64,000 bases of DNA, from the NCBI RefSeq assembly GCF_900106565.1, contig NZ_FNNJ01000002.1:510786-574785 (forward strand). The letters are read 5' to 3'. This stretch comes from Lutibacter oricola (GTDB lineage Bacteria; Bacteroidota; Bacteroidia; Flavobacteriales; Flavobacteriaceae). A model generated the notes under the pieces. That model saw only the letters and a program-made list of their open reading frames with translations. It had not been told where the DNA came from and searched no databases. How positions within the stretch are numbered: position 1 is the stretch's first letter; each line of letters begins with the position of its first letter. Below, one piece after another: positions 1-64,000 of the stretch. The position numbers and the translations under genes were made by a program.

Positions 1-1899
1 TGCTTGTATTTTAGTTACTTTATCTCCTGATGCTATTAAGTTTTTAAGAGTGTCAATTATAGGTAAACCTGCACCAACATTTGTTTCAAAAAGGAAAGGA
101 GCATTGTACTCTCTAGCTAACTGTTTTAAGTTTAAATAATTAGTGTAATTAGATGAACATGCAATTTTGTTACAAGTAACAACAGCAACACTTTCTTTTA
201 AGTAACTAGCGTATAATTTAGATACATTTTCGTTTGCTGTATTATCTACAAAAATACTGTTACGGTAGTTTAAATCTGTTACTTTTTTATGAAACAAGTC
301 CATATCTAAAGCTTCTCCTTTTGGTAATTGGTTTTGCCAATTCTCTAAGTCAATACCATCTTCATTAAAATACATTTTTTTAGAGTTTGTAAGTGCTATA
401 ACCCTAACTTGTAATTTTAAATTATCTAATAAATATTGTTGTTGTTGTTTAATTTGTTCTAATAACTTACCTCCAACATTACCAACTCCTACAACAAATA
501 GGTTTAATTGTTTTGTTTGGTTTTCGAAAAACTCTGAATGTAAAGTGTTTAATGCTTTTTTAATATCCTTATGATCTATAACTGCTGAAATATTTTTTTC
601 TGAAGCACCTTGAGCAATAGCAATTATGTTTACATTGTTTTTACCAAGTGTACTAAACATTTTACCACTAATACCTTGGTGGCTTTTCATATTATCACCA
701 ACTACAGCAATAATTGCTTTGTCTTTTTCAACAATTACAGGGTCTATTTTGTTTCGCTCAATTTCGTAACTAAACTCATCATTTATAATGTTTTCTGCTC
801 TCTCAGCGTCATTATTACTTATTGCAAAACAAATTGAATGTTCTGATGAAGCCTGTGTAATTAACGAAATATTGATTTTATTTGAAGCTAAACATCCAAA
901 TAAACGCTTAGAAAAACCAGGAATACCAATCATTCCACTTCCTTCTAAAGTAAGAAGTGCCATATTTTCTATATGACTAATACCTTTAATTGGTTCGTGA
1001 TTAGATGAAACTTTAGTAATTAATGTTCCTTCTGCTTTAGCATCAAATGTATTTTTTATACAAATTGGAATTTCCTTTTCTAATACTGGTTGAATTGTTG
1101 GTGGATATAAAACTTTTGCACCAAAATGCGACAATTCCATTGCTTCTTGATACGAAATACTTTTAATAGGGAAGGCCTGACGAACAAATTTTGGGTTTGC
1201 AGTAAACATTCCACTAACATCTGTCCATATTTCTAATATTGATGCGTCTACCGAAGAAGCTATAATTGCTGCTGTATAATCCGATCCTCCACGACCTAAA
1301 GTTGAAACTTCTCCTTGTTCTGTTTTAGCAACAAAACCTGGAAGCATTACTACTTTAGCTTTGTTTTTGTTGAAGAAATTTTGAATATTTTTTTCTGTTT
1401 TGTTAAAAATTACTGCTGCGTTCGAAAAATTTTCATCAGTAACAATAAGTTCTTGTGAGTTTTTAAGAACAGCATCTAATTCTTTACTTTTCATTGCTTC
1501 AGCAATAATATATGAAGAAAATAACTCTCCGTAGCTTACTATTTTATCTGAAGTTTTTGCAGAAAGTTCATTAATTAAAAATACACCTTCTAATGTGTTT
1601 TCTAATTTATTCAACATCAGTTTTATTTGACCAAGAACACTGCTTTGACCATTAACAGGTATTAATTCTCTAACAACTTCAATATGTCGTTCTTCAATAG
1701 TTTTAAAGCTATTTTTATAATCTTCATTTCCTTCGCAGGCCAATTTACCAGACTCTAATAATAAATCTGTAACACCTCCAAGAGCAGATACAACAACAGC
1801 TACATTGTTTTTAAACGAATTTTCTTTAACAATTCTTATTACTTTATTTATGTTTTCTGAAGAGGCTACTGATGATCCTCCAAATTTTAATACTTTCAT
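1..1899 (-). CDS. thrA: bifunctional aspartokinase / homoserine dehydrogenase I, 3' end cut by window
   Basis: Makes aspartyl phosphate and later homoserine, the first and third steps of the aspartate pathway to threonine and methionine. The reading frame starts at an ATG at 1897-1899 with the aspartokinase N-terminus MKVLKFGGSSVASSE (the KFGGSS motif) and stays open for about 633 codons to the window edge, where the translation reads IASGDKVTKIQA, typical of the homoserine dehydrogenase part. The usual ThrA is a little over 800 residues, so the missing part lies beyond position 1. It is preceded by a Thr/Ile-rich leader peptide, which fits a threonine operon; thrB and thrC would be expected next but are outside the window. 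Confidence 0.96.
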   Translation of the reverse strand, partial: MKVLKFGGSSVASSENINKVIRIVKENSFKNNVAVVVSALGGVTDLLLESGKLACEGNEDYKNSFKTIEERHIEVVRELIPVNGQSSVLGQIKLMLNKLENTLEGVFLINELSAKTSDKIVSYGELFSSYIIAEAMKSKELDAVLKNSQELIVTDENFSNAAVIFNKTEKNIQNFFNKNKAKVVMLPGFVAKTEQGEVSTLGRGGSDYTAAIIASSVDASILEIWTDVSGMFTANPKFVRQAFPIKSISYQEAMELSHFGAKVLYPPTIQPVLEKEIPICIKNTFDAKAEGTLITKVSSNHEPIKGISHIENMALLTLEGSGMIGIPGFSKRLFGCLASNKINISLITQASSEHSICFAISNNDAERAENIINDEFSYEIERNKIDPVIVEKDKAIIAVVGDNMKSHQGISGKMFSTLGKNNVNIIAIAQGASEKNISAVIDHKDIKKALNTLHSEFFENQTKQLNLFVVGVGNVGGKLLEQIKQQQQYLLDNLKLQVRVIALTNSKKMYFNEDGIDLENWQNQLPKGEALDMDLFHKKVTDLNYRNSIFVDNTANENVSKLYASYLKESVAVVTCNKIACSSNYTNYLNLKQLAREYNAPFLFETNVGAGLPIIDTLKNLIASGDKVTKIQA

Positions 1900-1940
1900 T
1901 ATGTATTAATTTTATATGTTTATTTCAATATTATTTTTAA

Positions 1941-2018
1941 TACCCCTAGTTTTTTCATCTTGAAAAAAACGAGTATATATACGACCTGATATGAATAGAA
2001 TAGAACCCCTAAAGGGTA
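1941..2018 (-). promoter_or_regulatory. candidate thr attenuator: alternative pairings downstream of leader peptide
   Basis: Two mutually exclusive pairings can be drawn. A local hairpin over the leader stop pairs ACCC with GGGT within 2005-2017. A long-range stem pairs GGGTA (2014-2018) with TACCC (1941-1945). An A/U-rich hairpin (1950-1968, seven-base arms) lies close to the thrA start. A strong GC-rich terminator with a U-tract is not obvious, so the mechanism might be translational rather than rho-independent termination. The pairing is inferred by eye. Confidence 0.45.
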
Positions 2019-2053
2019 ATTGTAGTAGTTGTAGCAATAGTAAAGTTGCGCAT
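2009..2053 (-). CDS. thrL: threonine operon leader peptide (attenuator), 14 aa
   Basis: A 14-codon ORF reading MRNFTIATTTTITL then TAG, with six Thr and two Ile codons in its last ten codons. This is the composition expected of a leader peptide that senses charged threonyl- and isoleucyl-tRNA, as in enterobacterial thrL. It lies about 45 nt downstream of a near-consensus promoter and 109 nt before thrA. An in-frame ATG at 2098 would give a 29-residue version, but it falls almost on the predicted transcription start, so I prefer the shorter ORF. The exact start is inferred. Confidence 0.8.
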   Translation of the reverse strand: MRNFTIATTTTITL

Positions 2054-2102
2054 AGTAATTGCGTTTGTTGTTAACTTATATTTATTTGCTATTTGCATTG
2101 TT

Positions 2103-2131
2103 CAAAAATAGGTATTTTTTTAAAACTACAA
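2103..2131 (-). promoter_or_regulatory. promoter of thrL-thrA, Bacteroidota type
   Basis: On the minus strand TTG (2129-2131), an 18-nt spacer and TATTTTTG (2103-2110) match the Bacteroidota housekeeping pattern TTG-N17-23-TAnnTTTG. It would start transcription near 2096-2100, upstream of the leader peptide. Confidence 0.7.
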
Positions 2132-2220
2132 TAGTTTGTTGTTAAAATTGCTGAAAAATTAATTTTCAACTATTTTGAATATACTCTAATCATTATTTTA
2201 AAGAACTTTTTATGAATAAC

Positions 2221-2252
2221 AAAAAACTCCGTGCTAAGCAACGGAGTTTTTT
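2221..2252 (-). terminator. rho-independent terminator of lysA
   Basis: Perfect 12-bp inverted repeat AAAAAACTCCGT / ACGGAGTTTTTT with an 8-nt loop, just after the lysA stop codon. The minus strand ends in six T. Confidence 0.85.
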
Positions 2253-2255
2253 ATA

Positions 2256-3464
2256 TTATTCTAAATCTATTATAACTTGATTTTTAATTAAATCATCAAA
2301 ATTTTCACGTTTACGTATTAAATAATCCTCTCCATTGTAAACCATTACTTCAGCAGGCCTGTATCTAGAGTTGTAATTTGAAGCCATAGAGAAGCTATAA
2401 GCTCCAGCATTATGTATGCATAAAATATCATTTTCTGAAACTTCACTTATGCTTCTGTTCGAGCCAAACGTATCGTTTTCGCAAATATATCCTACTATAT
2501 CGTAAATTTTTTCTGTTCCTTCAGGATTTGAAATGTTTGTAATATGGTGATAAGCATCGTACATCATAGGGCGTAATAAGTGATTTAAACCACTATCTAC
2601 ACCTATAAATACAATATTTGGAGTTGGCTTAACAACATTCACTTTAACTAATAAGCTACCAGCAGAACTCACTAAAAATTTACCGGGCTCAAAAATCATT
2701 GTTAAATCTCGACCATATTCTTTGCAAAACTCATTAAAGCGATTGCTTAATGTAATTCCCATTTCTTCAATATTGGTTTCAATATCGCCTTCTTTATAAG
2801 GTACTTTAAAACCACTACCAAAATCAACAAATTCAATCGTATCAAATTCTTTTACGGTATTTAATAATATTTCAGTTGCATGTAAAAATGCATCAATATT
2901 ATAAATATCAGAACCTGTATGCATATGAATACCATTAATAACTAGTCCTGTTTCTTTTACAATATCTTTAATTCCTTCAATTTGATATATTGAAATACCA
3001 AATTTAGAATCTATATGACCTACAGATATTTTATGATTACCACCAGCCATAACATGCGGATTGATTCTTAAACACACTGGAATAGTTGGATACTTATTTC
3101 CAAATTTTTCTAAAATAGATAAACTATCTAATGTTATTTGCACGCCTAAATTTACAGCTTGTTCCATTTCTTCAAATGAAATTCCGCTAGGAGTAAAGAA
3201 GATATCTTTTACATTAAAACCTGCCTCAATAGCTAATTTAACCTCTTGGATTGAAACACAATCAACACCAGAATTAAGCTTTTTTAATACCTTTAATATA
3301 TTTATGTTTGAATTTGCCTTTACAGCATAATTTATTTTCAATTTATTTACTGTTGAAAAAGCATTAGCCATTCGGTTGTATTGCTCTTCAATTTTGTTTG
3401 CATCGTACACATACAAAGGATCACCATATTTTTGTGCTAGCGCTACCAATTGTTGATTGTTCAT
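2256..3464 (-). CDS. lysA: diaminopimelate decarboxylase
   Basis: PLP-dependent fold-type III enzyme that decarboxylates meso-diaminopimelate to L-lysine. The 402 residues match the family. The PLP lysine lies in INYAVKANSN (Lys49). HMHTGSD (about 180-186), GSGFK (216-220) and EPGKF (259-263) bind PLP phosphate and substrate. CEN at 328-330 supplies the catalytic Cys and Glu from the partner subunit, and HNAGAYSFSMASNYNSR near the C-terminus is the family signature. It has its own promoter and terminator, so it is probably monocistronic. With thrA it forms an aspartate-family biosynthesis neighbourhood. Confidence 0.96.
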   Translation of the reverse strand: MNNQQLVALAQKYGDPLYVYDANKIEEQYNRMANAFSTVNKLKINYAVKANSNINILKVLKKLNSGVDCVSIQEVKLAIEAGFNVKDIFFTPSGISFEEMEQAVNLGVQITLDSLSILEKFGNKYPTIPVCLRINPHVMAGGNHKISVGHIDSKFGISIYQIEGIKDIVKETGLVINGIHMHTGSDIYNIDAFLHATEILLNTVKEFDTIEFVDFGSGFKVPYKEGDIETNIEEMGITLSNRFNEFCKEYGRDLTMIFEPGKFLVSSAGSLLVKVNVVKPTPNIVFIGVDSGLNHLLRPMMYDAYHHITNISNPEGTEKIYDIVGYICENDTFGSNRSISEVSENDILCIHNAGAYSFSMASNYNSRYRPAEVMVYNGEDYLIRKRENFDDLIKNQVIIDLE

Positions 3465-3485
3465 CTACTTATTTTTTTAGTGATT

Positions 3486-3514
3486 CAAAAGTAGAATGTT
3501 TTCTATTCTAACAA
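3486..3514 (-). promoter_or_regulatory. promoter of lysA
   Basis: On the minus strand TTG (3512-3514), an 18-nt spacer and TACTTTTG (3486-3493), about 20 nt before the lysA start codon. Matches the Bacteroidota TTG/TAnnTTTG pattern. Confidence 0.7.
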
Positions 3515-3553
3515 AACAATATTTATTATAATAACAATATTTAACATTTTGTT

Positions 3554-3610
3554 AAAAAACAAGAAACTCCCATCTAATAATTATTAGATGGGAGTTTCTT
3601 GTTTTTTTTT
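3554..3610 (-). terminator. terminator of pepT, very long perfect stem
   Basis: A nearly perfect 54-nt palindrome (arms of about 25 nt containing AAGAAACTCCCATCTAAT, centred at 3581) directly after the pepT stop. It has T-runs on both strands, so it could act in both directions, but lysA points away from it. Confidence 0.85.
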
Positions 3611-3615
3611 AATTA

Positions 3616-4851
3616 TTATTTTCTAGCTCTTTTGGCTGTAATACGTGCAATTTCTACAATAACATCAGTTGCTAATTGTAAAGATTCTGCAGGTACATAC
3701 TCGTATCTTCCGTGGAAATTATGTCCACCAGCAAAAATATTTGGACAAGGCAAACCTTTGTATGATAATTGCGAACCATCTGTACCACCTCTAATAGCTT
3801 TAATTAGCGGAGTAATATTTAGGTGATTCATTGCTTCTTCGGCAATATCAACAATATGCATTACAGGCTCAATTTTCTCGCGCATATTAAAGTATTGATC
3901 TTTAATTTCAACTTCAATTAAATCTGCTCCTAATTTTTTGTTTAAATCATCAACTAATTTTTGAAAAAGTTCTTTTCTTCCTTCAAATAATTTTAAGTCG
4001 TGATCTCTAATAATATACTCTAAAGTTGTTTTTTCAACTTCACCATTCATAGTATGTAAATGGAAAAAACCTTCATAATTTGTAGTGTGCTCAGGAACTT
4101 CGTTTGCTGGCAAGCTTTTAATAAAGTCCGCAGCAATAGTCATAGAATTAATCATTTTTCCTTTTGCATAACCAGGATGAACAATTTTACCATTAATAGT
4201 AACTTTAGCACCAGCTGCATTAAAGTTTTCATACTCTAACTCACCAACTTGGCTACCATCCATAGTATAAGCCCATTCCGCACCAAATTTATCTACATCA
4301 AACATATGGGCACCTTTACCAACTTCTTCATCTGGCGTAAAACCAACTCTTATTTTACCGTGCTTAATTTCTGGATTATTAATTAAAAATTCCATCGCCG
4401 AAACTATCTCTGTAATTCCTGCTTTATCATCAGCTCCTAATAGTGTAGTACCATCAGTAGTAATTAAAGTTTGACCTTTGTACATTAATAAATCTTCAAA
4501 ATAACTTGGAGATAAAATAATGTTTTCTTCTTTATTAAGCACAATATCTTCTCCATTGTAATTAGGGTGAAATTGCGGTTTAACGTTTGTTCCAGAATAA
4601 TCTGGACTTGTATCTATATGCGCAATAAAACCAATTGTAGGTACTTCAAAATCTACATTAGATGGTAATGTAGCCATTACATAACAGTTATCATCTAACG
4701 TTACATCTTCCATTCCAATTTCTTTTAGCTCTTCAACTAAAATTTTGGCTAAATCCCATTGTTTTTCAGTACTTGGAAAAGCTGGGTTTTCTGGGTCAGA
4801 CTGTGTATCTACAGTAATATACTTAACAAATCTATCTATTATTTTTTGCAT
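3616..4851 (-). CDS. pepT: peptidase T (tripeptide aminopeptidase)
   Basis: Cytoplasmic M20-family dinuclear zinc aminopeptidase that removes the N-terminal residue of tripeptides. At 411 aa it has the normal length. Metal and catalytic residues are visible: [11 protein letters not shown] (His78, Asp80), GADDKAG (about 139-145, bridging Asp), TPDEEVG (catalytic Glu175, ligand Glu176), [13 protein letters not shown], and GHNFHGRYE near the C-terminus (last His ligand). No signal peptide. Its own promoter (4868-4898) and terminator flank it. Assignment is secure. Confidence 0.95.
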
Positions 4852-4867
4852 TTTTTTATATTTTTAT

Positions 4868-4898
4868 CAAAAGTACAATATAGGTAATGTTTATACAA
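4868..4898 (-). promoter_or_regulatory. promoter of pepT
   Basis: Minus strand TTG (4896-4898), a 20-nt spacer, TACTTTTG (4868-4875), 17 nt before the pepT start. Confidence 0.7.
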
Positions 4899-4913
4899 TT
4901 GAATATTCATAAA

Positions 4914-5471
4914 TTATTCTAAAAATTCTACGGAATTTAATATCGACAAAGACTCGCATAAACGTTCATTTATTCGAGTGTCTCCATAAACATCTACATT
5001 TGCACTAAAATATGTATTGTTGGATAATTTAATAATCATATTTAATTGGTGATAGGTCATTTTTTGTTTTAAGCCTTTAACCACATACCAAAACGAGTCT
5101 TTATTTTTAAATTTTTCTTTTTCTGAAGTTACTAAAATTAAGTTTTTACTTTTAATTATGGAATCTGTTTTTTTAATGAAATCAGAATCAAAATTTATTT
5201 CTCCATAATTAAACGAAGTATCTAAAATATAGGTTTTAGAAAGTTGTTTTGTAGTATCTGCAGTAAAAATTTGAGATTGAGAAGTGCTGTAGTGAAGCTG
5301 TGTATTCCAACTACTTGGTATGCTTACTTTAAAGTTTTTATTGAAGTCTAAAATTTGTTTAGTATTAGAAACACTTTCGTTACCACAATCAAACCTAGCA
5401 CTTAATTGCGACTGTTTTTTACAGCTTATTACTAACACTGTAAGTAAAATGATTAAACCAATTTTCTTCAT
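4914..5471 (-). CDS. lipoprotein of unknown function
   Basis: A 185-residue protein with a clear lipoprotein signal: MKKIGLIILLTVLVISCKKQ, with the lipobox Cys at residue 17. The mature part is polar and has no motif I recognise; a single Cys (Cys29) lies early in it. It starts 5 bp after the stop of the upstream BNR-repeat lipoprotein gene (5477-6517), so the two are probably co-transcribed and both sit in the periplasm or outer membrane. No function is proposed. Confidence 0.75.
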   Translation of the reverse strand: MKKIGLIILLTVLVISCKKQSQLSARFDCGNESVSNTKQILDFNKNFKVSIPSSWNTQLHYSTSQSQIFTADTTKQLSKTYILDTSFNYGEINFDSDFIKKTDSIIKSKNLILVTSEKEKFKNKDSFWYVVKGLKQKMTYHQLNMIIKLSNNTYFSANVDVYGDTRINERLCESLSILNSVEFLE

Positions 5472-5476
5472 TAAAT

Positions 5477-6517
5477 TTAGTTGATTTTTACTTTAGCAAT
5501 TTTACCATTACCAGCAACCCAAGCATTATTTTTATCGTAAAAACGAATACTATAAAAAGCTTCATCACTAATTTTTTGCCAATTTTTACCAGCGTTATTA
5601 GAGTAGAATAGTCCGTTTGTAGAAACAGCCATAATTTCTTTACCTCTTGTTTTTGGAACAAATTGCACACAACTAACATACTTTGGAGCTTCATTTTCTG
5701 CAATTAAGTTCCAGGTTTTACCACCATCTTTAGTAATTGCTTTGTTTGCTGAATCCCCAAACTTATCTGTATAATCTCCACCAGCAATAATTCCATTTTT
5801 TTTATTTCTAAAATGAATAGAATAAATACCTGTAGCTTCTTTTCCTTGTACAATAGGTGTTTCAAAAACCTCCCAATTTATACCCATATCACTTGTATGA
5901 AAAACTCTAGCCTTTTTTCCTCCGGTTGCTATCCAAGCCTCTTTACCTACAATAGAAATATTAGTGTTACTTGCAGCAAATGCAGCTTCACCTTCAGCAG
6001 TAGCAGGTAAATATTCGCAAGGAATTTTACCCCAATTTTTACCACCATCTCTTGTAATTAATATAGATAAGCAATTTTCTGTTGGATCTCCAACTGCAAT
6101 ACCATTTAATTCATCAAAAAACTTCATAGAATTGTAAAAAACTTTTTCACCCTCTTCTTTGTATGTCATTTCAATAGCTCCATTAATAAATTTATAAATG
6201 TAAGCCGGATTTCCAATGTTTATAGCGAAAGCTGCATCTTTATGAAACGCAAGTGCTCTAAAATTAGGAACCAAAGTGTCTGTATTAATACTCGTTGCTA
6301 ATTTTAAATCTTTACCTCCAGTTATAACTCCAAAACTACCATTTGAACCTGCATAAACAACTGTAGAATCATTTGCAATTTCAATAGCTCTATAACTTGC
6401 AGTACTATCTTTTTTTACATATTCAAATTCAACAGTTACAGACTCTCTTGATTTGTAACCTTTTCCACAGCTAATTAGTATACTAAACAGGAGCAGAGAT
6501 GCAATTTTAATTTTCAT
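5477..6517 (-). CDS. BNR/YCF48-like beta-propeller lipoprotein
   Basis: 346 residues; the signal MKIKIASLLLFSILISCGKG carries a lipobox Cys at 17. The mature protein contains repeated propeller blades with BNR/Asp-box-like motifs: TRDGGKNWGKI, TSDMGINWEVF, TKDGGKTWNLI and SNNAGKNWQKI. This pattern is known from YCF48/HCF136 proteins and BNR-repeat glycosidases, but no sialidase active-site residues are evident, so an assembly or binding role is more likely than catalysis. It heads a two-gene unit with the lipoprotein at 4914-5471. Confidence 0.85.
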   Translation of the reverse strand: MKIKIASLLLFSILISCGKGYKSRESVTVEFEYVKKDSTASYRAIEIANDSTVVYAGSNGSFGVITGGKDLKLATSINTDTLVPNFRALAFHKDAAFAINIGNPAYIYKFINGAIEMTYKEEGEKVFYNSMKFFDELNGIAVGDPTENCLSILITRDGGKNWGKIPCEYLPATAEGEAAFAASNTNISIVGKEAWIATGGKKARVFHTSDMGINWEVFETPIVQGKEATGIYSIHFRNKKNGIIAGGDYTDKFGDSANKAITKDGGKTWNLIAENEAPKYVSCVQFVPKTRGKEIMAVSTNGLFYSNNAGKNWQKISDEAFYSIRFYDKNNAWVAGNGKIAKVKIN

Positions 6518-6563
6518 TGTATTGATTAGTTTTATTAAAGCAAAAATACTTAATTATTTAACA

Positions 6564-6591
6564 AAAAAAAGACAGACCTAAGTCTGTCTTT
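6564..6591 (-). terminator. terminator of the S41 peptidase gene
   Basis: Ten-bp stem AAAGACAGAC / GTCTGTCTTT with a CTAA loop, followed on the minus strand by a run of T. It lies between the S41 stop (6609) and the BNR lipoprotein start (6517). Confidence 0.8.
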
Positions 6592-6608
6592 AAATTTATA
6601 TTTTACGT

Positions 6609-8090
6609 TTATTTTATAAATAAACTAAGAGGTAATTTTTTATCTACATACATTTCATTACCGAAAGGTTTAAAGCTGTTAGAGTTTTTAAAATCTCTAA
6701 CTTCAAAAGAGCTAACTCTAGCCTTACTTTTTGTTGAAGCTCCAGTGATTAAAGATATTGCTTTAGCCAATAAAGGTTCGCTCTTGTCTCCTAAAGGTTG
6801 CATTAAATCTATATAATCAATTAGTTCATGAGTTGGTGTAAAGCCAGAAGGACTATTTTCTCCAACTTTATTTAGAGTTTCTAAAACAATAGGCTGCATT
6901 GCCCAAGTGTGGTTTTGATTAAAATTATCTCCATCTTTAGAGAAATCATCTGAATCATATAGCGTAATTGACCCTGTATATTTACCAAAAGTAGTTGTAC
7001 CAATAGTAACAACATCAATATATGGGTTTAAACCATTTATAACCAATTCACTTGCTGAAGCAGAACTACCACTTGTTAAAACATATAAACGAGTAAGGTT
7101 TAAACTGCTTATAAAGTCATCAACGATAAGCTCATCATCATCGTTATATTTTCTAATTCTATCAACAAAATTATTCACTAAATATGTTGGCTCATTGTTT
7201 TCAAACCATTCTTGTATTTCATCATTCCATCTTTCTTTAGCAAATAATTCTCCAGTAAATTGTCCCGTTATCATTTGCGACAAGTAAACAGCTGTTTTTA
7301 TATCTCCACCTCCATTATATCTTAAATCTAAAACCAACTCAGTAGCTCCTTCATTTTTTAATTGTGCAAAAGCATTATTTAAATCAACATCATAATTACT
7401 TGTAAAACTATTATACATTAAATAACCAATTTTAGTACCGTCAACATCAATTGTTTTAACAATATAAACTGGATTTTCTTGATATTCGCTTTTTACCAAA
7501 TTTGCAGAAGTATTATTAGAAGTCGGATTCCCACCATTTATATCTGCAAAATTAAGCGTGTAAGAATCCAAACTTAAAAGTTCCTTATAATTATTAATAG
7601 TTAATTGCACTCCATTAATAGCGTCAAACACATCTCCTCTTTTAACTCCTTTATTAGCCGCATCTGTATTTGGTAATACGTAGCGAACATACCCAAAAAT
7701 ATCAGTAGTACTATTAGCTTCATAAGTTAGACCATACTCCATACCATTACTAGTACTAATACCGCTAAAAGAATTTTCTAAATCTATATAGTCATCAACA
7801 ATCCAAGACCATTTGTCAGTTGTTGATCTATTGTAAATCAAACTTTCAAACAAATCTTCAGGTTGTGGGTAGTCACTTAAATAATCTGAATACTCCTTAT
7901 CAGATGAAAATCTGCTATCGTTTAGGTTAGGAACATCATTTTTCCATAAATAATAAGTATTTAAACCTTTCCAAACAAAATCTTGAATTTCTAAACTAGC
8001 AGTTGGTGTAAAGTTGTCATTTTTATTACTACAGCAGGAAATTATAATTAATATAAATGCAGAAATATAAAGTTTTATGATTTTTTTCAT
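6609..8090 (-). CDS. S41-family (C-terminal processing type) serine protease, lipoprotein
   Basis: A 493-residue envelope protease. The N-terminus MKKIIKLYISAFILIIISCC is a lipoprotein signal (lipobox Cys at 19 or 20). A PDZ-like region lies at about 120-175 (GVKRGDVFDAINGVQL), and the S41 core at about 215-400 includes ELVLDLRYNGGGD. The likely nucleophile Ser345 is in TSGSSASASELV and the general-base Lys370 in TTFGK; their spacing of 25 matches the Ser-Lys dyad of E. coli Prc. It is divergent from the metallopeptidase gene at 8190, with about 100 bp shared between them. Its substrate is unknown. Confidence 0.9.
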   Translation of the reverse strand: MKKIIKLYISAFILIIISCCSNKNDNFTPTASLEIQDFVWKGLNTYYLWKNDVPNLNDSRFSSDKEYSDYLSDYPQPEDLFESLIYNRSTTDKWSWIVDDYIDLENSFSGISTSNGMEYGLTYEANSTTDIFGYVRYVLPNTDAANKGVKRGDVFDAINGVQLTINNYKELLSLDSYTLNFADINGGNPTSNNTSANLVKSEYQENPVYIVKTIDVDGTKIGYLMYNSFTSNYDVDLNNAFAQLKNEGATELVLDLRYNGGGDIKTAVYLSQMITGQFTGELFAKERWNDEIQEWFENNEPTYLVNNFVDRIRKYNDDDELIVDDFISSLNLTRLYVLTSGSSASASELVINGLNPYIDVVTIGTTTFGKYTGSITLYDSDDFSKDGDNFNQNHTWAMQPIVLETLNKVGENSPSGFTPTHELIDYIDLMQPLGDKSEPLLAKAISLITGASTKSKARVSSFEVRDFKNSNSFKPFGNEMYVDKKLPLSLFIK

Positions 8091-8189
8091 TCTTGATTTA
8101 ATTAGATTTGAATTATTCCGAAAATTACAAAAAAATAATATAATTATATTTAAATAATTATATATTTGTTTAAATTTAAATGAAAAAAT

Positions 8190-9335
8190 ATGAAAAAGAA
8201 TTATTTATTTATTATGTTATTTGTCCTGTTATTTGCAGGGTGTGAAAAAGAAGGTTTAAGTGAAATTGAAAATTTAGAAACCTCTAATTTAAGCGGAGTC
8301 AAAATTGAGACTCAACTTAATTTAAATGTGAAAAAAACTAAAAGTGATGATAAATTAATTTTATGGGGTTCAAAAGATGTAGTAAACAATTTAAGACAAG
8401 GCTTGATAAACAAAGAGTTTCTAGGTTTTCAAGATTTTAAAAACAACATTCAAGATAGGGTCATTGATGGGGAAGCTCCTCCTCAAACAGCCCATTGTTA
8501 CCCAGTAAATAAAAGCAATAATAATTCTGATGAATCTGATGACTCTGATGACTCTGATAACCCTATAGACCCAAGGCATGAATTAGAGTTCTCTCAAAGA
8601 AATTTTATTATAAATAATATTGGGGATGGATTCCTATCTTCAGGCAATGATCCTGATGCAATTTATAAAATTGTTCTCCTTGGTGATGTATATTGTCTAG
8701 GTGGCAATTTCTCTACTGATAGCTATATCAATATAATAATAGATCCATCTGTAAATTCAAATTGGAGACAAGGTATTGTTGCTGCGGTTGATGAATGGAA
8801 TAAAGCAATTAACAATAACCTATTTGATTCAGATAACTATTTTGATGCTTCTTCACCAGGTATTTATTTTAGAATAAGAAATGTTATTGATGAAGGAGAT
8901 TATGGAAATATTGAAATAACAATGGTTCCAAGAGAAGATATGGATAGTCAAGGAGCAATAGCTGAAGCTCAGGTAGGCTATTATCAAGGTTATAATGATG
9001 GGTCTAGACGTCATAAAATAGGTAAGTTTATAAGAATAAACAATAAAAACAGTATGTATTCTAAGGCTAAGGGCACTATATTACATGAGCTAGGTCATTC
9101 ATTAGGTTTTAGACATACTGATGAACATGATTCAAATTTTGCTAATATTTCAAGCTCAAGTAAATCATTATTTTCAACTGGAGCAAGTGGATTTGACAGA
9201 AAGTTTTATTATGATGATTTGCGAGCAATTAGTTGGATATTTAATACTGAAGTAGATTGGATCCTTATGGATTGTAATGATGACGGAGACCCTTATGGAG
9301 ATCCCATTGAAGATAGCATCTTAAGCGGAAAGTAA
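8190..9335 (+). CDS. HEIGH/M57-type zinc metallopeptidase, lipoprotein
   Basis: 381 residues. The signal MKKNYLFIMLFVLLFAGCEK puts a lipid-anchored Cys at 18. The metzincin-like zinc site HELGHSLGFRH (His299, Glu300, His303, His309) is complete; the sequence resembles Bacteroidota dual-action HEIGH metallopeptidases (M57). Between the N-terminal region and the catalytic domain is an acidic Asn/Ser/Asp linker (residues 109-124) encoded by 9-bp tandem repeats. The start at 8190 lies 22 nt after a TATATTTG box (8161-8168); the ATG at 8180 is out of frame. It is monocistronic, with a strong terminator. Confidence 0.88.
   Translation: MKKNYLFIMLFVLLFAGCEKEGLSEIENLETSNLSGVKIETQLNLNVKKTKSDDKLILWGSKDVVNNLRQGLINKEFLGFQDFKNNIQDRVIDGEAPPQTAHCYPVNKSNNNSDESDDSDDSDNPIDPRHELEFSQRNFIINNIGDGFLSSGNDPDAIYKIVLLGDVYCLGGNFSTDSYINIIIDPSVNSNWRQGIVAAVDEWNKAINNNLFDSDNYFDASSPGIYFRIRNVIDEGDYGNIEITMVPREDMDSQGAIAEAQVGYYQGYNDGSRRHKIGKFIRINNKNSMYSKAKGTILHELGHSLGFRHTDEHDSNFANISSSSKSLFSTGASGFDRKFYYDDLRAISWIFNTEVDWILMDCNDDGDPYGDPIEDSILSGK
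8528..8562 (+). repeat. 9-bp in-frame tandem repeat coding an acidic Ser/Asp linker
   Basis: About three to four imperfect copies of GATGACTCT (first copy GATGAATCT) encode SDESDDSDDSD inside the metallopeptidase. In-frame 9-bp units can change in number without a frameshift. Confidence 0.7.
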
Positions 9336-9341
9336 AAAAGC

Positions 9342-9377
9342 AAAAAAGTGTTGAAAAAATTTTCAACACTTTTTTTT
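9342..9377 (+). terminator. terminator of the HEIGH metallopeptidase gene
   Basis: Sixteen-bp perfect stem AAAAAAGTGTTGAAAA / TTTTCAACACTTTTTT with a 2-nt spacer and a T8 run, starting 7 nt after the stop codon. Confidence 0.88.
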
Positions 9378-9402
9378 GTTACAAAAACGTAATATGCTCG
9401 TC
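9378..9402 (+). promoter_or_regulatory. candidate autoregulated ECF-sigma promoter
   Basis: GTTAC (9378-9382), 16 nt, then CGTC (9399-9402), 48 nt before the sigma factor start. This resembles the general ECF promoter form (an AAC-type -35 and CGTC -10) and differs from the TAnnTTTG boxes elsewhere in the window. Inferred, not proven. Confidence 0.4.
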
Positions 9403-9449
9403 ATAATTATGTAAGCAACTATAAAAAGTTGTAAAAACCAAACTTAATA

Positions 9450-9959
9450 ATGAAACAAACAGAGTTTTTAAAAACTGTAATGCCGTTTAAAGATAAAGTG
9501 TTTCGCTTAGCGAAAAGACTATTGGTATCTACAGAAGAGGCAGAAGACGCAACTCAAGAGTTGTTTTTTAAGTTATGGAAAAACAAAGGGAAATTATCTA
9601 ATTATAAAAGTGTAGAAGCTTTTGCAATGACAATGACAAAAAATTATTGTTTTGACAGATTAAAATCTAAACAAGCAAGTAATTTAAGTTTGGTTCATAG
9701 TAATTATCAAGAAAAAGGAACGTCTTTAGATAGGCGTGTGGAACTTAATGACAGCGTAAGTAAAGTTCACGAGTTGATTGAAAACTTACCAGAGCAGCAA
9801 AAATTAATAATACAACTAAGAGATGTGGAGCAGTATGAGTTTGATGAAATAGCAAAAATGCTAAATATAAAACCAACGGCAGTAAGAGTAACATTATCTA
9901 GGGCGAGAAAAACAATTAAAGAACAATTATTAAAACAACATAATTATGGAGTTAGCTAA
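9450..9959 (+). CDS. ECF-type RNA polymerase sigma factor
   Basis: 169 residues. Region 2 covers about 10-75 (EEAEDATQELFFKLWKNKGK, then AFAMTMTKNYCFDRLKSKQ). Region 4 covers about 110-165 (LPEQQKLIIQLRDVEQYEF, then helix-turn-helix DEIAKMLNIKPTAVRVTLSR). There is no region 1.1 or 3, as in all ECF factors. Its stop overlaps the start of the next gene by 14 nt, a strong sign of translational coupling to the membrane partner. It likely transcribes its own operon, including the two DUF4252 genes. The inducing signal is unknown. Confidence 0.93.
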   Translation: MKQTEFLKTVMPFKDKVFRLAKRLLVSTEEAEDATQELFFKLWKNKGKLSNYKSVEAFAMTMTKNYCFDRLKSKQASNLSLVHSNYQEKGTSLDRRVELNDSVSKVHELIENLPEQQKLIIQLRDVEQYEFDEIAKMLNIKPTAVRVTLSRARKTIKEQLLKQHNYGVS

Positions 9960-10371
9960 CATAGAAAAGTTGTTGGAAAAATACGAAAATGCAGAAACAA
10001 GCATTGCTGAAGAAAATGAATTAAAAAATTATTTTTTAAGCAATAATGTTCCAGAGCATTTACAAGAATACCAAGCATTGTTTGGTTATTTTTCAACTAG
10101 TAAACAAGAGCGTTATACTAAAACAATTCAATTAAAAAGTCAAAAGTGGAATTGGAAACTGTTATCAGTAGCAGCCTCGGTAATATTACTAGTAAGTATT
10201 TATGGTGGACATTATAAAGTTCAGCAAAACAGGGCTGAAAAAGCTTATAACGAATCGCAATTAGCGTTTGGAATGCTTTCAGCAAATTTAAACAAAGGAA
10301 CTGTAGCAATTACACAATTGCAAGAGTTCGAAATAGCAAAAAATAAAGCACTTAAACAATCTAAAAAGTAA
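9946..10371 (+). CDS. putative anti-sigma factor, single-pass membrane protein
   Basis: 141 residues. A soluble, charged N-terminus (1-65) is followed by one membrane helix at about 69-85 (LLSVAASVILLVSIYGG) and a short exported tail. This layout, together with a 14-nt overlap with the sigma gene, is typical of anti-sigma factors, although I see no zinc-binding HxxxCxxC motif. The N-terminal pattern (ENAETSIAEENELKNYF) resembles that of partner proteins in Bacteroidota ECF/DUF4252 operons. The anti-sigma role is inferred from position and topology. Confidence 0.7.
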   Translation: MELANIEKLLEKYENAETSIAEENELKNYFLSNNVPEHLQEYQALFGYFSTSKQERYTKTIQLKSQKWNWKLLSVAASVILLVSIYGGHYKVQQNRAEKAYNESQLAFGMLSANLNKGTVAITQLQEFEIAKNKALKQSKK

Positions 10372-10375
10372 ACAA

Positions 10376-10891
10376 ATGAAAAAAGTAATCTTAATATTAA
10401 TCGTAGCCATATTACCATTTACAAGTATTGCGCAAACATCATTATTTGATAAGTTTGAAGATATGGATGATGTTACAACTATAGTTGTAACTAAAGAGTT
10501 ATTTAAAATGGCAAGTAAATTTAAAGGCGGAGGAGAAGAAGGTAAAAAGTACCAAGAAATGGTGCAAAGCCTAGAGTCGTTAAAAGTCTTTACTACTGAA
10601 AATGCAACTATCGCAGGTGAAATGAATGTAGCAGTAACTAAGTATTTAAAATCGTCTAAACTAAATGAGTTAATGAGGGTTAAAGATAAAGATGCTAATG
10701 TAAAAGTGTATGTTAGACCTGGTAAAGATGATGACCACGTAAGTGAATTATTAATGTTTGTAAGCGACCTTAAAGATAAAGCTAATAAAGAAGCTGTAAT
10801 ACTTTCGTTAACAGGTAATATTGATTTAAATAATATTGCTGAAATTACAGAAGCTCATATTCCAAACAGTGGATTGAAACTTAAAAAATAA
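10376..10891 (+). CDS. DUF4252 protein, exported
   Basis: 171 residues with a cleavable signal peptide (MKKVILILIVAILPFTSIAQ, cleavage probably after AQ). The mature part fits the DUF4252 family of Bacteroidota: FDKFEDMDDVTTIVVTKELFKMASK near the N-terminus, then an alternating region ending in HVSELLMFVSDL. Its biochemical role is not known. It is the third gene of the ECF operon, 4 bp after the anti-sigma gene and 6 bp before a second DUF4252 gene, so the pair probably acts together in the envelope under the sigma factor. Confidence 0.82.
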   Translation: MKKVILILIVAILPFTSIAQTSLFDKFEDMDDVTTIVVTKELFKMASKFKGGGEEGKKYQEMVQSLESLKVFTTENATIAGEMNVAVTKYLKSSKLNELMRVKDKDANVKVYVRPGKDDDHVSELLMFVSDLKDKANKEAVILSLTGNIDLNNIAEITEAHIPNSGLKLKK

Positions 10892-10897
10892 TAACCA

Positions 10898-11449
10898 ATG
10901 AAAAATATTCTAAAAAATATAGGACTGATTTTTATATCAGTCCTTTTATTAACAGCTTGCGAAAGCACACCTTCATTACAAAAATATATTGTTGACGGTA
11001 AAGAGAATTCAGATTTTATAGCTATTGATTTACCTTCAAATATTTTACAGTTAAAAGAAACTGGTATTTCTGAAGATGCTAAAAAAACATTAGAAACTAT
11101 TAAAAAAGTAAATGTATTAGCACTGCAATTGAATGATACTAATGAAGAATTGTATAAAACAGAAAAACTAAAAGTAAAAGAAATACTAAAAAACCCAAAA
11201 TACAAACAGTTAGCGCGTTTTAATATGGGTAAAAGTGCCGTTAATGTTAGTTATTTAGGAACTGAAGATGCTGTTGATGAAGTAGTAGTTTTTGGATCTG
11301 ACAATAAAAAAGGATTTGCGTTGGTTAGAGTTTTAGGAAATAATATGAATCCATCTCAAATTATGGAAATGGCACAGCATTTAAAATTAAATGGAGGTTC
11401 GCAACAAATGAGCCAATTAGAAGGTATTTTTAAAAGTATTTCAAAATAA
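10898..11449 (+). CDS. DUF4252 lipoprotein
   Basis: 183 residues with a lipoprotein signal; the lipobox Cys is in LLLTACES (about residue 24). The C-terminal half (ELYKTEKLKVKEILKNPKYK, then DEVVVFGSDNKKGFALVRV) aligns in layout with the DUF4252 protein just upstream. It is the last gene of the ECF operon and is followed by a terminator. One family member is soluble and exported, the other lipid-anchored; a membrane sensor or complex is plausible but unproven. Confidence 0.78.
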   Translation: MKNILKNIGLIFISVLLLTACESTPSLQKYIVDGKENSDFIAIDLPSNILQLKETGISEDAKKTLETIKKVNVLALQLNDTNEELYKTEKLKVKEILKNPKYKQLARFNMGKSAVNVSYLGTEDAVDEVVVFGSDNKKGFALVRVLGNNMNPSQIMEMAQHLKLNGGSQQMSQLEGIFKSISK

Positions 11450-11469
11450 AAAATCTTCACTAAAAATAT

Positions 11470-11504
11470 AGAAAACCACACCTAATTGTGTGGTTTTTCT
11501 TTTT
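11470..11504 (+). terminator. terminator of the ECF/DUF4252 operon
   Basis: Ten-bp stem AAAACCACAC / GTGTGGTTTT with a 6-nt loop, followed by a T-rich tail. Confidence 0.85.
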
Positions 11505-11539
11505 AACGGCACTTTAACTAGTAAAACATAATAAAATGC

Positions 11540-11547
11540 TATTTTTG
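11540..11547 (+). promoter_or_regulatory. -7 box of the M1 aminopeptidase gene
   Basis: TATTTTTG matches TAnnTTTG, 25 nt before the start codon at 11573. The upstream TTG element is not clear. Confidence 0.5.
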
Positions 11548-11572
11548 AATTCTTATAATTTAAGTTTTACAA

Positions 11573-14014
11573 ATGAAAAAGTATTTTATGATTGTTGCCT
11601 TATTTGTGACTGTATTATCACAAGCTCAAGGCAAAAAATACCAAGCAGAAAGAGAAAAAATAAACGATTTAATTCATACCAAATTAAAAGTTGATTTCAA
11701 TTTTCAAAAGAGTCAATTAAATGGTGAAGCTTGGATTACATTAACTCCTCATTTTTATCCTATAAATAAAGTAACGTTAGATGCAAAATCATTTGACATA
11801 CATCAAGTTAAACTTGAAGGTTCTGACGTTCCTTATAACTATAGCGACAATGAAATTACTATTGAATTAGGCAAAACCTTCAAAAGAAATGAAGAATATA
11901 CAGTTTACATTAAATACACTGCAAAACCTGAAGAAGTTGTTCAAAAAGGTAGTGTAGCCATACAAGATGCTAAAGGTTTGTATTTTATAGATCCGTTAGA
12001 AACAGACCCAGAAAAACCTACTCAAATTTGGACCCAAGGAGAAACGGAATCTAGTAGCTGCTGGTTTCCAACTATAGATAGTCCAAATCAGAAAACTTCA
12101 CAAGAAATTTATATGACTGTGCCAGATAAGTTTGTAACGCTTTCAAATGGTAATTTAATTAGTCAAAATAAAAACACTAACGGAACAAGAACAGATTATT
12201 GGAAAATGGATGAAAAGCACGCACCTTATTTGTTTTTTATGGGAGCAGGTGAGTTTAGTGTGGTAAACGATAGTTGGAAAAACTTAAAAGTAGATTATTA
12301 CGTAGAGCCTGAATATGAATATGCAGCGAAAGATATTTTTGGTTTAACACCAGAAATGTTAACTTTTTTCTCAAATTTAACAGGCGTAGAATATCCTTGG
12401 GATAAATACTCTCAAATAGTAGTAAGAGATTATGTTAGTGGAGCTATGGAAAACACTACTGCCGTAGTTCATGGAGAAACCGCTCAACAACACAAAGGAC
12501 AGTTAATTGACAATAATGAGTGGGAAGGTACTATTGCGCACGAAATGTTTCATCATTGGTTTGGAGATTTAGTTACAACCGAAAGCTGGGCTAACTTAAC
12601 TGTAAACGAGTCTTTTGCAACATATAGTGTTTATTTGTGGTACGAGTACAAGTACGGAAAAGATAAAGCAGATGCGCATATGGACGAGGACGTGCAAGTG
12701 TATTTACAAAGTGGAAGCGAAGACAAAGATTTAGTTCGTTTTTATTACGAAGATAAAGAGCATATGTTTGACCCTGTTAGCTACCACAAAGGAAATGCTA
12801 TTTTACATATGTTGCGTGATTACTTAGGTGACGAAGCTTTTTTTGAAGGAATGAAATCGTATTTAACCAAACATAAATTTGGTACTGCAGAAGCACACGA
12901 TTTACGTTTAGCTTTTGAAAAAATAAGCGGAAAAGACTTAAACTGGTTTTTTAATCAGTGGTATTTTGGAAGTGGTCATATTGATATGAATGTAACTTAT
13001 GACTTTAATACAATAAGTAGAAATGTTACTGTAAATATTAATCAAATTGGAAAAACGTTTAAATTTCCTTTAAGTATAGATATTTATGAAGGAAATGGAG
13101 TTGTAAGAAGAGAGAATGTTTGGGTAGATGGAAAAGAAAGCTCATTTACATTTAACTTTAACAAGCTTCCAAAGTTAATTAATATAGATGCTAAAAGAGT
13201 TTTATTGGCTGAGATTAATGATAAAAAAACAACTCAAAACTATATTTATCAATACAACAATGCTCCAAAGTACTTAGATAGAAAAATTGCTATAGAAAAT
13301 ATAGCAGACAAACAGCAAACAAATAAAGATGCTTACAATACAATTTTAAAAGCATTAAATGACCCTTATTATGAATTAAGAATCTTAGCGTTAGAAAACA
13401 TTGATTTATTTCAAAAATACAATAAGAAAGACGCTATAAGTAAAATAGCTAAAATCGCATCTAACGACCCTAAAACATTGGTTAGAGCTGCAGCTATTAA
13501 AGTTTTAGGTAAGCTAATAGACCCAATTTATAAACCAATTTTTGAAAGAGGTGTAGATAATGAATCTTACGCCATTATAGGAGCTTCATTAGTATCGTTA
13601 TATCAAATAGATAAACAAGGTGCGCTGGCAAAAGTAAACTCGTTAAACAACAAAGTAAAAGAGAATTTATCTGATGCAGTGGTAAATATTTACATAAGCG
13701 AAAAAGATAAAAGTAATTTACCGTTTATTGCAAACCACGTTTTAAAAGGTATGTTTTTAACGCAAGATAAACGTACACAAAGTATGTATGGCGAAGCTTT
13801 TAAATGGATAGCACAAAGCGACAATAAAGAAGCTATTGAAAATGTTACTAATAGTTTTGTTAAATTGGGTACACAGTATAAAAAATACAATTTTGATAAA
13901 ATGGCGGTAAATATGCTTAATCAAATGGTTAGTTTCCAACAAAACTCTACAAACACCAATAAAAAAGAATTAATTGTTATTCTAAAAACAGGAATGGCAA
14001 ATTTAATTGAATAG
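11573..14014 (+). CDS. M1-family zinc aminopeptidase with HEAT-like C-terminus
   Basis: 813 residues with a signal peptide ending near SQAQG. The N-terminal beta domain is followed by the exopeptidase motif GAMEN (290-294) and the zinc site HEMFHHWFGDLVTTESWANL; the ligands are His323, His327 and Glu346, and the base is Glu324. The C-terminal third (about 560-800) is helical and repeat-like, as in HEAT-type extensions of this family. It removes N-terminal residues from peptides in the periplasm or outside the cell. It is a single-gene unit with its own -7 box and terminator. Confidence 0.93.
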   Translation: MKKYFMIVALFVTVLSQAQGKKYQAEREKINDLIHTKLKVDFNFQKSQLNGEAWITLTPHFYPINKVTLDAKSFDIHQVKLEGSDVPYNYSDNEITIELGKTFKRNEEYTVYIKYTAKPEEVVQKGSVAIQDAKGLYFIDPLETDPEKPTQIWTQGETESSSCWFPTIDSPNQKTSQEIYMTVPDKFVTLSNGNLISQNKNTNGTRTDYWKMDEKHAPYLFFMGAGEFSVVNDSWKNLKVDYYVEPEYEYAAKDIFGLTPEMLTFFSNLTGVEYPWDKYSQIVVRDYVSGAMENTTAVVHGETAQQHKGQLIDNNEWEGTIAHEMFHHWFGDLVTTESWANLTVNESFATYSVYLWYEYKYGKDKADAHMDEDVQVYLQSGSEDKDLVRFYYEDKEHMFDPVSYHKGNAILHMLRDYLGDEAFFEGMKSYLTKHKFGTAEAHDLRLAFEKISGKDLNWFFNQWYFGSGHIDMNVTYDFNTISRNVTVNINQIGKTFKFPLSIDIYEGNGVVRRENVWVDGKESSFTFNFNKLPKLINIDAKRVLLAEINDKKTTQNYIYQYNNAPKYLDRKIAIENIADKQQTNKDAYNTILKALNDPYYELRILALENIDLFQKYNKKDAISKIAKIASNDPKTLVRAAAIKVLGKLIDPIYKPIFERGVDNESYAIIGASLVSLYQIDKQGALAKVNSLNNKVKENLSDAVVNIYISEKDKSNLPFIANHVLKGMFLTQDKRTQSMYGEAFKWIAQSDNKEAIENVTNSFVKLGTQYKKYNFDKMAVNMLNQMVSFQQNSTNTNKKELIVILKTGMANLIE

Positions 14015-14034
14015 TTTAAATTTTTTATAATATT

Positions 14035-14066
14035 AAAAAGGCTTCTATAATAAGAAGCCTTTTTTT
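14035..14066. terminator. terminator between convergent M1 peptidase and XRE genes
   Basis: Twelve-bp stem AAAAAGGCTTCT / AGAAGCCTTTTT with a 6-nt loop. T-runs on both strands suggest bidirectional use. Its right end overlaps the stop codon of the XRE regulator. Confidence 0.85.
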
Positions 14067-14475
14067 ATGGTGTATAGTTTTTAAAACTGCCATCTTTAAA
14101 AAAAACAACAATTCTCTCAATTTCTTTTTTTTCTGAAATTTTAACTTCAACAGGAATTTCTTTTTCCGTTTTCTCAATTATTTTTTCAGGAACAAACTCT
14201 TCCTTTTTTTCTGTATTTGAAAATAGAGTAGTTACAGGTTCACTTTCTTTTTTAGGAAAAGAACCAACACCATTTAATAACCAATAGAGTTCAACTTCAG
14301 GAAAAACTTTTAAAACTTTTAAAACAAAATCTAGGCTAGGTTTATTTCTTCCAGATAATAAATGTGAAATACTAGAGCGTTGTACTTCTAGTTTTTGAGC
14401 AAAAGAAGAAGCGGAATAGCTATAGGTTTCCATAATTAATTTTAACCTTTTTGAAAACTCATCTATGTTTACCAT
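14065..14475 (-). CDS. XRE-family helix-turn-helix regulator
   Basis: 136 residues. The N-terminal 70 form an HTH_3/XRE domain: FSKRLKLIMETYSYSASSFA, then AQKLEVQRSSISHLLSGRNK as the HTH, then PSLDFVLKVLKVFPEVELYW. A charged linker rich in Glu/Lys (75-118) leads to a short tail (ERIVVFFKDGSFKNY) of unknown role. The start codon is at the edge of a 290-bp region with many copies of an ATTGTAA/TTTACA element, which suggests autoregulation and control of the divergent M14 peptidase gene. Not phage-associated as far as can be seen. Confidence 0.85.
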   Translation of the reverse strand: MVNIDEFSKRLKLIMETYSYSASSFAQKLEVQRSSISHLLSGRNKPSLDFVLKVLKVFPEVELYWLLNGVGSFPKKESEPVTTLFSNTEKKEEFVPEKIIEKTEKEIPVEVKISEKKEIERIVVFFKDGSFKNYTP

Positions 14476-14760
14476 TGTAACATTTTTTAATGTTTACAAA
14501 GTTAAACAACACAATTGTAATATAAAAGCTATTACAAAAATATATTTACAATAGTAAAACTCTATTGAAGTAATTATTTAGGTTTAGAATTGTAAACAAC
14601 TATTATAAAGTTAATTAATGCGCATCAATAAAAATTATTTATTGTTGATGTCGGGAGTTTCAATAGGCGTTTGTTAGAACATAGCATATGTTTACATTTG
14701 TAATATGAGTTAAAAATTCGAGTGTTTACATTTGTAAATTAACACGGTTCACAATTGTAA
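14474..14760. promoter_or_regulatory. cluster of operator-like TTTACA-N2-TGTAA sites between XRE regulator and M14 peptidase
   Basis: The 354-bp gap 14476-14829 has no gene. It holds repeated copies of one element: perfect TTTACATTTGTAAA (14725-14738), TTTACATTTGTAAT (14691-14704), TTTACAATAGTAAA (14545-14558), and half-sites ATTGTAA at 14474, 14514, 14589 and 14754, and TTTACAA at 14493. The first half-site covers the XRE start codon. These look like operators for the adjacent HTH protein; this is inferred from density and symmetry. Confidence 0.6.
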
Positions 14761-14817
14761 CAAATACCTAAAACTTGTTAAATATTTAAATTCAATTTTA
14801 ATACATTTATATAGACT

Positions 14818-14825
14818 TATATTTG
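14818..14825 (+). promoter_or_regulatory. -7 box of the M14 peptidase gene
   Basis: TATATTTG ends only 4 nt before the ATG at 14830, so the mRNA would be nearly leaderless. Confidence 0.5.
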
Positions 14826-14829
14826 CAAT

Positions 14830-15927
14830 ATGAAAACAGGAAAAGTTGAAGACTTACAACACTGGTATAAAAACAATTTTGAATCTAGCTTAGTTGGACG
14901 ACGAATTTTATTTACCGATATAGAACCTTTATTAATCAATTTACCATCTAAATTTACCAAAGAAATTATTGGAACTTCAGAAAGTGGAATACCTATTTAT
15001 AAAGTTTCAATAGGTACTGGAAAGAAGAAAATATTACTTTGGTCTCAAATGCATGGAAATGAAAGTACCGGCACAAAAGCCATGTTCGATTTGTTTAATT
15101 ACTTAAATAACGAATCTTTTTCAAGTGCTATTTTAAAAGAATGTACACTTCAATTTATACCATTATTAAATCCTGATGGAGCTATTAAATTTACAAGAGA
15201 AAATTTAAACGATATAGATTTAAATAGAGATGCTGTAGCTATTAAAGCAACAGAAAGTAAACTACTACGCAGTATTTTAGATGAGTTTAACCCAAAATTC
15301 TGCTTTAATTTACACGATCAACGCTCCATATTTAATGTTGAAGGGACACAAAACACAGCTACAATATCATTTTTAGCACCTTCAATAGATGAAGAAAGAA
15401 CATTAACAGAAGAAAGAAAAGAAACAATGAGCGTAATTGTAGCGATGAATTCTTTTCTACAGCAGCTAATACCTAATCATATCGGTAGGTATACCGATGA
15501 ATTTTACCCAACTGCTACTGGAGATAACTTTCAAAAACTAGGACATAACACTATATTAATAGAGGCAGGGCATTATAAAAACGATTATGAACGTGAAACC
15601 ACACGTGAATTTAATTTTTACGCACTTGTTGAGGGATTAAATTTTATAACTAACACAACTAATTATTCTAATTATGAAGAATATTTTAATATTCCGAATA
15701 ACGATAAATTATTTTTAGATATAATTTATAAAAACTTAACTATTGAGTTAGATGGAGTTCGTAAAATTACTGACGTAGGTATTCAATTCAAATTCAAGGT
15801 ATTAAATAATAAATTAGTAAAATATAAATGCATTGAACAAATAGGAGATTTATCAAAATTTGCTTCAAATAATATTATTAATGCAGAAAATTTAAATTAT
15901 TTAGATTTAGAATTGTCAAATTCATAA
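14830..15927 (+). CDS. M14-family zinc carboxypeptidase
   Basis: 365 residues without a signal peptide, so cytoplasmic. The zinc ligands are His75 and Glu78 in SQMHGNESTGT and His162 in FNLHDQRS; LNPDGA and DLNRDA (about 115-135) are typical M14 sequences. The catalytic Glu245 lies in LIEAGHYKND. It would hydrolyse a C-terminal or side-chain amide from a peptide or cell-wall fragment; the substrate cannot be told. It is divergent from the XRE regulator and follows the operator-like cluster, so it may be that regulator's target. Confidence 0.87.
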   Translation: MKTGKVEDLQHWYKNNFESSLVGRRILFTDIEPLLINLPSKFTKEIIGTSESGIPIYKVSIGTGKKKILLWSQMHGNESTGTKAMFDLFNYLNNESFSSAILKECTLQFIPLLNPDGAIKFTRENLNDIDLNRDAVAIKATESKLLRSILDEFNPKFCFNLHDQRSIFNVEGTQNTATISFLAPSIDEERTLTEERKETMSVIVAMNSFLQQLIPNHIGRYTDEFYPTATGDNFQKLGHNTILIEAGHYKNDYERETTREFNFYALVEGLNFITNTTNYSNYEEYFNIPNNDKLFLDIIYKNLTIELDGVRKITDVGIQFKFKVLNNKLVKYKCIEQIGDLSKFASNNIINAENLNYLDLELSNS

Positions 15928-15956
15928 ATTTTATGTGTTATTATCATTATTTTTTA

Positions 15957-15964
15957 TATTTTTG
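15957..15964 (+). promoter_or_regulatory. -7 box of the Lrp/AsnC regulator gene
   Basis: TATTTTTG, 35 nt before the ATG at 16000; matches TAnnTTTG. Confidence 0.5.
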
Positions 15965-15999
15965 CATAATAAATTTCTATATACAATAATAATCAGACC

Positions 16000-16479
16000 A
16001 TGAAAAAATTTATGTTGGATGAGATTGATCATCAAATTTTAGATATATTAATAGAAAATGCTAGAACGCCTTTTACTGATATAGCTAAAAAGTTAGTTGT
16101 TTCTGCGGGTACTATACACGTTAGAGTAAAAAAAATGGAGGATGAAGGTATTATAAAAGGATCTACTTTAACTCTTGATTATGAAAAAATGGGATATTCG
16201 TTTATATCTCATGTTGGTATTTACCTAGATAAAACTTCAAAAACTAAAAAAGTAATTGAAGCTTTAAAAAAGATATCTAACGTAACAATTGCTTACATTA
16301 CTGCAGGTAAATACAATATTTTCTGTAAAATTAGAGCAAAACATACAACACACGCAAAAGAAATCATTTTTGAAATAGATGATATTGATGGAGTTTCTAG
16401 AACTGAAACTATGATTTCTTTAGAGGAAAGTATTAATGACAAAACAAGATTAATGCATTCTATTTTTAGAGAAATCTAA
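16000..16479 (+). CDS. Lrp/AsnC-family transcriptional regulator
   Basis: 159 residues, the standard length. The N-terminal AsnC-type HTH (LDEIDHQILDILIENARTPF, then TDIAKKLVVSAGTIHVRVKK) is followed by the ligand-binding RAM/ACT-like domain (about 70-150: HVGIYLDKTSK, AYITAGKYNIFCKIRAKHTT). Such proteins sense amino acids and form octamers. It precedes the fused E1 subunit of a 2-oxoacid dehydrogenase, which may link it to branched-chain amino acid breakdown, but a terminator separates the two. Confidence 0.92.
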   Translation: MKKFMLDEIDHQILDILIENARTPFTDIAKKLVVSAGTIHVRVKKMEDEGIIKGSTLTLDYEKMGYSFISHVGIYLDKTSKTKKVIEALKKISNVTIAYITAGKYNIFCKIRAKHTTHAKEIIFEIDDIDGVSRTETMISLEESINDKTRLMHSIFREI

Positions 16480-16498
16480 TATTAGATTAACAATATTT

Positions 16499-16538
16499 AA
16501 AAATACCTTATCATGTTTTATGATAAGGTATTTTTTTT
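16499..16538 (+). terminator. terminator of the Lrp/AsnC gene
   Basis: Fifteen-bp stem AAAAATACCTTATCA / TGATAAGGTATTTTT with a 7-nt loop and a T8 tail. Confidence 0.88.
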
Positions 16539-16575
16539 GGGTAAAATTTTGTTACATTTAAGTATAATCTACTTT

Positions 16576-18567
16576 ATGATTGCTAGTAATAAAATAATTT
16601 ACGACAGGAATAATTATTCTGATAAAGAGCTAATTAGCCTATATAAGAAACTTGTAAAACCAAGACTTATAGAAGAAAAAATGCTTATTTTACTAAGGCA
16701 AGGTAAAATTTCTAAATGGTTTTCTGGTATAGGTCAGGAAGCTATTGCTGTTGGAGTTTGTAATGCGTTAAGTACTGACGAATATATATTACCAATGCAT
16801 CGAAATCTTGGTATTTTTACTTCAAGAAATATTCCATTACATAAACTATTTGCACAATGGCAAGGTAAAAAAAGTGGCTTTACTAACGGAAGAGATCGTT
16901 CTTTTCATTTTGGTTCTCAAGAATTTAAAATTATAGGAATGATTTCCCATTTAGGTCCTCAATTAGGGGTTGCAAATGGAATTGCACTTGGAAATTTATT
17001 AAAAAACAACAACCAAGTTACAACTGTATTTAGTGGAGATGGAGCAACAAGTGAAGGAGATTTTCATGAAGCGCTTAATGTTGCTGCAGTATGGAATTTA
17101 CCTGTTTTATTTTGTGTAGAGAACAATGGTTATGGACTTTCAACTCCTTCTAGTGAGCAGTTTAAGTGCAAAAACATTGCAGATAAAGGAGTTGGGTATG
17201 GAATGGAATCATATATTATTGACGGCAATAATATTTTAGAAGTACACTCCAAAGTTTTAGAAATAGCCCAAAGTGTAAGAGTTAATCCACGACCTGTTTT
17301 AATTGAGTTTAAAACTTTTAGAATGCGTGGTCATGAAGAGGCGAGTGGTAATAAGTATGTACCGCATAATATTTTAGAATTATGGGCTTTAAAAGATCCT
17401 ATTGAAAATTATCAGAATTTTTTAAGAAAGGAAAACATTTTATCTGAAGAGTTAGAAGTATTAATAAAAGAAGAAATAGTTCATGAAATAAATGAACATT
17501 TAAGAATTGCTTTTGCTGAAGAAGAAATTAGTTCTACCACTGAAAACGAAATTGCAGGTGTTTACAAACATATTCATTTTATAGAGAAAAAACCTAACCA
17601 AAACACTACAGAAGCAAGATTGGTAGATGCTATATCTAATGGTTTAGATAAGTCACTAGAAGTATTTGACAATCTAATTGTTATGGGGCAAGATATAGCA
17701 GAGTATGGTGGTGTTTTTAAAGTAACCGAAGGCTTTTTAAAAAAATACGGAAAAGATAGAATTAGAAATACTCCAATATGCGAATCTAGTATAATTGAAG
17801 CTGCTTATGGACTTTCAATTAATGGCTTTAAAAGTGTTGTTGAGTTACAATTTTCAGATTTTATTACCTCTGGATTTAATCCTGTAATTAACTTATTAGC
17901 AAAATCTTTTTACCGTTGGAATCAGCCAGCAGATATTGTTTTAAGAATGCCTTGTGGAGCTGGAGTTGGAGCGGGCCCATTTCACAGTCAAACTAATGAA
18001 GCTTGGTTTACTAAAACACCTGGATTAAAAGTAGTGTATCCAGCATTTCCATATGATGCTAAAGGATTATTGGCAACTTCAATAGAAGACGAAAACCCAG
18101 TTTTATTTTTTGAACATAAAGCATTGTATAGATCTATTTATCAAGAAATACCTGAAGATTATTATACAATTCCATTAGGTAAAGCAAAGCTATTAAATGA
18201 AGGAATGGATTTAACCATAATTGCATATGGCTTAGCAGTGCATTGGGTGCTGGACGAGTTTAAAAAACATCAATTCTCGGCTGATATTATAGATTTGAGA
18301 ACGCTTCAACCTTTAGATGTGGCAACTATTTATAAATCGGTAAAAAAAACAGGAAAAGTTCTAATTGTACAAGAAGACACATTGTTTGGTGGAATTGCAT
18401 CAGATATTTCAGCTTTAATTTCTGAAAATTGTTTTGAATACTTAGATGCTCCAATAAAAAGAATTGGAAGTATAGAAACTCCTATACCTTTTGCCAAAAA
18501 CTTAGAGAATTTGTATCTGCAAAATGATATGATAATTAAAGAGGTAAATATTTTATTAAAGTATTAG
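16576..18567 (+). CDS. 2-oxoacid dehydrogenase E1, fused alpha and beta subunits (branched-chain type)
   Basis: 663 residues from the preferred start (MIASNKIIYDRNNY). An upstream in-frame ATG at 16513 lies in the loop of the preceding terminator, so it is rejected. Residues 1-330 are the E1-alpha part, with the thiamine diphosphate motif GDGATSEGD (from 154) through NNGYGLS. Residues from about 340 are the E1-beta part (VMGQDIAEYGGVFKVTEG, then the transketolase C-terminal domain). It decarboxylates branched-chain or similar 2-oxoacids and passes the acyl group to a lipoyl E2 encoded elsewhere. The fusion is common in Bacteroidota. Confidence 0.92.
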   Translation: MIASNKIIYDRNNYSDKELISLYKKLVKPRLIEEKMLILLRQGKISKWFSGIGQEAIAVGVCNALSTDEYILPMHRNLGIFTSRNIPLHKLFAQWQGKKSGFTNGRDRSFHFGSQEFKIIGMISHLGPQLGVANGIALGNLLKNNNQVTTVFSGDGATSEGDFHEALNVAAVWNLPVLFCVENNGYGLSTPSSEQFKCKNIADKGVGYGMESYIIDGNNILEVHSKVLEIAQSVRVNPRPVLIEFKTFRMRGHEEASGNKYVPHNILELWALKDPIENYQNFLRKENILSEELEVLIKEEIVHEINEHLRIAFAEEEISSTTENEIAGVYKHIHFIEKKPNQNTTEARLVDAISNGLDKSLEVFDNLIVMGQDIAEYGGVFKVTEGFLKKYGKDRIRNTPICESSIIEAAYGLSINGFKSVVELQFSDFITSGFNPVINLLAKSFYRWNQPADIVLRMPCGAGVGAGPFHSQTNEAWFTKTPGLKVVYPAFPYDAKGLLATSIEDENPVLFFEHKALYRSIYQEIPEDYYTIPLGKAKLLNEGMDLTIIAYGLAVHWVLDEFKKHQFSADIIDLRTLQPLDVATIYKSVKKTGKVLIVQEDTLFGGIASDISALISENCFEYLDAPIKRIGSIETPIPFAKNLENLYLQNDMIIKEVNILLKY

Positions 18568-18568
18568 A

Positions 18569-18580
18569 TGATTTAAATCA
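18569..18580. promoter_or_regulatory. FNR-type palindrome before the PAS-Crp regulator
   Basis: TGATTTAAATCA, a perfect TGAT-N4-ATCA palindrome, 35 nt before the regulator's start codon. The core equals that of the FNR box TTGAT-N4-ATCAA. A second copy lies just after the gene. Confidence 0.5.
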
Positions 18581-18615
18581 TACATTTATAGATATATAAG
18601 GTCTAATTTAATTGC

Positions 18616-19821
18616 ATGAAAAAGAAAATAGAGCTTATGGAATCATCTGCTTTTTTCGAAGCATGCTTTAATTCGTTAAATTTTGGAATTGCAATTTTCA
18701 ATAAAAAAGGAGATATAATAATGGCTAACAGCTCTTTAGCAGAGTTGTTTAACTATGAGCTTGATAGTTTTCAGCAAATGAATATTACTTCACTTTTTGA
18801 TAATGCTTCTTTAATACATAGTTTTATTTCAAATAAAAACAGAACATTTTTTGATGGTTTAATTGAGTTACAAGGAATTAAACAGAATAAAGAATTTATT
18901 TCAATAGAAGCTAATTTCGGGAAAATTGAATTTGAAAAGTTTATTTATTACAAAGTTGTAGTTACAAATATTTCTGAAAGAAAAGCTAAGGAAGCTCAAA
19001 TAGTAACCGAAAATTTAAAGCTTGAAGAAAGAATTAAAGATCAAAACAAAGAGCTGGAAAAAATTTTAAAGCAATTATCAAATTCTTTAAATATTGAAAC
19101 TAAATTATTAAAATCTGTTGAAAACCTATTAGAAAAAAACAGCACATCACCACAATTTTTAAAAAGTAATATTGGTAAAGAAATATTTGAATCTTCATAT
19201 GATTCTACCGTTTTTTTTAACTCCTTTTTAAAAGATAAAAAAGTTTATAAATACATTAAAGGCGAAGCCATTTATTGCGAAGGAAACCTAAGTAACCATA
19301 TATTTTTAATCAAAAAAGGAATTGTTAAAACATATAAAACAAGTGAGTACGGAAAAAGTTATATCACTGATTTTTATACAGAAGGCAACTTTTTTGGATA
19401 TGTTTCTTTTGTAAAACAATTGCCTCATTTTCAAAATGCACAAGCAGTAACTAATACGCAACTATATAAAATTAGTAAGCTAGAAATTTCAAATCTAATT
19501 AATAAAAATCAGCCTGTATTGCAAAATTTTATTTTGCTACTGGCAAATAATATTATTAATATGAAAGAGCAAGTTATATCGTTAGCATATGGATCTGTAA
19601 GACAAAAAACTGCGAGAGTGTTAATTAAGTTTATAAATTATAACATTCTTTCTTTAAACAATGAAATATTTATATCTAGACAAGATTTAGCTAATTCTAT
19701 AGGAATTGCAAAGGAAACTTTAATTAGAACTTTACACGATTTTAATGAGGAAGGTTTAATTAAATTAAATCAGAAATCAGTTACAGTTATAAATAAAGCT
19801 AATTTATTAAAAGTTCTATAA
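18616..19821 (+). CDS. PAS domain - cNMP-binding - Crp/Fnr-type HTH regulator
   Basis: 401 residues. A PAS domain at about 10-120 (FGIAIFNKKGDIIMANSSLA) is followed by a coiled coil (about 122-165: LKLEERIKDQNKELEKILKQ), a cyclic-nucleotide-type beta-roll (about 205-310: YIKGEAIYCEGNLSNHIFLI) and a Crp-type winged helix (about 330-400: SRQDLANSIGIAKETLIRTL). The recognition helix reads KETLIRTL; Glu and Arg align with the base-contacting residues of FNR (ETISR) and CRP (ETVGR). No Fe-S cysteine cluster is seen. The ligand is unknown. FNR-type palindromes flank the gene. Confidence 0.88.
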   Translation: MKKKIELMESSAFFEACFNSLNFGIAIFNKKGDIIMANSSLAELFNYELDSFQQMNITSLFDNASLIHSFISNKNRTFFDGLIELQGIKQNKEFISIEANFGKIEFEKFIYYKVVVTNISERKAKEAQIVTENLKLEERIKDQNKELEKILKQLSNSLNIETKLLKSVENLLEKNSTSPQFLKSNIGKEIFESSYDSTVFFNSFLKDKKVYKYIKGEAIYCEGNLSNHIFLIKKGIVKTYKTSEYGKSYITDFYTEGNFFGYVSFVKQLPHFQNAQAVTNTQLYKISKLEISNLINKNQPVLQNFILLLANNIINMKEQVISLAYGSVRQKTARVLIKFINYNILSLNNEIFISRQDLANSIGIAKETLIRTLHDFNEEGLIKLNQKSVTVINKANLLKVL

Positions 19822-19844
19822 CTGACTACAATCAATTAAGACAC

Positions 19845-19856
19845 TGATGTGTATCA
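19845..19856. promoter_or_regulatory. FNR-type site after the PAS-Crp regulator gene
   Basis: TGATGTGTATCA (TGAT-N4-ATCA), 23 nt after the regulator's stop and about 290 nt before the next gene on the same strand. It may control the non-coding region or the gene at 20138. Confidence 0.4.
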
Positions 19857-19897
19857 TTGCCTTAGGCTTTAATTTTACGTAATTTTAATATCAATAA

Positions 19898-20121
19898 AAA
19901 GAAGATTTTACGTGATTAAATTACTATTCAATTGAGTTAGGAGTTTATTAAATTACCATAGAAAATAGATTTGTAAGAGGAGAAAATTAATTTGAAATTC
20001 TTATACAATAAATTGAACAGGTAATATTTAATAATTATAGAATGTAATTATTGTGGTACACATACAATGAAAATCTTCTTTTAGAATCCGAGAGAAGAAA
20101 GAGGGAATTCTCTCGGATTCT
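19898..20121 (+). other. structured non-coding region upstream of the 150-aa orphan gene
   Basis: The 316-bp gap 19822-20137 contains no ORF I can support. It has inverted 13-nt arms AAAAGAAGATTTT (about 19898-19911) and AAAATCTTCTTTT (about 20070-20082), followed by a perfect 14-bp hairpin AGAATCCGAGAGAA / TTCTCTCGGATTCT (20083-20121, 11-nt loop) ending 16 nt before the next start codon. There is no long T-run after it. It could be a small RNA with a terminator, or a structured 5' leader. Confidence 0.5.
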
Positions 20122-20137
20122 TTAAAACTATTATATT

Positions 20138-20590
20138 ATGAAAAAAAATATAAACAGCAAAAAAGAACCTTGCGAAAACTTAACCATTGAACAGCTTAAT
20201 AAAAAAGCTCAACTTTGGGTTTCAGAAATTGAATTTATAGATATAGAGCAAGAATTTTTAAAAGAATTAATAACTGAGCATATTATAGGTCTTTGTAGTA
20301 CTAATAACTTTAAAAAGGCAAAATTATACTTAAAGGGTCTAGAATACGAAAAAAATGTAGCTATTGATCTAAAAGAGCAAGTAAATAATCATAAAGTAAA
20401 TTTAGCTTTATTAATGGAAAATATCTTCTTAAAAAAAGAAGATTCATTTAGAACAATTCACAAGCAATTAGATTTAGAAATTAATAATTATACACAAAAT
20501 TTTAAATACATAAAAAAAGAAGTGTTTGAGTTGATATTAGAAGTAATGAAAAAAGAAAAACAGCAAAATTTGTTAGCAAGCAATAAGTAA
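20138..20590 (+). CDS. uncharacterised all-helical protein, 150 aa
   Basis: No recognised domain. The protein is highly charged (many Lys and Glu), has no signal peptide or membrane segment, and appears all alpha-helical, e.g. YLKGLEYEKNVAIDLKEQVN. Residues 14-40 (CENLTIEQLNKKAQLWVSEI) start the first helix. It is alone between a structured leader and a MITE-like element, and follows the PAS-Crp regulator with an FNR-type site in between, so it may be that regulator's target. The function is unknown. Confidence 0.7.
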   Translation: MKKNINSKKEPCENLTIEQLNKKAQLWVSEIEFIDIEQEFLKELITEHIIGLCSTNNFKKAKLYLKGLEYEKNVAIDLKEQVNNHKVNLALLMENIFLKKEDSFRTIHKQLDLEINNYTQNFKYIKKEVFELILEVMKKEKQQNLLASNK

Positions 20591-20609
20591 TTCTCAATCA
20601 ATACACTTT

Positions 20610-20821
20610 ACCGTTTTCAAGTTTTGGTTCTTTAATATTTTAAACAAGTAAATTAAATAAATACACTAGCGTAGCTGCGAACGTGGTAGTTGCGCATAAG
20701 TGTAACATTTTAATAATTTAATAATTTGATTTTTCCATCTGATTATTGGGGTTAGCTCAGATAGAATATTTTATTAAAGTTTAGAAGTAAAGTATCAAGA
20801 GTTAGAATTTGAAAACGGTTT
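20610..20821. repeat. 212-bp MITE-like element with 11-bp terminal inverted repeats
   Basis: The arms ACCGTTTTCAA (20610-20620) and TTGAAAACGGT (20811-20821) are perfect inverted copies. Between them there is no ORF, but there is a stable 42-nt hairpin (20662-20703: TACACT/AGTGTA plus GCGTAGCTGC/GTAGTTGCGC with wobble pairs) and a second small hairpin ATCTGA/TCAGAT (20737-20762). The hairpin is GC-rich compared with its surroundings. It could be a miniature transposable element or a REP-like unit; copies elsewhere in the genome would be needed to tell. Confidence 0.45.
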
Positions 20822-20823
20822 TT

Positions 20824-21522
20824 TTACACCTTAAAATTCCATTTAAACTTTTCAAAAATAGTTTTCCAATCTTTAGGTAGTTTAGCTGTTATAGTTATTG
20901 TTTTATAAGATTTTGGGTGCGTAAAACTTAGTGATTGCGCGTGTAAAAATAAATTATGACAATTAAATTCGGTTTCGAACATTCTATTATGAAATCGATC
21001 TCCATATTTATAATCTCCAACCAAAGGATGGCTAATTTTATTCATATGAATTCTTAATTGATGCATACGCCCAGTAGTTGGTTTTAATTCTACCAAACTA
21101 TACCTCGAATTTTTATAAGGATGAACAGCAATTGGCAATTCAACAGAAAATAAACAATTACATATGGTTTCAGCATCTTTATACACCTTTGTATCAGGGT
21201 TTTTAACAGGAGAATCTATTAATTGACTTTCTTTTGCAAAACCTCGTACAATACCCAAATATGTTTTTTGAATGGTATTTGAATTAAATAATTGTTGAAA
21301 AACAGCTACATCTTCCTTCTTTTTTGCTAGTGCTAACACACCCGAAGTTTTTCTATCTAACCTATGAATAGGGTAAAAGCTATGATTTAATTGTTTTTCC
21401 AATAAATCTAACAACGTATCATCTTTTATGTTACGTGCATAATACGAGTTGTGTATAAGCACATTATTAGGTTTGTTTACAATAATTATATAATCGTCTT
21501 CAAATAGAATTTCAATCTTCAT
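20824..21522 (-). CDS. RluA-family RNA pseudouridine synthase (TruC/RluC-like)
   Basis: 232 residues, cytoplasmic. The catalytic Asp is in the HRLDRKTSGVLALAKK motif (about residues 53-68). YLGIVRGF and GRMHQLRIHM are the other family motifs, the latter reading (G)RxHQ(L)R. No S4 domain precedes it, so it resembles the short TruC-type enzymes that modify tRNA U65, but the target RNA cannot be told from sequence. A TATATTTG box ends 4 nt before the start codon on the minus strand. Confidence 0.9.
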   Translation of the reverse strand: MKIEILFEDDYIIIVNKPNNVLIHNSYYARNIKDDTLLDLLEKQLNHSFYPIHRLDRKTSGVLALAKKKEDVAVFQQLFNSNTIQKTYLGIVRGFAKESQLIDSPVKNPDTKVYKDAETICNCLFSVELPIAVHPYKNSRYSLVELKPTTGRMHQLRIHMNKISHPLVGDYKYGDRFHNRMFETEFNCHNLFLHAQSLSFTHPKSYKTITITAKLPKDWKTIFEKFKWNFKV

Positions 21523-21526
21523 TTTG

Positions 21527-21534
21527 CAAATATA
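21527..21534 (-). promoter_or_regulatory. -7 box of the pseudouridine synthase gene
   Basis: TATATTTG on the minus strand, 4 nt before the start codon; suggests a very short leader. Confidence 0.5.
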
Positions 21535-21610
21535 AGAGAGTAAAATGGCTTAAAATAAAATTACTAAAACATTTATAAATTGTAGTACCTTCGAACTTTT
21601 AAATAAAACT

Positions 21611-22378
21611 ATGCCGCAAATTTTTAATTTAATAGAATTATACCAATTAACATATCTAGATTTATTTTTAGCTTTTTTAGCTGCATTTATTTTAGGAGTA
21701 GGAAAAGCTGGTATTAAAGGCTTAGGTGTAATTATTGTAATTTTAATGGCTTTGGTTTTTGGAGGTAAAGCTTCTACCGGAGTATTAATGCCTTTAATGA
21801 TTATGGCTGATATATTAGCTGTAATTTATTACCACCGACATACACAATGGAAATTTTTATGGAAACTTTTACCAACCATGGTAATTGGGGTTTTAATAGG
21901 AGTATTACTTGGTTCTTATATTTCTGAAGTTGTGTTTAAACAATTTATGGCTGTATTTATTTTGGCAACTGTATTAATTATGGTGTTTATGGATCGCAAA
22001 AAAAGGAAAGAAGTACCTACTAATTGGTTTTTTTCTAACGGAATTGGTTTATTAGCCGGTATTACATCTATGATTGGAAATTTAGCTGGATCTTTTGCTA
22101 ATATTTATTTTTTAGCAATGCGATTGCCTAAAAACGAATTTATAGGTACAATGGCCTGGTTGTTTTTTATAATAAATGTTTTTAAATTACCATTTCATAT
22201 AATAGTATGGAAAACCATTACTGTAGATAGTTTTTTATTAAACACTTTATTAATACCTGGAATAATAATTGGCTTTTTTGCTGGTGTATGGTTAGTAAAA
22301 CTTATAAATAATGAAGCTTATAGAAAATTTATAATTGCAGCAACAGCTTTTGGAGCCTTATTAATATTATTTAGTTAA
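21611..22378 (+). CDS. TauE/SafE-type sulfite exporter-like membrane protein
   Basis: 255 residues with about eight hydrophobic segments and the two repeated halves typical of the family: FLAAFILGVGKAGIKGLGVI in the first and GIGLLAGITSMIGNLAGSFA in the second. TauE/SafE proteins move sulfite, sulfonates or other small organic anions across the inner membrane; the substrate here is unknown. Its stop overlaps the ATG of the CPXCG gene by one base (TAATG), so the two are translationally coupled. Confidence 0.88.
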   Translation: MPQIFNLIELYQLTYLDLFLAFLAAFILGVGKAGIKGLGVIIVILMALVFGGKASTGVLMPLMIMADILAVIYYHRHTQWKFLWKLLPTMVIGVLIGVLLGSYISEVVFKQFMAVFILATVLIMVFMDRKKRKEVPTNWFFSNGIGLLAGITSMIGNLAGSFANIYFLAMRLPKNEFIGTMAWLFFIINVFKLPFHIIVWKTITVDSFLLNTLLIPGIIIGFFAGVWLVKLINNEAYRKFIIAATAFGALLILFS

Positions 22379-22560
22379 TGGAAGAACACTTTTTTCAATG
22401 TCCGTATTGTTGGGAAGAAATATCTATGCTGTTAGATAGTTCTGTGCATTCTCAAACATATATAGAAGATTGCGAAATTTGCTGTAATCCTATTCAAATA
22501 AAGCCTGTTTTTAACAACAATAAATTAGCCTCTTTAACTATAGAAAATATAGAGCAATAA
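22378..22560 (+). CDS. CPXCG-motif cysteine-rich protein, 60 aa
   Basis: Small zinc-ribbon-like protein. Two cysteine pairs are visible, FQCPYCWEEI (Cys8, Cys11) and EDCEICCNPI (Cys32, Cys35), matching the family of short CPXCG proteins. The role is unknown. It begins in the TAATG overlap with the TauE/SafE gene and ends 4 bp before the convergent TlpA gene. Confidence 0.85.
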   Translation: MEEHFFQCPYCWEEISMLLDSSVHSQTYIEDCEICCNPIQIKPVFNNNKLASLTIENIEQ

Positions 22561-22563
22561 ATA

Positions 22564-23682
22564 TTACTTCAGAATTTTCTTTAATTCATTTTCCAATCTA
22601 TAAGCCGAAATTTTTCTGTCTATAATACCACCATTACCATCAACCAATACCATATGAGGTATAGAAGATACGTTAAACATATAGGCAATTCTCATATTAT
22701 CATCGTAAATATGATTCCAACTTAGCATTTGATCTTCAGCAATACCACTTTTCCAGGCTGCTCTATTTCTATCTTCAGAAACAGTTACAATATCAAAACC
22801 TTTACTTTTATATCTATCGTAAATAGATTTTACTTGAGGTGTAACCTCTCTACAAGGTCCACACCAACTCGCCCAAAAATCTATTAAAACAGCTTTTTTT
22901 CCATTTAAAACAGTTGCTAAAGAAAGGTCTGCACCATTTAAGCCCTCACCAGCAAACATAGGCGCTAGTTGTCTTTTAGGTGTATTTTCTTTGGCTATTT
23001 TTATAGCTTGCTGCTCTTTTTCTAGTTCTATTGCTTTTAAATTTTCTAAAGCAGTATTAACGTTTTCAACAATTTTAGCATTATCTAACTTATCTGTAAT
23101 AGTTTTAATTTCAATTAACTGATTAATACTTAAGGCGTCATTATTTAAAATACTATTCAATATTTTAGATTTAATAGGAGTAGAGCTTATTGATTTTAAA
23201 CTATTTAACTTGTAATTATAAATTTTTGAATTTAAGTTATCTATTTGAGTAGCAATACTAGTTTTTATTGTTGAAGTATTAAAAATGGCTAGTTTAGATT
23301 TTTCTAATTTATTTAAACCTTCTAAGTAGGTGTTGTAATTCTGTTGTGCATTGCCACCAAAAACCAATTGATTATTTATTGAAGCATATAATTGAAAATC
23401 ATTGTTTTCCAATAAAACATCTACACTAAGTGAGTCTTTTATAAATAAAATAGTATTAAAATTTACTCCATTTGAAATACCTTTAAATTGAAATTTATTA
23501 TTAGAAATAATTGCTGAATCTGCTAAAGTATTGTTGGAGTCGAATAAATAAGCTTTAGATGAATTTAAACTATTTGTATAACCATTAATTGTGTAGCCTT
23601 TTTCTTTACCGCTTTTTTTTGTTTCCTTTTGACAAGAAATAATTGAAAAAATAGTTACTAAAACTAATATTACCTTTCTCAT
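22564..23682 (-). CDS. TlpA-type thioredoxin lipoprotein with DUF4369-like N-terminus
   Basis: 372 residues. The lipobox Cys is in FSIISCQKE (residue 17). Residues about 28-130 form a DUF4369-like beta domain (YTINGYTNSLNSSKAYLF). A helical middle follows, and the C-terminal thioredoxin domain has its active site in IDFWASWCGPCREV (Cys274, Cys277). It would reduce disulfides or cytochrome apoproteins in the periplasm. This layout is frequent in Bacteroidota. It appears to stand alone. Confidence 0.92.
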   Translation of the reverse strand: MRKVILVLVTIFSIISCQKETKKSGKEKGYTINGYTNSLNSSKAYLFDSNNTLADSAIISNNKFQFKGISNGVNFNTILFIKDSLSVDVLLENNDFQLYASINNQLVFGGNAQQNYNTYLEGLNKLEKSKLAIFNTSTIKTSIATQIDNLNSKIYNYKLNSLKSISSTPIKSKILNSILNNDALSINQLIEIKTITDKLDNAKIVENVNTALENLKAIELEKEQQAIKIAKENTPKRQLAPMFAGEGLNGADLSLATVLNGKKAVLIDFWASWCGPCREVTPQVKSIYDRYKSKGFDIVTVSEDRNRAAWKSGIAEDQMLSWNHIYDDNMRIAYMFNVSSIPHMVLVDGNGGIIDRKISAYRLENELKKILK

Positions 23683-23861
23683 TACTTAATTTTTAATTTA
23701 TGCAATTATAGTAATTTTATTTATAATGAAAATAATTAAGTCGTTTTTCAAAAGAAATACAGTTATAAAAATAAGCTAGTAAGTAAAGTTTAAACCATAC
23801 AAATAGGTTTAAGTAAGTATGTTTATTTCACTTAAAGTCAATTTTTTAAAAATAATTAAAG

Positions 23862-25076
23862 TTAAGCATTGTTAATTGCCACGTTCTTGCTTTTTATATT
23901 TATTACGTTAAAAACTAAAATAGATAAACCACTACAAATTGAAAAGCCAATAAATAGAGGTAAAGCTGTATTACCAACATATTTACCAATAATAGCACTT
24001 ATTATAACAGCCAATATTGTTGAAATAAAACCTGTAATAGCAGCTCCAATACCAGCAATATGAGCAATTGGTTGCATTGCTAAGGCTCTTAAATTTCCAA
24101 AAAGAAACCCAATTGATAAAAATTGAAGCATAAAAAAGGCTAATATAATTTCTATACTTGGATTACTAGAGCTATAAAAAAGAAATACATAAATAAGTGA
24201 TGTTATAAAAAACAAATACAAAGCTAATCTAGCTATTCGTTTCATACCAAATTTTACAACTATTGTTCCGTTAGAAAGGCTTGAAATAACCATTGCAATT
24301 GTTAGTCCTGCGAAAATATATGGAAACTCATCTATAAATTTATATTGTTGCTGAAATATTTGTTGAGCAGTACTTAAATACACCATAAAAGAGCCAAATA
24401 TAAAACCAGAAATAACAGTATAACCAATAGATTGCTTGTATTTAAATAATTCTTTACAACCATTTAAAAAAGCCAGTTTTGTAAATTTTATTCTATATTC
24501 AGGATGAAGTGTTTCTGGTTGTCTAAACCAAAACCAAACGGATATTAATAAAACTATTAACAGTTGAAAATAAAAAATAGCTTCCCAATTAAAACTGTCT
24601 AATGCAATTTTACCCAAAACAGGAGCAAAGGTAGGTACCAACAAGAATACAACCGTTATAAACGACATTATTCTAGCCATATAATCTCCATTAAAAGTAT
24701 CTCTAACAATTGCAATACTTACAGTTCTTGGAGCAGAAAGTCCAATTCCTTGAATAATTCTACCAGTTATCATAACTACAATAGATTGTGCGTTAACGCA
24801 TACAAAACTAGCTACAATAAATATTATAAAACCAATATAAACAACAGGTTTTCTACCTAATGAATCTGATATTGGGCCAAATACTAACGGACCAATACCT
24901 AAACCTAAAAAAATCATTGTTATCAATAACTGATTTTCACTATTACTTTCAGTACCAACAGATTGCCCAATAATATCTAATGCCGGAAGCAATGCATCAA
25001 TTGCAAGTGCTGCTATAGACATTAAAGAAGCCATAAGTGCAATAAATTCTAGCTGAGGGATTTTCTTTTTTTGCAT
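23862..25076 (-). CDS. Bcr/CflA-family MFS multidrug exporter
   Basis: 404 residues with 12 membrane segments. The Bcr/CflA signature shows in ALAIDALLPALDIIGQSVG (D in TM1), the MFS loop motif GPISDSLGRKPVVYIGFIIF and GRIIQGIGLSAPRTVSIAIV (motif C). It exports drugs or metabolites in exchange for protons. The start is the ATG at 25074-25076 (MQKKKIPQ); a longer frame uses TTG at 25094 and would begin upstream of the TACTTTTG promoter box. Substrate unknown. Confidence 0.9.
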   Translation of the reverse strand: MQKKKIPQLEFIALMASLMSIAALAIDALLPALDIIGQSVGTESNSENQLLITMIFLGLGIGPLVFGPISDSLGRKPVVYIGFIIFIVASFVCVNAQSIVVMITGRIIQGIGLSAPRTVSIAIVRDTFNGDYMARIMSFITVVFLLVPTFAPVLGKIALDSFNWEAIFYFQLLIVLLISVWFWFRQPETLHPEYRIKFTKLAFLNGCKELFKYKQSIGYTVISGFIFGSFMVYLSTAQQIFQQQYKFIDEFPYIFAGLTIAMVISSLSNGTIVVKFGMKRIARLALYLFFITSLIYVFLFYSSSNPSIEIILAFFMLQFLSIGFLFGNLRALAMQPIAHIAGIGAAITGFISTILAVIISAIIGKYVGNTALPLFIGFSICSGLSILVFNVINIKSKNVAINNA

Positions 25077-25169
25077 GCTGCAAAAGTAGTGCAATTGTAG
25101 CTGATATAAGAGAGGTTATAGTTAAATTCTGTTAATAATTTATTAATTTGCACTCTATAAATTCTATGT

Positions 25170-25763
25170 ATGAAATTACAGCAATTACGAGAAGCAATAG
25201 ATGGAACAGATATTTACATATTAGATCAAATTTTAAAGCTTAGATATCAAAAAGCAGGTAAAATATTGGATGCTGGCTGTGGAAGTGGACGAAATTTAAA
25301 ATGGTTTTACAATGCTGGCCATCAGGTTTATGGTATTGATATTAGCTTAGACGATGTAAATTATTGTAAAAAAATATATGATAAAGAAAAATTTAAACAA
25401 GCAAATGTAGATGCTATTCCATTTACAGAAAATAGTTTTGATCACGTTATATGCAATGCCGTATTGCATTTTGCCGAAGATTTAAGCCAGTATTTAAAAA
25501 TGTTAAAAGAATTATTGCGAATATTAAAACCTGGCGGAAGTTTATTTATAAGAATGGCGTCTAATTTTGGTATGGAAAACAATGTTGAACATATAGAAAA
25601 TGGAATTTATAAATTACCTGATGGTTCAACACGATTTTTATTAACGAAAGAATTGTTACAGCATTTAAAACAATCTAAAGAAATTACGTTTTTAGAAACT
25701 GTAAAAACAACAATAGTTGAACATAAAAGATGTATGACGACATTAGTTATAGAAAAGAATTAA
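25170..25763 (+). CDS. class I SAM-dependent methyltransferase
   Basis: 197 residues. Motif I is LDAGCGSGRNLKWF (about 31-44), followed by the acidic loop VYGIDIS, then AIPFTENSFDHVICNAVLHF (motif II region) and LRILKPGGSLFIRM (motif III). It uses S-adenosylmethionine; the acceptor is not evident. The next gene (Dabb) starts 3 nt after its stop, so they are co-transcribed. Confidence 0.9.
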   Translation: MKLQQLREAIDGTDIYILDQILKLRYQKAGKILDAGCGSGRNLKWFYNAGHQVYGIDISLDDVNYCKKIYDKEKFKQANVDAIPFTENSFDHVICNAVLHFAEDLSQYLKMLKELLRILKPGGSLFIRMASNFGMENNVEHIENGIYKLPDGSTRFLLTKELLQHLKQSKEITFLETVKTTIVEHKRCMTTLVIEKN

Positions 25764-25765
25764 AT

Positions 25766-26077
25766 ATGGAAGAAAAATTTATACACTTGGTTTTCTTTTG
25801 GTTAAAGAATCCTGAAAATAAAACAGACAGAACAAAATTTGAAGATGCAATAAATAAATTGGTTGAAACTTCTAAATATGCCAAAAACAATCATATTGGA
25901 ACACCAGCAGCAACAAACAGACCAGTTGTAGATAGCAGTTATACATATTGTTTAAAAGTTACTTTTAATAATATTGAAGAACACGATAAGTATCAAATAG
26001 AGCCAGCACACAAACTTTTTATTGCTGAAGCTTCTAAATTATGGGAGCGTGTATTAATTTACGATTCTGAAATGTAA
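25766..26077 (+). CDS. Dabb (stress-responsive alpha/beta barrel) protein
   Basis: 103 residues from the preferred ATG at 25766 (MEEKFIHLVFFWLK). A longer frame starting at 25730 would overlap the upstream gene by 34 nt and is less likely. The Dabb-type pattern is HLVFFWLKNPENKTDRTKF at the N-terminus and HDKYQIEPAHKLFI at the C-terminus. Members form dimeric ferredoxin-like barrels. Function unknown; paired with a methyltransferase. Confidence 0.85.
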   Translation: MEEKFIHLVFFWLKNPENKTDRTKFEDAINKLVETSKYAKNNHIGTPAATNRPVVDSSYTYCLKVTFNNIEEHDKYQIEPAHKLFIAEASKLWERVLIYDSEM

Positions 26078-26124
26078 TAAAAGGAGTATTCACATACTTC
26101 ACATTTACATTCTAAAAAACTCTA

Positions 26125-26247
26125 TTTAACATAATATAAATTATAATACAAATATACAGTAATTGCTGTATAGCCGTATTTCAGGCTATTTACACATAAT
26201 TGCAGATATAGTGCCTTTAGGTCTATATCGATAGATATTATGTTAAA
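26125..26247. repeat. 123-bp structured inverted-repeat element
   Basis: Perfect 13-bp outer arms TTTAACATAATAT (26125-26137) and ATATTATGTTAAA (26235-26247) enclose three nested hairpins: TACAG/CTGTA (26155-26170), TAGCC/GGCTA (26171-26188), and GATATAG/CTATATC with inner CCT/AGG (26205-26229). The whole can fold as a multibranched, cloverleaf-like unit. It sits in the 223-bp gap between convergent genes and holds no ORF. A mobile miniature element or a structured RNA are both possible. Confidence 0.5.
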
Positions 26248-26300
26248 AGTAATTACGGCTTATGAAGTTCTAATTTTATTTGATAGTTATAATTCGATAT

Positions 26301-27035
26301 TTACCTGTTAAAAGAATTGTTATTTACAAACTCTAAAAACTTTGGTTTGTATTGTTCAGAAACTGTAATGCGTTGGTTATTTATAATAATTTGACTACGT
26401 TCAATTTCTACAATATTTTTTAATGAAACAATAAAAGATCTATGAACTCTCATAAACTGATCTTCGGCAAGTTCATTTTCTAAAGATTTTAAACTCATTA
26501 GTGTTAAAATTGGCTTTGGATTACCTTTTAGCCATATTTTAATATAATCTTTAAGTCCTTCAAAATATAAAACATCTGCCAATTTAATACGCAATTGTTT
26601 GTATTCCGATTTTACAAAAAGAAACTCTTTTTCTTCAGATACAACAGATTTTTGATTTCCTTTAACTAATTCAAACCACTTACTAGCCTTATTGGCTGCA
26701 ACTAAAAACTCAGCATAATCAAAAGGTTTTAACAAATAATCTAAAGCCTCAACTTTTATACCTTCTAATGCATATTGATCAAATGCTGTGGTAAAAATTA
26801 CACGAGTTTCTTTAGGTAGCATTTTAGAAAATTCAATACCTGTTAAATCTGGCATTTGTATGTCTAAAAACAATAAATCAACAGGAGTTTCTTTAATAAA
26901 ATCCATAGCTTCAATAGCACTACTACATTTTTGTTTAAGGTCTAAAAAGGGTGTTTTTTCTACATAACTTTCTACTAAATTTAAAGCCATTGGCTCATCA
27001 TCTACAATAACACAGGTAATTTTTACTTTGCTCAT
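26301..27035 (-). CDS. LytTR-family response regulator
   Basis: 244 residues. The receiver domain (1-120) has Asp12/Asp13, the phosphoacceptor Asp58 in LLFLDIQMPD and the conserved Lys in DYLLKPFDY. The LytTR DNA-binding domain spans about 140-240 (YFEGLKDYIKIWLKG, RVHRSFIVSLKNI). It starts 3 bp after the histidine kinase gene and forms the last gene of the efflux operon. It probably controls the operon it belongs to. Confidence 0.94.
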   Translation of the reverse strand: MSKVKITCVIVDDEPMALNLVESYVEKTPFLDLKQKCSSAIEAMDFIKETPVDLLFLDIQMPDLTGIEFSKMLPKETRVIFTTAFDQYALEGIKVEALDYLLKPFDYAEFLVAANKASKWFELVKGNQKSVVSEEKEFLFVKSEYKQLRIKLADVLYFEGLKDYIKIWLKGNPKPILTLMSLKSLENELAEDQFMRVHRSFIVSLKNIVEIERSQIIINNQRITVSEQYKPKFLEFVNNNSFNR

Positions 27036-27038
27036 AAT

Positions 27039-28070
27039 TTAAGCTGTTTCTATTTCTAAAGTTACTAAAAAACGATCGTCCTTTACTCCTGTTTTAAAGC
27101 TGTATTTATTAGGATATAGTAATTGCAAACGTTTTTCTAAGTTTTGCAAACCAATTCCCGAACCACTTTTATCGTCTGTTTTTTTAGGGAAATTATTGTT
27201 TTCTATGCTAATAAATATCGTTTTGTCTTTGCAAGTCATATTTATTTCAATTTTACTTTCTTTACTTGCCGAAACACCGTGTTTAAAAGCGTTTTCTATT
27301 AAAGAAATAAATAATAAAGGTGCAATTTGAATTGTTGTGTTTTCTGAAGGAAAATTATAACTCACTTCTGTTTTATCAGTTACACGCAATTTCATTAAAG
27401 CAATATATTTTGTCATAAAATCAATTTCTTTAGTAAGAGAAACTAACTCCATATTTGTTTCATAAAGCATATAACGCATTAATTTACTTAAACTATGTAT
27501 GGATGTTTTTGCTTGATCTGGCGAAATATCTACTAACGAATAAATATTATTTAATGAATTAAAAAAGAAATGTGGTTGTAACTGGTAATGCAAATGTTGT
27601 AATTCTGATTGTAACTGAATATTTGCAGCTTCTTTACTTTTAGCTTCAGTTTTTCTCCATTTTTGGGTTGTTTTTAAAGCTATTGAAAAAAGTAAAGGAG
27701 CTAAATATGTTAGCATTTGTATATAAATAAATAGTTTAAAAGGCGGTTTTTTTCCTTCAATATTATTCCCTTTATCAAACAAATTTTCAAAAAAAGTGGT
27801 CTCTATGTATTCTTTTAAAAATAGAAAAAGTGCAATTAACAAAATATTAATTGTAAAAAAACTAATTGTTTTTTTTGTGAAAAACAACTTGTCAATTAAT
27901 ATTAAATAATTGAAATAAAACAGAATTGCACAAAATATCATTGGAATCCAAAAATGAGCTATTGTTCTTTCAACTTCTAGTCCATAAGATAAAATATAAG
28001 GCAAGCCAAACAATACTAACCAAACTAATAGGTGAACTCCAATATTTAGACTTTTTCTATTTGTAAACAT
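27039..28070 (-). CDS. LytS-type sensor histidine kinase
   Basis: 343 residues. The first 135 contain four membrane segments; a short coiled region (140-160) leads to the His_kinase domain with phosphoacceptor His167 in QLQPHFFFNSLNN, and an HATPase domain (ISLIENAFKHG, GSGIGLQNLEKRL). There is no large periplasmic sensor domain, so the signal may be sensed within the membrane. It is located between the MacB-type permease and its response regulator. Confidence 0.93.
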   Translation of the reverse strand: MFTNRKSLNIGVHLLVWLVLFGLPYILSYGLEVERTIAHFWIPMIFCAILFYFNYLILIDKLFFTKKTISFFTINILLIALFLFLKEYIETTFFENLFDKGNNIEGKKPPFKLFIYIQMLTYLAPLLFSIALKTTQKWRKTEAKSKEAANIQLQSELQHLHYQLQPHFFFNSLNNIYSLVDISPDQAKTSIHSLSKLMRYMLYETNMELVSLTKEIDFMTKYIALMKLRVTDKTEVSYNFPSENTTIQIAPLLFISLIENAFKHGVSASKESKIEINMTCKDKTIFISIENNNFPKKTDDKSGSGIGLQNLEKRLQLLYPNKYSFKTGVKDDRFLVTLEIETA

Positions 28071-28082
28071 CTTAAAATTTTA

Positions 28083-29306
28083 TTATTCGTATCTCAATGC
28101 TGTAATTGGGTCTAAAGCTGCTGCTTTTCTAGCTGGATACCATCCGAAAAATATGCCGGTTATGGCGCAAACTGCAAAAGAAATCACTATAGAATATAAG
28201 GCAACACTTGTAGGCCAATGTAAGAAATTTTCTATAAATAAAGTAGCTCCAAGACCTAAAAATACACCTAATAAACCTCCGGTAATACTTATTAAAATTG
28301 CTTCAATTAAAAATTGCATTAAAATATCAGAACCCTTACCTCCTACAGCCATTCGCAATCCAATTTCTTTAGTTCTTTCTTTTACAGAAACATACATAAT
28401 ATTCATAATACCAATACCTCCAATTAGTAATGAAATACCTGCTACAGCTACCAATAATACAGTTAACATTTCACTTGTAGAACTAAATGTTGAAATTAAT
28501 TCTTCCATAGAACGTACTGTAAAATCATCATCTTCAGTATCCAATAATTTATGTTGAGAACGTAAAATTTCAGTAACCTGTATTACTGCTTCGGGTGCAT
28601 CATCTTCACTAATTGCTGAAGCTACAATTTGATTTAAATAATCTATTGCTAAAATACGTTTTTGTACTGTTGTATAAGGTGCAATTACCACATCATCTTG
28701 ATCTTGGCCAAAGGTATTTTCACCTTTTTCTTCTAAAACACCAATAACTTTAAAAGGAATATTATTAAAACGAATCATTTGTCCTACTGGTTCCTCACCA
28801 TCAGGAAATACATTATCTACAACCGTTTGCCCAATTAAAGCTACTTTAGCGGCCGAATTAACTTCAGTATCTGTAAACATACTTCCGCTTTGTAAATCCA
28901 CTACTTTTATATTAAGGTATTCTGGATTTACACCGTAAATAGTACTTGGCCAGTTGTTAGAACCGTTAATAACTTGCCCACCACCATTAACCATTGGTGT
29001 TATATAGCTTATTAAATTAGTGGTTTGTTCTTTTATTTTTTCATAATCTTTAAAAGTTAGTGTTTGTACGTTACCACCACTACCTCTAGCCGGACCTCTA
29101 TCATCTGCTCCTGGTCTAATGGTTATCATATTAGAACCCATACTTGAAATTGTTGTACGAATACTTTCTTTTGAACCTTCACCAATAGCTAACATTGCAA
29201 TTACTGAAGCTACTCCAATAATAATACCCAACATAGTAAGCAATGTTCTTGTTTTATTAAGAATTATTGCTTTATATGCAATTTTAAATAAATTTAATAG
29301 TCTCAT
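28083..29306 (-). CDS. MacB-type ABC transporter permease
   Basis: 407 residues. A first membrane helix (about 20-45: TRTLLTMLGIIIGVASVIAM), a MacB periplasmic domain (50-270) and three C-terminal helices with an FtsX domain (LLVAVAGISLLIGGIGIMNI, then KERTKEIGLRMAVG). Unlike E. coli MacB, the ATPase is a separate protein (29309-30052). It drives substrate from the periplasm through the MacA/TolC pair. Confidence 0.93.
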   Translation of the reverse strand: MRLLNLFKIAYKAIILNKTRTLLTMLGIIIGVASVIAMLAIGEGSKESIRTTISSMGSNMITIRPGADDRGPARGSGGNVQTLTFKDYEKIKEQTTNLISYITPMVNGGGQVINGSNNWPSTIYGVNPEYLNIKVVDLQSGSMFTDTEVNSAAKVALIGQTVVDNVFPDGEEPVGQMIRFNNIPFKVIGVLEEKGENTFGQDQDDVVIAPYTTVQKRILAIDYLNQIVASAISEDDAPEAVIQVTEILRSQHKLLDTEDDDFTVRSMEELISTFSSTSEMLTVLLVAVAGISLLIGGIGIMNIMYVSVKERTKEIGLRMAVGGKGSDILMQFLIEAILISITGGLLGVFLGLGATLFIENFLHWPTSVALYSIVISFAVCAITGIFFGWYPARKAAALDPITALRYE

Positions 29307-29308
29307 AA

Positions 29309-30052
29309 TTAATTGTCTTGTTTAGGTAATTTGGCTAATTCTACTGCTGCAGATTGAATATTGTCATTTTTATAATCTTGAATTATATTTCCATCTTTTA
29401 ACACAATGGTTCTACTACTAAATTCTGCAATATCAGGCTCGTGAGTTACAAAAGTTATGGTAATTCCTTTTTTATTTAAATCTTGAAATAAAGACATAAT
29501 TTCGTAAGATGTACGCGTATCTAAATTACCTGTAGCCTCATCTGCTAATATCATTACAGGATTGTTTACAAGAGATCTTGCAATTGCTACACGTTGTTGT
29601 TGTCCACCAGAAAGTTGGGCCGGTGTATGATCCATTCTTTCCTCTAAACCAACCATTTTTAAAGCTTTAATTGCGCGTTCTCTTCGTTCTTCAGTAGAAA
29701 CTTTACTGTTGTATAATAAAGGTAATTCTACGTTTTCAATAGCCGAAGTTCTGGCCAGTAAGTTGTATGATTGAAAAATAAATCCAATTTTTTCATTTCT
29801 AATAGTAGCCAACTCATTTCTGCTCAAATCTTTTACGCTTACATTGTCTATTTCGTAAGTTCCAGAAGTTGGCTGATCTAAACATCCTAAGATATTTAAC
29901 ATGGTACTTTTTCCTGAACCACTTGAACCCATAATGGTTACAAATTCGCCTTCTTCAATGCCAAACGAAATTCCTCTAAGTGCATGAACCGTTTCAGTTC
30001 CCATAGTAAAATCACGCTTTAAGTCATTAATTTTTATAATTTCTTTCTTCAT
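29309..30052 (-). CDS. MacB/LolD-type ABC transporter ATP-binding protein
   Basis: 247 residues. Walker [10 protein letters not shown] (42-50), signature LSGGQQQR (147-154) and Walker [13 protein letters not shown] (168-179) are all intact. It is close to the MacB/LolD/FtsE group and starts 2 bp before its permease partner. It powers the efflux complex encoded by the same operon. Confidence 0.95.
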
Positions 30053-30058
30053 AATATC

Positions 30059-31255
30059 CTATTTTTTTCCTGGTGGTTTTGGCATAAATGGACTTTCGCC
30101 TGCTCCTTTTGGTCCAGCTTCGGCTCTAGAAAGCCCTTTTAAACTATAAACTAATTTTTCACCTTCATCTACTCCACTTAAAATTTGCACATTAACACCA
30201 TCGCTCGCTCCTATTGTTACTTTTTTTGAAGTTATACTTTTATCGTTACCTAAAACCCAAAGTGTTGTTTTATTTTTTGAAGTAGTATTAGAAACTGCTG
30301 GTAAATTATGATGTGTATTATACAATGCTAAAGTTTCTGTTTCTGGCTTAAAGTTTATAGCTTTAGCTTCGGTAGTTAAAACATTTTTTAATTCTAGTGT
30401 ATAAATTGAAATTGTTGCTGTTAAACCTGGTTTTAATTTTAAATCTGGATTATCAGCTTTAATAACCACCGTATATGTAACTACGTTAGATGATATTGTT
30501 GGGTCTAAACGTACTTGTGTAACTACACCTTCAAAGGTTTCACCTAAATATGCGTCTACAGTAAATGTAACGCGTTGACCATCTTTTACATTTCCTATAT
30601 CGGCTTCATCAACATCAGCTTCTACTTGCATTTCTTTTAAATCTTGAGCAATAGTAAAAAGTGTTGGTGTACTATAACTTGCAGCAACTGTTTGCCCTTC
30701 ATCAATATCTCTAGAAAGTACAACACCATCTATTGGAGCATATATATTAGCGTAACTTAAATTAGTTCTTGCTTTTTGAAGATCTGATAAACGTTGAGTT
30801 ACTGAACCTTTTGCAGTTTGAAGTTCATAAAGAGCGTCATCAAAATCAGATTTACTAATTACCTGATTTTCAAACAATTTCTTTTGTCTATCATAAATAT
30901 TTTGAAGGTAGTTTTTTTGAACAATAGCATTATCGTAAAATGCTTGTGCATTATTTCTTGTAGCAATTAGATTTGTTTTATCTAACTCGGCAATTAACTG
31001 CCCTTCTTTAACTTCGCTATTATAATCTACATATATTTTTTCCACAACTCCTGAAACCTGTGTACCAACATCAACCTGATTAATAGGCTCTATGGTTCCT
31101 GTTGCTGTAACCAGTGTTGTTACATCTGATTTTTTTGCTGTTATTGTTTTAGGTTCAATTATAACGGCTTCATCGCTATTTATAAAACTGTATGATGCAA
31201 TTGCAATTAGAGCAATTACAACACTTCCTATAATTATTTTTGTTTTTGTTTTCAT
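30059..31255 (-). CDS. MacA-type periplasmic adaptor (membrane fusion protein)
   Basis: 398 residues. An N-terminal membrane anchor (KIIIGSVVIALIAIASYSFI) precedes a biotinyl-lipoyl region (DVGTQVSGVVEKIYVDYNSE), a helical hairpin (about 95-165), a beta-barrel domain and a membrane-proximal domain with a short Pro-rich tail. It bridges the inner-membrane ABC unit and the outer-membrane TolC channel. It starts 10 bp after the TolC-family gene. Confidence 0.94.
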   Translation of the reverse strand: MKTKTKIIIGSVVIALIAIASYSFINSDEAVIIEPKTITAKKSDVTTLVTATGTIEPINQVDVGTQVSGVVEKIYVDYNSEVKEGQLIAELDKTNLIATRNNAQAFYDNAIVQKNYLQNIYDRQKKLFENQVISKSDFDDALYELQTAKGSVTQRLSDLQKARTNLSYANIYAPIDGVVLSRDIDEGQTVAASYSTPTLFTIAQDLKEMQVEADVDEADIGNVKDGQRVTFTVDAYLGETFEGVVTQVRLDPTISSNVVTYTVVIKADNPDLKLKPGLTATISIYTLELKNVLTTEAKAINFKPETETLALYNTHHNLPAVSNTTSKNKTTLWVLGNDKSITSKKVTIGASDGVNVQILSGVDEGEKLVYSLKGLSRAEAGPKGAGESPFMPKPPGKK

Positions 31256-31265
31256 TTTTAATTAA

Positions 31266-32597
31266 TTAAAGTTTAATATCGTTTCCTTGGTAAAATTGTA
31301 GTAATTGGTGGTACAAAATATTTAAGTATTTAGCTTGCAAATAGTTTTGTTGTGCATTGGTATATGTGTTTTGACTAATCACTAAATCAGTTGTACTTAA
31401 ATCTCCCAATTCGTATTTTTTTTGTGCAAGTTTATAGCTTTGTGCTGCGGCTACTTTTGAAGCTTCTGAAGCAATAACTTGTTCTTGAGCAGATAGTGCA
31501 TTTTGATAGGCCGTTTCTACTTTTTTATAAACCGTTTTCTCTGTAGTTTGCTTTTGAATTTCAGCTTTTTTAATATTGATAGTAGCGGTTTGTACGGCTG
31601 CTTTTGTTTTATTTTTGTTGAAAATTGGAATACTTAATGATAAACCTAATTTTTGATTGAAATTTAAATCGAACTGATCTGAAAACGAGCTATCTGTAAT
31701 ACTTGTATAACCAGAACCTAAGCTACCAGATAATGATAAAGTTGGTAAAAAACCACCTTTTGCTATATCTAATTCCTTTTCATTTGCTTCAATATTTAAA
31801 TTACTAGCTTTAATTTCTGGCAAGTATTCCAATGCATTTTTATACACTTCTGTTTTGTTAAGATTTAGATTTACCAAATCCAAATTTTCATTTATGGTTT
31901 CAATTTGCATATCTTCCATAAAAGGTAACTCCAATAACTGTTTTAGATCTATTATATATTGCTGATACTCATTTTTTGAAGAAATAACATTGTATTTGTT
32001 AGTAGCAGCTTGGCTTTGCGCTTCAGTATAATCACTTAAAGTTATGGTTCCAGCATCTAAACGAGCTTTAGCTCTAAGTACTTCTTTTTCTGAAGCTTCT
32101 AAATTGTTTTTAGCAATAGAAATGTTTTCTTTACTATATAAAGTCTGTAAATAGGTTTCTAAAATATTAAGAACAATATTATTTTTTTCTACTTCTTCTT
32201 CAAAAATACTTTGCTCAAGCAGTAATTTGTTTTGTTTAATTTGGTTGCTTATTTGCTTACCCTGAAACAATGTTATGGAACTATTAATGCCAACATTTGT
32301 ACTGTTTACTTGATCTGTAACATAATCGCTTGTAATAGGGTCTATTGTATTTCCACTTGAAAAACTTTGAGATGCACTTCCAAATAAATCGGGTAATCTA
32401 GATGATTTCGCCTTGCTATAATCAACTTGTGCAATATCTTTACTTAGTGTAGCATCTTTAATTGAAATATTGTTTTCTAAAGCATAATTAATACAATCTT
32501 CTAAAGACCATATTTTTTGAGTAGTATTTATTGAAGTTTCTTGTGCAAAAGTAAATTGCATAAATAGTAAACTTGCAATAATTATTTTTAGTTTCAT
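31266..32597 (-). CDS. TolC-family outer-membrane efflux protein
   Basis: 443 residues with a signal peptide ending around TFAQE. Two related halves (about 30-235 and 240-440) with long amphipathic helices form the TolC barrel-tunnel; WSLEDCINYALENNISIKDA at the N-terminus is the common first motif. It is the first gene of the six-gene operon 32597-26301 and provides the outer-membrane exit. Confidence 0.93.
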   Translation of the reverse strand: MKLKIIIASLLFMQFTFAQETSINTTQKIWSLEDCINYALENNISIKDATLSKDIAQVDYSKAKSSRLPDLFGSASQSFSSGNTIDPITSDYVTDQVNSTNVGINSSITLFQGKQISNQIKQNKLLLEQSIFEEEVEKNNIVLNILETYLQTLYSKENISIAKNNLEASEKEVLRAKARLDAGTITLSDYTEAQSQAATNKYNVISSKNEYQQYIIDLKQLLELPFMEDMQIETINENLDLVNLNLNKTEVYKNALEYLPEIKASNLNIEANEKELDIAKGGFLPTLSLSGSLGSGYTSITDSSFSDQFDLNFNQKLGLSLSIPIFNKNKTKAAVQTATINIKKAEIQKQTTEKTVYKKVETAYQNALSAQEQVIASEASKVAAAQSYKLAQKKYELGDLSTTDLVISQNTYTNAQQNYLQAKYLNILYHQLLQFYQGNDIKL

Positions 32598-32836
32598 TTT
32601 TTAGTGTTTTTTAATTAACACTTCAAAAGTGAAACTATATACCTTATTAATAAAAAGGAATAGACGTTTGAGGTAATTGACTATACATTAAGGCTGGTTT
32701 TATCGATGAGAATTTTTGATATTACTAGAACTTAAAACTCTAAATTTGACGTATTACTTATTTAAACATCTTATATTTTATCAATTAATGCATTCTGTTT
32801 GCTGTTTAAAGGTTACTTAAAACAAAATGTAACTAC

Positions 32837-32844
32837 TATCTTTG
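32837..32844 (+). promoter_or_regulatory. -7 box of the methyltransferase-kinase-phosphatase unit
   Basis: TATCTTTG matches TAnnTTTG and lies 17 nt before the ATG at 32862. Its position supports that start over the upstream ATG at 32799. Confidence 0.6.
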
Positions 32845-32861
32845 AAATTAAATTTACTTAT

Positions 32862-33587
32862 ATGAGTTTCTATCAACAAATTGCTCCCTATTATCATCAC
32901 ATATTTAAAATAAACGCTGTTCAAGTTGATTTTGTAAAGTCTAAAATACCTCAAAACAATGTTAAGTTAGTTGATATTGGGTGCGGTATTGGAACGCTTT
33001 CTTTTGAATTGATTAATTATTATAACAACATTCTTGGAGTTGATTTAGATGCTGAAATGATACAATCTGCTTTAAAAAACAACGTAGAAACTACTAATTT
33101 CCTCCATTTTGAAAAATTAAGTATGCTAGAACTAACTTCTTCCATTACTGAAAATTCTATAGACGGAATTATATGTTTTGGAAATACACTGGTTCATTTA
33201 AATTCATTAAATGAAATAGAAAAATTTCTAATGCAGGCAAAAAGTGTTCTAAAACCAAATGGAAAATTATTACTTCAAATTGTTAATTATAATAGAATTC
33301 TTTCAAAAAACGTGAAGCAGTTACCTTTAATTAATAATGATGAAATACTATTTGAACGAAATTACAATTATAAAAAAGCTGAAAACAAAATTGATTTCAA
33401 CACTAAATTAACTGTAAAATCAACACAGCAACTTATAAAAAATAGTATTGAATTATTACCTATTTTAAAAGAAGAACTAGCATTTTTAATGAATAAAGTA
33501 GGTTTTAACAATTGTAATTTCTATGGTAGTTTTAAACAAGAAACATATTCTGTTGAAAGCCCTGCTTTAGTTGTAGAAGCTTGTTAA
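32862..33587 (+). CDS. class I SAM-dependent methyltransferase
   Basis: 241 residues from the ATG at 32862 (MSFYQQIAPYYHHIF). The frame can be extended to 32799 but that would place the promoter box inside the gene. Motif I is VDIGCGIGTLSFELI; LGVDLDAEMI is the acidic-loop region and GIICFGNTLVHLNSLN motif II. This sequence resembles ubiquinone/tocopherol-type methyltransferases. The acceptor is unknown. It lies 21 bp before the kinase gene. Confidence 0.87.
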   Translation: MSFYQQIAPYYHHIFKINAVQVDFVKSKIPQNNVKLVDIGCGIGTLSFELINYYNNILGVDLDAEMIQSALKNNVETTNFLHFEKLSMLELTSSITENSIDGIICFGNTLVHLNSLNEIEKFLMQAKSVLKPNGKLLLQIVNYNRILSKNVKQLPLINNDEILFERNYNYKKAENKIDFNTKLTVKSTQQLIKNSIELLPILKEELAFLMNKVGFNNCNFYGSFKQETYSVESPALVVEAC

Positions 33588-33608
33588 TTAAAGTATATTT
33601 GAAACCTT

Positions 33609-34556
33609 ATGAACAACCATTTTAAATCCATCATATTAAAAGCAACTGGAGCTTCTTCCCTATTCGAAAAAGAAGTAATTCAAGAGCTGTGGAGCGGATA
33701 CGGAAAAATTATACGAATTGGATTAGAAAATGCTAATTTAAATAGTGTAATAGTAAAACACGTTCAGTTACCTATTACTAAAAATCATCCTCGTGGTTGG
33801 AACACAGATATAGGGCATCAAAGAAAAGTTAAATCATATCAAGTAGAAACTTTTTGGTATAAAACGTATAGCGAAAATAGCAAAGCACGTTTACCAAAAT
33901 GTTTAGCTATTGAAACTAAAAATGATGAAGTTTTAATTGTTTTAGAAGATTTGGATGAAGCTGGCTATCCCATACGTAAAAGTACTGTTGCTTGGGATGA
34001 AATTGCTGAATGTTTAAAATGGCTGGCTCAATTTCACGCAAGTTATCTTGGAAAAGTTCCAACTGGACTTTGGGAATATGGCACCTATTGGCATTTAGAA
34101 ACTAGACCTCAAGAATTAGCAGTTTTAAAAGATAAAAAGTTAAGAGAAGCTGCCTCTGAAATTGATAAAAAACTCAATAATTGTAAGCATAAAACGTTTG
34201 TTCACGGAGATGCCAAATTAGCAAACTTCTGTTTTTCTTCTAAAGGTGAAGTTGCTGGTGTAGATTTTCAATATGTTGGTGGCGGTTGCGGAATGAAAGA
34301 TGTAGCTTATTTTATAGGAAGTTGTTTATATGAAAACGACTGTGAACGATTGGAAACTCTAATTTTAGATACTTATTTTGAGTATTTACAAAATGAATTA
34401 CCAGTGCGAAATGACGCGCTTGAAAAAGAATGGCGTTCTTTATATCGAGTTGCTTGGGCAGACTTTCATCGCTTTTTAAAAGGATGGAGTCCAGATCATT
34501 GGAAAATTAATAGTTATAGCGAACGTGTAACTTTAGAAGTTATAAATAGCCTTTAA
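33609..34556 (+). CDS. APH/ecdysteroid-kinase-like phosphotransferase
   Basis: 315 residues. Kinase-fold residues: Lys50 in SVIVKHVQL (ATP-binding), the catalytic loop [11 protein letters not shown] (His199, Asp201, Asn206) and the metal-binding Asp219 in AGVDFQYVG. The family phosphorylates small molecules, such as choline-like or amino sugars; the substrate here is not known. It starts 21 bp after the methyltransferase gene and ends 2 bp before the phosphatase gene, so the three are probably one pathway. Confidence 0.86.
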
Positions 34557-34558
34557 AA

Positions 34559-35380
34559 ATGGATTTACAACACCTTAATAAAATTGCAATAAAGGCGGCG
34601 CTTTCTGCAGGGAAAATCATTCAAAAATATATGAATGATGATATTTTAGTTAGCAAAAAGAATGCAGGAACAAGTATTGCTTCACAAGTTGTAACCGAAG
34701 TTGATTTAGCCTGTGAAAAAGCAATTCTTACACTTATTCTTCCTACCTGTAAGCAGTTTAATTTAGCGCTTTTATCTGAAGAGACAGAAGATGATAACAG
34801 CAGATTTGAAAAAGATTATTTTTGGTGCATTGATCCATTAGATGGAACACTTCCTTTTATTAATAAACACCCAGGTTTCTCTGTATCAATAGCTTTAGTT
34901 GCTAAAGATGCAACACCGCAAATTGGCGTTGTATTTGATCCGAGTACAAATAATTTGTACAATGCAATTAAAGGAAATGGTGTTTTTAAAAACAACAAGC
35001 CATTGATTATTAACAATACAAATAAGCATTTAACGTATGTAACTGATAAAAAGTTAAGTGATACTCCACGTTCAACAGAAATTAAAGAGATATTAGATAA
35101 AAAAGCTGAGAAATTAAGTTTGACTGGCGTAAAAGAAATTTCTGGTTCTGGATCTGTTTTAAATGCCATTCACGTACTGGAAAATGGACCTTCTTGTATG
35201 TTTAAATTTCCTAAAAAAGAAAACGGTGGCGGAAGTATTTGGGACTTTGCCGCAACCGCTTGTATATTTAATGAGTTGAAACTTTCTGCTACAAATTTTA
35301 ATCAGAAAAAGTTAGACTTAAATAAACAAAATGGTTCTTTTATGAATCACGAAGGTGTTTTTTATTCCAACTTTAATTAA
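34559..35380 (+). CDS. inositol monophosphatase / CysQ-family phosphatase
   Basis: 273 residues. Metal-binding residues: Glu74/Glu75 in LLSEETEDD, Asp92 and Asp95 in CIDPLDGTLPF, and a further Asp in GGGSIWDFAATA. This covers the Li-sensitive phosphatase signature. The substrate may be inositol phosphate, PAP, or the product of the neighbouring kinase. The gene is coupled to the kinase gene (2 bp gap) and convergent with the glycosidase gene. Confidence 0.9.
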   Translation: MDLQHLNKIAIKAALSAGKIIQKYMNDDILVSKKNAGTSIASQVVTEVDLACEKAILTLILPTCKQFNLALLSEETEDDNSRFEKDYFWCIDPLDGTLPFINKHPGFSVSIALVAKDATPQIGVVFDPSTNNLYNAIKGNGVFKNNKPLIINNTNKHLTYVTDKKLSDTPRSTEIKEILDKKAEKLSLTGVKEISGSGSVLNAIHVLENGPSCMFKFPKKENGGGSIWDFAATACIFNELKLSATNFNQKKLDLNKQNGSFMNHEGVFYSNFN

Positions 35381-35382
35381 TA

Positions 35383-37719
35383 CTATTCTTCTATTTCAAG
35401 TAATAAAACTCCGTGAACATCAAGTTCAAATTCTGAATTTAATGGCTGTTCAGTAAGCATATTTGTGCATTTAACTGTATCACCGTTTCTCATAGCAACC
35501 TTTAGCTGCGCTTTATTTTTACCTAAATTAATAATTGTCATAATATAACCACCTTTGTTGTTTGAAGCAATTCTCCAATTACACCCTTTATTTGTTAAAC
35601 CATTTGATTCTGATAAAACAACTTTTGGTAAATTATCTTTAATTAAATCTAAAGCAAATACTTTTAAATCGTTGTAATTTGTAGTGTTTAAAGTATGTAA
35701 ATGCCCTTTAACATTTACAAGTTTTTTAGAACGTTTTTGCCCATATTCGTTCATTGAAAGACTGCTATTGTTGTCAATTATTACAGTTCCTCCGTTATTT
35801 AAATAGTTTTGTAATGTTTCAAATTCCGAATCAGTTACGTATTCAGTTTTATAAACAAGTACGGCATCCCAATTTTTAGCATCTTGCTTTTTAATAATTT
35901 TTTCTGTAGCGTAACCAACCGGAAAGCCTTCAAAAAATAAGGATTCATACAAATCATATTGTTGTGTCATATGATGTTCTTTGTTAATAGCAGAAGTTTC
36001 AGAATGAAATAACCTTAACGGTTTTCTTTGACGGCGTAACGCCATAATTTCTTCAGAAAAACTATTTAAATCCATCATTACCTGAGTTAACTCGTTGGCA
36101 ACTTGAGGCTGCATATTAACCGATGCAGCAAATGATTTTGCAAGCGCTACATCTTTTGAATAAACACTATTTTCAAATCTGGCTTCAGGAGAACCATCAG
36201 GATCTCTTGCCCAAAACCAAGATAAACCAGCATCCATACCGTGTAATGTTGCTAACCAAAAGTTGTTTCTAACATATTCTGGAGAAGTATCTAGTTTTCG
36301 CCAAGCAACACTTGAAAGGAAATGAGTTTCGGAATTAACATGTATTTTTTCAGGTGCTATTGATTCCATAAAATCATATGAAACACAAAGTTCTTGCCAG
36401 TGATATGAGTAATACTTTTCCCAAAATTCAAACTTATCATAACGAATGTCTCTTTCTCTTGTTTTAGCATCATCACCTATCATAGTTGTTAGTTCAGTCA
36501 ATGCTTCAATATCAATTCCGTGAGAGCGTTCATCATCAGAAAAAAAGTGTGGTTGCAATTTAATATGCGTGTCACCTTCAGGATTTGTTTTATGTAATTC
36601 TGTTTGTAAAAAGGCAAACCACTCTACTACTCTATCCATATTAAATCGGTCCCAATCGTATCTTAAAGGTGTTCCTTTTGTATGTTTTTCAAGAGGAAAA
36701 GTGAAAGTAACATCGTTAAAAGTGCTAAAGTTTGTTTTCCAATTTTTATTTAGCTCAGTAATGTTATTTTTATACTTTTTACTTAGCCAATTGTTAAACT
36801 TGTTTAAGGTATAAGACGAGAGATCATTCATTTCTCCACGTTTAAATGCCCAATTACCTTTTTCGGAAAACCAATGTGGTTCATTTGCTAAAATGTAACC
36901 TAATTGTACAGATTTTCTTCCTTTTGTTATAGATCCTGTTTTCTGTAAAATGTCGCTCCAAACATCACGCATTAAGGGATTATCAATATCAAAACCAATA
37001 AAAGAACATATTCCTTTGGTAACCTCTGGGTCTTGTTTTTTAATCCACTTAGGAACATTTGTATTCCAAAGTAAGGTATAACCAACCTTTTTATCTGGGT
37101 GATTCTTAATTTTATCTAATGTCCACGGTACAAATGTGCGATCTTCTTTTAATAATTGAGGTGTAAATCCACCAATATGATCAATATTTCCTAAATGATC
37201 GTTATAAATTCTACTATCTGAAGTTGGGTTTCCCATTGATTTTGAAAAGTAATCATATAAAAAAACAGGTTTTCCATTACTTGTAAACTGATCATTTTCA
37301 ACTACTATATTTTCCCAATCTACTTTAGAAACAGGTCTCCTTACTATGGTACCATTCATAACTAAAGTCAAATCATTTATTCCTTTATCTAAAATTTCAA
37401 TAACTTTTTGTCGCTCAAAACTAGGAAGGTTCTTAGCCATTGCTACCTTATCACCTTTTATAGGTTTAAATTTTTCTAATGAATTTTGAATAAAAGGAAT
37501 GTTATTTTCATCCCATTTTGCAATTTTTAAAAACTCTTTTGAAAACCATACAACTGTTTCTTCTCTAGTTACATCAAATCCTTTTTTTTGAGCTTTTTTC
37601 ATTAATTTTTCGAGCTGAACTATTTTTTTTTGAGCTGTTTTATTTAAATCTTGAGCATTAACAGAAAAGTTCTGAATAAGTAATAATAGTAATAGCGCTA
37701 GTGTGTAATATGTTTTCAT
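35383..37719 (-). CDS. GH42-like glycosidase (clan GH-A), exported
   Basis: 778 residues; signal peptide MKTYYTLALLLLLLIQNFSV then NAQ. A helical N-terminal extension (25-125) precedes a TIM-barrel. The likely acid/base is Glu280 in LANEPHWF and the nucleophile Glu464 in HVNSETHFLSS. The C-terminal region (about 600-700) resembles the GATase-like trimerisation domain of GH42 enzymes, followed by a small beta domain. The substrate cannot be told; a galactoside or agar-type glycan is possible. No SusC/SusD or other polysaccharide-utilisation genes are adjacent. Confidence 0.75.
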   Translation of the reverse strand: MKTYYTLALLLLLLIQNFSVNAQDLNKTAQKKIVQLEKLMKKAQKKGFDVTREETVVWFSKEFLKIAKWDENNIPFIQNSLEKFKPIKGDKVAMAKNLPSFERQKVIEILDKGINDLTLVMNGTIVRRPVSKVDWENIVVENDQFTSNGKPVFLYDYFSKSMGNPTSDSRIYNDHLGNIDHIGGFTPQLLKEDRTFVPWTLDKIKNHPDKKVGYTLLWNTNVPKWIKKQDPEVTKGICSFIGFDIDNPLMRDVWSDILQKTGSITKGRKSVQLGYILANEPHWFSEKGNWAFKRGEMNDLSSYTLNKFNNWLSKKYKNNITELNKNWKTNFSTFNDVTFTFPLEKHTKGTPLRYDWDRFNMDRVVEWFAFLQTELHKTNPEGDTHIKLQPHFFSDDERSHGIDIEALTELTTMIGDDAKTRERDIRYDKFEFWEKYYSYHWQELCVSYDFMESIAPEKIHVNSETHFLSSVAWRKLDTSPEYVRNNFWLATLHGMDAGLSWFWARDPDGSPEARFENSVYSKDVALAKSFAASVNMQPQVANELTQVMMDLNSFSEEIMALRRQRKPLRLFHSETSAINKEHHMTQQYDLYESLFFEGFPVGYATEKIIKKQDAKNWDAVLVYKTEYVTDSEFETLQNYLNNGGTVIIDNNSSLSMNEYGQKRSKKLVNVKGHLHTLNTTNYNDLKVFALDLIKDNLPKVVLSESNGLTNKGCNWRIASNNKGGYIMTIINLGKNKAQLKVAMRNGDTVKCTNMLTEQPLNSEFELDVHGVLLLEIEE

Positions 37720-37853
37720 TGTAGTGGAATTTTAGAGGTTACTCCTTTTCTATTTTTAAAGCAACTCAAATATATAAAATTCAAATAGTATATTTAACTT
37801 TCACACCTATCATTTTTACACAGATTTTAAGAAAATTACTCATTCTTTTCTAT

Positions 37854-37861
37854 TATTTTTG
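37854..37861 (+). promoter_or_regulatory. -7 box of the M23 endopeptidase gene
   Basis: TATTTTTG, 36 nt before the ATG at 37898; matches TAnnTTTG. Confidence 0.5.
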
Positions 37862-37897
37862 CATTTTTAATTTTAAAAAACGATAGTTAATTTTATT

Positions 37898-38851
37898 ATG
37901 AAACCAGTTTACCTATTTTTCTTTTTATTTTGTTTAGGCTTTAATAATTACGGACAAAATAAAAAGGATATTAAAATTAATGTAGATTCAATTATTCAAA
38001 TAATTTTAGCTGAAGACATACAAAAAATTAAGAAAGATACACTTGGTCAACTAGCTATACAGGATTCTATTATTACTTCACCTAAAGACAGCATTATTAA
38101 TACGTGGTTAACGGAAAACTGGAATACTTCAGTTTTAAATTCGTATAAGCAAGAAACTATTATACAACCATTTAACATTAAATTTTTAGATAGCACCTAC
38201 CATTCTCCTATAGAACGCAAGAAAGTTATTACTTCTCATTACGGTTGGAGAAATAGACATCCTCATTATGGAATTGATATAGATTTAATAACTGGAGATA
38301 ATGTTTTTGCTATGTTTGATGGTAAAGTACGTTACGTTGGTTATAATAGAGGGCACGGAAAAGTGATTGTGATACGACATTTTAACGGATTAGAAACAGT
38401 TTACGCTCACTTATCTAAACGATTGGTAAAAGCCAACGACATTGTTTTAAAAGGTGAAATTATTGGTAAAGGTGGTAATTCTGGAAATTCAACAGGAAGT
38501 CATTTACACCTAGAAGTAAACTATAAAGGAAATCATATAAACCCTGAATATTTGTTTGATTTTGAAGAAAATAATATAGTAAGAGCACAAAATATTTGGG
38601 TTACTAAAAAATGGACTACTGCATACAACCATAATACAAAACGCCAAAGCAATATTAAAATTTGTAATACTCTAGATGAAGCTATACAAAGTGAAGTAAA
38701 ACAAAAAGAATTATATATTGTTAAACGAGGAGATACATTATCAAGAATATCTAGTAAACATCATGTATCTATAACATCAATTTGCAAGTCTAATGCCATT
38801 AGAAAAACAAGCACACTAAGAATTGGACAAAAACTAATTTTAGTTAAATAG
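37898..38851 (+). CDS. M23 zinc endopeptidase with C-terminal LysM domain
   Basis: 317 residues. A signal peptide (to about residue 20), a variable region (20-105), and a LytM/M23 domain with zinc ligands His123 and Asp127 in PHYGIDID and His204 in SHLHLEV, with His171 in YAHLSK. The LysM domain (about 272-316: YIVKRGDTLSRISSKHHVSI) binds peptidoglycan. The domain order fits a cell-wall endopeptidase involved in growth or division. It stands alone. Confidence 0.92.
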   Translation: MKPVYLFFFLFCLGFNNYGQNKKDIKINVDSIIQIILAEDIQKIKKDTLGQLAIQDSIITSPKDSIINTWLTENWNTSVLNSYKQETIIQPFNIKFLDSTYHSPIERKKVITSHYGWRNRHPHYGIDIDLITGDNVFAMFDGKVRYVGYNRGHGKVIVIRHFNGLETVYAHLSKRLVKANDIVLKGEIIGKGGNSGNSTGSHLHLEVNYKGNHINPEYLFDFEENNIVRAQNIWVTKKWTTAYNHNTKRQSNIKICNTLDEAIQSEVKQKELYIVKRGDTLSRISSKHHVSITSICKSNAIRKTSTLRIGQKLILVK

Positions 38852-38895
38852 GTTCATTTCTCCCCTTTTTATTAGTATTTTAAACTATGTATATA

Positions 38896-40233
38896 TCAAG
38901 GTTTTAAAAATTGACCTAGACAATTACGTTTTTCTTCTTTTAAACGTACTTGAATAACCACTTTATTGTTTAATGTTTGCTTAGCTGAAACATTTTTAAT
39001 TAACTGTAGATACTTATTTATACTTTTTTCTGAAGAAAACTCAAGAGGTTGTTTTAAATACCTACTAACAGCAATAAACATATTAAACTTGTATTCTTCT
39101 TTCTTAAATTCACTAGTATTCTCATTTTTTTGAGAATAAATATTTAGAGTATTTTCTACCTGTTTAGCATACATTTTATATATTGGAATACTTGTTAAAA
39201 GTGTATCGTTTTCAATAATTTGAATAGCTTTAGAGTTATAAAAATACTCGTATAGATTTTTATTACTTCCTAATGAAATACTTATATTAGGTGTATTAAA
39301 CTTTTGAATTGATTTTTTTTCTATTTTATTAAAATCATCATCATATTTATAAGTAACAATAGTGTCTATTTTAGTGTCTATAGCTCTAAGGTTAGCTACT
39401 AAGCTTCCATTCCATTTATTCACAATAGAATCTAAAGATAGTTTTGTGAAATTTTTAAATTTCTTCTTATTTTTAAGTGAACTTAAGGATTTAAAAACAG
39501 TGTTGTTTTTATTTATTTTTGTTGAAATAAACCCAATTGAATTATTAGTATCTTCAACATATTTGTCTGCAATAAATAAATTTGAATTTAAACTTCCTTT
39601 TATTTCAAAAAGACCATTTTTAAAATTAGCCTCTAAAAAATCGTCCTTTAAATTTGTATACGTAATATCACTTTTTGAATTAGAGATTGATTTAAGCAAT
39701 TCACTCTCTTTTTTATAAAATGTAGTTTGGTTAAAAACAGTTTTTATTTCAGAAATTATAGACGTGTTTTCTTGTTTTTTTAATGCAATAATTGCATTTG
39801 AACTAGAAAACGCAATAATTATTCTGCCTTTACAAAATGTTTCTAATTTATTAGAAGTTGAATTTTTAAAACCTTCTTGCAACAGATAACGCTTAAGTTT
39901 ATGGCTGTCTTTTAGCTTTAAAAGGCTACTAAACCAAGCGTTTTTATAATTAGAGTTATTTGTGAAAAAAAATAAGTTTTTTGGAATTTCTATTGTTTTA
40001 TTAAATGATATACTTCCTTTCTTTTTAGATTTAAAACTAATGTATTTTAAAGGATTTTTAATAACATCAATTAACAAGTGGTGTTCAATCTCTCGAAGAT
40101 TAATTTGCACTATTTCAGTGGCTGAAATTGGTATTTTTTTTTCATATATTAAAGCTTGCTTATATCTAAATAAATAGAGTGCTAAAACAGTAACACTAAT
40201 AATAACAAGTATATAAGCAAGCTTTTTTTTCAT
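38896..40233 (-). CDS. uncharacterised membrane-anchored protein, 445 aa
   Basis: A single N-terminal membrane segment (LAYILVIISVTVLALYLF) is followed by a polar, Lys-rich extracytoplasmic part. No catalytic motif is recognised. It starts 6 bp after the 569-aa gene and resembles it slightly in layout (both are large exported proteins with Lys-rich segments), so it may be a distant relative or partner. It is the last of three co-transcribed envelope genes. Confidence 0.7.
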   Translation of the reverse strand: MKKKLAYILVIISVTVLALYLFRYKQALIYEKKIPISATEIVQINLREIEHHLLIDVIKNPLKYISFKSKKKGSISFNKTIEIPKNLFFFTNNSNYKNAWFSSLLKLKDSHKLKRYLLQEGFKNSTSNKLETFCKGRIIIAFSSSNAIIALKKQENTSIISEIKTVFNQTTFYKKESELLKSISNSKSDITYTNLKDDFLEANFKNGLFEIKGSLNSNLFIADKYVEDTNNSIGFISTKINKNNTVFKSLSSLKNKKKFKNFTKLSLDSIVNKWNGSLVANLRAIDTKIDTIVTYKYDDDFNKIEKKSIQKFNTPNISISLGSNKNLYEYFYNSKAIQIIENDTLLTSIPIYKMYAKQVENTLNIYSQKNENTSEFKKEEYKFNMFIAVSRYLKQPLEFSSEKSINKYLQLIKNVSAKQTLNNKVVIQVRLKEEKRNCLGQFLKP

Positions 40234-40239
40234 ATTTCT

Positions 40240-41949
40240 TTAATTAGAAACAAATTCAAGAAAGTCAAAAATTGTTTTTAATGAATTTTCCTGCGCGCCT
40301 GAAGTATTAATCTTAATTTCAGAGTATATGTTGTTACCTTTCATTTTAGAAGCTTTAAAATAAGCATCTTTTAAATTGTCTTTAGCATAATTTACATAAC
40401 CTTGCTCCTTGCGGCTTAACTCAGAAGCTGGAACTTTAGAAATCATTTTTTCCGCATTTACATAAAATATAGAACTATTATTTTTTATCATTTTTTGATG
40501 TTTACCTAAATCATTCACAAAACGATTATTTACAATATTTGAAATTTTTTCTTTTGAAGTTGTAAAGAATAAGATGTTATTTTTAACTACAGCATAAAGA
40601 TCAAAAGGCATTTTACTTTGCGGAATATTAACCTTGTAATACCCTTCTTCATTTTCAATTAATTTATGTTTTATTCCTAAGTTTGCTGCCTTATTTAATA
40701 GTTTTCCTTTCTTAGAACCAATCATAATTGTAAAATCAGGAGCTACTTCTTTTTTTGTTTTTGTAACCTCTTTCTTTTTATAATTATCATCGTATTTGTA
40801 TGATTTATAGGTCATTTCTTTTTCTGTAAAATCGTTTAATACAAATAACATGTCACCAGTTATTAATTCTCCAATTGCTTCTTCGTCTATAATTAAAGAT
40901 AAAAAATCTGTACCTAGTTCCATTTCTTCTTTAAAGTTAGGCATCATTGCTCCATACATACTACTTACTAAAGCTGGATATTCTTCTAACATAGCTTGCA
41001 TATCCATTGATAAACTGAAATATGCTAAAACATCATTCTGATTAAAATATGTATAAAAGTTTTTATCCATTTTAGACTTGTAGAACTGTTTAAACACCTT
41101 TTGCCATTCAGTACTTACTTCCATTTTAGTAGTTAATCTAGCTGCTTTTTCTTCAAAGTATAAATTAGCAGTAACGCTCTCAAAACCATATAAATTTGAT
41201 TTAGCTTGTAAACCAACAAGTGAAGACATACCAGCCATATTAGACATAGCACTATTAATTAACTGACCATAGTTGCGAACCCAAACAGATGCTGCTGCAT
41301 TTTTACTTTTGCTGGCAGTATAATTTTTATTGCTTAAAATAGATTTTTTTCCATTTCCTTTAAAAATATCAAAAGCATATTTTTTTGCCCATTTTGCTGT
41401 AATTTTTTTCTTTACACTGTAGTATGATTTGTTTTCATTTTCAGTAACAGCCATAAAACGATCTTCATTTTCGCTAAAGTAATTAGCATCTTTTTGGTAA
41501 CCCGAAAAGAACAATAAATTATCATTCCAAATTAAAATAGAACCGTTTTCAGCCAATATGTTCATTGTAACTTCTGAAACAATTTTTTCTTTTGAACGTT
41601 TAGGAATTAAGTTTTCAAACTTATTTTTATCTGTTAACTTAACCAAAACACTATGATAACTAATACTGTCTGTTTTTTTGTAAAAGTAAAATGCTTTTGA
41701 GTTTACATTAAATCCAAAGTCTTTAATACTAGTTATTGTTAAACCATCATCCGATTTTCTATTTACCTCTTTAAATATTTGCTTAGAGAAATTATAGTTA
41801 TTGAATTCAGAAATTGAAACTAACTCTACTAAACGATCTGCATTTATTGAAACCACGGCTTCTGCACTGTTTGGAATTTTACTTTCAATATTTTGCGCTA
41901 AACTTACAAATGATGTAAAAATAGCAGCAATTAATAGGATTTTTTTCAT
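40240..41949 (-). CDS. exported protein resembling DUF4836, 569 aa
   Basis: A signal peptide (MKKILLIAAIFTSFVSLAQN, cleavage after LAQ) precedes a large soluble domain that begins IPNSAEAVVSINADRLVELV, similar in style to DUF4836 proteins of Bacteroidota. Nothing catalytic is evident. It lies 5 bp downstream of the lipoprotein gene at 41955-42626 and 6 bp before the 445-aa gene, in one transcription unit. The function is unknown. Confidence 0.72.
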   Translation of the reverse strand: MKKILLIAAIFTSFVSLAQNIESKIPNSAEAVVSINADRLVELVSISEFNNYNFSKQIFKEVNRKSDDGLTITSIKDFGFNVNSKAFYFYKKTDSISYHSVLVKLTDKNKFENLIPKRSKEKIVSEVTMNILAENGSILIWNDNLLFFSGYQKDANYFSENEDRFMAVTENENKSYYSVKKKITAKWAKKYAFDIFKGNGKKSILSNKNYTASKSKNAAASVWVRNYGQLINSAMSNMAGMSSLVGLQAKSNLYGFESVTANLYFEEKAARLTTKMEVSTEWQKVFKQFYKSKMDKNFYTYFNQNDVLAYFSLSMDMQAMLEEYPALVSSMYGAMMPNFKEEMELGTDFLSLIIDEEAIGELITGDMLFVLNDFTEKEMTYKSYKYDDNYKKKEVTKTKKEVAPDFTIMIGSKKGKLLNKAANLGIKHKLIENEEGYYKVNIPQSKMPFDLYAVVKNNILFFTTSKEKISNIVNNRFVNDLGKHQKMIKNNSSIFYVNAEKMISKVPASELSRKEQGYVNYAKDNLKDAYFKASKMKGNNIYSEIKINTSGAQENSLKTIFDFLEFVSN

Positions 41950-41954
41950 AATAA

Positions 41955-42626
41955 TTATTTCTGTAGTTGAATTTGATTTTTGATTGATTTCTTATTTTTT
42001 ATAATGTCTTGAGCATTTACTCTTAACATAATTGCTTTTTTGTTACCCGAAATTTTAGCTTCTATATTTTTTGATGAAATAATTGGAGTTTCAAAACGAT
42101 AAATAGTAGTTAATGAAGCAGTTTCAAAAACTTTTCGATCTTCCATTTTTGTTTTTCCAAACTCTTTAGAAAGATTATAATGATAGTTTCTGGCAAATAT
42201 ATTATCTGATTTATTAAAGCTAAAATGTTGTTGTTGCTTTATAAGAGCAGCATCTTTTTTTGAGCTAAAATTTGAAATTACAGTATTTAATGCTTCAACA
42301 TTTGTAAAATCACAAGAAATTGTAAAAATGTATTCATTAAAATTTGAAGAATTTTTAACGTTAGAGATGCCTTTAGTTTTCTTTATTTCTTGAACTATGG
42401 AAGCTATTTTATTATTAATTGTTATTTTGGAAGGTACTTTATAATTATTAACGCTATCTAATAACATGATAGAGTTTATCTTGGTTCTACTTTTACTTAA
42501 ATTTACGGTAAGTGTAATATGCCCCGAACCATCTTTATTAAAACTAACTTCTTCTACTATTTCAAAACAACTAGTACAAAGAATTAGTAACCCAAAAAAT
42601 AATAAATAAAATCTCTTTTTTTGCAT
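41955..42626 (-). CDS. lipoprotein of unknown function, 223 aa
   Basis: Lipoprotein signal MQKKRFYLLFFGLLILCTSC, lipobox Cys at residue 20. The mature part starts EIVEEVSFNKDGSGHITLTV, a short beta-rich region seen in many Bacteroidota lipoproteins, and continues with helical and strand-rich segments lacking motifs. First gene of a three-gene envelope unit (42626-38896). Confidence 0.75.
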   Translation of the reverse strand: MQKKRFYLLFFGLLILCTSCFEIVEEVSFNKDGSGHITLTVNLSKSRTKINSIMLLDSVNNYKVPSKITINNKIASIVQEIKKTKGISNVKNSSNFNEYIFTISCDFTNVEALNTVISNFSSKKDAALIKQQQHFSFNKSDNIFARNYHYNLSKEFGKTKMEDRKVFETASLTTIYRFETPIISSKNIEAKISGNKKAIMLRVNAQDIIKNKKSIKNQIQLQK

Positions 42627-42713
42627 TACAATTTTATGAATTCCAAATTTAATTTATTTATTACAAATAGTAGGTATTTATTAATCAGTTTATTTCTTTT
42701 GGTAAATGAGCGT

Positions 42714-42740
42714 TTGAGTAATTAAACATTCGTATTTTTG
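42714..42740 (+). promoter_or_regulatory. promoter of the ThiE-like gene
   Basis: TTG (42714-42716), a 16-nt spacer and TATTTTTG (42733-42740), 60 nt before the ATG at 42801. Confidence 0.6.
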
Positions 42741-42800
42741 CAATTCATTAAATCTTAAAACGCTGTATAATAATTACAGAAAACTTCAAGAAACTTAGTA

Positions 42801-43445
42801 ATGATTATACCTAAATTACATTATATATCTCAAGGAAATTCACCTAAAGAACATATAGAGAACATTCAAAAAGCTTGTACTTCTGGTGTAGAATTGGTAC
42901 AATTAAATTTGAAAAACATTTCTAACAAAAAATATTTAAAATGGGCTAAAGAAGCTCAAAAAATTACAGTACATTTTCAAACAAGGTTAATAATAAACGG
43001 TAATTATGAAATAGCCAAAACTATTAAGGCAGATGGTGTTTATTTAGAGCAAATGGATACATGCCCAACAATAGTTCGAAAATTTCTTTATTCTTGGCAA
43101 TTAATTGGAGTATATGCTAATACATTACAAAATTGTAAGGATTTAATTAATAAAGAAGTTGATTACATTTGTTTAGGCCCGTATAACTCTGAAACAACAG
43201 AAAAAAACACTCCAATCAACTTAGGTTTAAATGGTTATACAGCTATTATTGATGAGCTAAAAACTAAAACTCCTATTATTGGAATTAAAGGTATAACAAC
43301 TAATAATGTTTCTGAAATATTAGAAACTGGAATTTCTGGAGTTGCAGTGTCGAGAGCTATTACAAAAGATTTTAATTCTATCCGATTGTTTAATGAATTG
43401 TTAAACGCTTCTTCAACAAAAGAACAGCGTTATACTTTCGAATAG
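42801..43445 (+). CDS. divergent thiamine phosphate synthase family (ThiE/TenI-like) protein
   Basis: 214 residues forming one TIM-barrel. Family landmarks are visible but altered: VELVQLNLKN for the first strand, LIINGNYEIA where INDR is usual, GVYLEQMD for GVHLGQ.D, LIGVYANT where IG.S.H is usual, DYICLGPYNSE, then IKGI and SGVAVSRAI at the end. Loss of the expected NDR, Ser and His suggests a TenI-like or altered-substrate protein rather than a standard ThiE. No thiamine genes are adjacent. Confidence 0.75.
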   Translation: MIIPKLHYISQGNSPKEHIENIQKACTSGVELVQLNLKNISNKKYLKWAKEAQKITVHFQTRLIINGNYEIAKTIKADGVYLEQMDTCPTIVRKFLYSWQLIGVYANTLQNCKDLINKEVDYICLGPYNSETTEKNTPINLGLNGYTAIIDELKTKTPIIGIKGITTNNVSEILETGISGVAVSRAITKDFNSIRLFNELLNASSTKEQRYTFE

Positions 43446-43458
43446 ATAATTATCATAA

Positions 43459-43489
43459 AAAAAGCCCATCAAATATTGATGGGCTTTTT
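43459..43489. terminator. bidirectional terminator between ThiE-like and cold-shock genes
   Basis: Fourteen-bp stem AAAAAGCCCATCAA / TTGATGGGCTTTTT with a 3-nt loop and T-runs on both strands, between convergent genes. Confidence 0.88.
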
Positions 43490-43507
43490 GAAAACTTGAA
43501 TATATTT

Positions 43508-43699
43508 TTAGATAACTTTTACGTTAACTGCATTTAATCCTTTTTTTCCTTCTTGTAATTCAAATTCAACTTCGTCACCTTCACGAATTTCATCTATTAA
43601 TCCTGAAATGTGTACAAAATGATCTTTACTTACACCTTCTTCAGTTATAAATCCAAATCCTTTAGTTTCATTGAAAAACTTTACTGTTCCTTTACTCAT
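43508..43699 (-). CDS. cold-shock protein (CspA family), 63 aa
   Basis: A single cold-shock domain: [15 protein letters not shown] (RNP1-type, KGFGFI) and HFVHISGL (RNP2-type). It binds single-stranded RNA and prevents unwanted folding. It is one of two CSD genes in the window; the other (56565-57023) carries a long N-terminal extension. Together with two DEAD-box helicase genes this gives several RNA-remodelling proteins in one region. Confidence 0.95.
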
Positions 43700-43781
43700 T
43701 ATATTGTAATTTTATTTATTATAGTTTTATAATAGCAACTATAATGCCATTAATTTAAAACCTTTACCTCTCGTAATAGAA

Positions 43782-44213
43782 TTAAATAATTTCTTCTGTT
43801 AAACGTATAGCGTCCCCAATAAATTTTGGACATAATTTTTGATGAAGCCCTTGCTCTCCTATTTCTTTTAAACCTTCAGGAGTTGTACAGTCATAACCAA
43901 GCAATTCTTTACATCTTATAACTTTATGTTCTTTTTTGAAGTTTTGCATAAACTTACTTACCTTTTCTTTGGTTAATCTTTTTGCCTCTTCATCTTGTAT
44001 ATTTGCAGAACCATATTTTAACCCAATAGTAATACATGCTCCTGAAACAGCTCCACAAACTTCTCCTTGCGTAAGTCCACTACCAAACCCAGCAGTCATT
44101 TTTAAGGTAGTTTCCATATCTATATTTAGATCTTCAGCAAAAGCATTTACTGTTTTTTGACAACAGTTTAAACCGTTCGAATTTTTAAGAATTTCTTCAA
44201 TATTCTTTTTCAT
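43782..44213 (-). CDS. C_GCAxxG_C_C-family redox protein
   Basis: 143 residues from the ATG at 44213 (MKKNIEEILK); a TTG-started version from 44228 is less likely. Conserved Cys residues are visible in LNCCQKTVNAF, GEVCGAVSGACI, IRCKELLGYDC and KLCPKF, matching the C_GCAxxG_C_C family name. These proteins are thought to bind metals or act in redox chemistry. No partner gene is adjacent. Confidence 0.85.
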   Translation of the reverse strand: MKKNIEEILKNSNGLNCCQKTVNAFAEDLNIDMETTLKMTAGFGSGLTQGEVCGAVSGACITIGLKYGSANIQDEEAKRLTKEKVSKFMQNFKKEHKVIRCKELLGYDCTTPEGLKEIGEQGLHQKLCPKFIGDAIRLTEEII

Positions 44214-44338
44214 AATTTTATTTTTCAATTACAAGGTAAAGTTACTAATTTGGAAATTTTATAGGCCTATATAAATAGAAGTTTTACCAATTTAAAATCT
44301 TTTTAAATAATGTAAACTATATTATAAATTAAGTACAT

Positions 44339-44371
44339 AAAAAAACCATTTTGAAATTGTTCAAAATGGTT
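44339..44371 (-). terminator. terminator of the nitroreductase gene
   Basis: Twelve-bp stem AACCATTTTGAA / TTCAAAATGGTT with a 4-nt loop, followed on the minus strand by T7. Confidence 0.82.
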
Positions 44372-44395
44372 ATTATAAAATTATTAGTATAAATA

Positions 44396-45070
44396 TTATT
44401 TCCAAGTAACAATATCTTCAAATTCTCTTCTAGATTTAGTAAATTCTGGAGCGGCTTTTCTATATCCGAAAGCTACCATATAAGATAAACCATATTTTTC
44501 AGTATCTACACCGAATTTTTCTTTTAATAAAGCTTCTGTTTTTTCCATATGAAATCCTTCCATAGGACAAGAATCTATACCAATTAATGCTGCAGCTGTC
44601 ATCATATTTCCTAATGCAATATAGTTTTGTTTAGAAGCCCAATCGAATAATTTAGTGTCGTTATCCAAATTAAAATCACGTTCTTGAAACTCTCTATAAA
44701 ATTTAGAATACATTTCAATAACTTCTTCAGGAAATTGTTTTACATCTTTCATCATATGCATAATGTAATCAGAATCCCACTTTACCATAGGAGCTTTCAT
44801 ACTTAAACCTAACACAAAATGACTTGAAGTATCTAATTTTAATGGAGCTCCCCAAGCACCTTCTTTTAACAATTCTCTCATTTCTTTATTTTGAACAACA
44901 ATAAAATGCCAAGGCTCAAAACCAAATGAACTTGGAGATAAATTAGCTGTTTTTAGAATGAAGTTAATATCCTCGTCAGATATTTTCTTTGTATCATCAA
45001 ATTCTTTAGTTGCGTGTCTAAATTCAAATGCATTAATAATGTCTTTTTTTGAAATATTTGGAATGTTCAT
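44396..45070 (-). CDS. NAD(P)H-dependent nitroreductase-family oxidoreductase
   Basis: 224 residues, FMN-dependent. FRHATKEFDDTKKIS near the N-terminus and LSPSSFGFEPWHFIVV are typical of the family, as is ALIGIDSCPMEGF near 165. It may reduce quinones or nitro compounds. Together with the ABM monooxygenase and cupin genes upstream it forms a three-gene unit, divergent from an AraC-type regulator; a quinone or aromatic stress response is likely but inferred. Confidence 0.9.
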   Translation of the reverse strand: MNIPNISKKDIINAFEFRHATKEFDDTKKISDEDINFILKTANLSPSSFGFEPWHFIVVQNKEMRELLKEGAWGAPLKLDTSSHFVLGLSMKAPMVKWDSDYIMHMMKDVKQFPEEVIEMYSKFYREFQERDFNLDNDTKLFDWASKQNYIALGNMMTAAALIGIDSCPMEGFHMEKTEALLKEKFGVDTEKYGLSYMVAFGYRKAAPEFTKSRREFEDIVTWK

Positions 45071-45104
45071 TTTTTTTATGTTTAGTATGTTTTAAAATTA
45101 TTTG

Positions 45105-45395
45105 TTAACCAATAACTGTCATTTCATTTAAAATAAATTCTTCAACAGCACCGTCTGTAACTTTCAAATATTCTGCTAAATGCTCATTTTCCATATGTTC
45201 TTGCCATAATTCACGATTTTCCCAGTTCTCGTGGAATAAGAATAAATTTGGATTTTGGTTATCTTGGTGTAAATCGTAATTAATACATCCTTTTTCTGCT
45301 CTTGTAATTGGAATTAATTTTAATAATTCTGCTTTCACAAAATCTCTTTCACCTTCTTTTACTAGTATTCTAGCAACAATTGTTAATTGACTCAT
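45105..45395 (-). CDS. ABM-domain putative quinol monooxygenase (YgiN-like)
   Basis: 96 residues from the ATG at 45395 (MSQLTIVARILVKEG). A longer frame overlaps the upstream cupin gene by 86 nt and lacks support. The family landmarks are ARILVKEGERD, TRAEKGCINYDLHQDNQNPN and FLFHENWENRELWQEH. It forms a small ferredoxin-like dimer. It is placed between the cupin and nitroreductase genes. Confidence 0.9.
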   Translation of the reverse strand: MSQLTIVARILVKEGERDFVKAELLKLIPITRAEKGCINYDLHQDNQNPNLFLFHENWENRELWQEHMENEHLAEYLKVTDGAVEEFILNEMTVIG

Positions 45396-45405
45396 AATTT
45401 TATTT

Positions 45406-46284
45406 TTATTTAGATAATATGTTGTACTCTCCATTTGTTCTAACATAAAAAACAACTTCTTCTTTAGTTGAAATATTATGAAGCGCTTCACCTTTTGAGC
45501 TTAAATAACTACCTGTTTCTAAAGTTTTATTCTCTGTACCTAAAAACTCAGGGGCTCCTTTAACAACTACAGCTCCAAATGTTTCTCCTTTTGTATAAAT
45601 TTTCCCGTTGAAACCAGCAGGTAATTTAATAAGTGATCCGTTTAATTGATTTGTTTTAGGTTCTCCCCAAATAAAAGCAATTGAAGCACCAGCTTTATCA
45701 ATCCATTTTACTTCTGAAGCATCTAACCATACAATATTAGATTTATCTACGTTTACTGGTCTTTCTCCACTATCAAATTTTTCTTCTTTCGGTAAAACTA
45801 AGTAAGGGCCTTTTTCAATTTCTATATAAGCAATGGTATTTACACCTTTTGCAGAAGTAATATGAACATGACCTTTAGGTTGTGTCCAAAAAGAACCAGA
45901 AGGCATCCACATATTTGCTGCAGCAGGATCATCATTATGAATTAAACCACTAATTACAATACCTCTATATGATACATTGTGAATGTGCGGAGGAGATGAA
46001 AATCCATCTTTTGGTTTTAATAAAAAACCAGTTGCCTCAGTTCCTTTTCTATCTCCCCATAAAGTTCCAGCCATTGGTGCTTTGTCTTTTCTTTTAGGAT
46101 TTAAATAACTCCAATCAACTTCTGAAGCTAAAACAACCTTAGTTGTTGGGTTATTAATTGATTTTGGAATTTTGTTTTCTATTGTGTTAGAATCCTTTTC
46201 CTTTTGTACCTTAACTTTAGTTTCACAAGATGTTAAGAAAACTAAGGTAGACATAATTACAACAGTAAATATTGCTCTTTTCAT
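45406..46284 (-). CDS. cupin-type DUF4437 lipoprotein
   Basis: 292 residues. The lipobox Cys is in LVFLTSCET (about residue 20). Two cupin-like halves follow: the first with [20 protein letters not shown] and the possible metal ligands His and Glu/His, the second starting [20 protein letters not shown]. This layout resembles DUF4437. First gene of the three-gene unit 46284-44396, so it is exported while the other two are cytoplasmic. Confidence 0.8.
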
Positions 46285-46417
46285 TTTATATAATTTTAAT
46301 TGTTTGTTTATTTCTGAGAAAATAAGTTTAAACTAATTTAGTATGAATGTACTTAATTGATTTTTAAAAATTGATATGTAATTTAATATGACAAATTTAA
46401 TGTTGATTCCTATTCAT

Positions 46418-46500
46418 CCGTTGTACATAAAAAGGGTATTTGTGTATTTTTAAAGGTTTTATTTAAATATTATAGGTCTTATATGCCTGTTTTACATAAA
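46418..46500. promoter_or_regulatory. direct repeat, candidate AraC-type operator
   Basis: Two copies of C(C/T)GTT(G/T)TACATAAA at 46418-46431 and 46487-46500, 12 of 14 bases alike and in direct orientation, in the divergent region between the cupin and AraC genes. AraC-type regulators usually bind direct repeats. Confidence 0.45.
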
Positions 46501-46504
46501 TTTG
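46497..46504 (+). promoter_or_regulatory. -7 box of the AraC regulator gene
   Basis: TAAATTTG, 18 nt before the ATG at 46523. It overlaps the end of the second operator-like repeat and the TTG that could otherwise serve as a start. Confidence 0.5.
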
Positions 46505-46522
46505 TTTAAAAATTATCTTATT

Positions 46523-47407
46523 ATGGAGGTATTAGAAGCTTACAAACCTTTTGAAATACAAGAATTAGAATTATCCGAATGGAAACAACGCCCTGTTAAA
46601 AACAATTTTTTCGAATTGGTATTAATAAAAGATGGAGAAGGCATTCAATGTATCAATTACAATGATTACCCTTATGAAAAAGGAAGCGTATTTTTGTTGC
46701 CACCATTAAAATGTCATAAATTTATTCTTAAAACACCTTCCAAATTTGTGTTTTTAAAATTTACTGATTCATTTTTTAAAAATATACAAAGAGATTCTAT
46801 TGATAGAGATAAATGGTTTAAAGAAGCTTCATATATTCTTTCAAATTACAATCAGCTACCTGGTGAAATTATAAGTAACGATCTTGACAGAAATCATATT
46901 GAAAGTTTAGTATCTATGATTTTACAAGAATCTAGAAACTATGGAAATGAATCTATTTCATTAATTAAAAGTTTAATGACAAGTATTTTGGAGGTACTTA
47001 TTAGAAATATTAAAAAAAGTAATTTTTATGAAGTTGATCAAAACAATGTTGATGATAGAATTACTAAAATGCTAACCTATATTAATGAACATATTGATAA
47101 ACCGAGTCATTTAAAAGTAGATCATTTGGCTGAAGTTTTTATGATGTCCTCTACATATGTAAGTGAATTCTTTAGAAAACAAGTAAAAATATCATTGCGA
47201 GAATATATTATAAAAGCAAAACTTAAATTGGTAGAAATCAGACTCATAAATTCTGATTACACATTAACTGAAATTGCAGATGATTTAGGCTTTACAGATG
47301 TTAGCCATTTATCTAAAACATTTAAACGTTACGTTGGAATGTCTATAAAAGAGTTTAAATTGAACGGTGATTATGTTTTATTGAAGAAAACACAATGTTC
47401 TACTTAA
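46523..47407 (+). CDS. AraC-family transcriptional regulator
   Basis: 294 residues from the ATG at 46523 (MEVLEAYKPFEIQ). An N-terminal cupin-like sensing domain (to about 160) precedes the tandem HTH of AraC proteins (about 195-290: VDHLAEVFMMSSTYVSEFFR, then LTEIADDLGFTDVSHLSKTF). Divergent from the cupin-ABM-nitroreductase unit, which it probably controls. Confidence 0.92.
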   Translation: MEVLEAYKPFEIQELELSEWKQRPVKNNFFELVLIKDGEGIQCINYNDYPYEKGSVFLLPPLKCHKFILKTPSKFVFLKFTDSFFKNIQRDSIDRDKWFKEASYILSNYNQLPGEIISNDLDRNHIESLVSMILQESRNYGNESISLIKSLMTSILEVLIRNIKKSNFYEVDQNNVDDRITKMLTYINEHIDKPSHLKVDHLAEVFMMSSTYVSEFFRKQVKISLREYIIKAKLKLVEIRLINSDYTLTEIADDLGFTDVSHLSKTFKRYVGMSIKEFKLNGDYVLLKKTQCST

Positions 47408-47411
47408 AAAT

Positions 47412-47447
47412 AAAACTCCTAATCAATAAGTAAGATTAGGAGTTTTT
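47412..47447. terminator. bidirectional terminator after the AraC gene
   Basis: Thirteen-bp stem AAAACTCCTAATC / GATTAGGAGTTTT with a 9-nt loop, between convergent genes. Confidence 0.88.
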
Positions 47448-47449
47448 AT

Positions 47450-48019
47450 TTAAAATCGTTTACCAATGCTAAAGCCATAGGAAAAAGTTTTATATTCTTC
47501 TTTCCAGTCATACATTAATGATGGTGCTATTTCCCATCCGTTAGAAATTTCTATCTCGTACTCAACTCCTGCCTTAACAACAAAAAAGTTTTTAGTACTT
47601 TCACTAAATTCTACTTCAACTCCAGGTCCTATAAACACACCTAGCTGATGGTTAATGTTGTATTTAGCTACCACAGAACTAATTAATACATTTACACGTT
47701 CCTCTTCCTCTTCATTGTCTAATTTAATAATGTAATTATCAAACTCAATATCATTTATAGTTCCAATACTCCATTTTTTATTTAGTGAATAAAAATAATC
47801 TAATCCAATAGTTGGAACCCATTTTCCAGTACTTTCTTCGTGTGTTTCGTGCTCATAAAATGCTGAAGAAACATGTGTAAACCCAGTAAAAAAGGCTAAT
47901 TTATGTTTACCATGTTCTTTAGTTTTAGTGTGTTTTGGTTCTTCGTGATGTTTTTGTGCATTTATTGAAATGCTTGCTATCATTGCAAAAAGCAATGAAA
48001 TTTTTGTAAATGTGTTCAT
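47450..48019 (-). CDS. outer-membrane beta-barrel-like protein
   Basis: 189 residues; a signal peptide (MNTFTKISLLFAMIASISIN then AQ). A His-rich segment follows (KHHEEPKHTKTKEHGKHK), then alternating hydrophobic strands (LAFFTGFTHVSS, WSIGTINDIEFDNYI, LGVFIGPGVEVEF) ending in the aromatic residue Phe (GFSIGKRF), as usual for small porin-like barrels. The function is unknown; the His stretch might bind metal. Confidence 0.78.
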   Translation of the reverse strand: MNTFTKISLLFAMIASISINAQKHHEEPKHTKTKEHGKHKLAFFTGFTHVSSAFYEHETHEESTGKWVPTIGLDYFYSLNKKWSIGTINDIEFDNYIIKLDNEEEEERVNVLISSVVAKYNINHQLGVFIGPGVEVEFSESTKNFFVVKAGVEYEIEISNGWEIAPSLMYDWKEEYKTFSYGFSIGKRF

Positions 48020-48132
48020 AGAATTTATAAATTTAAGGCCGCAAATTTATAAAATTGAATTAATAAACGTAAAAAATACACTTATTTTATTTTAAATAAA
48101 GAATGAGTCTAAATAAATATTAAATAACCTTT

Positions 48133-49449
48133 CTATTTTTTCTTAGAATTATTTTTATTAATCTGTTTGTAGTAATCGGCTAAAACCTTTTCAATCAATT
48201 CTTCTTTAGTTAAATGGTGAAAAACGGATCTTACTTTTTGTTTTAGTGGTTCAGAAATTTCACGATTTGGTTTAGTTTTAAATATTTTTTTAGCCCACAA
48301 TAACGTATTATTTTCCTCAATACTCTGTGCATTAGCTTTTTTATATTCATTAAATGTGATTCCTAATTCTAATTCAAAATCCGCAATATCATCAACTTCT
48401 TCTTTTTGTAAAATAGTTAAAGACAATCCCTTTGCCCCTGCTCTAGCCGTACGCCCACTTCTATGTACATATGTATCATAAACATCTGGCAAGTGGTAAT
48501 TTACAACATACAAAACATCTTTTACATCAATTCCTCTAGCAGCTAAATCAGTTGCAACCAGTATATTTATGTGGCCATTTCTAAATTGCCCCATAACTCT
48601 ATCTCTAATACCTTGTGTTAGACTTCCATGTATAGCTCCTGATGAAAATTTATTAATGGCTAAATTCTTAGCTAATTTATTAACTGCTGCCTTAGTTTTA
48701 CAAAAAATAATACCTCTTTCACCTTCTTTAGAATTTAAAAAATGTAATAATACTTCTAATTTTTCAATGGGTTCAACTACAATATATTTATGGTCAATTC
48801 CCTGATGGCCAACAGTTTTCATATCAGCTTCAACCTGAATTACACGTTTAGACATATAATTTTGAACCAACTGCTTTATTGCTCCCGGCATTGTAGCTGT
48901 AAACAATAAGGTTCTTCTAGTTTTAGGAGTTTCAGCAATAATAGCACTTACATCTTCTTTTAAAGCAGTTACTATTTCATCTGCCTCATCCAACACTAAA
49001 TATTGTATATTTTTAATGTTAATTTCGTTACGTTTCATTAAATCTACTAAACGCCCAGGTGTAGCTACAACAATTTGGGTAGTTTCTTTTAAACTTTCAA
49101 TTTGTGGTTTTAAAGCAATACCTCCAAAAAGCGGAGTAATTCCAATTTTTGAGGTTTTAGGTTTAACAGTTTCTAAATTATTATAAATTTGCTGACCTAA
49201 TTCTCTTGTTGGTGCTAATATTACTGCCTGAACATTTGTATTTTCTGAATCTACTAATTGTAATAAAGGCAATCCAAAAGCAAGAGTTTTACCAGTTCCC
49301 GTTTTAGCTAAAGCAACAATATCTTTAGTTTCATTTAAAATAAGGGGTATTGTTTTTTCTTGAACAGTTGTAGGTTTTACTATATCTAATTCTAATAAAA
49401 CGCTTTGTTGATCTTTGTAAATTCCTAAATCAGAAAATTGTAATGGCAT
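48133..49449 (-). CDS. DEAD-box RNA helicase
   Basis: 438 residues from the ATG at 49447-49449 (MPLQFSDLGI). A version from 49476 starts upstream of the TATATTTG box. Motifs: Q motif (PTTVQEKTIP), I (AKTGTGKT), Ia (APTRELGQQ), II (DEAD), III (TATMPG), V/VI (ATDLAARGIDV, HRSGRTAR). The Lys/Asn-rich tail has no known domain. ATP-driven RNA unwinding, probably in ribosome assembly or mRNA decay. It is one of two such genes here. Confidence 0.95.
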   Translation of the reverse strand: MPLQFSDLGIYKDQQSVLLELDIVKPTTVQEKTIPLILNETKDIVALAKTGTGKTLAFGLPLLQLVDSENTNVQAVILAPTRELGQQIYNNLETVKPKTSKIGITPLFGGIALKPQIESLKETTQIVVATPGRLVDLMKRNEINIKNIQYLVLDEADEIVTALKEDVSAIIAETPKTRRTLLFTATMPGAIKQLVQNYMSKRVIQVEADMKTVGHQGIDHKYIVVEPIEKLEVLLHFLNSKEGERGIIFCKTKAAVNKLAKNLAINKFSSGAIHGSLTQGIRDRVMGQFRNGHINILVATDLAARGIDVKDVLYVVNYHLPDVYDTYVHRSGRTARAGAKGLSLTILQKEEVDDIADFELELGITFNEYKKANAQSIEENNTLLWAKKIFKTKPNREISEPLKQKVRSVFHHLTKEELIEKVLADYYKQINKNNSKKK

Positions 49450-49463
49450 AATATAATTTTCGG

Positions 49464-49471
49464 CAAATATA
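49464..49471 (-). promoter_or_regulatory. -7 box of the DEAD-box helicase gene at 48133
   Basis: TATATTTG on the minus strand, 14 nt before the ATG; supports that start. Confidence 0.5.
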
Positions 49472-49623
49472 ACCACACTTTTACTAGAAACATTATATAA
49501 GTCTTTAATTCTTAATTAATTTAATAGAATAGTAATTAATTGGATGAATATTAACACTTCAATAGTGATTAATTTATACGGATTAGCTATTTTTATTTTT
49601 TTAATCACAATATGGTATTTTAA

Positions 49624-51807
49624 ATGGCTGTTGGAAAAAAATTTGGAACTTTTGCAGGAGTTTTCACTCCTTCTATTTTAACAATTTTAGGGGTTATTAT
49701 GTATATGCGTTTAGGCTGGGTTGTTGGTAACGCAGGTTTAATTGGCGCTATAATGATTATTATTTTAGCACATGTAATTGCTGTTTCAACAGGTTTAAGC
49801 GTTTCTTCTGTTGCAACAGATAAAAAAATTGGCGCTGGTGGAGTTTATTATGTATTATCTCGAAGTATGGGTATTCCCATTGGTGGCTCTATTGGTATTG
49901 CACTTTATATTGGAACGGCATTTTCAATAGCTTTATATTTAATTGGTTTTGCTGAAAGTTTTAACAATTACTTTGGTTTTGGAACAAGTATAAATGATGT
50001 TCGATTAACAGGAACTATAGCATTAGTTGGTTTAACAGCTTTGGCATTAATTAGTACTTCTGCAGCAATAAAAACACAGTTTTTTATTTTGGCAGCTATT
50101 ATAGTTTCTCTAGTTGCTGTGTTTTTTGGAAACTCGTCTTTTGAACCTGAAACAGTAAAAATGTTTTCTTCTGAAGAATCAATTCCTTTAGAAGTTGTTT
50201 TTGCAGTGTTTTTTCCTGCAGTTACTGGTTTTACAGCTGGTATTGCTATGAGCGGAGATTTAGAAGACCCAAAAAGATCTATACCTAGAGGAACTCTTTA
50301 CGCTATAGGTGTTGGATTAATTATTTATATAGCTTTAGCTGTGTTTTTAGCTTATAATGTAGATTCAGCCAATTTAAAGTCTGACTATAATATTTTAATG
50401 AAAATAGCTCTCTTTGCTCCTGCAGTTGTTGCTGGTATTTGGGGAGCTACATTATCTTCTGCTTTAGGAGGAATTTTAGGTGGACCAAGAATATTACAAG
50501 CTATGTCTGTAGATAAAGTTACGCCTCCAATTTTTGGTAAAGGAAGAGGAAAAAATAACGAACCCGTTAATGCGCTTTTTCTTGTTTTTATTATTGCTGA
50601 AGCAGGTATTCTTATTGGAGAGTTAGATGTTATTGCTCGTGTAGTTTCTATGTTTTATTTAACCGCATATGGCTTTATCAATATCTCTTACTTTTTAGAA
50701 AGTTGGGCAAATCCAGATTTTCAACCAACATTTAAAATTAAAAGTTGGATTGGTTTACTTGGTTTTATGGCTTGTTTTGCTGTTATGTTTAAGTTAGATA
50801 TGCTTGCAATGCTTGGTGCATTTGCAGTTATAGCCGCTTTGTATATTTGGTTACAGCGTAAAGAAGTTAAACTGCAATCTAATGATGTTTGGCGAAGTGT
50901 TTGGGAAAATGTTGTAAATAAAGGGTTGAAAAAAATTGATGCTGAAGTTGATGAAAAATCTAACTGGAACCCAAATATTATTTTATTTAGTGGACAAAGT
51001 GAGCATCAATCTTATTTATTGCAATTAGGAAAAACTGTTTCGGGAAGAACAGGAATTGTAACCAATTTTAAACTAATTTTAGATAAAGAAAATAACAAAC
51101 CTCTTAAACGTACAGAACAAATTGTAAGAGATGAAACTTTTACAGATTTAGGTATTTTTGCTCGTCAAATTAAAGTTAGTAATATTTACGATGGAATTAC
51201 AAATATTGCTACAACCTACGGTTTTTCTGGTGTTGAGCCCAATACAATTATGATGGGTTGGCCAAAAGGATTAGAAAATTCTACTGAGTATTCTAAAATG
51301 ACAACAACTTTAATTCATTTAGATTATAATTTACTGTATTTAGATTTTGATAGAAATCAAAAATTTGGAAATTATAAAACTGTAGATTTTTGGTGGAGAG
51401 AAACCGATAGTAAAAATGCAGAAATGATGCTAAATATTGCTCGTTTTATTATTGCATCTCCACGATGGAACGAAACTAGCATACGTGTGCTATTTGTTAA
51501 TAATAACAATGTAGACAAAGTATTAATACATAATAAAATTCATGAACTTGTTGAAGACTTAAGAGTTAGTGTAGAAATTATAATTATTAATAATGCGGTA
51601 GAGCAAAAACCTTTTTATGATATTATAGAAGACTTTTCTGAAAACACTGATTTAACTGTAGTTGGTATTCCAAATTTTGGTGTAGAAAAGCAAGCTAAGT
51701 TTGTTTTAAAAACAAACCATTTATTTGAAACAATTGGTTCTACTCTTCTTGTAAAAGCTGCAAATAATTTTAATGTTTTGGATTTAGATTTTATTAAAAA
51801 GGAATAA
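49624..51807 (+). CDS. SLC12-type cation-chloride cotransporter / amino acid permease family
   Basis: 727 residues with 12 membrane segments in the first 430. Family landmarks: FTPSILTILGVIMYMRLGWV at the N-terminus, AVFFPAVTGFTAGIAMSGDL and LEDPKRSIPRGTLYAIGVGL, GGPRILQAMSVDKVTPPIFG. A soluble C-terminal domain (about 430-727) follows, as in the SLC12 family. It would move Cl- with Na+ and/or K+. It precedes, but is 124 nt from, the acetate transporter gene. Confidence 0.9.
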   Translation: MAVGKKFGTFAGVFTPSILTILGVIMYMRLGWVVGNAGLIGAIMIIILAHVIAVSTGLSVSSVATDKKIGAGGVYYVLSRSMGIPIGGSIGIALYIGTAFSIALYLIGFAESFNNYFGFGTSINDVRLTGTIALVGLTALALISTSAAIKTQFFILAAIIVSLVAVFFGNSSFEPETVKMFSSEESIPLEVVFAVFFPAVTGFTAGIAMSGDLEDPKRSIPRGTLYAIGVGLIIYIALAVFLAYNVDSANLKSDYNILMKIALFAPAVVAGIWGATLSSALGGILGGPRILQAMSVDKVTPPIFGKGRGKNNEPVNALFLVFIIAEAGILIGELDVIARVVSMFYLTAYGFINISYFLESWANPDFQPTFKIKSWIGLLGFMACFAVMFKLDMLAMLGAFAVIAALYIWLQRKEVKLQSNDVWRSVWENVVNKGLKKIDAEVDEKSNWNPNIILFSGQSEHQSYLLQLGKTVSGRTGIVTNFKLILDKENNKPLKRTEQIVRDETFTDLGIFARQIKVSNIYDGITNIATTYGFSGVEPNTIMMGWPKGLENSTEYSKMTTTLIHLDYNLLYLDFDRNQKFGNYKTVDFWWRETDSKNAEMMLNIARFIIASPRWNETSIRVLFVNNNNVDKVLIHNKIHELVEDLRVSVEIIIINNAVEQKPFYDIIEDFSENTDLTVVGIPNFGVEKQAKFVLKTNHLFETIGSTLLVKAANNFNVLDLDFIKKE

Positions 51808-51931
51808 ATTAAATGTTATTAAGCTAACGAAATCGTATTAGTAATTTGTTGTTTTTGATGATAAAAGTCATGGTATTGTAAGGTGTTTATAAAGTATTTT
51901 TGAGCTTTATAAAAATGAACAATTAAACACT

Positions 51932-52546
51932 ATGAGTACAACAAAATTAGGCAACCCAGCTGTAGTTGGATTGGCAGGATTCGGATTAACAACACTACTA
52001 TTACAATTTCATAATTTAGGTTTTATTGGGCTTGGTCCAGTTGTATCTATGGGATTTATTTTTGGTGGTTTAGCACAAATGATAGCAGGGTTTTTAGAAC
52101 AAAAAATGGGTAATAACTTTGGCTTCGCTGCTTTTGTAAGTTATGGTGCTTTTTGGATTGGTTTAGGTATAATTTGGATGCTAAACAATTCTGGTGTTTA
52201 CGTTTCATCTCATACAGATGTTGGTTTTTATTTAGTTGCTTGGACCTTATTAACTTTTATATTCTGGGTTGGGTCGTTATTTATACATACAGCAATGGCC
52301 TTTACATTTACAACTTTATTAGTAGGTTTTATATTATTAGATTTAGCTCATTTTGGTTTTCCTGAATTAACAACTTTAGCGGCATATGATTTAATTGTAT
52401 GTGCTCTTGCTGCCTGGTATATGATGGGAGCAACAATTATTAATGATGTTGCTGGAAAAGCATTATTAAAAGTTGGAAAACCTTGGGTAAACTTAAAAAA
52501 CAATGAAAATGTTTCTTCAAAAGCTAAATTAAGTACACAAAGTTAG
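51932..52546 (+). CDS. satP: acetate uptake transporter (SatP/GPR1/YaaH family)
   Basis: 204 residues with six membrane segments. The family signature NPAVVGLAGFGLTTLLLQFH lies at residues 8-27, and GGLAQMIAGFLEQKMGNNFG and AFVSYGAFWIGLG follow. It imports acetate or succinate, probably proton-coupled. A terminator follows. Confidence 0.93.
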   Translation: MSTTKLGNPAVVGLAGFGLTTLLLQFHNLGFIGLGPVVSMGFIFGGLAQMIAGFLEQKMGNNFGFAAFVSYGAFWIGLGIIWMLNNSGVYVSSHTDVGFYLVAWTLLTFIFWVGSLFIHTAMAFTFTTLLVGFILLDLAHFGFPELTTLAAYDLIVCALAAWYMMGATIINDVAGKALLKVGKPWVNLKNNENVSSKAKLSTQS

Positions 52547-52567
52547 TATTTACAATTCAATCATATA

Positions 52568-52601
52568 AAAAGCCGAATTAGAACATTCTAATTCGGCTTT
52601 T
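52568..52601 (+). terminator. terminator of the acetate transporter gene
   Basis: Sixteen-bp stem AAAAGCCGAATTAGAA / TTCTAATTCGGCTTTT with a 2-nt loop and T-rich tail. Confidence 0.88.
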
Positions 52602-52642
52602 CTTTTTATAGTTTGGCTATAAACTTTAAAACAATGTTTTCA

Positions 52643-53221
52643 TTATTTTTTCTTATTAGCATTTACTTTTTTCCAGTTAACACCTTTTTTTAATTCGTCT
52701 AGAGTTACTTTTCCATCATCATTAGCGTCACTTCCAATAAAAAATTCTTCACCATTTTTAGGTTTTCCATTTTTATCTTTTTTCCCTTTGAAAAACTCTA
52801 TCATCTCTGCTTTTGAAACAGATCCATTTTTATCTTTATCCATCCAAAACAACCTTTTTTCATCTTTACCTTCTGGCAATTTATTTTTTACTTTTAAACC
52901 TTTTTTAGCGGGCTTTTTAATTTTAGTTTTAGATTTGTTTACTTTTTTCCAATTAATCTTTTTTTGAAATTCATCTACAGTGATTTTTTTGTCATTGTTA
53001 TGGTCTGATCCTATAAAAATATCTTTCGCTTTTATAGGTCTACCTTTTTTATCTTTTTTACCTTCATAAAAAGCGGTCATTTCTTCTAAACTAACAGATC
53101 CATTTTTATCTGCATCCATCCAGCCTAATTTTTTTTCTGCTTTTTCTTTTGAATCTTGAGCTATTACTGTATTTATTGCTAATAAAGCAACTACTAAAAT
53201 TGTACCTTTTAAAAATTTCAT
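52643..53221 (-). CDS. exported EF-hand calcium-binding protein, duplicated
   Basis: 192 residues with a signal peptide ending at AINTVIAQ. Four EF-hand loops lie at 36-47 (DADKNGSVSLEE), 73-84 (DHNNDKKITVDE, Gly of position 6 replaced by Lys), 128-139 (DKDKNGSVSKAE) and 165-176 (DANDDGKVTLDE). The two halves, each with KLGW/LFWMD, an EF-hand pair and NWKKVN at the end, are clearly an internal duplication joined by a Lys-rich linker. It lies upstream of the sulfatase terminator, and faces the same way as the sulfatase gene. Confidence 0.88.
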   Translation of the reverse strand: MKFLKGTILVVALLAINTVIAQDSKEKAEKKLGWMDADKNGSVSLEEMTAFYEGKKDKKGRPIKAKDIFIGSDHNNDKKITVDEFQKKINWKKVNKSKTKIKKPAKKGLKVKNKLPEGKDEKRLFWMDKDKNGSVSKAEMIEFFKGKKDKNGKPKNGEEFFIGSDANDDGKVTLDELKKGVNWKKVNANKKK

Positions 53222-53311
53222 AAAATATATAATTGATTATTTAATAATTTAAAAGTAGTATTACCTCTTAATTTATTTGTGTTTATAAATAAATTAAATG
53301 TATGTATAAAT

Positions 53312-53338
53312 AAAAAACCCACAGCACTTACTGTGGGT
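53312..53338 (-). terminator. terminator of the sulfatase gene
   Basis: Eight-bp stem ACCCACAG / CTGTGGGT with a 6-nt loop, followed on the minus strand by T6. Confidence 0.8.
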
Positions 53339-53367
53339 ATTTTAAACTTAAAACAATCAATCTAATT

Positions 53368-56300
53368 TTAAAGCTTAATTATTTTTTTAGTAATAGAACC
53401 TTTGTTAGTTTTTATGTTTAAAAAATAGATACCTGTTGAAACATCTTCTAAATAAACCACGTCAGAAATATTACTTTTAACATTCAATCCAGAAACACTT
53501 GTAAGATTAGCTTCAATTAAAATTAACTTACTAGATAAATTAATTTTAACCTTATTTTGCGCTGGATTTGGATATACATTTATATTTTTTTCTAATTCTT
53601 CATTTAAAACACTTAATGTACCTGTACTTCCTATATCTCCTTCAATCGAGCTTACAGTTTTATTAAAAGGCCATAAATTATAATTTGTTGTTTCACTAGT
53701 TTCCCAATTAGAATTATTATTAATAGTAGTTCTTAACAACGCTGCATCACCTTCAATTTTACCATTATAAACACCATTATCTTGATCGTTACCAACTTGT
53801 ACTGCATTTAAACCTATTGTTAAGGCAGTAGGTAATTCACAATGTGTATTTCCTCCGCCAGTACCCCAAACTCCATTGGTTGTTAAACCAGCAATCCAAG
53901 CTGTAGAATTAGCATCTGTTGGTTCTGCAAAGGTATCATAAACTTGGTAAATTAGAACTGAATCTCCACCGGTAGATAAATCAAAATCTCCATCACTAGA
54001 TTCAGTTGTTTTACCTGTAACATCGTGTGAGGTTGTACCTACTATAGTTTCCAAATCACCACTAACTTGTTTAATTAAACCATCAGAATCTAATTTAAAT
54101 ACATCTCCTACATAAAAACTTTTTCCTGCTGTCCAAGTCCAAACATCATCTACACTATAATTGCCAATAAAACCACTTGCATTAGTCCAAACTCTATTTG
54201 AAATAGATAGTTTTGTTGTTGCAGTAATATCCTTTAACAGCATAAAAGATACAGCTCCATTATTTGTTCCCTCTGCTTTCCAACCAACAATAGCAACATC
54301 TCCTGCTGTTAAATTAGTTGGTACAATTACATCAAAAATAGAAATACTAGCAGAATTAGTATCAACACTTCCTACTGTTGTTGCATCTAACTGTATAGTA
54401 ACTGTTTCGCTAATTTCATCAATTCCATCTTGTATTGCTGAAATAATTATATCTGAATTATTGGTTCCATTTAAAATAGTTACAGTTTCCGCTAACATTG
54501 TATAATCATCTCCATTATTTAAAGCATCTCCGGTTATTGAGTAATTAATAACAATATCTTCTTCAGCTAAAACTCCTTCAGGTAAACTAACATTAAAAAC
54601 TCCATCTGTTTCACCCTCAATTGCATTTGTAACTGCTGTAATTGAGATTTTATTAATTTCTTCATCTAACAGCAATAAAGAACTTTCAAAAAATTTATTA
54701 TATGCAGGTAAAGTACCATTGTTCCATAATGCTAAATGCGGATGGCCAGATCCATCTCCATCATTGTCGTACCAAGCTGGTTTTACATCTTTAAATGGCT
54801 TTACTAAATCAACACCTTGATTCATAAACTCTTGAATAATAGCTTCAGCATTAGGTTCTGTAGCTCTTAAATCGGTTGTTTCTCCTGGATCTGTTAAAAT
54901 ATTATACAATCTCCAAGCTCCATTTCCCCCAGTTTTCACAATTTTCCATTGTCCCATTGACATACCTCCGTTATGAAAGCCAAAATAAGGTCTTATTATA
55001 GCTAAAGATTTATCGGGTCTAGGATCATTTCCTGCTAAAATTGCATCCATAAAATTAACGCCATCTAAAGTTTTAGTAGCTGGTATTGTACCTCCTGCTA
55101 AATTAACTAATGTAGGGTATAAATCTAGTGCACTTACTTGATGGTTTGAGGTTGATGGAGCACTAATTTGGTTTGGCCAATGTATAAACATAGGAACTTT
55201 GTGCCCTCCTTCTTTAACACTTCCTTTTAAAGCATCTAAAGGGTAATTTACAGCTCCTTTACTGTAAGTGTAACCACCATTATCACTTAAAAATATAATT
55301 AATGTATTGTTAAATTCCGTAATATCATTATCCAAAGCATCAATAAGTCTACCTATGTTTGTATCTAAATTAGAAACCATAGTGGCATAAGTAATTCGCT
55401 TTTGTGTAAAATCTTCAATAGTTTCTTCTCTTTTTGCTAATATTGCTGCTGCTTGATCTTCAGGACTTAATGCATCATAAGCAGTATCACCTATTTCATC
55501 TCTTACTGCCTTCTCCATTTTATCATCATTTACCTGATTAGCATTGTACATGTATGCACTATTTCTAACCAAATTATAAAAGTTTGGATTATCGACAAGA
55601 AATTGTGCTCTTTCAGCATCAGGAGCTTGCAATGGAGTATGCGGCGCATTATATGAAAGATACATAAAATATGGATCTGATGATGGTGCATTTGCTGTTG
55701 CATATGCAATTGCCTCGTCAGTTAATAAATCTGTTAAATAATCTTCATTTGGTAAATTACTAAACTCTGTATAATCCACATAACCTCTATTTCTCCATAA
55801 AGGATCTTTATATTCATTAGTAACTGTTCCTTTTGGTGTCCAAGGGGTTGTATTGGTATTGTAAAAATTAGTTTCGTATGAGTTTTCAAAATACTCTTTT
55901 CCGCCACCTAAAAACCCAAAGAAATAATCAAACCCCCTATCTAAAGGCTGATATGAACCATCAACAAAACCTAAATGCCATTTCCCAAATGCAGCTGTGT
56001 TGTAATTTGAATTTTGAAGAATTTTCGGGAAATAAGTTTCATTAGTGTCAGGTCCCAATGTTGTAGTAATATCATTAGGCAAGTTATATTGTGCACCTAT
56101 TCTATGTGAATAAATACCAGACATAATAGAAACCCTACTTGGCCCACAAAAAGGATGCGCAACATGTGCATTTTTTATTATTATACCATCTGTTGCTAAA
56201 TTATCTAAATGAGGTGTAGGTATTGCTCCTAATTCTGCAGGAAAACTCGCATCTCTATTAAATCCAACATCTCCATAGCCCAAATCATCGGCTAAAATTA

Positions 56301-56403
56301 CAACAATATTAGGTCTACTACCCTGTATTTGAGCTTTTAAATTAATAACTGATAATAAACAAATTAACAGTATTAAATAACGTTGAAGTAGTTTTTTATA
56401 CAT
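53368..56403 (-). CDS. type I sulfatase with Calx-beta domain and T9SS C-terminal sorting domain
   Basis: 1011 residues. A signal peptide (to about 25) precedes the sulfatase domain (about 30-560): metal ligands NIVVILADDLGYGD and the formylglycine site FCGPSRVSIMSG (Cys86, of the C-x-P-x-R type), so a formylglycine-generating enzyme is needed. A Calx-beta-type domain follows (about 600-680), then a further beta domain and a C-terminal T9SS type A sorting signal (VYPNPAQNKVKINLSSKLI to KKIIKL). It would be secreted or attached to the cell surface, where it removes sulfate from a sulfated polysaccharide. No SusC/SusD pair is adjacent. Confidence 0.92.
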   Translation of the reverse strand: MYKKLLQRYLILLICLLSVINLKAQIQGSRPNIVVILADDLGYGDVGFNRDASFPAELGAIPTPHLDNLATDGIIIKNAHVAHPFCGPSRVSIMSGIYSHRIGAQYNLPNDITTTLGPDTNETYFPKILQNSNYNTAAFGKWHLGFVDGSYQPLDRGFDYFFGFLGGGKEYFENSYETNFYNTNTTPWTPKGTVTNEYKDPLWRNRGYVDYTEFSNLPNEDYLTDLLTDEAIAYATANAPSSDPYFMYLSYNAPHTPLQAPDAERAQFLVDNPNFYNLVRNSAYMYNANQVNDDKMEKAVRDEIGDTAYDALSPEDQAAAILAKREETIEDFTQKRITYATMVSNLDTNIGRLIDALDNDITEFNNTLIIFLSDNGGYTYSKGAVNYPLDALKGSVKEGGHKVPMFIHWPNQISAPSTSNHQVSALDLYPTLVNLAGGTIPATKTLDGVNFMDAILAGNDPRPDKSLAIIRPYFGFHNGGMSMGQWKIVKTGGNGAWRLYNILTDPGETTDLRATEPNAEAIIQEFMNQGVDLVKPFKDVKPAWYDNDGDGSGHPHLALWNNGTLPAYNKFFESSLLLLDEEINKISITAVTNAIEGETDGVFNVSLPEGVLAEEDIVINYSITGDALNNGDDYTMLAETVTILNGTNNSDIIISAIQDGIDEISETVTIQLDATTVGSVDTNSASISIFDVIVPTNLTAGDVAIVGWKAEGTNNGAVSFMLLKDITATTKLSISNRVWTNASGFIGNYSVDDVWTWTAGKSFYVGDVFKLDSDGLIKQVSGDLETIVGTTSHDVTGKTTESSDGDFDLSTGGDSVLIYQVYDTFAEPTDANSTAWIAGLTTNGVWGTGGGNTHCELPTALTIGLNAVQVGNDQDNGVYNGKIEGDAALLRTTINNNSNWETSETTNYNLWPFNKTVSSIEGDIGSTGTLSVLNEELEKNINVYPNPAQNKVKINLSSKLILIEANLTSVSGLNVKSNISDVVYLEDVSTGIYFLNIKTNKGSITKKIIKL

Positions 56404-56511
56404 TAATATAATTTTGGTTTAACTTACTTTAAAACAAAACTATGCTAATTACTTATAGCTGTATTCAATATAATTACCTTGTAATAAGTCAGGTTTATCT
56501 TTAACTAAAAT

Positions 56512-56544
56512 AAAAAAAGCCTATCAAAATAATTGATAGGCTTT
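56512..56544 (-). terminator. terminator of the long cold-shock gene
   Basis: Eleven-bp stem AAAGCCTATCA / TGATAGGCTTT, with a T7 run on the minus strand. Confidence 0.82.
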
Positions 56545-56564
56545 CATATATAAAAATATTTTTT

Positions 56565-57023
56565 TTAGATTTTCTTTACTTTTACAGCATTCATTCCTTT
56601 TAACCCTCTTTCAAGTTCAAAAGAAACCTTGTCATTCTCAGCAATTTGATCAATTAAACCACTTACGTGTGTAAAATATTTTTCGTTAGAATCCGTGTCA
56701 ATAATAAATCCAAAACCTTTCGAAGTATCAAAAAATGAAACTTTTCCTTTTTTAACTGGATCTTCAGGCTCCATATCCTCTTTCTTTGGAATACCAATTT
56801 CGATGCTTTCTGCATCAATTTCAACTTTTAATGATGGATCAGGTGGAGTATCTGTTAAATTACCTAAATGATCAACATATGCAAATTCACTTACTTCACC
56901 TTTTTCTTTAGCCTCAGCAGCCTCAGCTCTACGCGCTAATTTTTTCTTTTGTTTTTCTTCACGTTTTTTTAAACGTTTTTTTTCTTTTTCGATTTTGTTA
57001 AAGGTTTGTTGTGATTTAGCCAT
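56565..57023 (-). CDS. long cold-shock-domain protein with basic coiled-coil N-terminus
   Basis: 152 residues. A Lys/Glu-rich amphipathic N-terminus (EKEKKRLKKREEKQKKKLAR, about 12-31) is followed by an acidic linker (60-90) and a C-terminal cold-shock domain (KKGKVSFFDTSKGFGFIIDT with RNP1, YFTHVSGL with RNP2). The domain order is inverse to many fusion proteins. The gene has a long, structured 5' leader, consistent with post-transcriptional control as for other cold-shock mRNAs. The helicase gene at 58529 is close. Confidence 0.9.
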   Translation of the reverse strand: MAKSQQTFNKIEKEKKRLKKREEKQKKKLARRAEAAEAKEKGEVSEFAYVDHLGNLTDTPPDPSLKVEIDAESIEIGIPKKEDMEPEDPVKKGKVSFFDTSKGFGFIIDTDSNEKYFTHVSGLIDQIAENDKVSFELERGLKGMNAVKVKKI

Positions 57024-57152
57024 TAAAAATTTAAAAATTTATGAGTTAATAAAATGTGTAAAATGCTTTTTCTAAACAATGTTTCAAGAAAACAAGTAAC
57101 TATTTATAGTTGTAACAAGTGTTTCAAGCTCTTTTTTACTTTTGCAAATATA
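57024..57152 (-). promoter_or_regulatory. promoter and long structured 5' leader of the cold-shock gene
   Basis: TATATTTG on the minus strand (57145-57152) is about 120 nt before the start codon. The leader holds a direct repeat, plus-strand AACAAnTGTTTCAAG at about 57075-57088 and 57114-57128, and a small AACTAT/ATAGTT hairpin (about 57098-57111). Confidence 0.5.
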
Positions 57153-57192
57153 GGATTTGATTTTTAATTATTATAATAATAACCTTATAAGT

Positions 57193-58503
57193 TTATTTAA
57201 CTGCGTTATTTTGAGGATTTTCAACCTTTAAAGAGGCAATAATTAAACCTACCACAAAAGTAAGAAGCAATATACTTACATATGAATATGAACCAAAATA
57301 GGTGAAACTATAACTAAATAAAGTTGGAGCAATAGCACTTGCCAACACTAAAAAACTCATTATTTTACCAGTTATTGACCCTAAGTATTTACGGCCATAA
57401 TATTTTGGCCAAGTAACTGCATTTACTACAGAAAACAAACCTCCTAAAACTCCTAAGCCTATAATAAGTAAGTATACTCCTATTTCATAATTTAAAAACA
57501 ATAAACCTAAAGAGGCAATACAACCACAAAATAGCATAATGTATAAATATATTTTATGCTGAATATAATCGCTTAACACATTACATAATGTAGCAACCGA
57601 AACTGCTATAATTGATATTGGTAAAAATATAGAAATAGCTTGTGTTTTAGTATAAGAGAAACTTTTAAATATGGATATTACATGAAATGTAAAACCTGTA
57701 ATAAAAAAACTATTAAATGATAATATCAATCCATAAACCCAAAATGCTCTTGTTTTTTTAGCTTCCTTTAGCGTAAAATTAGTTGTAACTGTTGGTTTAT
57801 TTTCTTTAACAGACTTAACTTCTTCTCCATCTGGATTTAAATTATAATCTTCAGGTTTATTTTTGTAAAAAATAAGAATAAACAAACTAAAAATAAACAG
57901 AGAAATTGCCATTAATTGCCAACTTAACTCCCAACCGTTATTATCTATAAGTTTACTTATAAATATAGGAGAACTTGAAAAACCTAAAGAAATTGCAATA
58001 CTGCTTAATGAGTTTACTTTACCTCTATGCTTATCAAACCACATCATAACCATATTTCTAGAAGCCATAGTTAAAATACCTTGACCACTAAGTCTAATAA
58101 AAAAAAACAATATGGTTATTACACAAAATGGTATAAGCCAACTAGTGTTATTTAAAAAAGATTTAACAAACTCACTAATTTCAACAGAAATTGAACACAA
58201 TAAAAGTGAAAATCCCAGAACTATAGTAGCAAAAAATGCTACGTAACGAGCTCCAAATTTATCGAACCAAAAGCCTGCCTTTGCTACAATAAAAGAACTT
58301 AAAAAAGTACCTATCATATAGGCATTACTAAACTCGTTTCTAGTTAAACCCAATGCATCTTTAACATAATCTGTAAAAACAGAAACACCAACAGTTTGCC
58401 CAGGAATACTAGCCCAAATACCTATAGTTCCAAAAAACAGCACTACATAACCATAAAAAAAAGGAACCTTTTTAGGCTTAACAATTTCAAACTTATTAGT
58501 CAT
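57193..58503 (-). CDS. MFS transporter, possibly monocarboxylate/OFA-like
   Basis: 436 residues with 12 membrane segments. FFYGYVVLFFGTIGIWASIP at the N-terminus is common in MFS transporters of the OFA/MCT type, and a long central loop (NKPEDYNLNPDGEEVKSVKE) separates the two six-helix halves. The substrate is not evident. It starts 25 bp after the DEAD-box helicase stop and may be co-transcribed with it. Confidence 0.82.
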   Translation of the reverse strand: MTNKFEIVKPKKVPFFYGYVVLFFGTIGIWASIPGQTVGVSVFTDYVKDALGLTRNEFSNAYMIGTFLSSFIVAKAGFWFDKFGARYVAFFATIVLGFSLLLCSISVEISEFVKSFLNNTSWLIPFCVITILFFFIRLSGQGILTMASRNMVMMWFDKHRGKVNSLSSIAISLGFSSSPIFISKLIDNNGWELSWQLMAISLFIFSLFILIFYKNKPEDYNLNPDGEEVKSVKENKPTVTTNFTLKEAKKTRAFWVYGLILSFNSFFITGFTFHVISIFKSFSYTKTQAISIFLPISIIAVSVATLCNVLSDYIQHKIYLYIMLFCGCIASLGLLFLNYEIGVYLLIIGLGVLGGLFSVVNAVTWPKYYGRKYLGSITGKIMSFLVLASAIAPTLFSYSFTYFGSYSYVSILLLTFVVGLIIASLKVENPQNNAVK

Positions 58504-58528
58504 GTTTTTTGAATAAACGCTTAATAAA

Positions 58529-59650
58529 TTATTGAATTACAATTTCTTTAAATGAAATACCTAATTCTTTTTGAATTTCATGTATTCTTTGTAATTCGTT
58601 TGGTAAAATTAAAGCAATTGAATCTCCTTTTTTTCCAGCTCTTGCTGTTCTACCACTTCTATGCGTATAATACTCTAACTGTTCTGGTAATTGATGGTGA
58701 AGAATAAAACCTAAGTTATTTACATCAATTCCTCTTGCAGAAACATCTGTAGAAATTAATACCTGAATACTTTCATTTTTAAAAGCACGCATTACTTTGT
58801 CACGTTCTTTTTGTTGCATATCTCCTTCTAAAGCATCTACAGAAAAGCCTTCTTCTTTTAAAATTTTTGCTAAATTTTGAGTTCCAGCTTTTGTTCTACA
58901 AAAAATAATACCTCTATCGTTTTGCTTACGTTCTAAAATTTTAATAATCAAATTTACTTTATCGCTAATGGTAGTTTTCACAAACTGATGCGTAATATTA
59001 GCATTTACTAAAGAGTTTTTGTTTACCTCAATTCTTACAGCATCTTTAGACATGTAAGTTTTAATAATTTTCTTAATTTCTTCAGGCATAGTAGCAGAAA
59101 ATAACCAAGTGTTTCTTTTTCCGCCAGTATATTTTAAAATTCTATTTAAGTCTTGTTTAAAACCCATACTAAGCATTTCATCTGCTTCGTCTAACACAAC
59201 TGTATTTATGTGTTTTAAATCTACATCACCACGTTCAATTAAATCTATTAATCTACCTGGTGTAGCCACAATAATATGAGTTGTGCGCTTTAATGCTTTA
59301 ATTTGACGATCTATTTTTTCTCCTCCAAAAACACATTCAGCAAAAATTTTAGATTCTGCATATTTAGTAAATTTAAACAACTGTTTTTTTATTTGTTGAA
59401 CCAACTCACGCGTTGGTGCCAAAATCAAAGCTTGAACATTGCCTGAATTTGTATCAATTTTATCTAAAATAGGCAATCCAAATGCTGCTGTTTTTCCTGT
59501 ACCTGTTTGTGCTAGACCAATAAAATCTACTTTTGAATTTAAAAGTATTGGAATTGCTGCTTGTTGAATTTCTGTAGGTGATTTTATTCCTAATTCGTTT
59601 AATGATTTAACGTACTCTTTACGCAAACCTAAATCTAAAAATGCTGACAT
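58529..59650 (-). CDS. DEAD-box RNA helicase (RhlE/CsdA-like)
   Basis: 373 residues. Motifs: Q (PTEIQQAAIP), I (AQTGTGKT), Ia (APTRELVQQ), II (DEAD), III (SATMPE), V/VI (STDVSARGIDV, HRSGRTAR). It lacks a C-terminal extension, so it is the minimal form. It is a paralogue of the gene at 48133, and the TACATTTG box (59668-59675) is about 18 nt before its start. Confidence 0.95.
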   Translation of the reverse strand: MSAFLDLGLRKEYVKSLNELGIKSPTEIQQAAIPILLNSKVDFIGLAQTGTGKTAAFGLPILDKIDTNSGNVQALILAPTRELVQQIKKQLFKFTKYAESKIFAECVFGGEKIDRQIKALKRTTHIIVATPGRLIDLIERGDVDLKHINTVVLDEADEMLSMGFKQDLNRILKYTGGKRNTWLFSATMPEEIKKIIKTYMSKDAVRIEVNKNSLVNANITHQFVKTTISDKVNLIIKILERKQNDRGIIFCRTKAGTQNLAKILKEEGFSVDALEGDMQQKERDKVMRAFKNESIQVLISTDVSARGIDVNNLGFILHHQLPEQLEYYTHRSGRTARAGKKGDSIALILPNELQRIHEIQKELGISFKEIVIQ

Positions 59651-59667
59651 GTTCTAATTTTAAGTTG

Positions 59668-59675
59668 CAAATGTA
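59668..59675 (-). promoter_or_regulatory. -7 box of the DEAD-box helicase gene at 58529
   Basis: TACATTTG on the minus strand, 17 nt before the start codon; matches TAnnTTTG. Confidence 0.5.
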
Positions 59676-59701
59676 CGGTTTAAAACGCAAAAAAATAGAT
59701 T

Positions 59702-60574
59702 TTATAAATCTATTAAGTATGCCATTGAAACATTAAAGAAATCTGTTTTTTCTAAATTTCTTTCTGTTCCAATTTTAGTAGGAAAATTTATGGTGTAACC
59801 TAATTCAAAATCGAAAGAGTTTATATTAAATTGTAATGGTAAATTTAGTTGAGTGTTTATTAAGTTAAACTCATTAATTTCAGAATAAATATTTTGAAAT
59901 TCTCCATTTTGAAATGTTAATTGAGCTAACTCTATAGTTTGCTTACCTGCAACAATGTTTAATTGCGGCTTTAAAACTAGGCTCGTTTTATCTTTGTCTA
60001 ATAAGTTTAATGAAATAAAAGAATTTGAACTTACCTGAATTGAATTCTCTTTTCCGAATAAATATGAACCTGTAATATCCGTTCCAAACTTTTTACATTT
60101 GCTTTTTACTCCAACTCCTAAACTAAGCGTATTACTATAAATATCGTCTTCCTTAAGAGCATAAAAATATTTTGAATATGCTGTAGTAATTTTAACTAAT
60201 TTCTTTTTTTCAATGTTTTTAGAATATCCTATGGATGTCCTAGTTACATCCCAATTAGGTGCAAATTGACTGTAGTAAATACCCGATAAACTTGCAAAAA
60301 AACCATTTGAATGTATGTAAGATATTTGTGGTGTTAAATTATATTGATTAATACCAATATCTCTTCCCGAAAAATACGTATCGCTATTAAAATTAACTGA
60401 TACGTATAGAAAATTAAAATTTGAAAGAGATTCAATTAAATCATCTAAGACCTCATTCTCATTAAATAAATCATTTAAAATATCTTCAGAATCGTTACTT
60501 GGTTTTTGCTTTTCTTGCGCAAGTAATGATATACTACTAAAAAACAACAAAAAAATAAAAAACTTAAAATTCAT
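59702..60574 (-). CDS. outer-membrane beta-barrel-like protein, 290 aa
   Basis: A signal peptide (MNFKFFIFLLFFSSISLLAQ) precedes a stretch with many alternating strands: NFLYVSVNFNSDTYFSGRDI, LTPQISYIHSNGFFASLSGI, FELGYTINFP. The N-terminal acidic segment (SEDILNDLFNENEVLDDLIE) is unusual for a barrel. It lies downstream of the ECF operon, separated by a terminator, so the relation is unsure. Confidence 0.75.
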   Translation of the reverse strand: MNFKFFIFLLFFSSISLLAQEKQKPSNDSEDILNDLFNENEVLDDLIESLSNFNFLYVSVNFNSDTYFSGRDIGINQYNLTPQISYIHSNGFFASLSGIYYSQFAPNWDVTRTSIGYSKNIEKKKLVKITTAYSKYFYALKEDDIYSNTLSLGVGVKSKCKKFGTDITGSYLFGKENSIQVSSNSFISLNLLDKDKTSLVLKPQLNIVAGKQTIELAQLTFQNGEFQNIYSEINEFNLINTQLNLPLQFNINSFDFELGYTINFPTKIGTERNLEKTDFFNVSMAYLIDL

Positions 60575-60591
60575 AAATATTTTTTAACGCA

Positions 60592-60625
60592 AAATAAGTG
60601 GTAGATTTTCTTCAACCACTTATTT
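60592..60625 (-). terminator. terminator of the second ECF operon
   Basis: Eleven-bp stem AAATAAGTGGT / ACCACTTATTT with a 12-nt loop, after the stop of the 171-aa gene. The T-run is short. Confidence 0.65.
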
Positions 60626-60645
60626 ATATTATTTTAATTTTTTAA

Positions 60646-61161
60646 CTAGTTACTCCCTGTACCTTTGCCTCCACCTGATCCAGTTCCATTTCCTTTTTTT
60701 ATATCTTTAATTCTTTCTTTTCTACGTTCTTTCATTCTTTCTCTAAGCTCTTTATTATTCTGAAAATTATTGTCTACTCTAAGCCTAGCTCTTATTTGTT
60801 GTCGCTGCTCTGTTGTTATAGAGTTTCTCAACTTATCTTTAACTACTTTTATATTCTCTCGTTGTGTTTTTAACATTAACTGTTGCTGTTTACTTAAGGA
60901 AACCATTAAGGCATTTTGTTTTTCTTTTTTAGATAACGTTGTGTTTTCTAAAATAGATAATTGCTTACTAGTTAAACTAGCTTTAAAAGTTTCTCTATTT
61001 TGTTTAATTAATTGCTTTTGCTTAAGCATTAATTTTTGCTGCTCTGTAGATAAATTTTCTATAGCAACAGGCTCTATATTGTCCTTTTTTTGTGCTTTAA
61101 CTGTTGCTATACCAACAATTAAACCAACAAAAAGTACGGTTATTAGCTTTATTTTTTTCAT
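60646..61161 (-). CDS. exported Gln/Lys-rich helical protein (Spy/LTXXQ-like layout)
   Basis: 171 residues with a signal peptide (MKKIKLITVLFVGLIVGIAT then VKAQ). The mature part is helical and rich in Gln and Lys, with LTSKQLSILENTTLSKKEKQ, and ITTEQRQQIRARL recalling the LTxxQ motif of Spy/CpxP proteins. A flexible Gly-rich tail follows. Being in an ECF sigma operon, it may be a periplasmic stress sensor or chaperone; this is inferred. Confidence 0.72.
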   Translation of the reverse strand: MKKIKLITVLFVGLIVGIATVKAQKKDNIEPVAIENLSTEQQKLMLKQKQLIKQNRETFKASLTSKQLSILENTTLSKKEKQNALMVSLSKQQQLMLKTQRENIKVVKDKLRNSITTEQRQQIRARLRVDNNFQNNKELRERMKERRKERIKDIKKGNGTGSGGGKGTGSN

Positions 61162-61235
61162 TCTATTTTTATCTTTAGTTTTAAGCGCTCTATAGTTTAG
61201 ACCTTTAGATTATAAAAAAGTTGTTCAACCTTAAT

Positions 61236-61676
61236 TTAATTTGAATTTAACTCATCATAAATTATGTCTTCAACTATATGTTTATCCACAAAAGCATCTA
61301 TTTTATCGTCTTCTACAAATAATGAAGCAATGGATATATCATCGGTTAAAGTTAACATATCCGCTTCAACTAAATTATTGTTTTTAATTTTTTCTATAGT
61401 ATCCAAAACAATTTCATTATTAAATGATGGTAATAAATTCGGTTTTAAAAATGTTAACGTAAAAAGTATTGTTATTGCCGCTGCAATTGGTACTATAAAA
61501 TACATTCTTTTAATGCCTTTCTTTTTTTCTTCGGAAGGAAGTTTACTTAATATATCTGCTTTAGATTTAGAAAAATAGTCACTTGGTACTTTTAGCCCTA
61601 AATCTTTTTTGTGTGTTTCTTCAATTTTATTCACAATAGAAAAAACATTCCCCTCAGTTTTTGCTGTTTTTTTCAT
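61236..61676 (-). CDS. putative anti-sigma partner, single-pass membrane protein
   Basis: 146 residues from the ATG at 61676, 4 nt after the sigma stop; a GTG start at 61691 would overlap it by 11 nt. A soluble N-terminus (1-60), one membrane helix (about 60-80: MYFIVPIAAAITILFTLTFL) and a short periplasmic part. This is the anti-sigma layout, although no zinc motif is seen. Its extracytoplasmic part is acidic (VEDDKIDAFVDKHIVEDIIY). Confidence 0.72.
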   Translation of the reverse strand: MKKTAKTEGNVFSIVNKIEETHKKDLGLKVPSDYFSKSKADILSKLPSEEKKKGIKRMYFIVPIAAAITILFTLTFLKPNLLPSFNNEIVLDTIEKIKNNNLVEADMLTLTDDISIASLFVEDDKIDAFVDKHIVEDIIYDELNSN

Positions 61677-61680
61677 AATG

Positions 61681-62247
61681 TTAACCCTCACTTATTTCTA
61701 ATAATTCTATATTTAAAATATCTTTTTCTATATACTTTACGGCATTATAATACGCCGTTTTAATGGTTCCTTCTTTCATACCTAATATATCTACCATTTC
61801 CCTAAATTTCAAATCGTCATAATATTTCATTTGAAATATATACCGTTGTTTTTCAGGTAGTTTAGATAATGTTTTTTGAAGCTTTAATTGAGCTTCATCC
61901 CCATCAAAATGTTCATCGCTTATAAGCGTATTTACATAACCTTCATTTAATGTATCTAACGAGTTGTGTTGTTTCTTTTTATTACTTTCAATAAACCTAA
62001 TAGACTCGTTATATGCTATACGATACATCCAAGTATGCAAAGAGCTTTTTTGTTGAAACTTAGGCAAACTTTTAAAAACTCTTATAAAAGTATTTTGCAA
62101 CACATCATTGGCATTTTCGTGCGTTATTACCAACTTACGTATATGCCAATACAAACGTTCTTGATACATATCTAAAAGCTTATTAAAAGCCTTTTCTCTA
62201 TGCTTATCGCTTATTAATTCTTTTATAAAATTGGTTTCGCTTGTCAA
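61681..62247 (-). CDS. ECF-type RNA polymerase sigma factor
   Basis: 188 residues. Region 2 spans about 20-90 (ENANDVLQNTFIRVFKSLPK, then LHTWMYRIAYNESIRFIESN) and region 4 about 125-180 (LPEKQRYIFQMKYYDDLKFR, then EMVDILGMKEGTIKTAYYNA). First gene of a three-gene unit with a membrane partner and an exported helical protein. It is a second, different ECF system in the same window; the first (9450-9959) has DUF4252 partners. Confidence 0.93.
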   Translation of the reverse strand: MTSETNFIKELISDKHREKAFNKLLDMYQERLYWHIRKLVITHENANDVLQNTFIRVFKSLPKFQQKSSLHTWMYRIAYNESIRFIESNKKKQHNSLDTLNEGYVNTLISDEHFDGDEAQLKLQKTLSKLPEKQRYIFQMKYYDDLKFREMVDILGMKEGTIKTAYYNAVKYIEKDILNIELLEISEG

Positions 62248-62332
62248 AATTAATTTTAATTGAATACTTATTAGACCTTCAGAAACAAAAAAAGTTTTTT
62301 TTGAATGAAAAATAATTACAACAAGTTACAAA

Positions 62333-63664
62333 TTAAATTTTTGGCTTAAGAACAATCCATTCTAAAAAGTTAAAATCTTTATACTCTAAATTGTCATGGT
62401 AATCTTCTACATGTAATAATGCTGCTATAGGAAACTCGTTATTTATTAGTATTGTGCCATTTGTTTTTGGCTTCAAAAAATAATATTTAAAATCAAGTTC
62501 ATTTGCTGATGAATATACTTTTGCTTTGTAAAAAAGTTCATCGTGTTTTAAATATAATTTATGTTCTATAAATGAAATTCTATCATATTTAAGAAAACTA
62601 GATCTCGAGTTTAAAGGATTCATAATAAAATATTCATTGTAAAAAGCATTAATATGCGTTTCATCAAACGAATTTCCTTTAACTTTTATTGACATTGGAC
62701 TAAAACCTCCTACAGCAAAACCTCCAAAAATAGTTACAGAAAAAGGTAATTCTATTTTTAAGTTGTCCCATCTATTCTCAATTAACTTAAACCTACTTAA
62801 CCTTATAACTGTTATTATAATTATTATACCTGCAAACAAAATTGAATTAAAAATATTACTAACTGCAATATTTATATTTTCGGTATACCATATTAAAACA
62901 AACTGACTAATAAATATTAACCCATAATACAACAACATTCTATTCACTACTTTTTTAGAATTAATAACTCTTTTATAAGTAAAAAAAGTAGAGTTATTTA
63001 AGGCGTTATTTAATATTATTGCAAACCAAGATAAGGTTATAAAAAAATAAATTACCGAAATAATCCAGCCAAAAGATGCTGTTTTTTCGTACAACATCCA
63101 AAAATCGTAAAACCCGTGAGATACTGCAGCTAGAAGAAAAAATAAAAATAAGGATAGCATACCTCCTTTTTTGTTTTGGTATTTATATCTAATAAAACCG
63201 TAGGCTATTAACGAACTATCAAACATATGAGAAACCGTTGCTAAAATAGATCTACCATTAATTAATCCAGGTCCATTATAATTAAAGTACAGCACATTTT
63301 CAACAGCTGAAAAACCTAAGGCAGAAATGGAAATGTATGCTAAATAATCTATCGGTTCATTTATTCTATTTTTAAAAACAAAATAAACAATAACAAACGG
63401 TATTAGTTTTGCAAATTCTTCAACCGCACCAACACCAAAAATACTGTATAATAAATCGTTTAAAAAGTTTCCGTTTAAATCAAAACCAATTTTATCAAAT
63501 ACATAATCATCAATGCCAAATACAACTAATACAGACGCACAACCTAATAAAAATGTTATTATAAAATCGCCTAAACGTTCTTTTTCATAAATATCTATAA
63601 GTCGAAAATAATCAACCCAAATCCAAGCAATAAATAAGGCAATAAAGGTATAAGCAACAATCAT
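62333..63664 (-). CDS. PrsW-family intramembrane metalloprotease
   Basis: 443 residues from the ATG at 63664; the longer frame from 63670 uses TTG. About eight to nine membrane segments lie in the first 290. PrsW landmarks are VGAVEEFAKLIPF (Glu82, Glu83), GFSAVENVLYF (Glu122, Asn123), VSHMFDS (His146) and AVSHGFYDFW (His183). The C-terminal 155 residues are soluble. PrsW proteases cleave membrane-bound anti-sigma factors; it is upstream of the ECF operon (86 nt), which fits such a role. Confidence 0.88.
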   Translation of the reverse strand: MIVAYTFIALFIAWIWVDYFRLIDIYEKERLGDFIITFLLGCASVLVVFGIDDYVFDKIGFDLNGNFLNDLLYSIFGVGAVEEFAKLIPFVIVYFVFKNRINEPIDYLAYISISALGFSAVENVLYFNYNGPGLINGRSILATVSHMFDSSLIAYGFIRYKYQNKKGGMLSLFLFFLLAAVSHGFYDFWMLYEKTASFGWIISVIYFFITLSWFAIILNNALNNSTFFTYKRVINSKKVVNRMLLYYGLIFISQFVLIWYTENINIAVSNIFNSILFAGIIIIITVIRLSRFKLIENRWDNLKIELPFSVTIFGGFAVGGFSPMSIKVKGNSFDETHINAFYNEYFIMNPLNSRSSFLKYDRISFIEHKLYLKHDELFYKAKVYSSANELDFKYYFLKPKTNGTILINNEFPIAALLHVEDYHDNLEYKDFNFLEWIVLKPKI

Positions 63665-63693
63665 ATACAATTTTTAAGTAAAAATAAGTGTTC

Positions 63694-64000
63694 TTACTTT
63701 CTAAACCTTGAATAAAACGAAAGTTTTCTTTTTGTATTTATAAAATATACTCCAGTAAGTAAAATAACAGCTGCAATTATAGATTGCGTAGTAATTTGTT
63801 CATTTAAAAAATACCAGCCTAACAACATTGCTATTATTGGATTTATGTAGGTTCCTGTAGCCACTTTCTCTGGCGAAACTACTCTTAATAAAAAATTAAA
63901 AGAAGTAAAAGCAACTATACTTCCAAAAATTATTAATGCAATCATAGAAAACTGTACTTGTCCACTCCATTTTATAGGAGAAATCCAAACTTCACCTAGC
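63694..64000 (-). CDS. EamA/DMT-family transporter, N-terminus cut by window
   Basis: The frame is open from the window edge: LGEVWISPIKWSGQVQFS lies upstream of an internal Met at 63945. The visible part ends with three membrane helices (MIALIIFGSIVAFTSFNFLL, INPIIAMLLGWYFLNEQITT, QSIIAAVILLTGVYFINTKR), typical of the second half of an EamA exporter with the motif PIIAMLLGWYFLNE. Most of the gene lies beyond position 64000. Substrate unknown. Confidence 0.88.
   Translation of the reverse strand, partial: LGEVWISPIKWSGQVQFSMIALIIFGSIVAFTSFNFLLRVVSPEKVATGTYINPIIAMLLGWYFLNEQITTQSIIAAVILLTGVYFINTKRKLSFYSRFRK

Follow-up and report, generated by a model that had tools for sequence, protein, structure and literature searches.

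The dif site of Lutibacter oricola adjoins a covarying folded module, the likely head of a Xer-dependent mobile cassette

Background

IMEXs include phages, plasmids and islands, as outlined in PMC5357621 and PMC9765430. In the account of CTXphi given in PMC4246890, attP(+) is formed by inverted sites with 12-bp and 5-7 bp centres, catalysis is by XerC only and insertion is irreversible. In the Bacteroidetes, dif sites have been predicted for 19 genomes (PMC3025954), and microvirus-like proviruses and PhiCjT23-like prophages are described as using dif (PMC3091885, PMC9719478).

Here we analyzed a stretch of 64,000 nucleotides (the window) of Lutibacter oricola, in which dif is followed by a folded module (the “head”), relatives of which lie at dif or behind a “tail” motif, with cargo genes between successive heads. 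It is likely, in our judgement, that a mobile cassette, Xer-dependent and with no integrase, contributed the head, which is joined to the XerC side of the host dif. As far as these sources describe them, CTX-type IMEXs (CTXphi attP1/attP2; PMC4246890, PMC5357621) share with the cassettes: i) dif integration on the XerC side; and ii) a long centre at the junction site and no recombinase of their own. Their pair of inverted dif-like sites, able to fold within a single strand, may have a counterpart here at some heads (36 of 121 under a strict pattern, the window copy not being one of them). Unlike these filamentous phages, the cassettes carry defence and metabolic genes, place a conserved three-way-junction head between the sites and have a presumed dependence on Xer; the proteins scanned contained no phage structural family. 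VGJphi, TLCphi, the gonococcal genetic island and EludIMEX-1 (PMC4246890, PMC5357621) employ host Xer at dif, as the present cassettes would, and the islands among them have non-phage cargo; in contrast to these single large islands or phages, as they are described, the present system has a folded head and many small stacked cassettes. The dif proviruses of Bacteroidetes agree in phylum and target, and some are described with an extra dif-like sequence near one end; however, they carry capsid and replication genes, none of which occurred in the cassette proteins scanned here.

The pdif modules of Acinetobacter plasmids (see PMC7399989) are also accessory genes flanked by Xer sites and thought to be moved by host XerCD, yet they are plasmid-borne with simple Xer sites, whereas here the location is chromosomal dif and the head is folded. 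Integron attC cassettes, as generally understood, resemble the present ones in lacking an integrase in the cassette, in using a folded site and in having the newest cassette at the entry point (as would be the case here); on the other hand, the entry site here is dif, the cassettes are 3.7-10.6 kb long and mostly multigene, and the site architecture is different. An integron itself consists of an IntI integrase with attI and attC sites. We know of no folded head in pdif modules. Among the titles and abstracts listed in literature searches, mostly of open-access papers, none described cargo cassettes with a folded head at Bacteroidota dif, which counts as weak evidence that no such description exists. 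The IMEX traits found here are a dif-like site, a location at dif (79 of 121 heads, and the window head too) and no recombinase of its own; judged on these features, the system would be filed under the IMEX kind, with an integron-like logic and a putative dependence on Xer.

Results and discussion

On the minus strand, positions 26124-26151 of the window read TTGTATTATAA TTTATA TTATGTTAAAT, which is the layout of a bacterial dif: an XerC arm (26141-26151), a 6-bp centre (26135-26140) and an XerD arm (26124-26134) identical to the XerD arm of E. coli dif. In a two-arm scan of the window, every other place with at most one XerD mismatch had at least six XerC mismatches, and the site is single copy in the genome. 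A dif-like 28-mer (at most one mismatch in the XerD arm and three in the XerC arm) was present in 33 of 40 relative loci, the other seven including split or flanking stretches. The site is at 536.9 kb of the contig, ~37 kb from the peak of the cumulative GC skew (~500 kb, a noisy plateau in the 400 kb sampled), and a search of the genome with an XerD model returned one match over the curated cut-off plus a second strong Xer match below it. Layout conservation in relatives and proximity to the GC-skew peak thus identify 26124-26151, by its sequence, as the chromosomal dif site. Its XerD-side neighbour is a Dabb-domain gene (25769-26077, plus strand; Pfam Dabb), and the first gene on the XerC side, outside the element, encodes a LytTR response regulator (26301-27035, minus strand; Pfam Response_reg and LytTR). 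The latter belongs to an operon-like series on the minus strand (26301-32597) in which the LytTR response regulator is accompanied by histidine kinase, MacB-like permease, ABC ATPase, HlyD-type fusion protein and outer-membrane efflux protein.

The initial annotation had regarded 26125-26247 as one 123-bp unit of nested inverted repeats. The perfect 13-bp arms (26125-26137 and 26235-26247) are indeed present, as are the inner stems TATACAG/CTGTATA (26153-26159/26166-26172), AGCC/GGCT (its first base being common to the preceding stem) and GATATAG/CTATATC. Folded as RNA, the plus strand of 26115-26257 reached -33.8 kcal/mol versus -19.5 ± 3.1 for 200 shuffles (z -4.64); z was -2.60 for the minus strand and -3.25 under DNA parameters. 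However, the unit divides in two, with dif supplying the left arm and a distinct module, the head, making up the rest. The outer arms match each other because both are XerD arms. Compensation in the stems, proposed earlier as the check, held for the inner stems and failed for the outer arms: at the informative half-site position 26244, the inner partner 26192 pairs in 38 of 40 dif-adjacent copies and the outer partner in only 19 of 40, and over all ten half-site positions the inner partner scores 383/400 versus 366/400 for the dif XerD arm, a closer result. The outer 13-bp stem was therefore rejected as a conserved structure in favour of the inner pairing, and the nesting with it. Perfect 13-bp inverted repeats with a gap of 3-110 nt occur at 10 places in the 64-kb window (mean of 0.85 in 20 shuffles), so that a single such pair is unusual there, not unique. 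The element has one copy in the 4.12-Mb genome (the runner-up match being 44 nt at 78%), which rules out the suggested miniature inverted-repeat element, since that needs several copies. That the structure is more than a terminator was borne out: no terminator-like site was detected in 25700-26700, and a conserved covarying fold exists.

The head (26141-26262, plus strand) starts with the XerC arm and was delimited via a match to R1, two alignments (A1 and A2) and covariation. R1, a structural model of the head that includes the XerC arm and excludes the XerD arm and the tail, matched the window at 26141-26266 with 143 bits, having been built partly from the window copy. In A1 (sixteen copies found via DNA similarity, window included, aligned by sequence), a three-way junction of 36 pairs, drawn by eye on copies that joined A1 before the pairs were counted, had 96.8% of cells paired (90.0 ± 0.6 in shuffled alignments), 12 pairs changed on both sides (4.8 shuffled) and a covariation of 0.175 (0.053 shuffled); none of the 500 shuffles reached these values, and RNAalifold, unaided, drew a nearly identical fold. 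A2 consisted of the window copy and 48 others that A1 lacks (a single copy from each locus, at least 75 bits; L086 and three second heads excluded), and it leans towards the R1 fold because 46 of the 48 came from R1-found loci. In this set 88.5% of cells were paired; two-sided changes numbered 221 cells, versus 69.8 ± 7.9 after shuffling and no more than 55 in slid controls. A conserved module with a covarying three-way-junction fold is thus well supported.

The module has four stems, all on the plus strand: S1 (26159-26166 with 26249-26256; 78.8% of A2 cells paired and all 8 pairs compensated), S2 (26171-26175 with 26184-26188; the weakest, 66.7%), S3 (26189-26203 with 26234-26247; one bulged base, 95.6%, six compensated pairs) and S4 (26205-26211 with 26223-26229, and a tip of 26214-26215/26220-26221; 97.2%). 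S3 contains an XerD arm in duplex (TTTA(C)ACATAA / TTATGTTAAA), and its core is nearly invariant while the pairs above the core vary with compensation; in the window copy two mismatches lie near its top (26201/26236 and 26202/26235). The 5' strand of S4 has a weak likeness to an XerC arm (7 of 11 positions by eye). Both strands of the head fold as DNA, modestly so for the window head alone (z -2.65 and -1.98) compared with the G002 head (z -5.46 and -6.55).

A DNA search of 100 relatives matched mostly the dif part only, and the part right of dif recurred at ~85-97% identity in several same-genus genomes; in G034, G011 and G042 (another genus) the head was found twice on one contig, 6-8 kb apart. 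At dif the junction reads ATTTAACATAATATAAA followed by TTATAATACAA-head, and at non-dif copies it reads CAAAGCAAAGTAACATAACGC(T/AG)AACA followed by TTATAATACAA-head. Hence a conserved tail (ending in AAGTTACATAACGCAGAACA) replaces the XerD side of dif, i.e., XerD arm and centre, with XerC arm and head kept, which would be the product expected of an exchange at the XerC-arm border. A tail-profile search of 41 sources recovered 20 junctions at E <= 2e-5, seven of them the profile seeds; it returned no junction in the window.

R1 detected heads in 117 of 299 family genomes and 101 of 236 genera (E <= 0.01), and across the class in 11 of 247 genomes (E <= 0.001), three from the same family (the window's own genome included) and eight from four other families. 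Of 146 model matches, 25 (24 and 1) were set aside for being weak, overlapping, in tandem, at a contig edge or split by an insertion, leaving 121 copies: 79 adjoin dif, 28 follow a tail junction and 14 do neither, at least eight of the last being second heads in tandem. In R1-found loci only, 88 of 101 heads are at dif or a tail. Tandem heads without cargo, 100-330 nt apart, were seen at L160:1501-1826, L190:6891-7453, L191:6344-6821, L193:6977-7320 and L093:10113-10567, and look like stacked empty cassettes. Moreover, the dif-adjacent heads of L076, L078, L085, L089 and L098 (several same-genus genomes) are interrupted or immediately followed by a small inserted repeat, CGACTTTAGGAGATTC-like or closely similar, and both heads of L073 (7769-8032 and 13742-14005) contain the same ~130-nt insertion with inverted ends AGGAGGCTGTCTGAAAAG / CTTTTTAGACAGCCTCC.

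Could the head instead be a structured RNA, such as a small RNA or leader whose gene adjoins dif and is carried along by insertions? A covarying three-way junction with G-U pairs would suit an RNA, and RNA parameters give the plus strand a stronger fold than its complement. Yet 107 of the 121 heads begin exactly at a Xer junction (dif or tail), the best conserved stem contains a duplexed XerD arm with a nearly invariant core, both strands fold as DNA, and no Rfam family reached threshold in the window (the best match over the element scored 20.6 bits against a cut-off of 60). We therefore regard an RNA as unlikely. Of the structured RNA put forward in the initial annotation, the conserved fold stands and the RNA identity does not find a family; a DNA recombination site is the better match for a module whose place, next to cassette junctions or the XerC arm of dif, is fixed.

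Between heads, 18 intervals (among them L186, L192 and L093, in which the second head is weak or atypical) measured 3,729-10,582 bp (median of 6,447) and contained 73 ORFs of at least 80 aa, of which 39 were scanned with Pfam, eight with PADLOC and ten with PHROGs. The cargo recognized via Pfam/PADLOC included an Eco57I-type methylase (L174); an MvaI/BcnI endonuclease, a C5 methylase and a SIR2-STAND protein (L072); Avs4 (L176); a PDC-S60 metallophosphatase-STAND (L093); a metallophosphatase with NACHT (L182); KAP NTPases (L181 and L183); Roc-COR with LRR (L178); multi-ubiquitin, ThiF and AbiEii (L192); RND and cation efflux (L188); ABC export (L177); arginase and deoxyhypusine synthase (L175); cyclomaltodextrinase and PfkB (L073); a flavin oxidoreductase (L074); and T9SS-sorted proteins (L187). 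In L192 (6351-8673) the ThiF-family and multi-ubiquitin proteins share one cassette, a pair that presumably resembles ubiquitin-like bacterial defence operons.

None of the 73 cassette ORFs was a host Xer-like protein (the positive control worked), and among the 39 scanned with Pfam no recombinase or transposase family appeared save one Arm-DNA-binding domain. That domain, usual in tyrosine recombinases, is fused to the L072 methylase and, together with an L183 ORF that matches PHROG excisionase/regulator families, points against an integrase-free reading. A second alternative is that the head is the attachment site of an ssDNA phage (microvirus-, inovirus- or FLiP-like) integrated at dif, with the cargo being satellites or derivatives. 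As described, such prophages use dif in Bacteroidetes (PMC3091885, PMC9719478), and the geometry resembles that of CTXphi attP (PMC4246890); but no phage structural or replication family was found in the 39 of 73 proteins scanned with Pfam or the ten scanned with PHROGs, and the tail-head junction query matched none of 50,697 phage records and, as an exact pattern, no viral contig. Such a phage origin thus seems rather improbable, even a little more so than an RNA.

Conservation around dif is asymmetric. On the XerD side, the window's MFS, methyltransferase or Dabb gene lies within 1.1 kb of dif in 25 of the 32 relative loci with a dif detected by script. On the XerC side, any of five tested window genes is kept in only 3 of 32, a count that includes several loci with little sequence there (e.g., L078, L097, L098, L094 and L108) and one mis-oriented locus (L083). 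The response regulator is separated from dif by 0.18 kb in the window, but by 3.0 kb (L076) and 5.4 kb (L069) in two relative loci. Moreover, in a comparison of 12 heads, the G030 head (same genus) matched that of G168 (other genus) at 96% identity and the five other same-genus heads at 86-93%; between G001 and G005 the XerD-side flank is 91% and the head 88% identical, and XerD-side flanks between genera are 43-60% identical. This contrast of head and flank identities would fit exchange between genera, part of which strong constraint on the head could explain. No empty/filled pair with both insertion ends was found, and in L069, L076 and L071 neither a tail nor an old head was seen to adjoin the response regulator, so that the insertion ends rest on stacked copies. 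Searches of viral contigs, phages and plasmids (one pattern or 396-base query each) returned no free or circular form.

In a third alternative, the head is non-mobile, double-stranded accessory DNA of the host dif that serves dimer resolution in a cer/psi-like manner. Plasmid cer and psi sites have accessory DNA beside them on the XerC side, and the head lies on that side of dif too. Nevertheless, 182 of the 299 family genomes have no R1 match at E <= 0.01, heads also occur kilobases from dif after tails, and the compensated pairs point to a single-stranded fold, all of which makes this alternative very improbable. Finally, inverted repeats that arose by chance where the DNA is AT-rich, a MITE, and a cruciform or terminator can be dismissed almost entirely: although the region is AT-rich and the window has its 10 perfect short-gap 13-bp repeats, the element is single copy and has no terminator-like site, and the covariation contradicts these readings.

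A mobile cassette head fused to dif, the reading that we prefer, draws further on sites beyond the head. Under a strict pattern, 36 of the 121 heads had an inverted dif-like site downstream, although by eye at least two of these look spurious; read with the arms used here, most of these sites have a 7-bp centre. In the predicted ssDNA fold of the natural tail-head junction of L074, the XerD and XerC arms of the junction pair with the inverted site, with the head inside. Base 6 of the XerC arm agrees with its partner in 46 of 52 cases (Fisher p 1.4e-4, not corrected for relatedness). The predicted fold has the same geometry as CTXphi attP(+), as described in PMC4246890.

The window copy is simpler. 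It holds the head only, with cargo, tail and intact inverted site absent, and the strict inverted-site pattern has no match in the window. At 26279-26294 (plus strand) there is a remnant of an inverted dif-like site (TTTGATAGTTATAATT), recognized by comparison with intact sites (L069 and others), of which only the XerC-like part is present; its XerD part has degenerated, and at 26301 lies the end of the response-regulator gene. Because only the head remains, the window copy is probably a remnant that has lost its cargo and tail.

The anatomy of dif, head, tail and cargo is well supported; Xer dependence, a circular form and an ssDNA step are what we infer from it. The best reading is that the cassettes are IMEX-like and integron-like, entering at dif via host XerC, with the newest beside dif. 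A cassette circle, single or double stranded, would join the tail (XerD-like arm and 8-9 bp centre) to the head (XerC arm). Host XerC would then exchange strands between this tail-head junction and dif at the XerC-arm border, a crossover position deduced from junction sequences, and replication would resolve the exchange intermediate. Insertion would restore a good dif on the left and leave a poor, long-centred site on the right, and therefore the newest cassette would adjoin dif and stay. After some heads, the inverted dif-like sites may enable one strand by itself to form a substrate for Xer, in the manner of the CTX phage; since both head strands fold as DNA, the acting strand could be either.

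Conclusions

A wider proposal, slightly less likely than not, is that Bacteroidota run an integrase-free integron, in which dif is the entry, host XerC the enzyme and the folded ssDNA head the mobile site, and stacks of defence and niche genes build up at the terminus; it would extend over some hundred sampled genera in one family, and further still. If this holds, compatibility alleles would be set by the hypervariable compensated bases that lie just above the folded XerD arm. More generally, the cassettes would provide a natural case between Xer/dif recombination and integrons, and the use by Xer of folded single-stranded sites outside phages becomes directly testable. The covariance model, the tail motif and dif together offer a sequence handle for accessory and defence cassettes in a major, mostly marine family.
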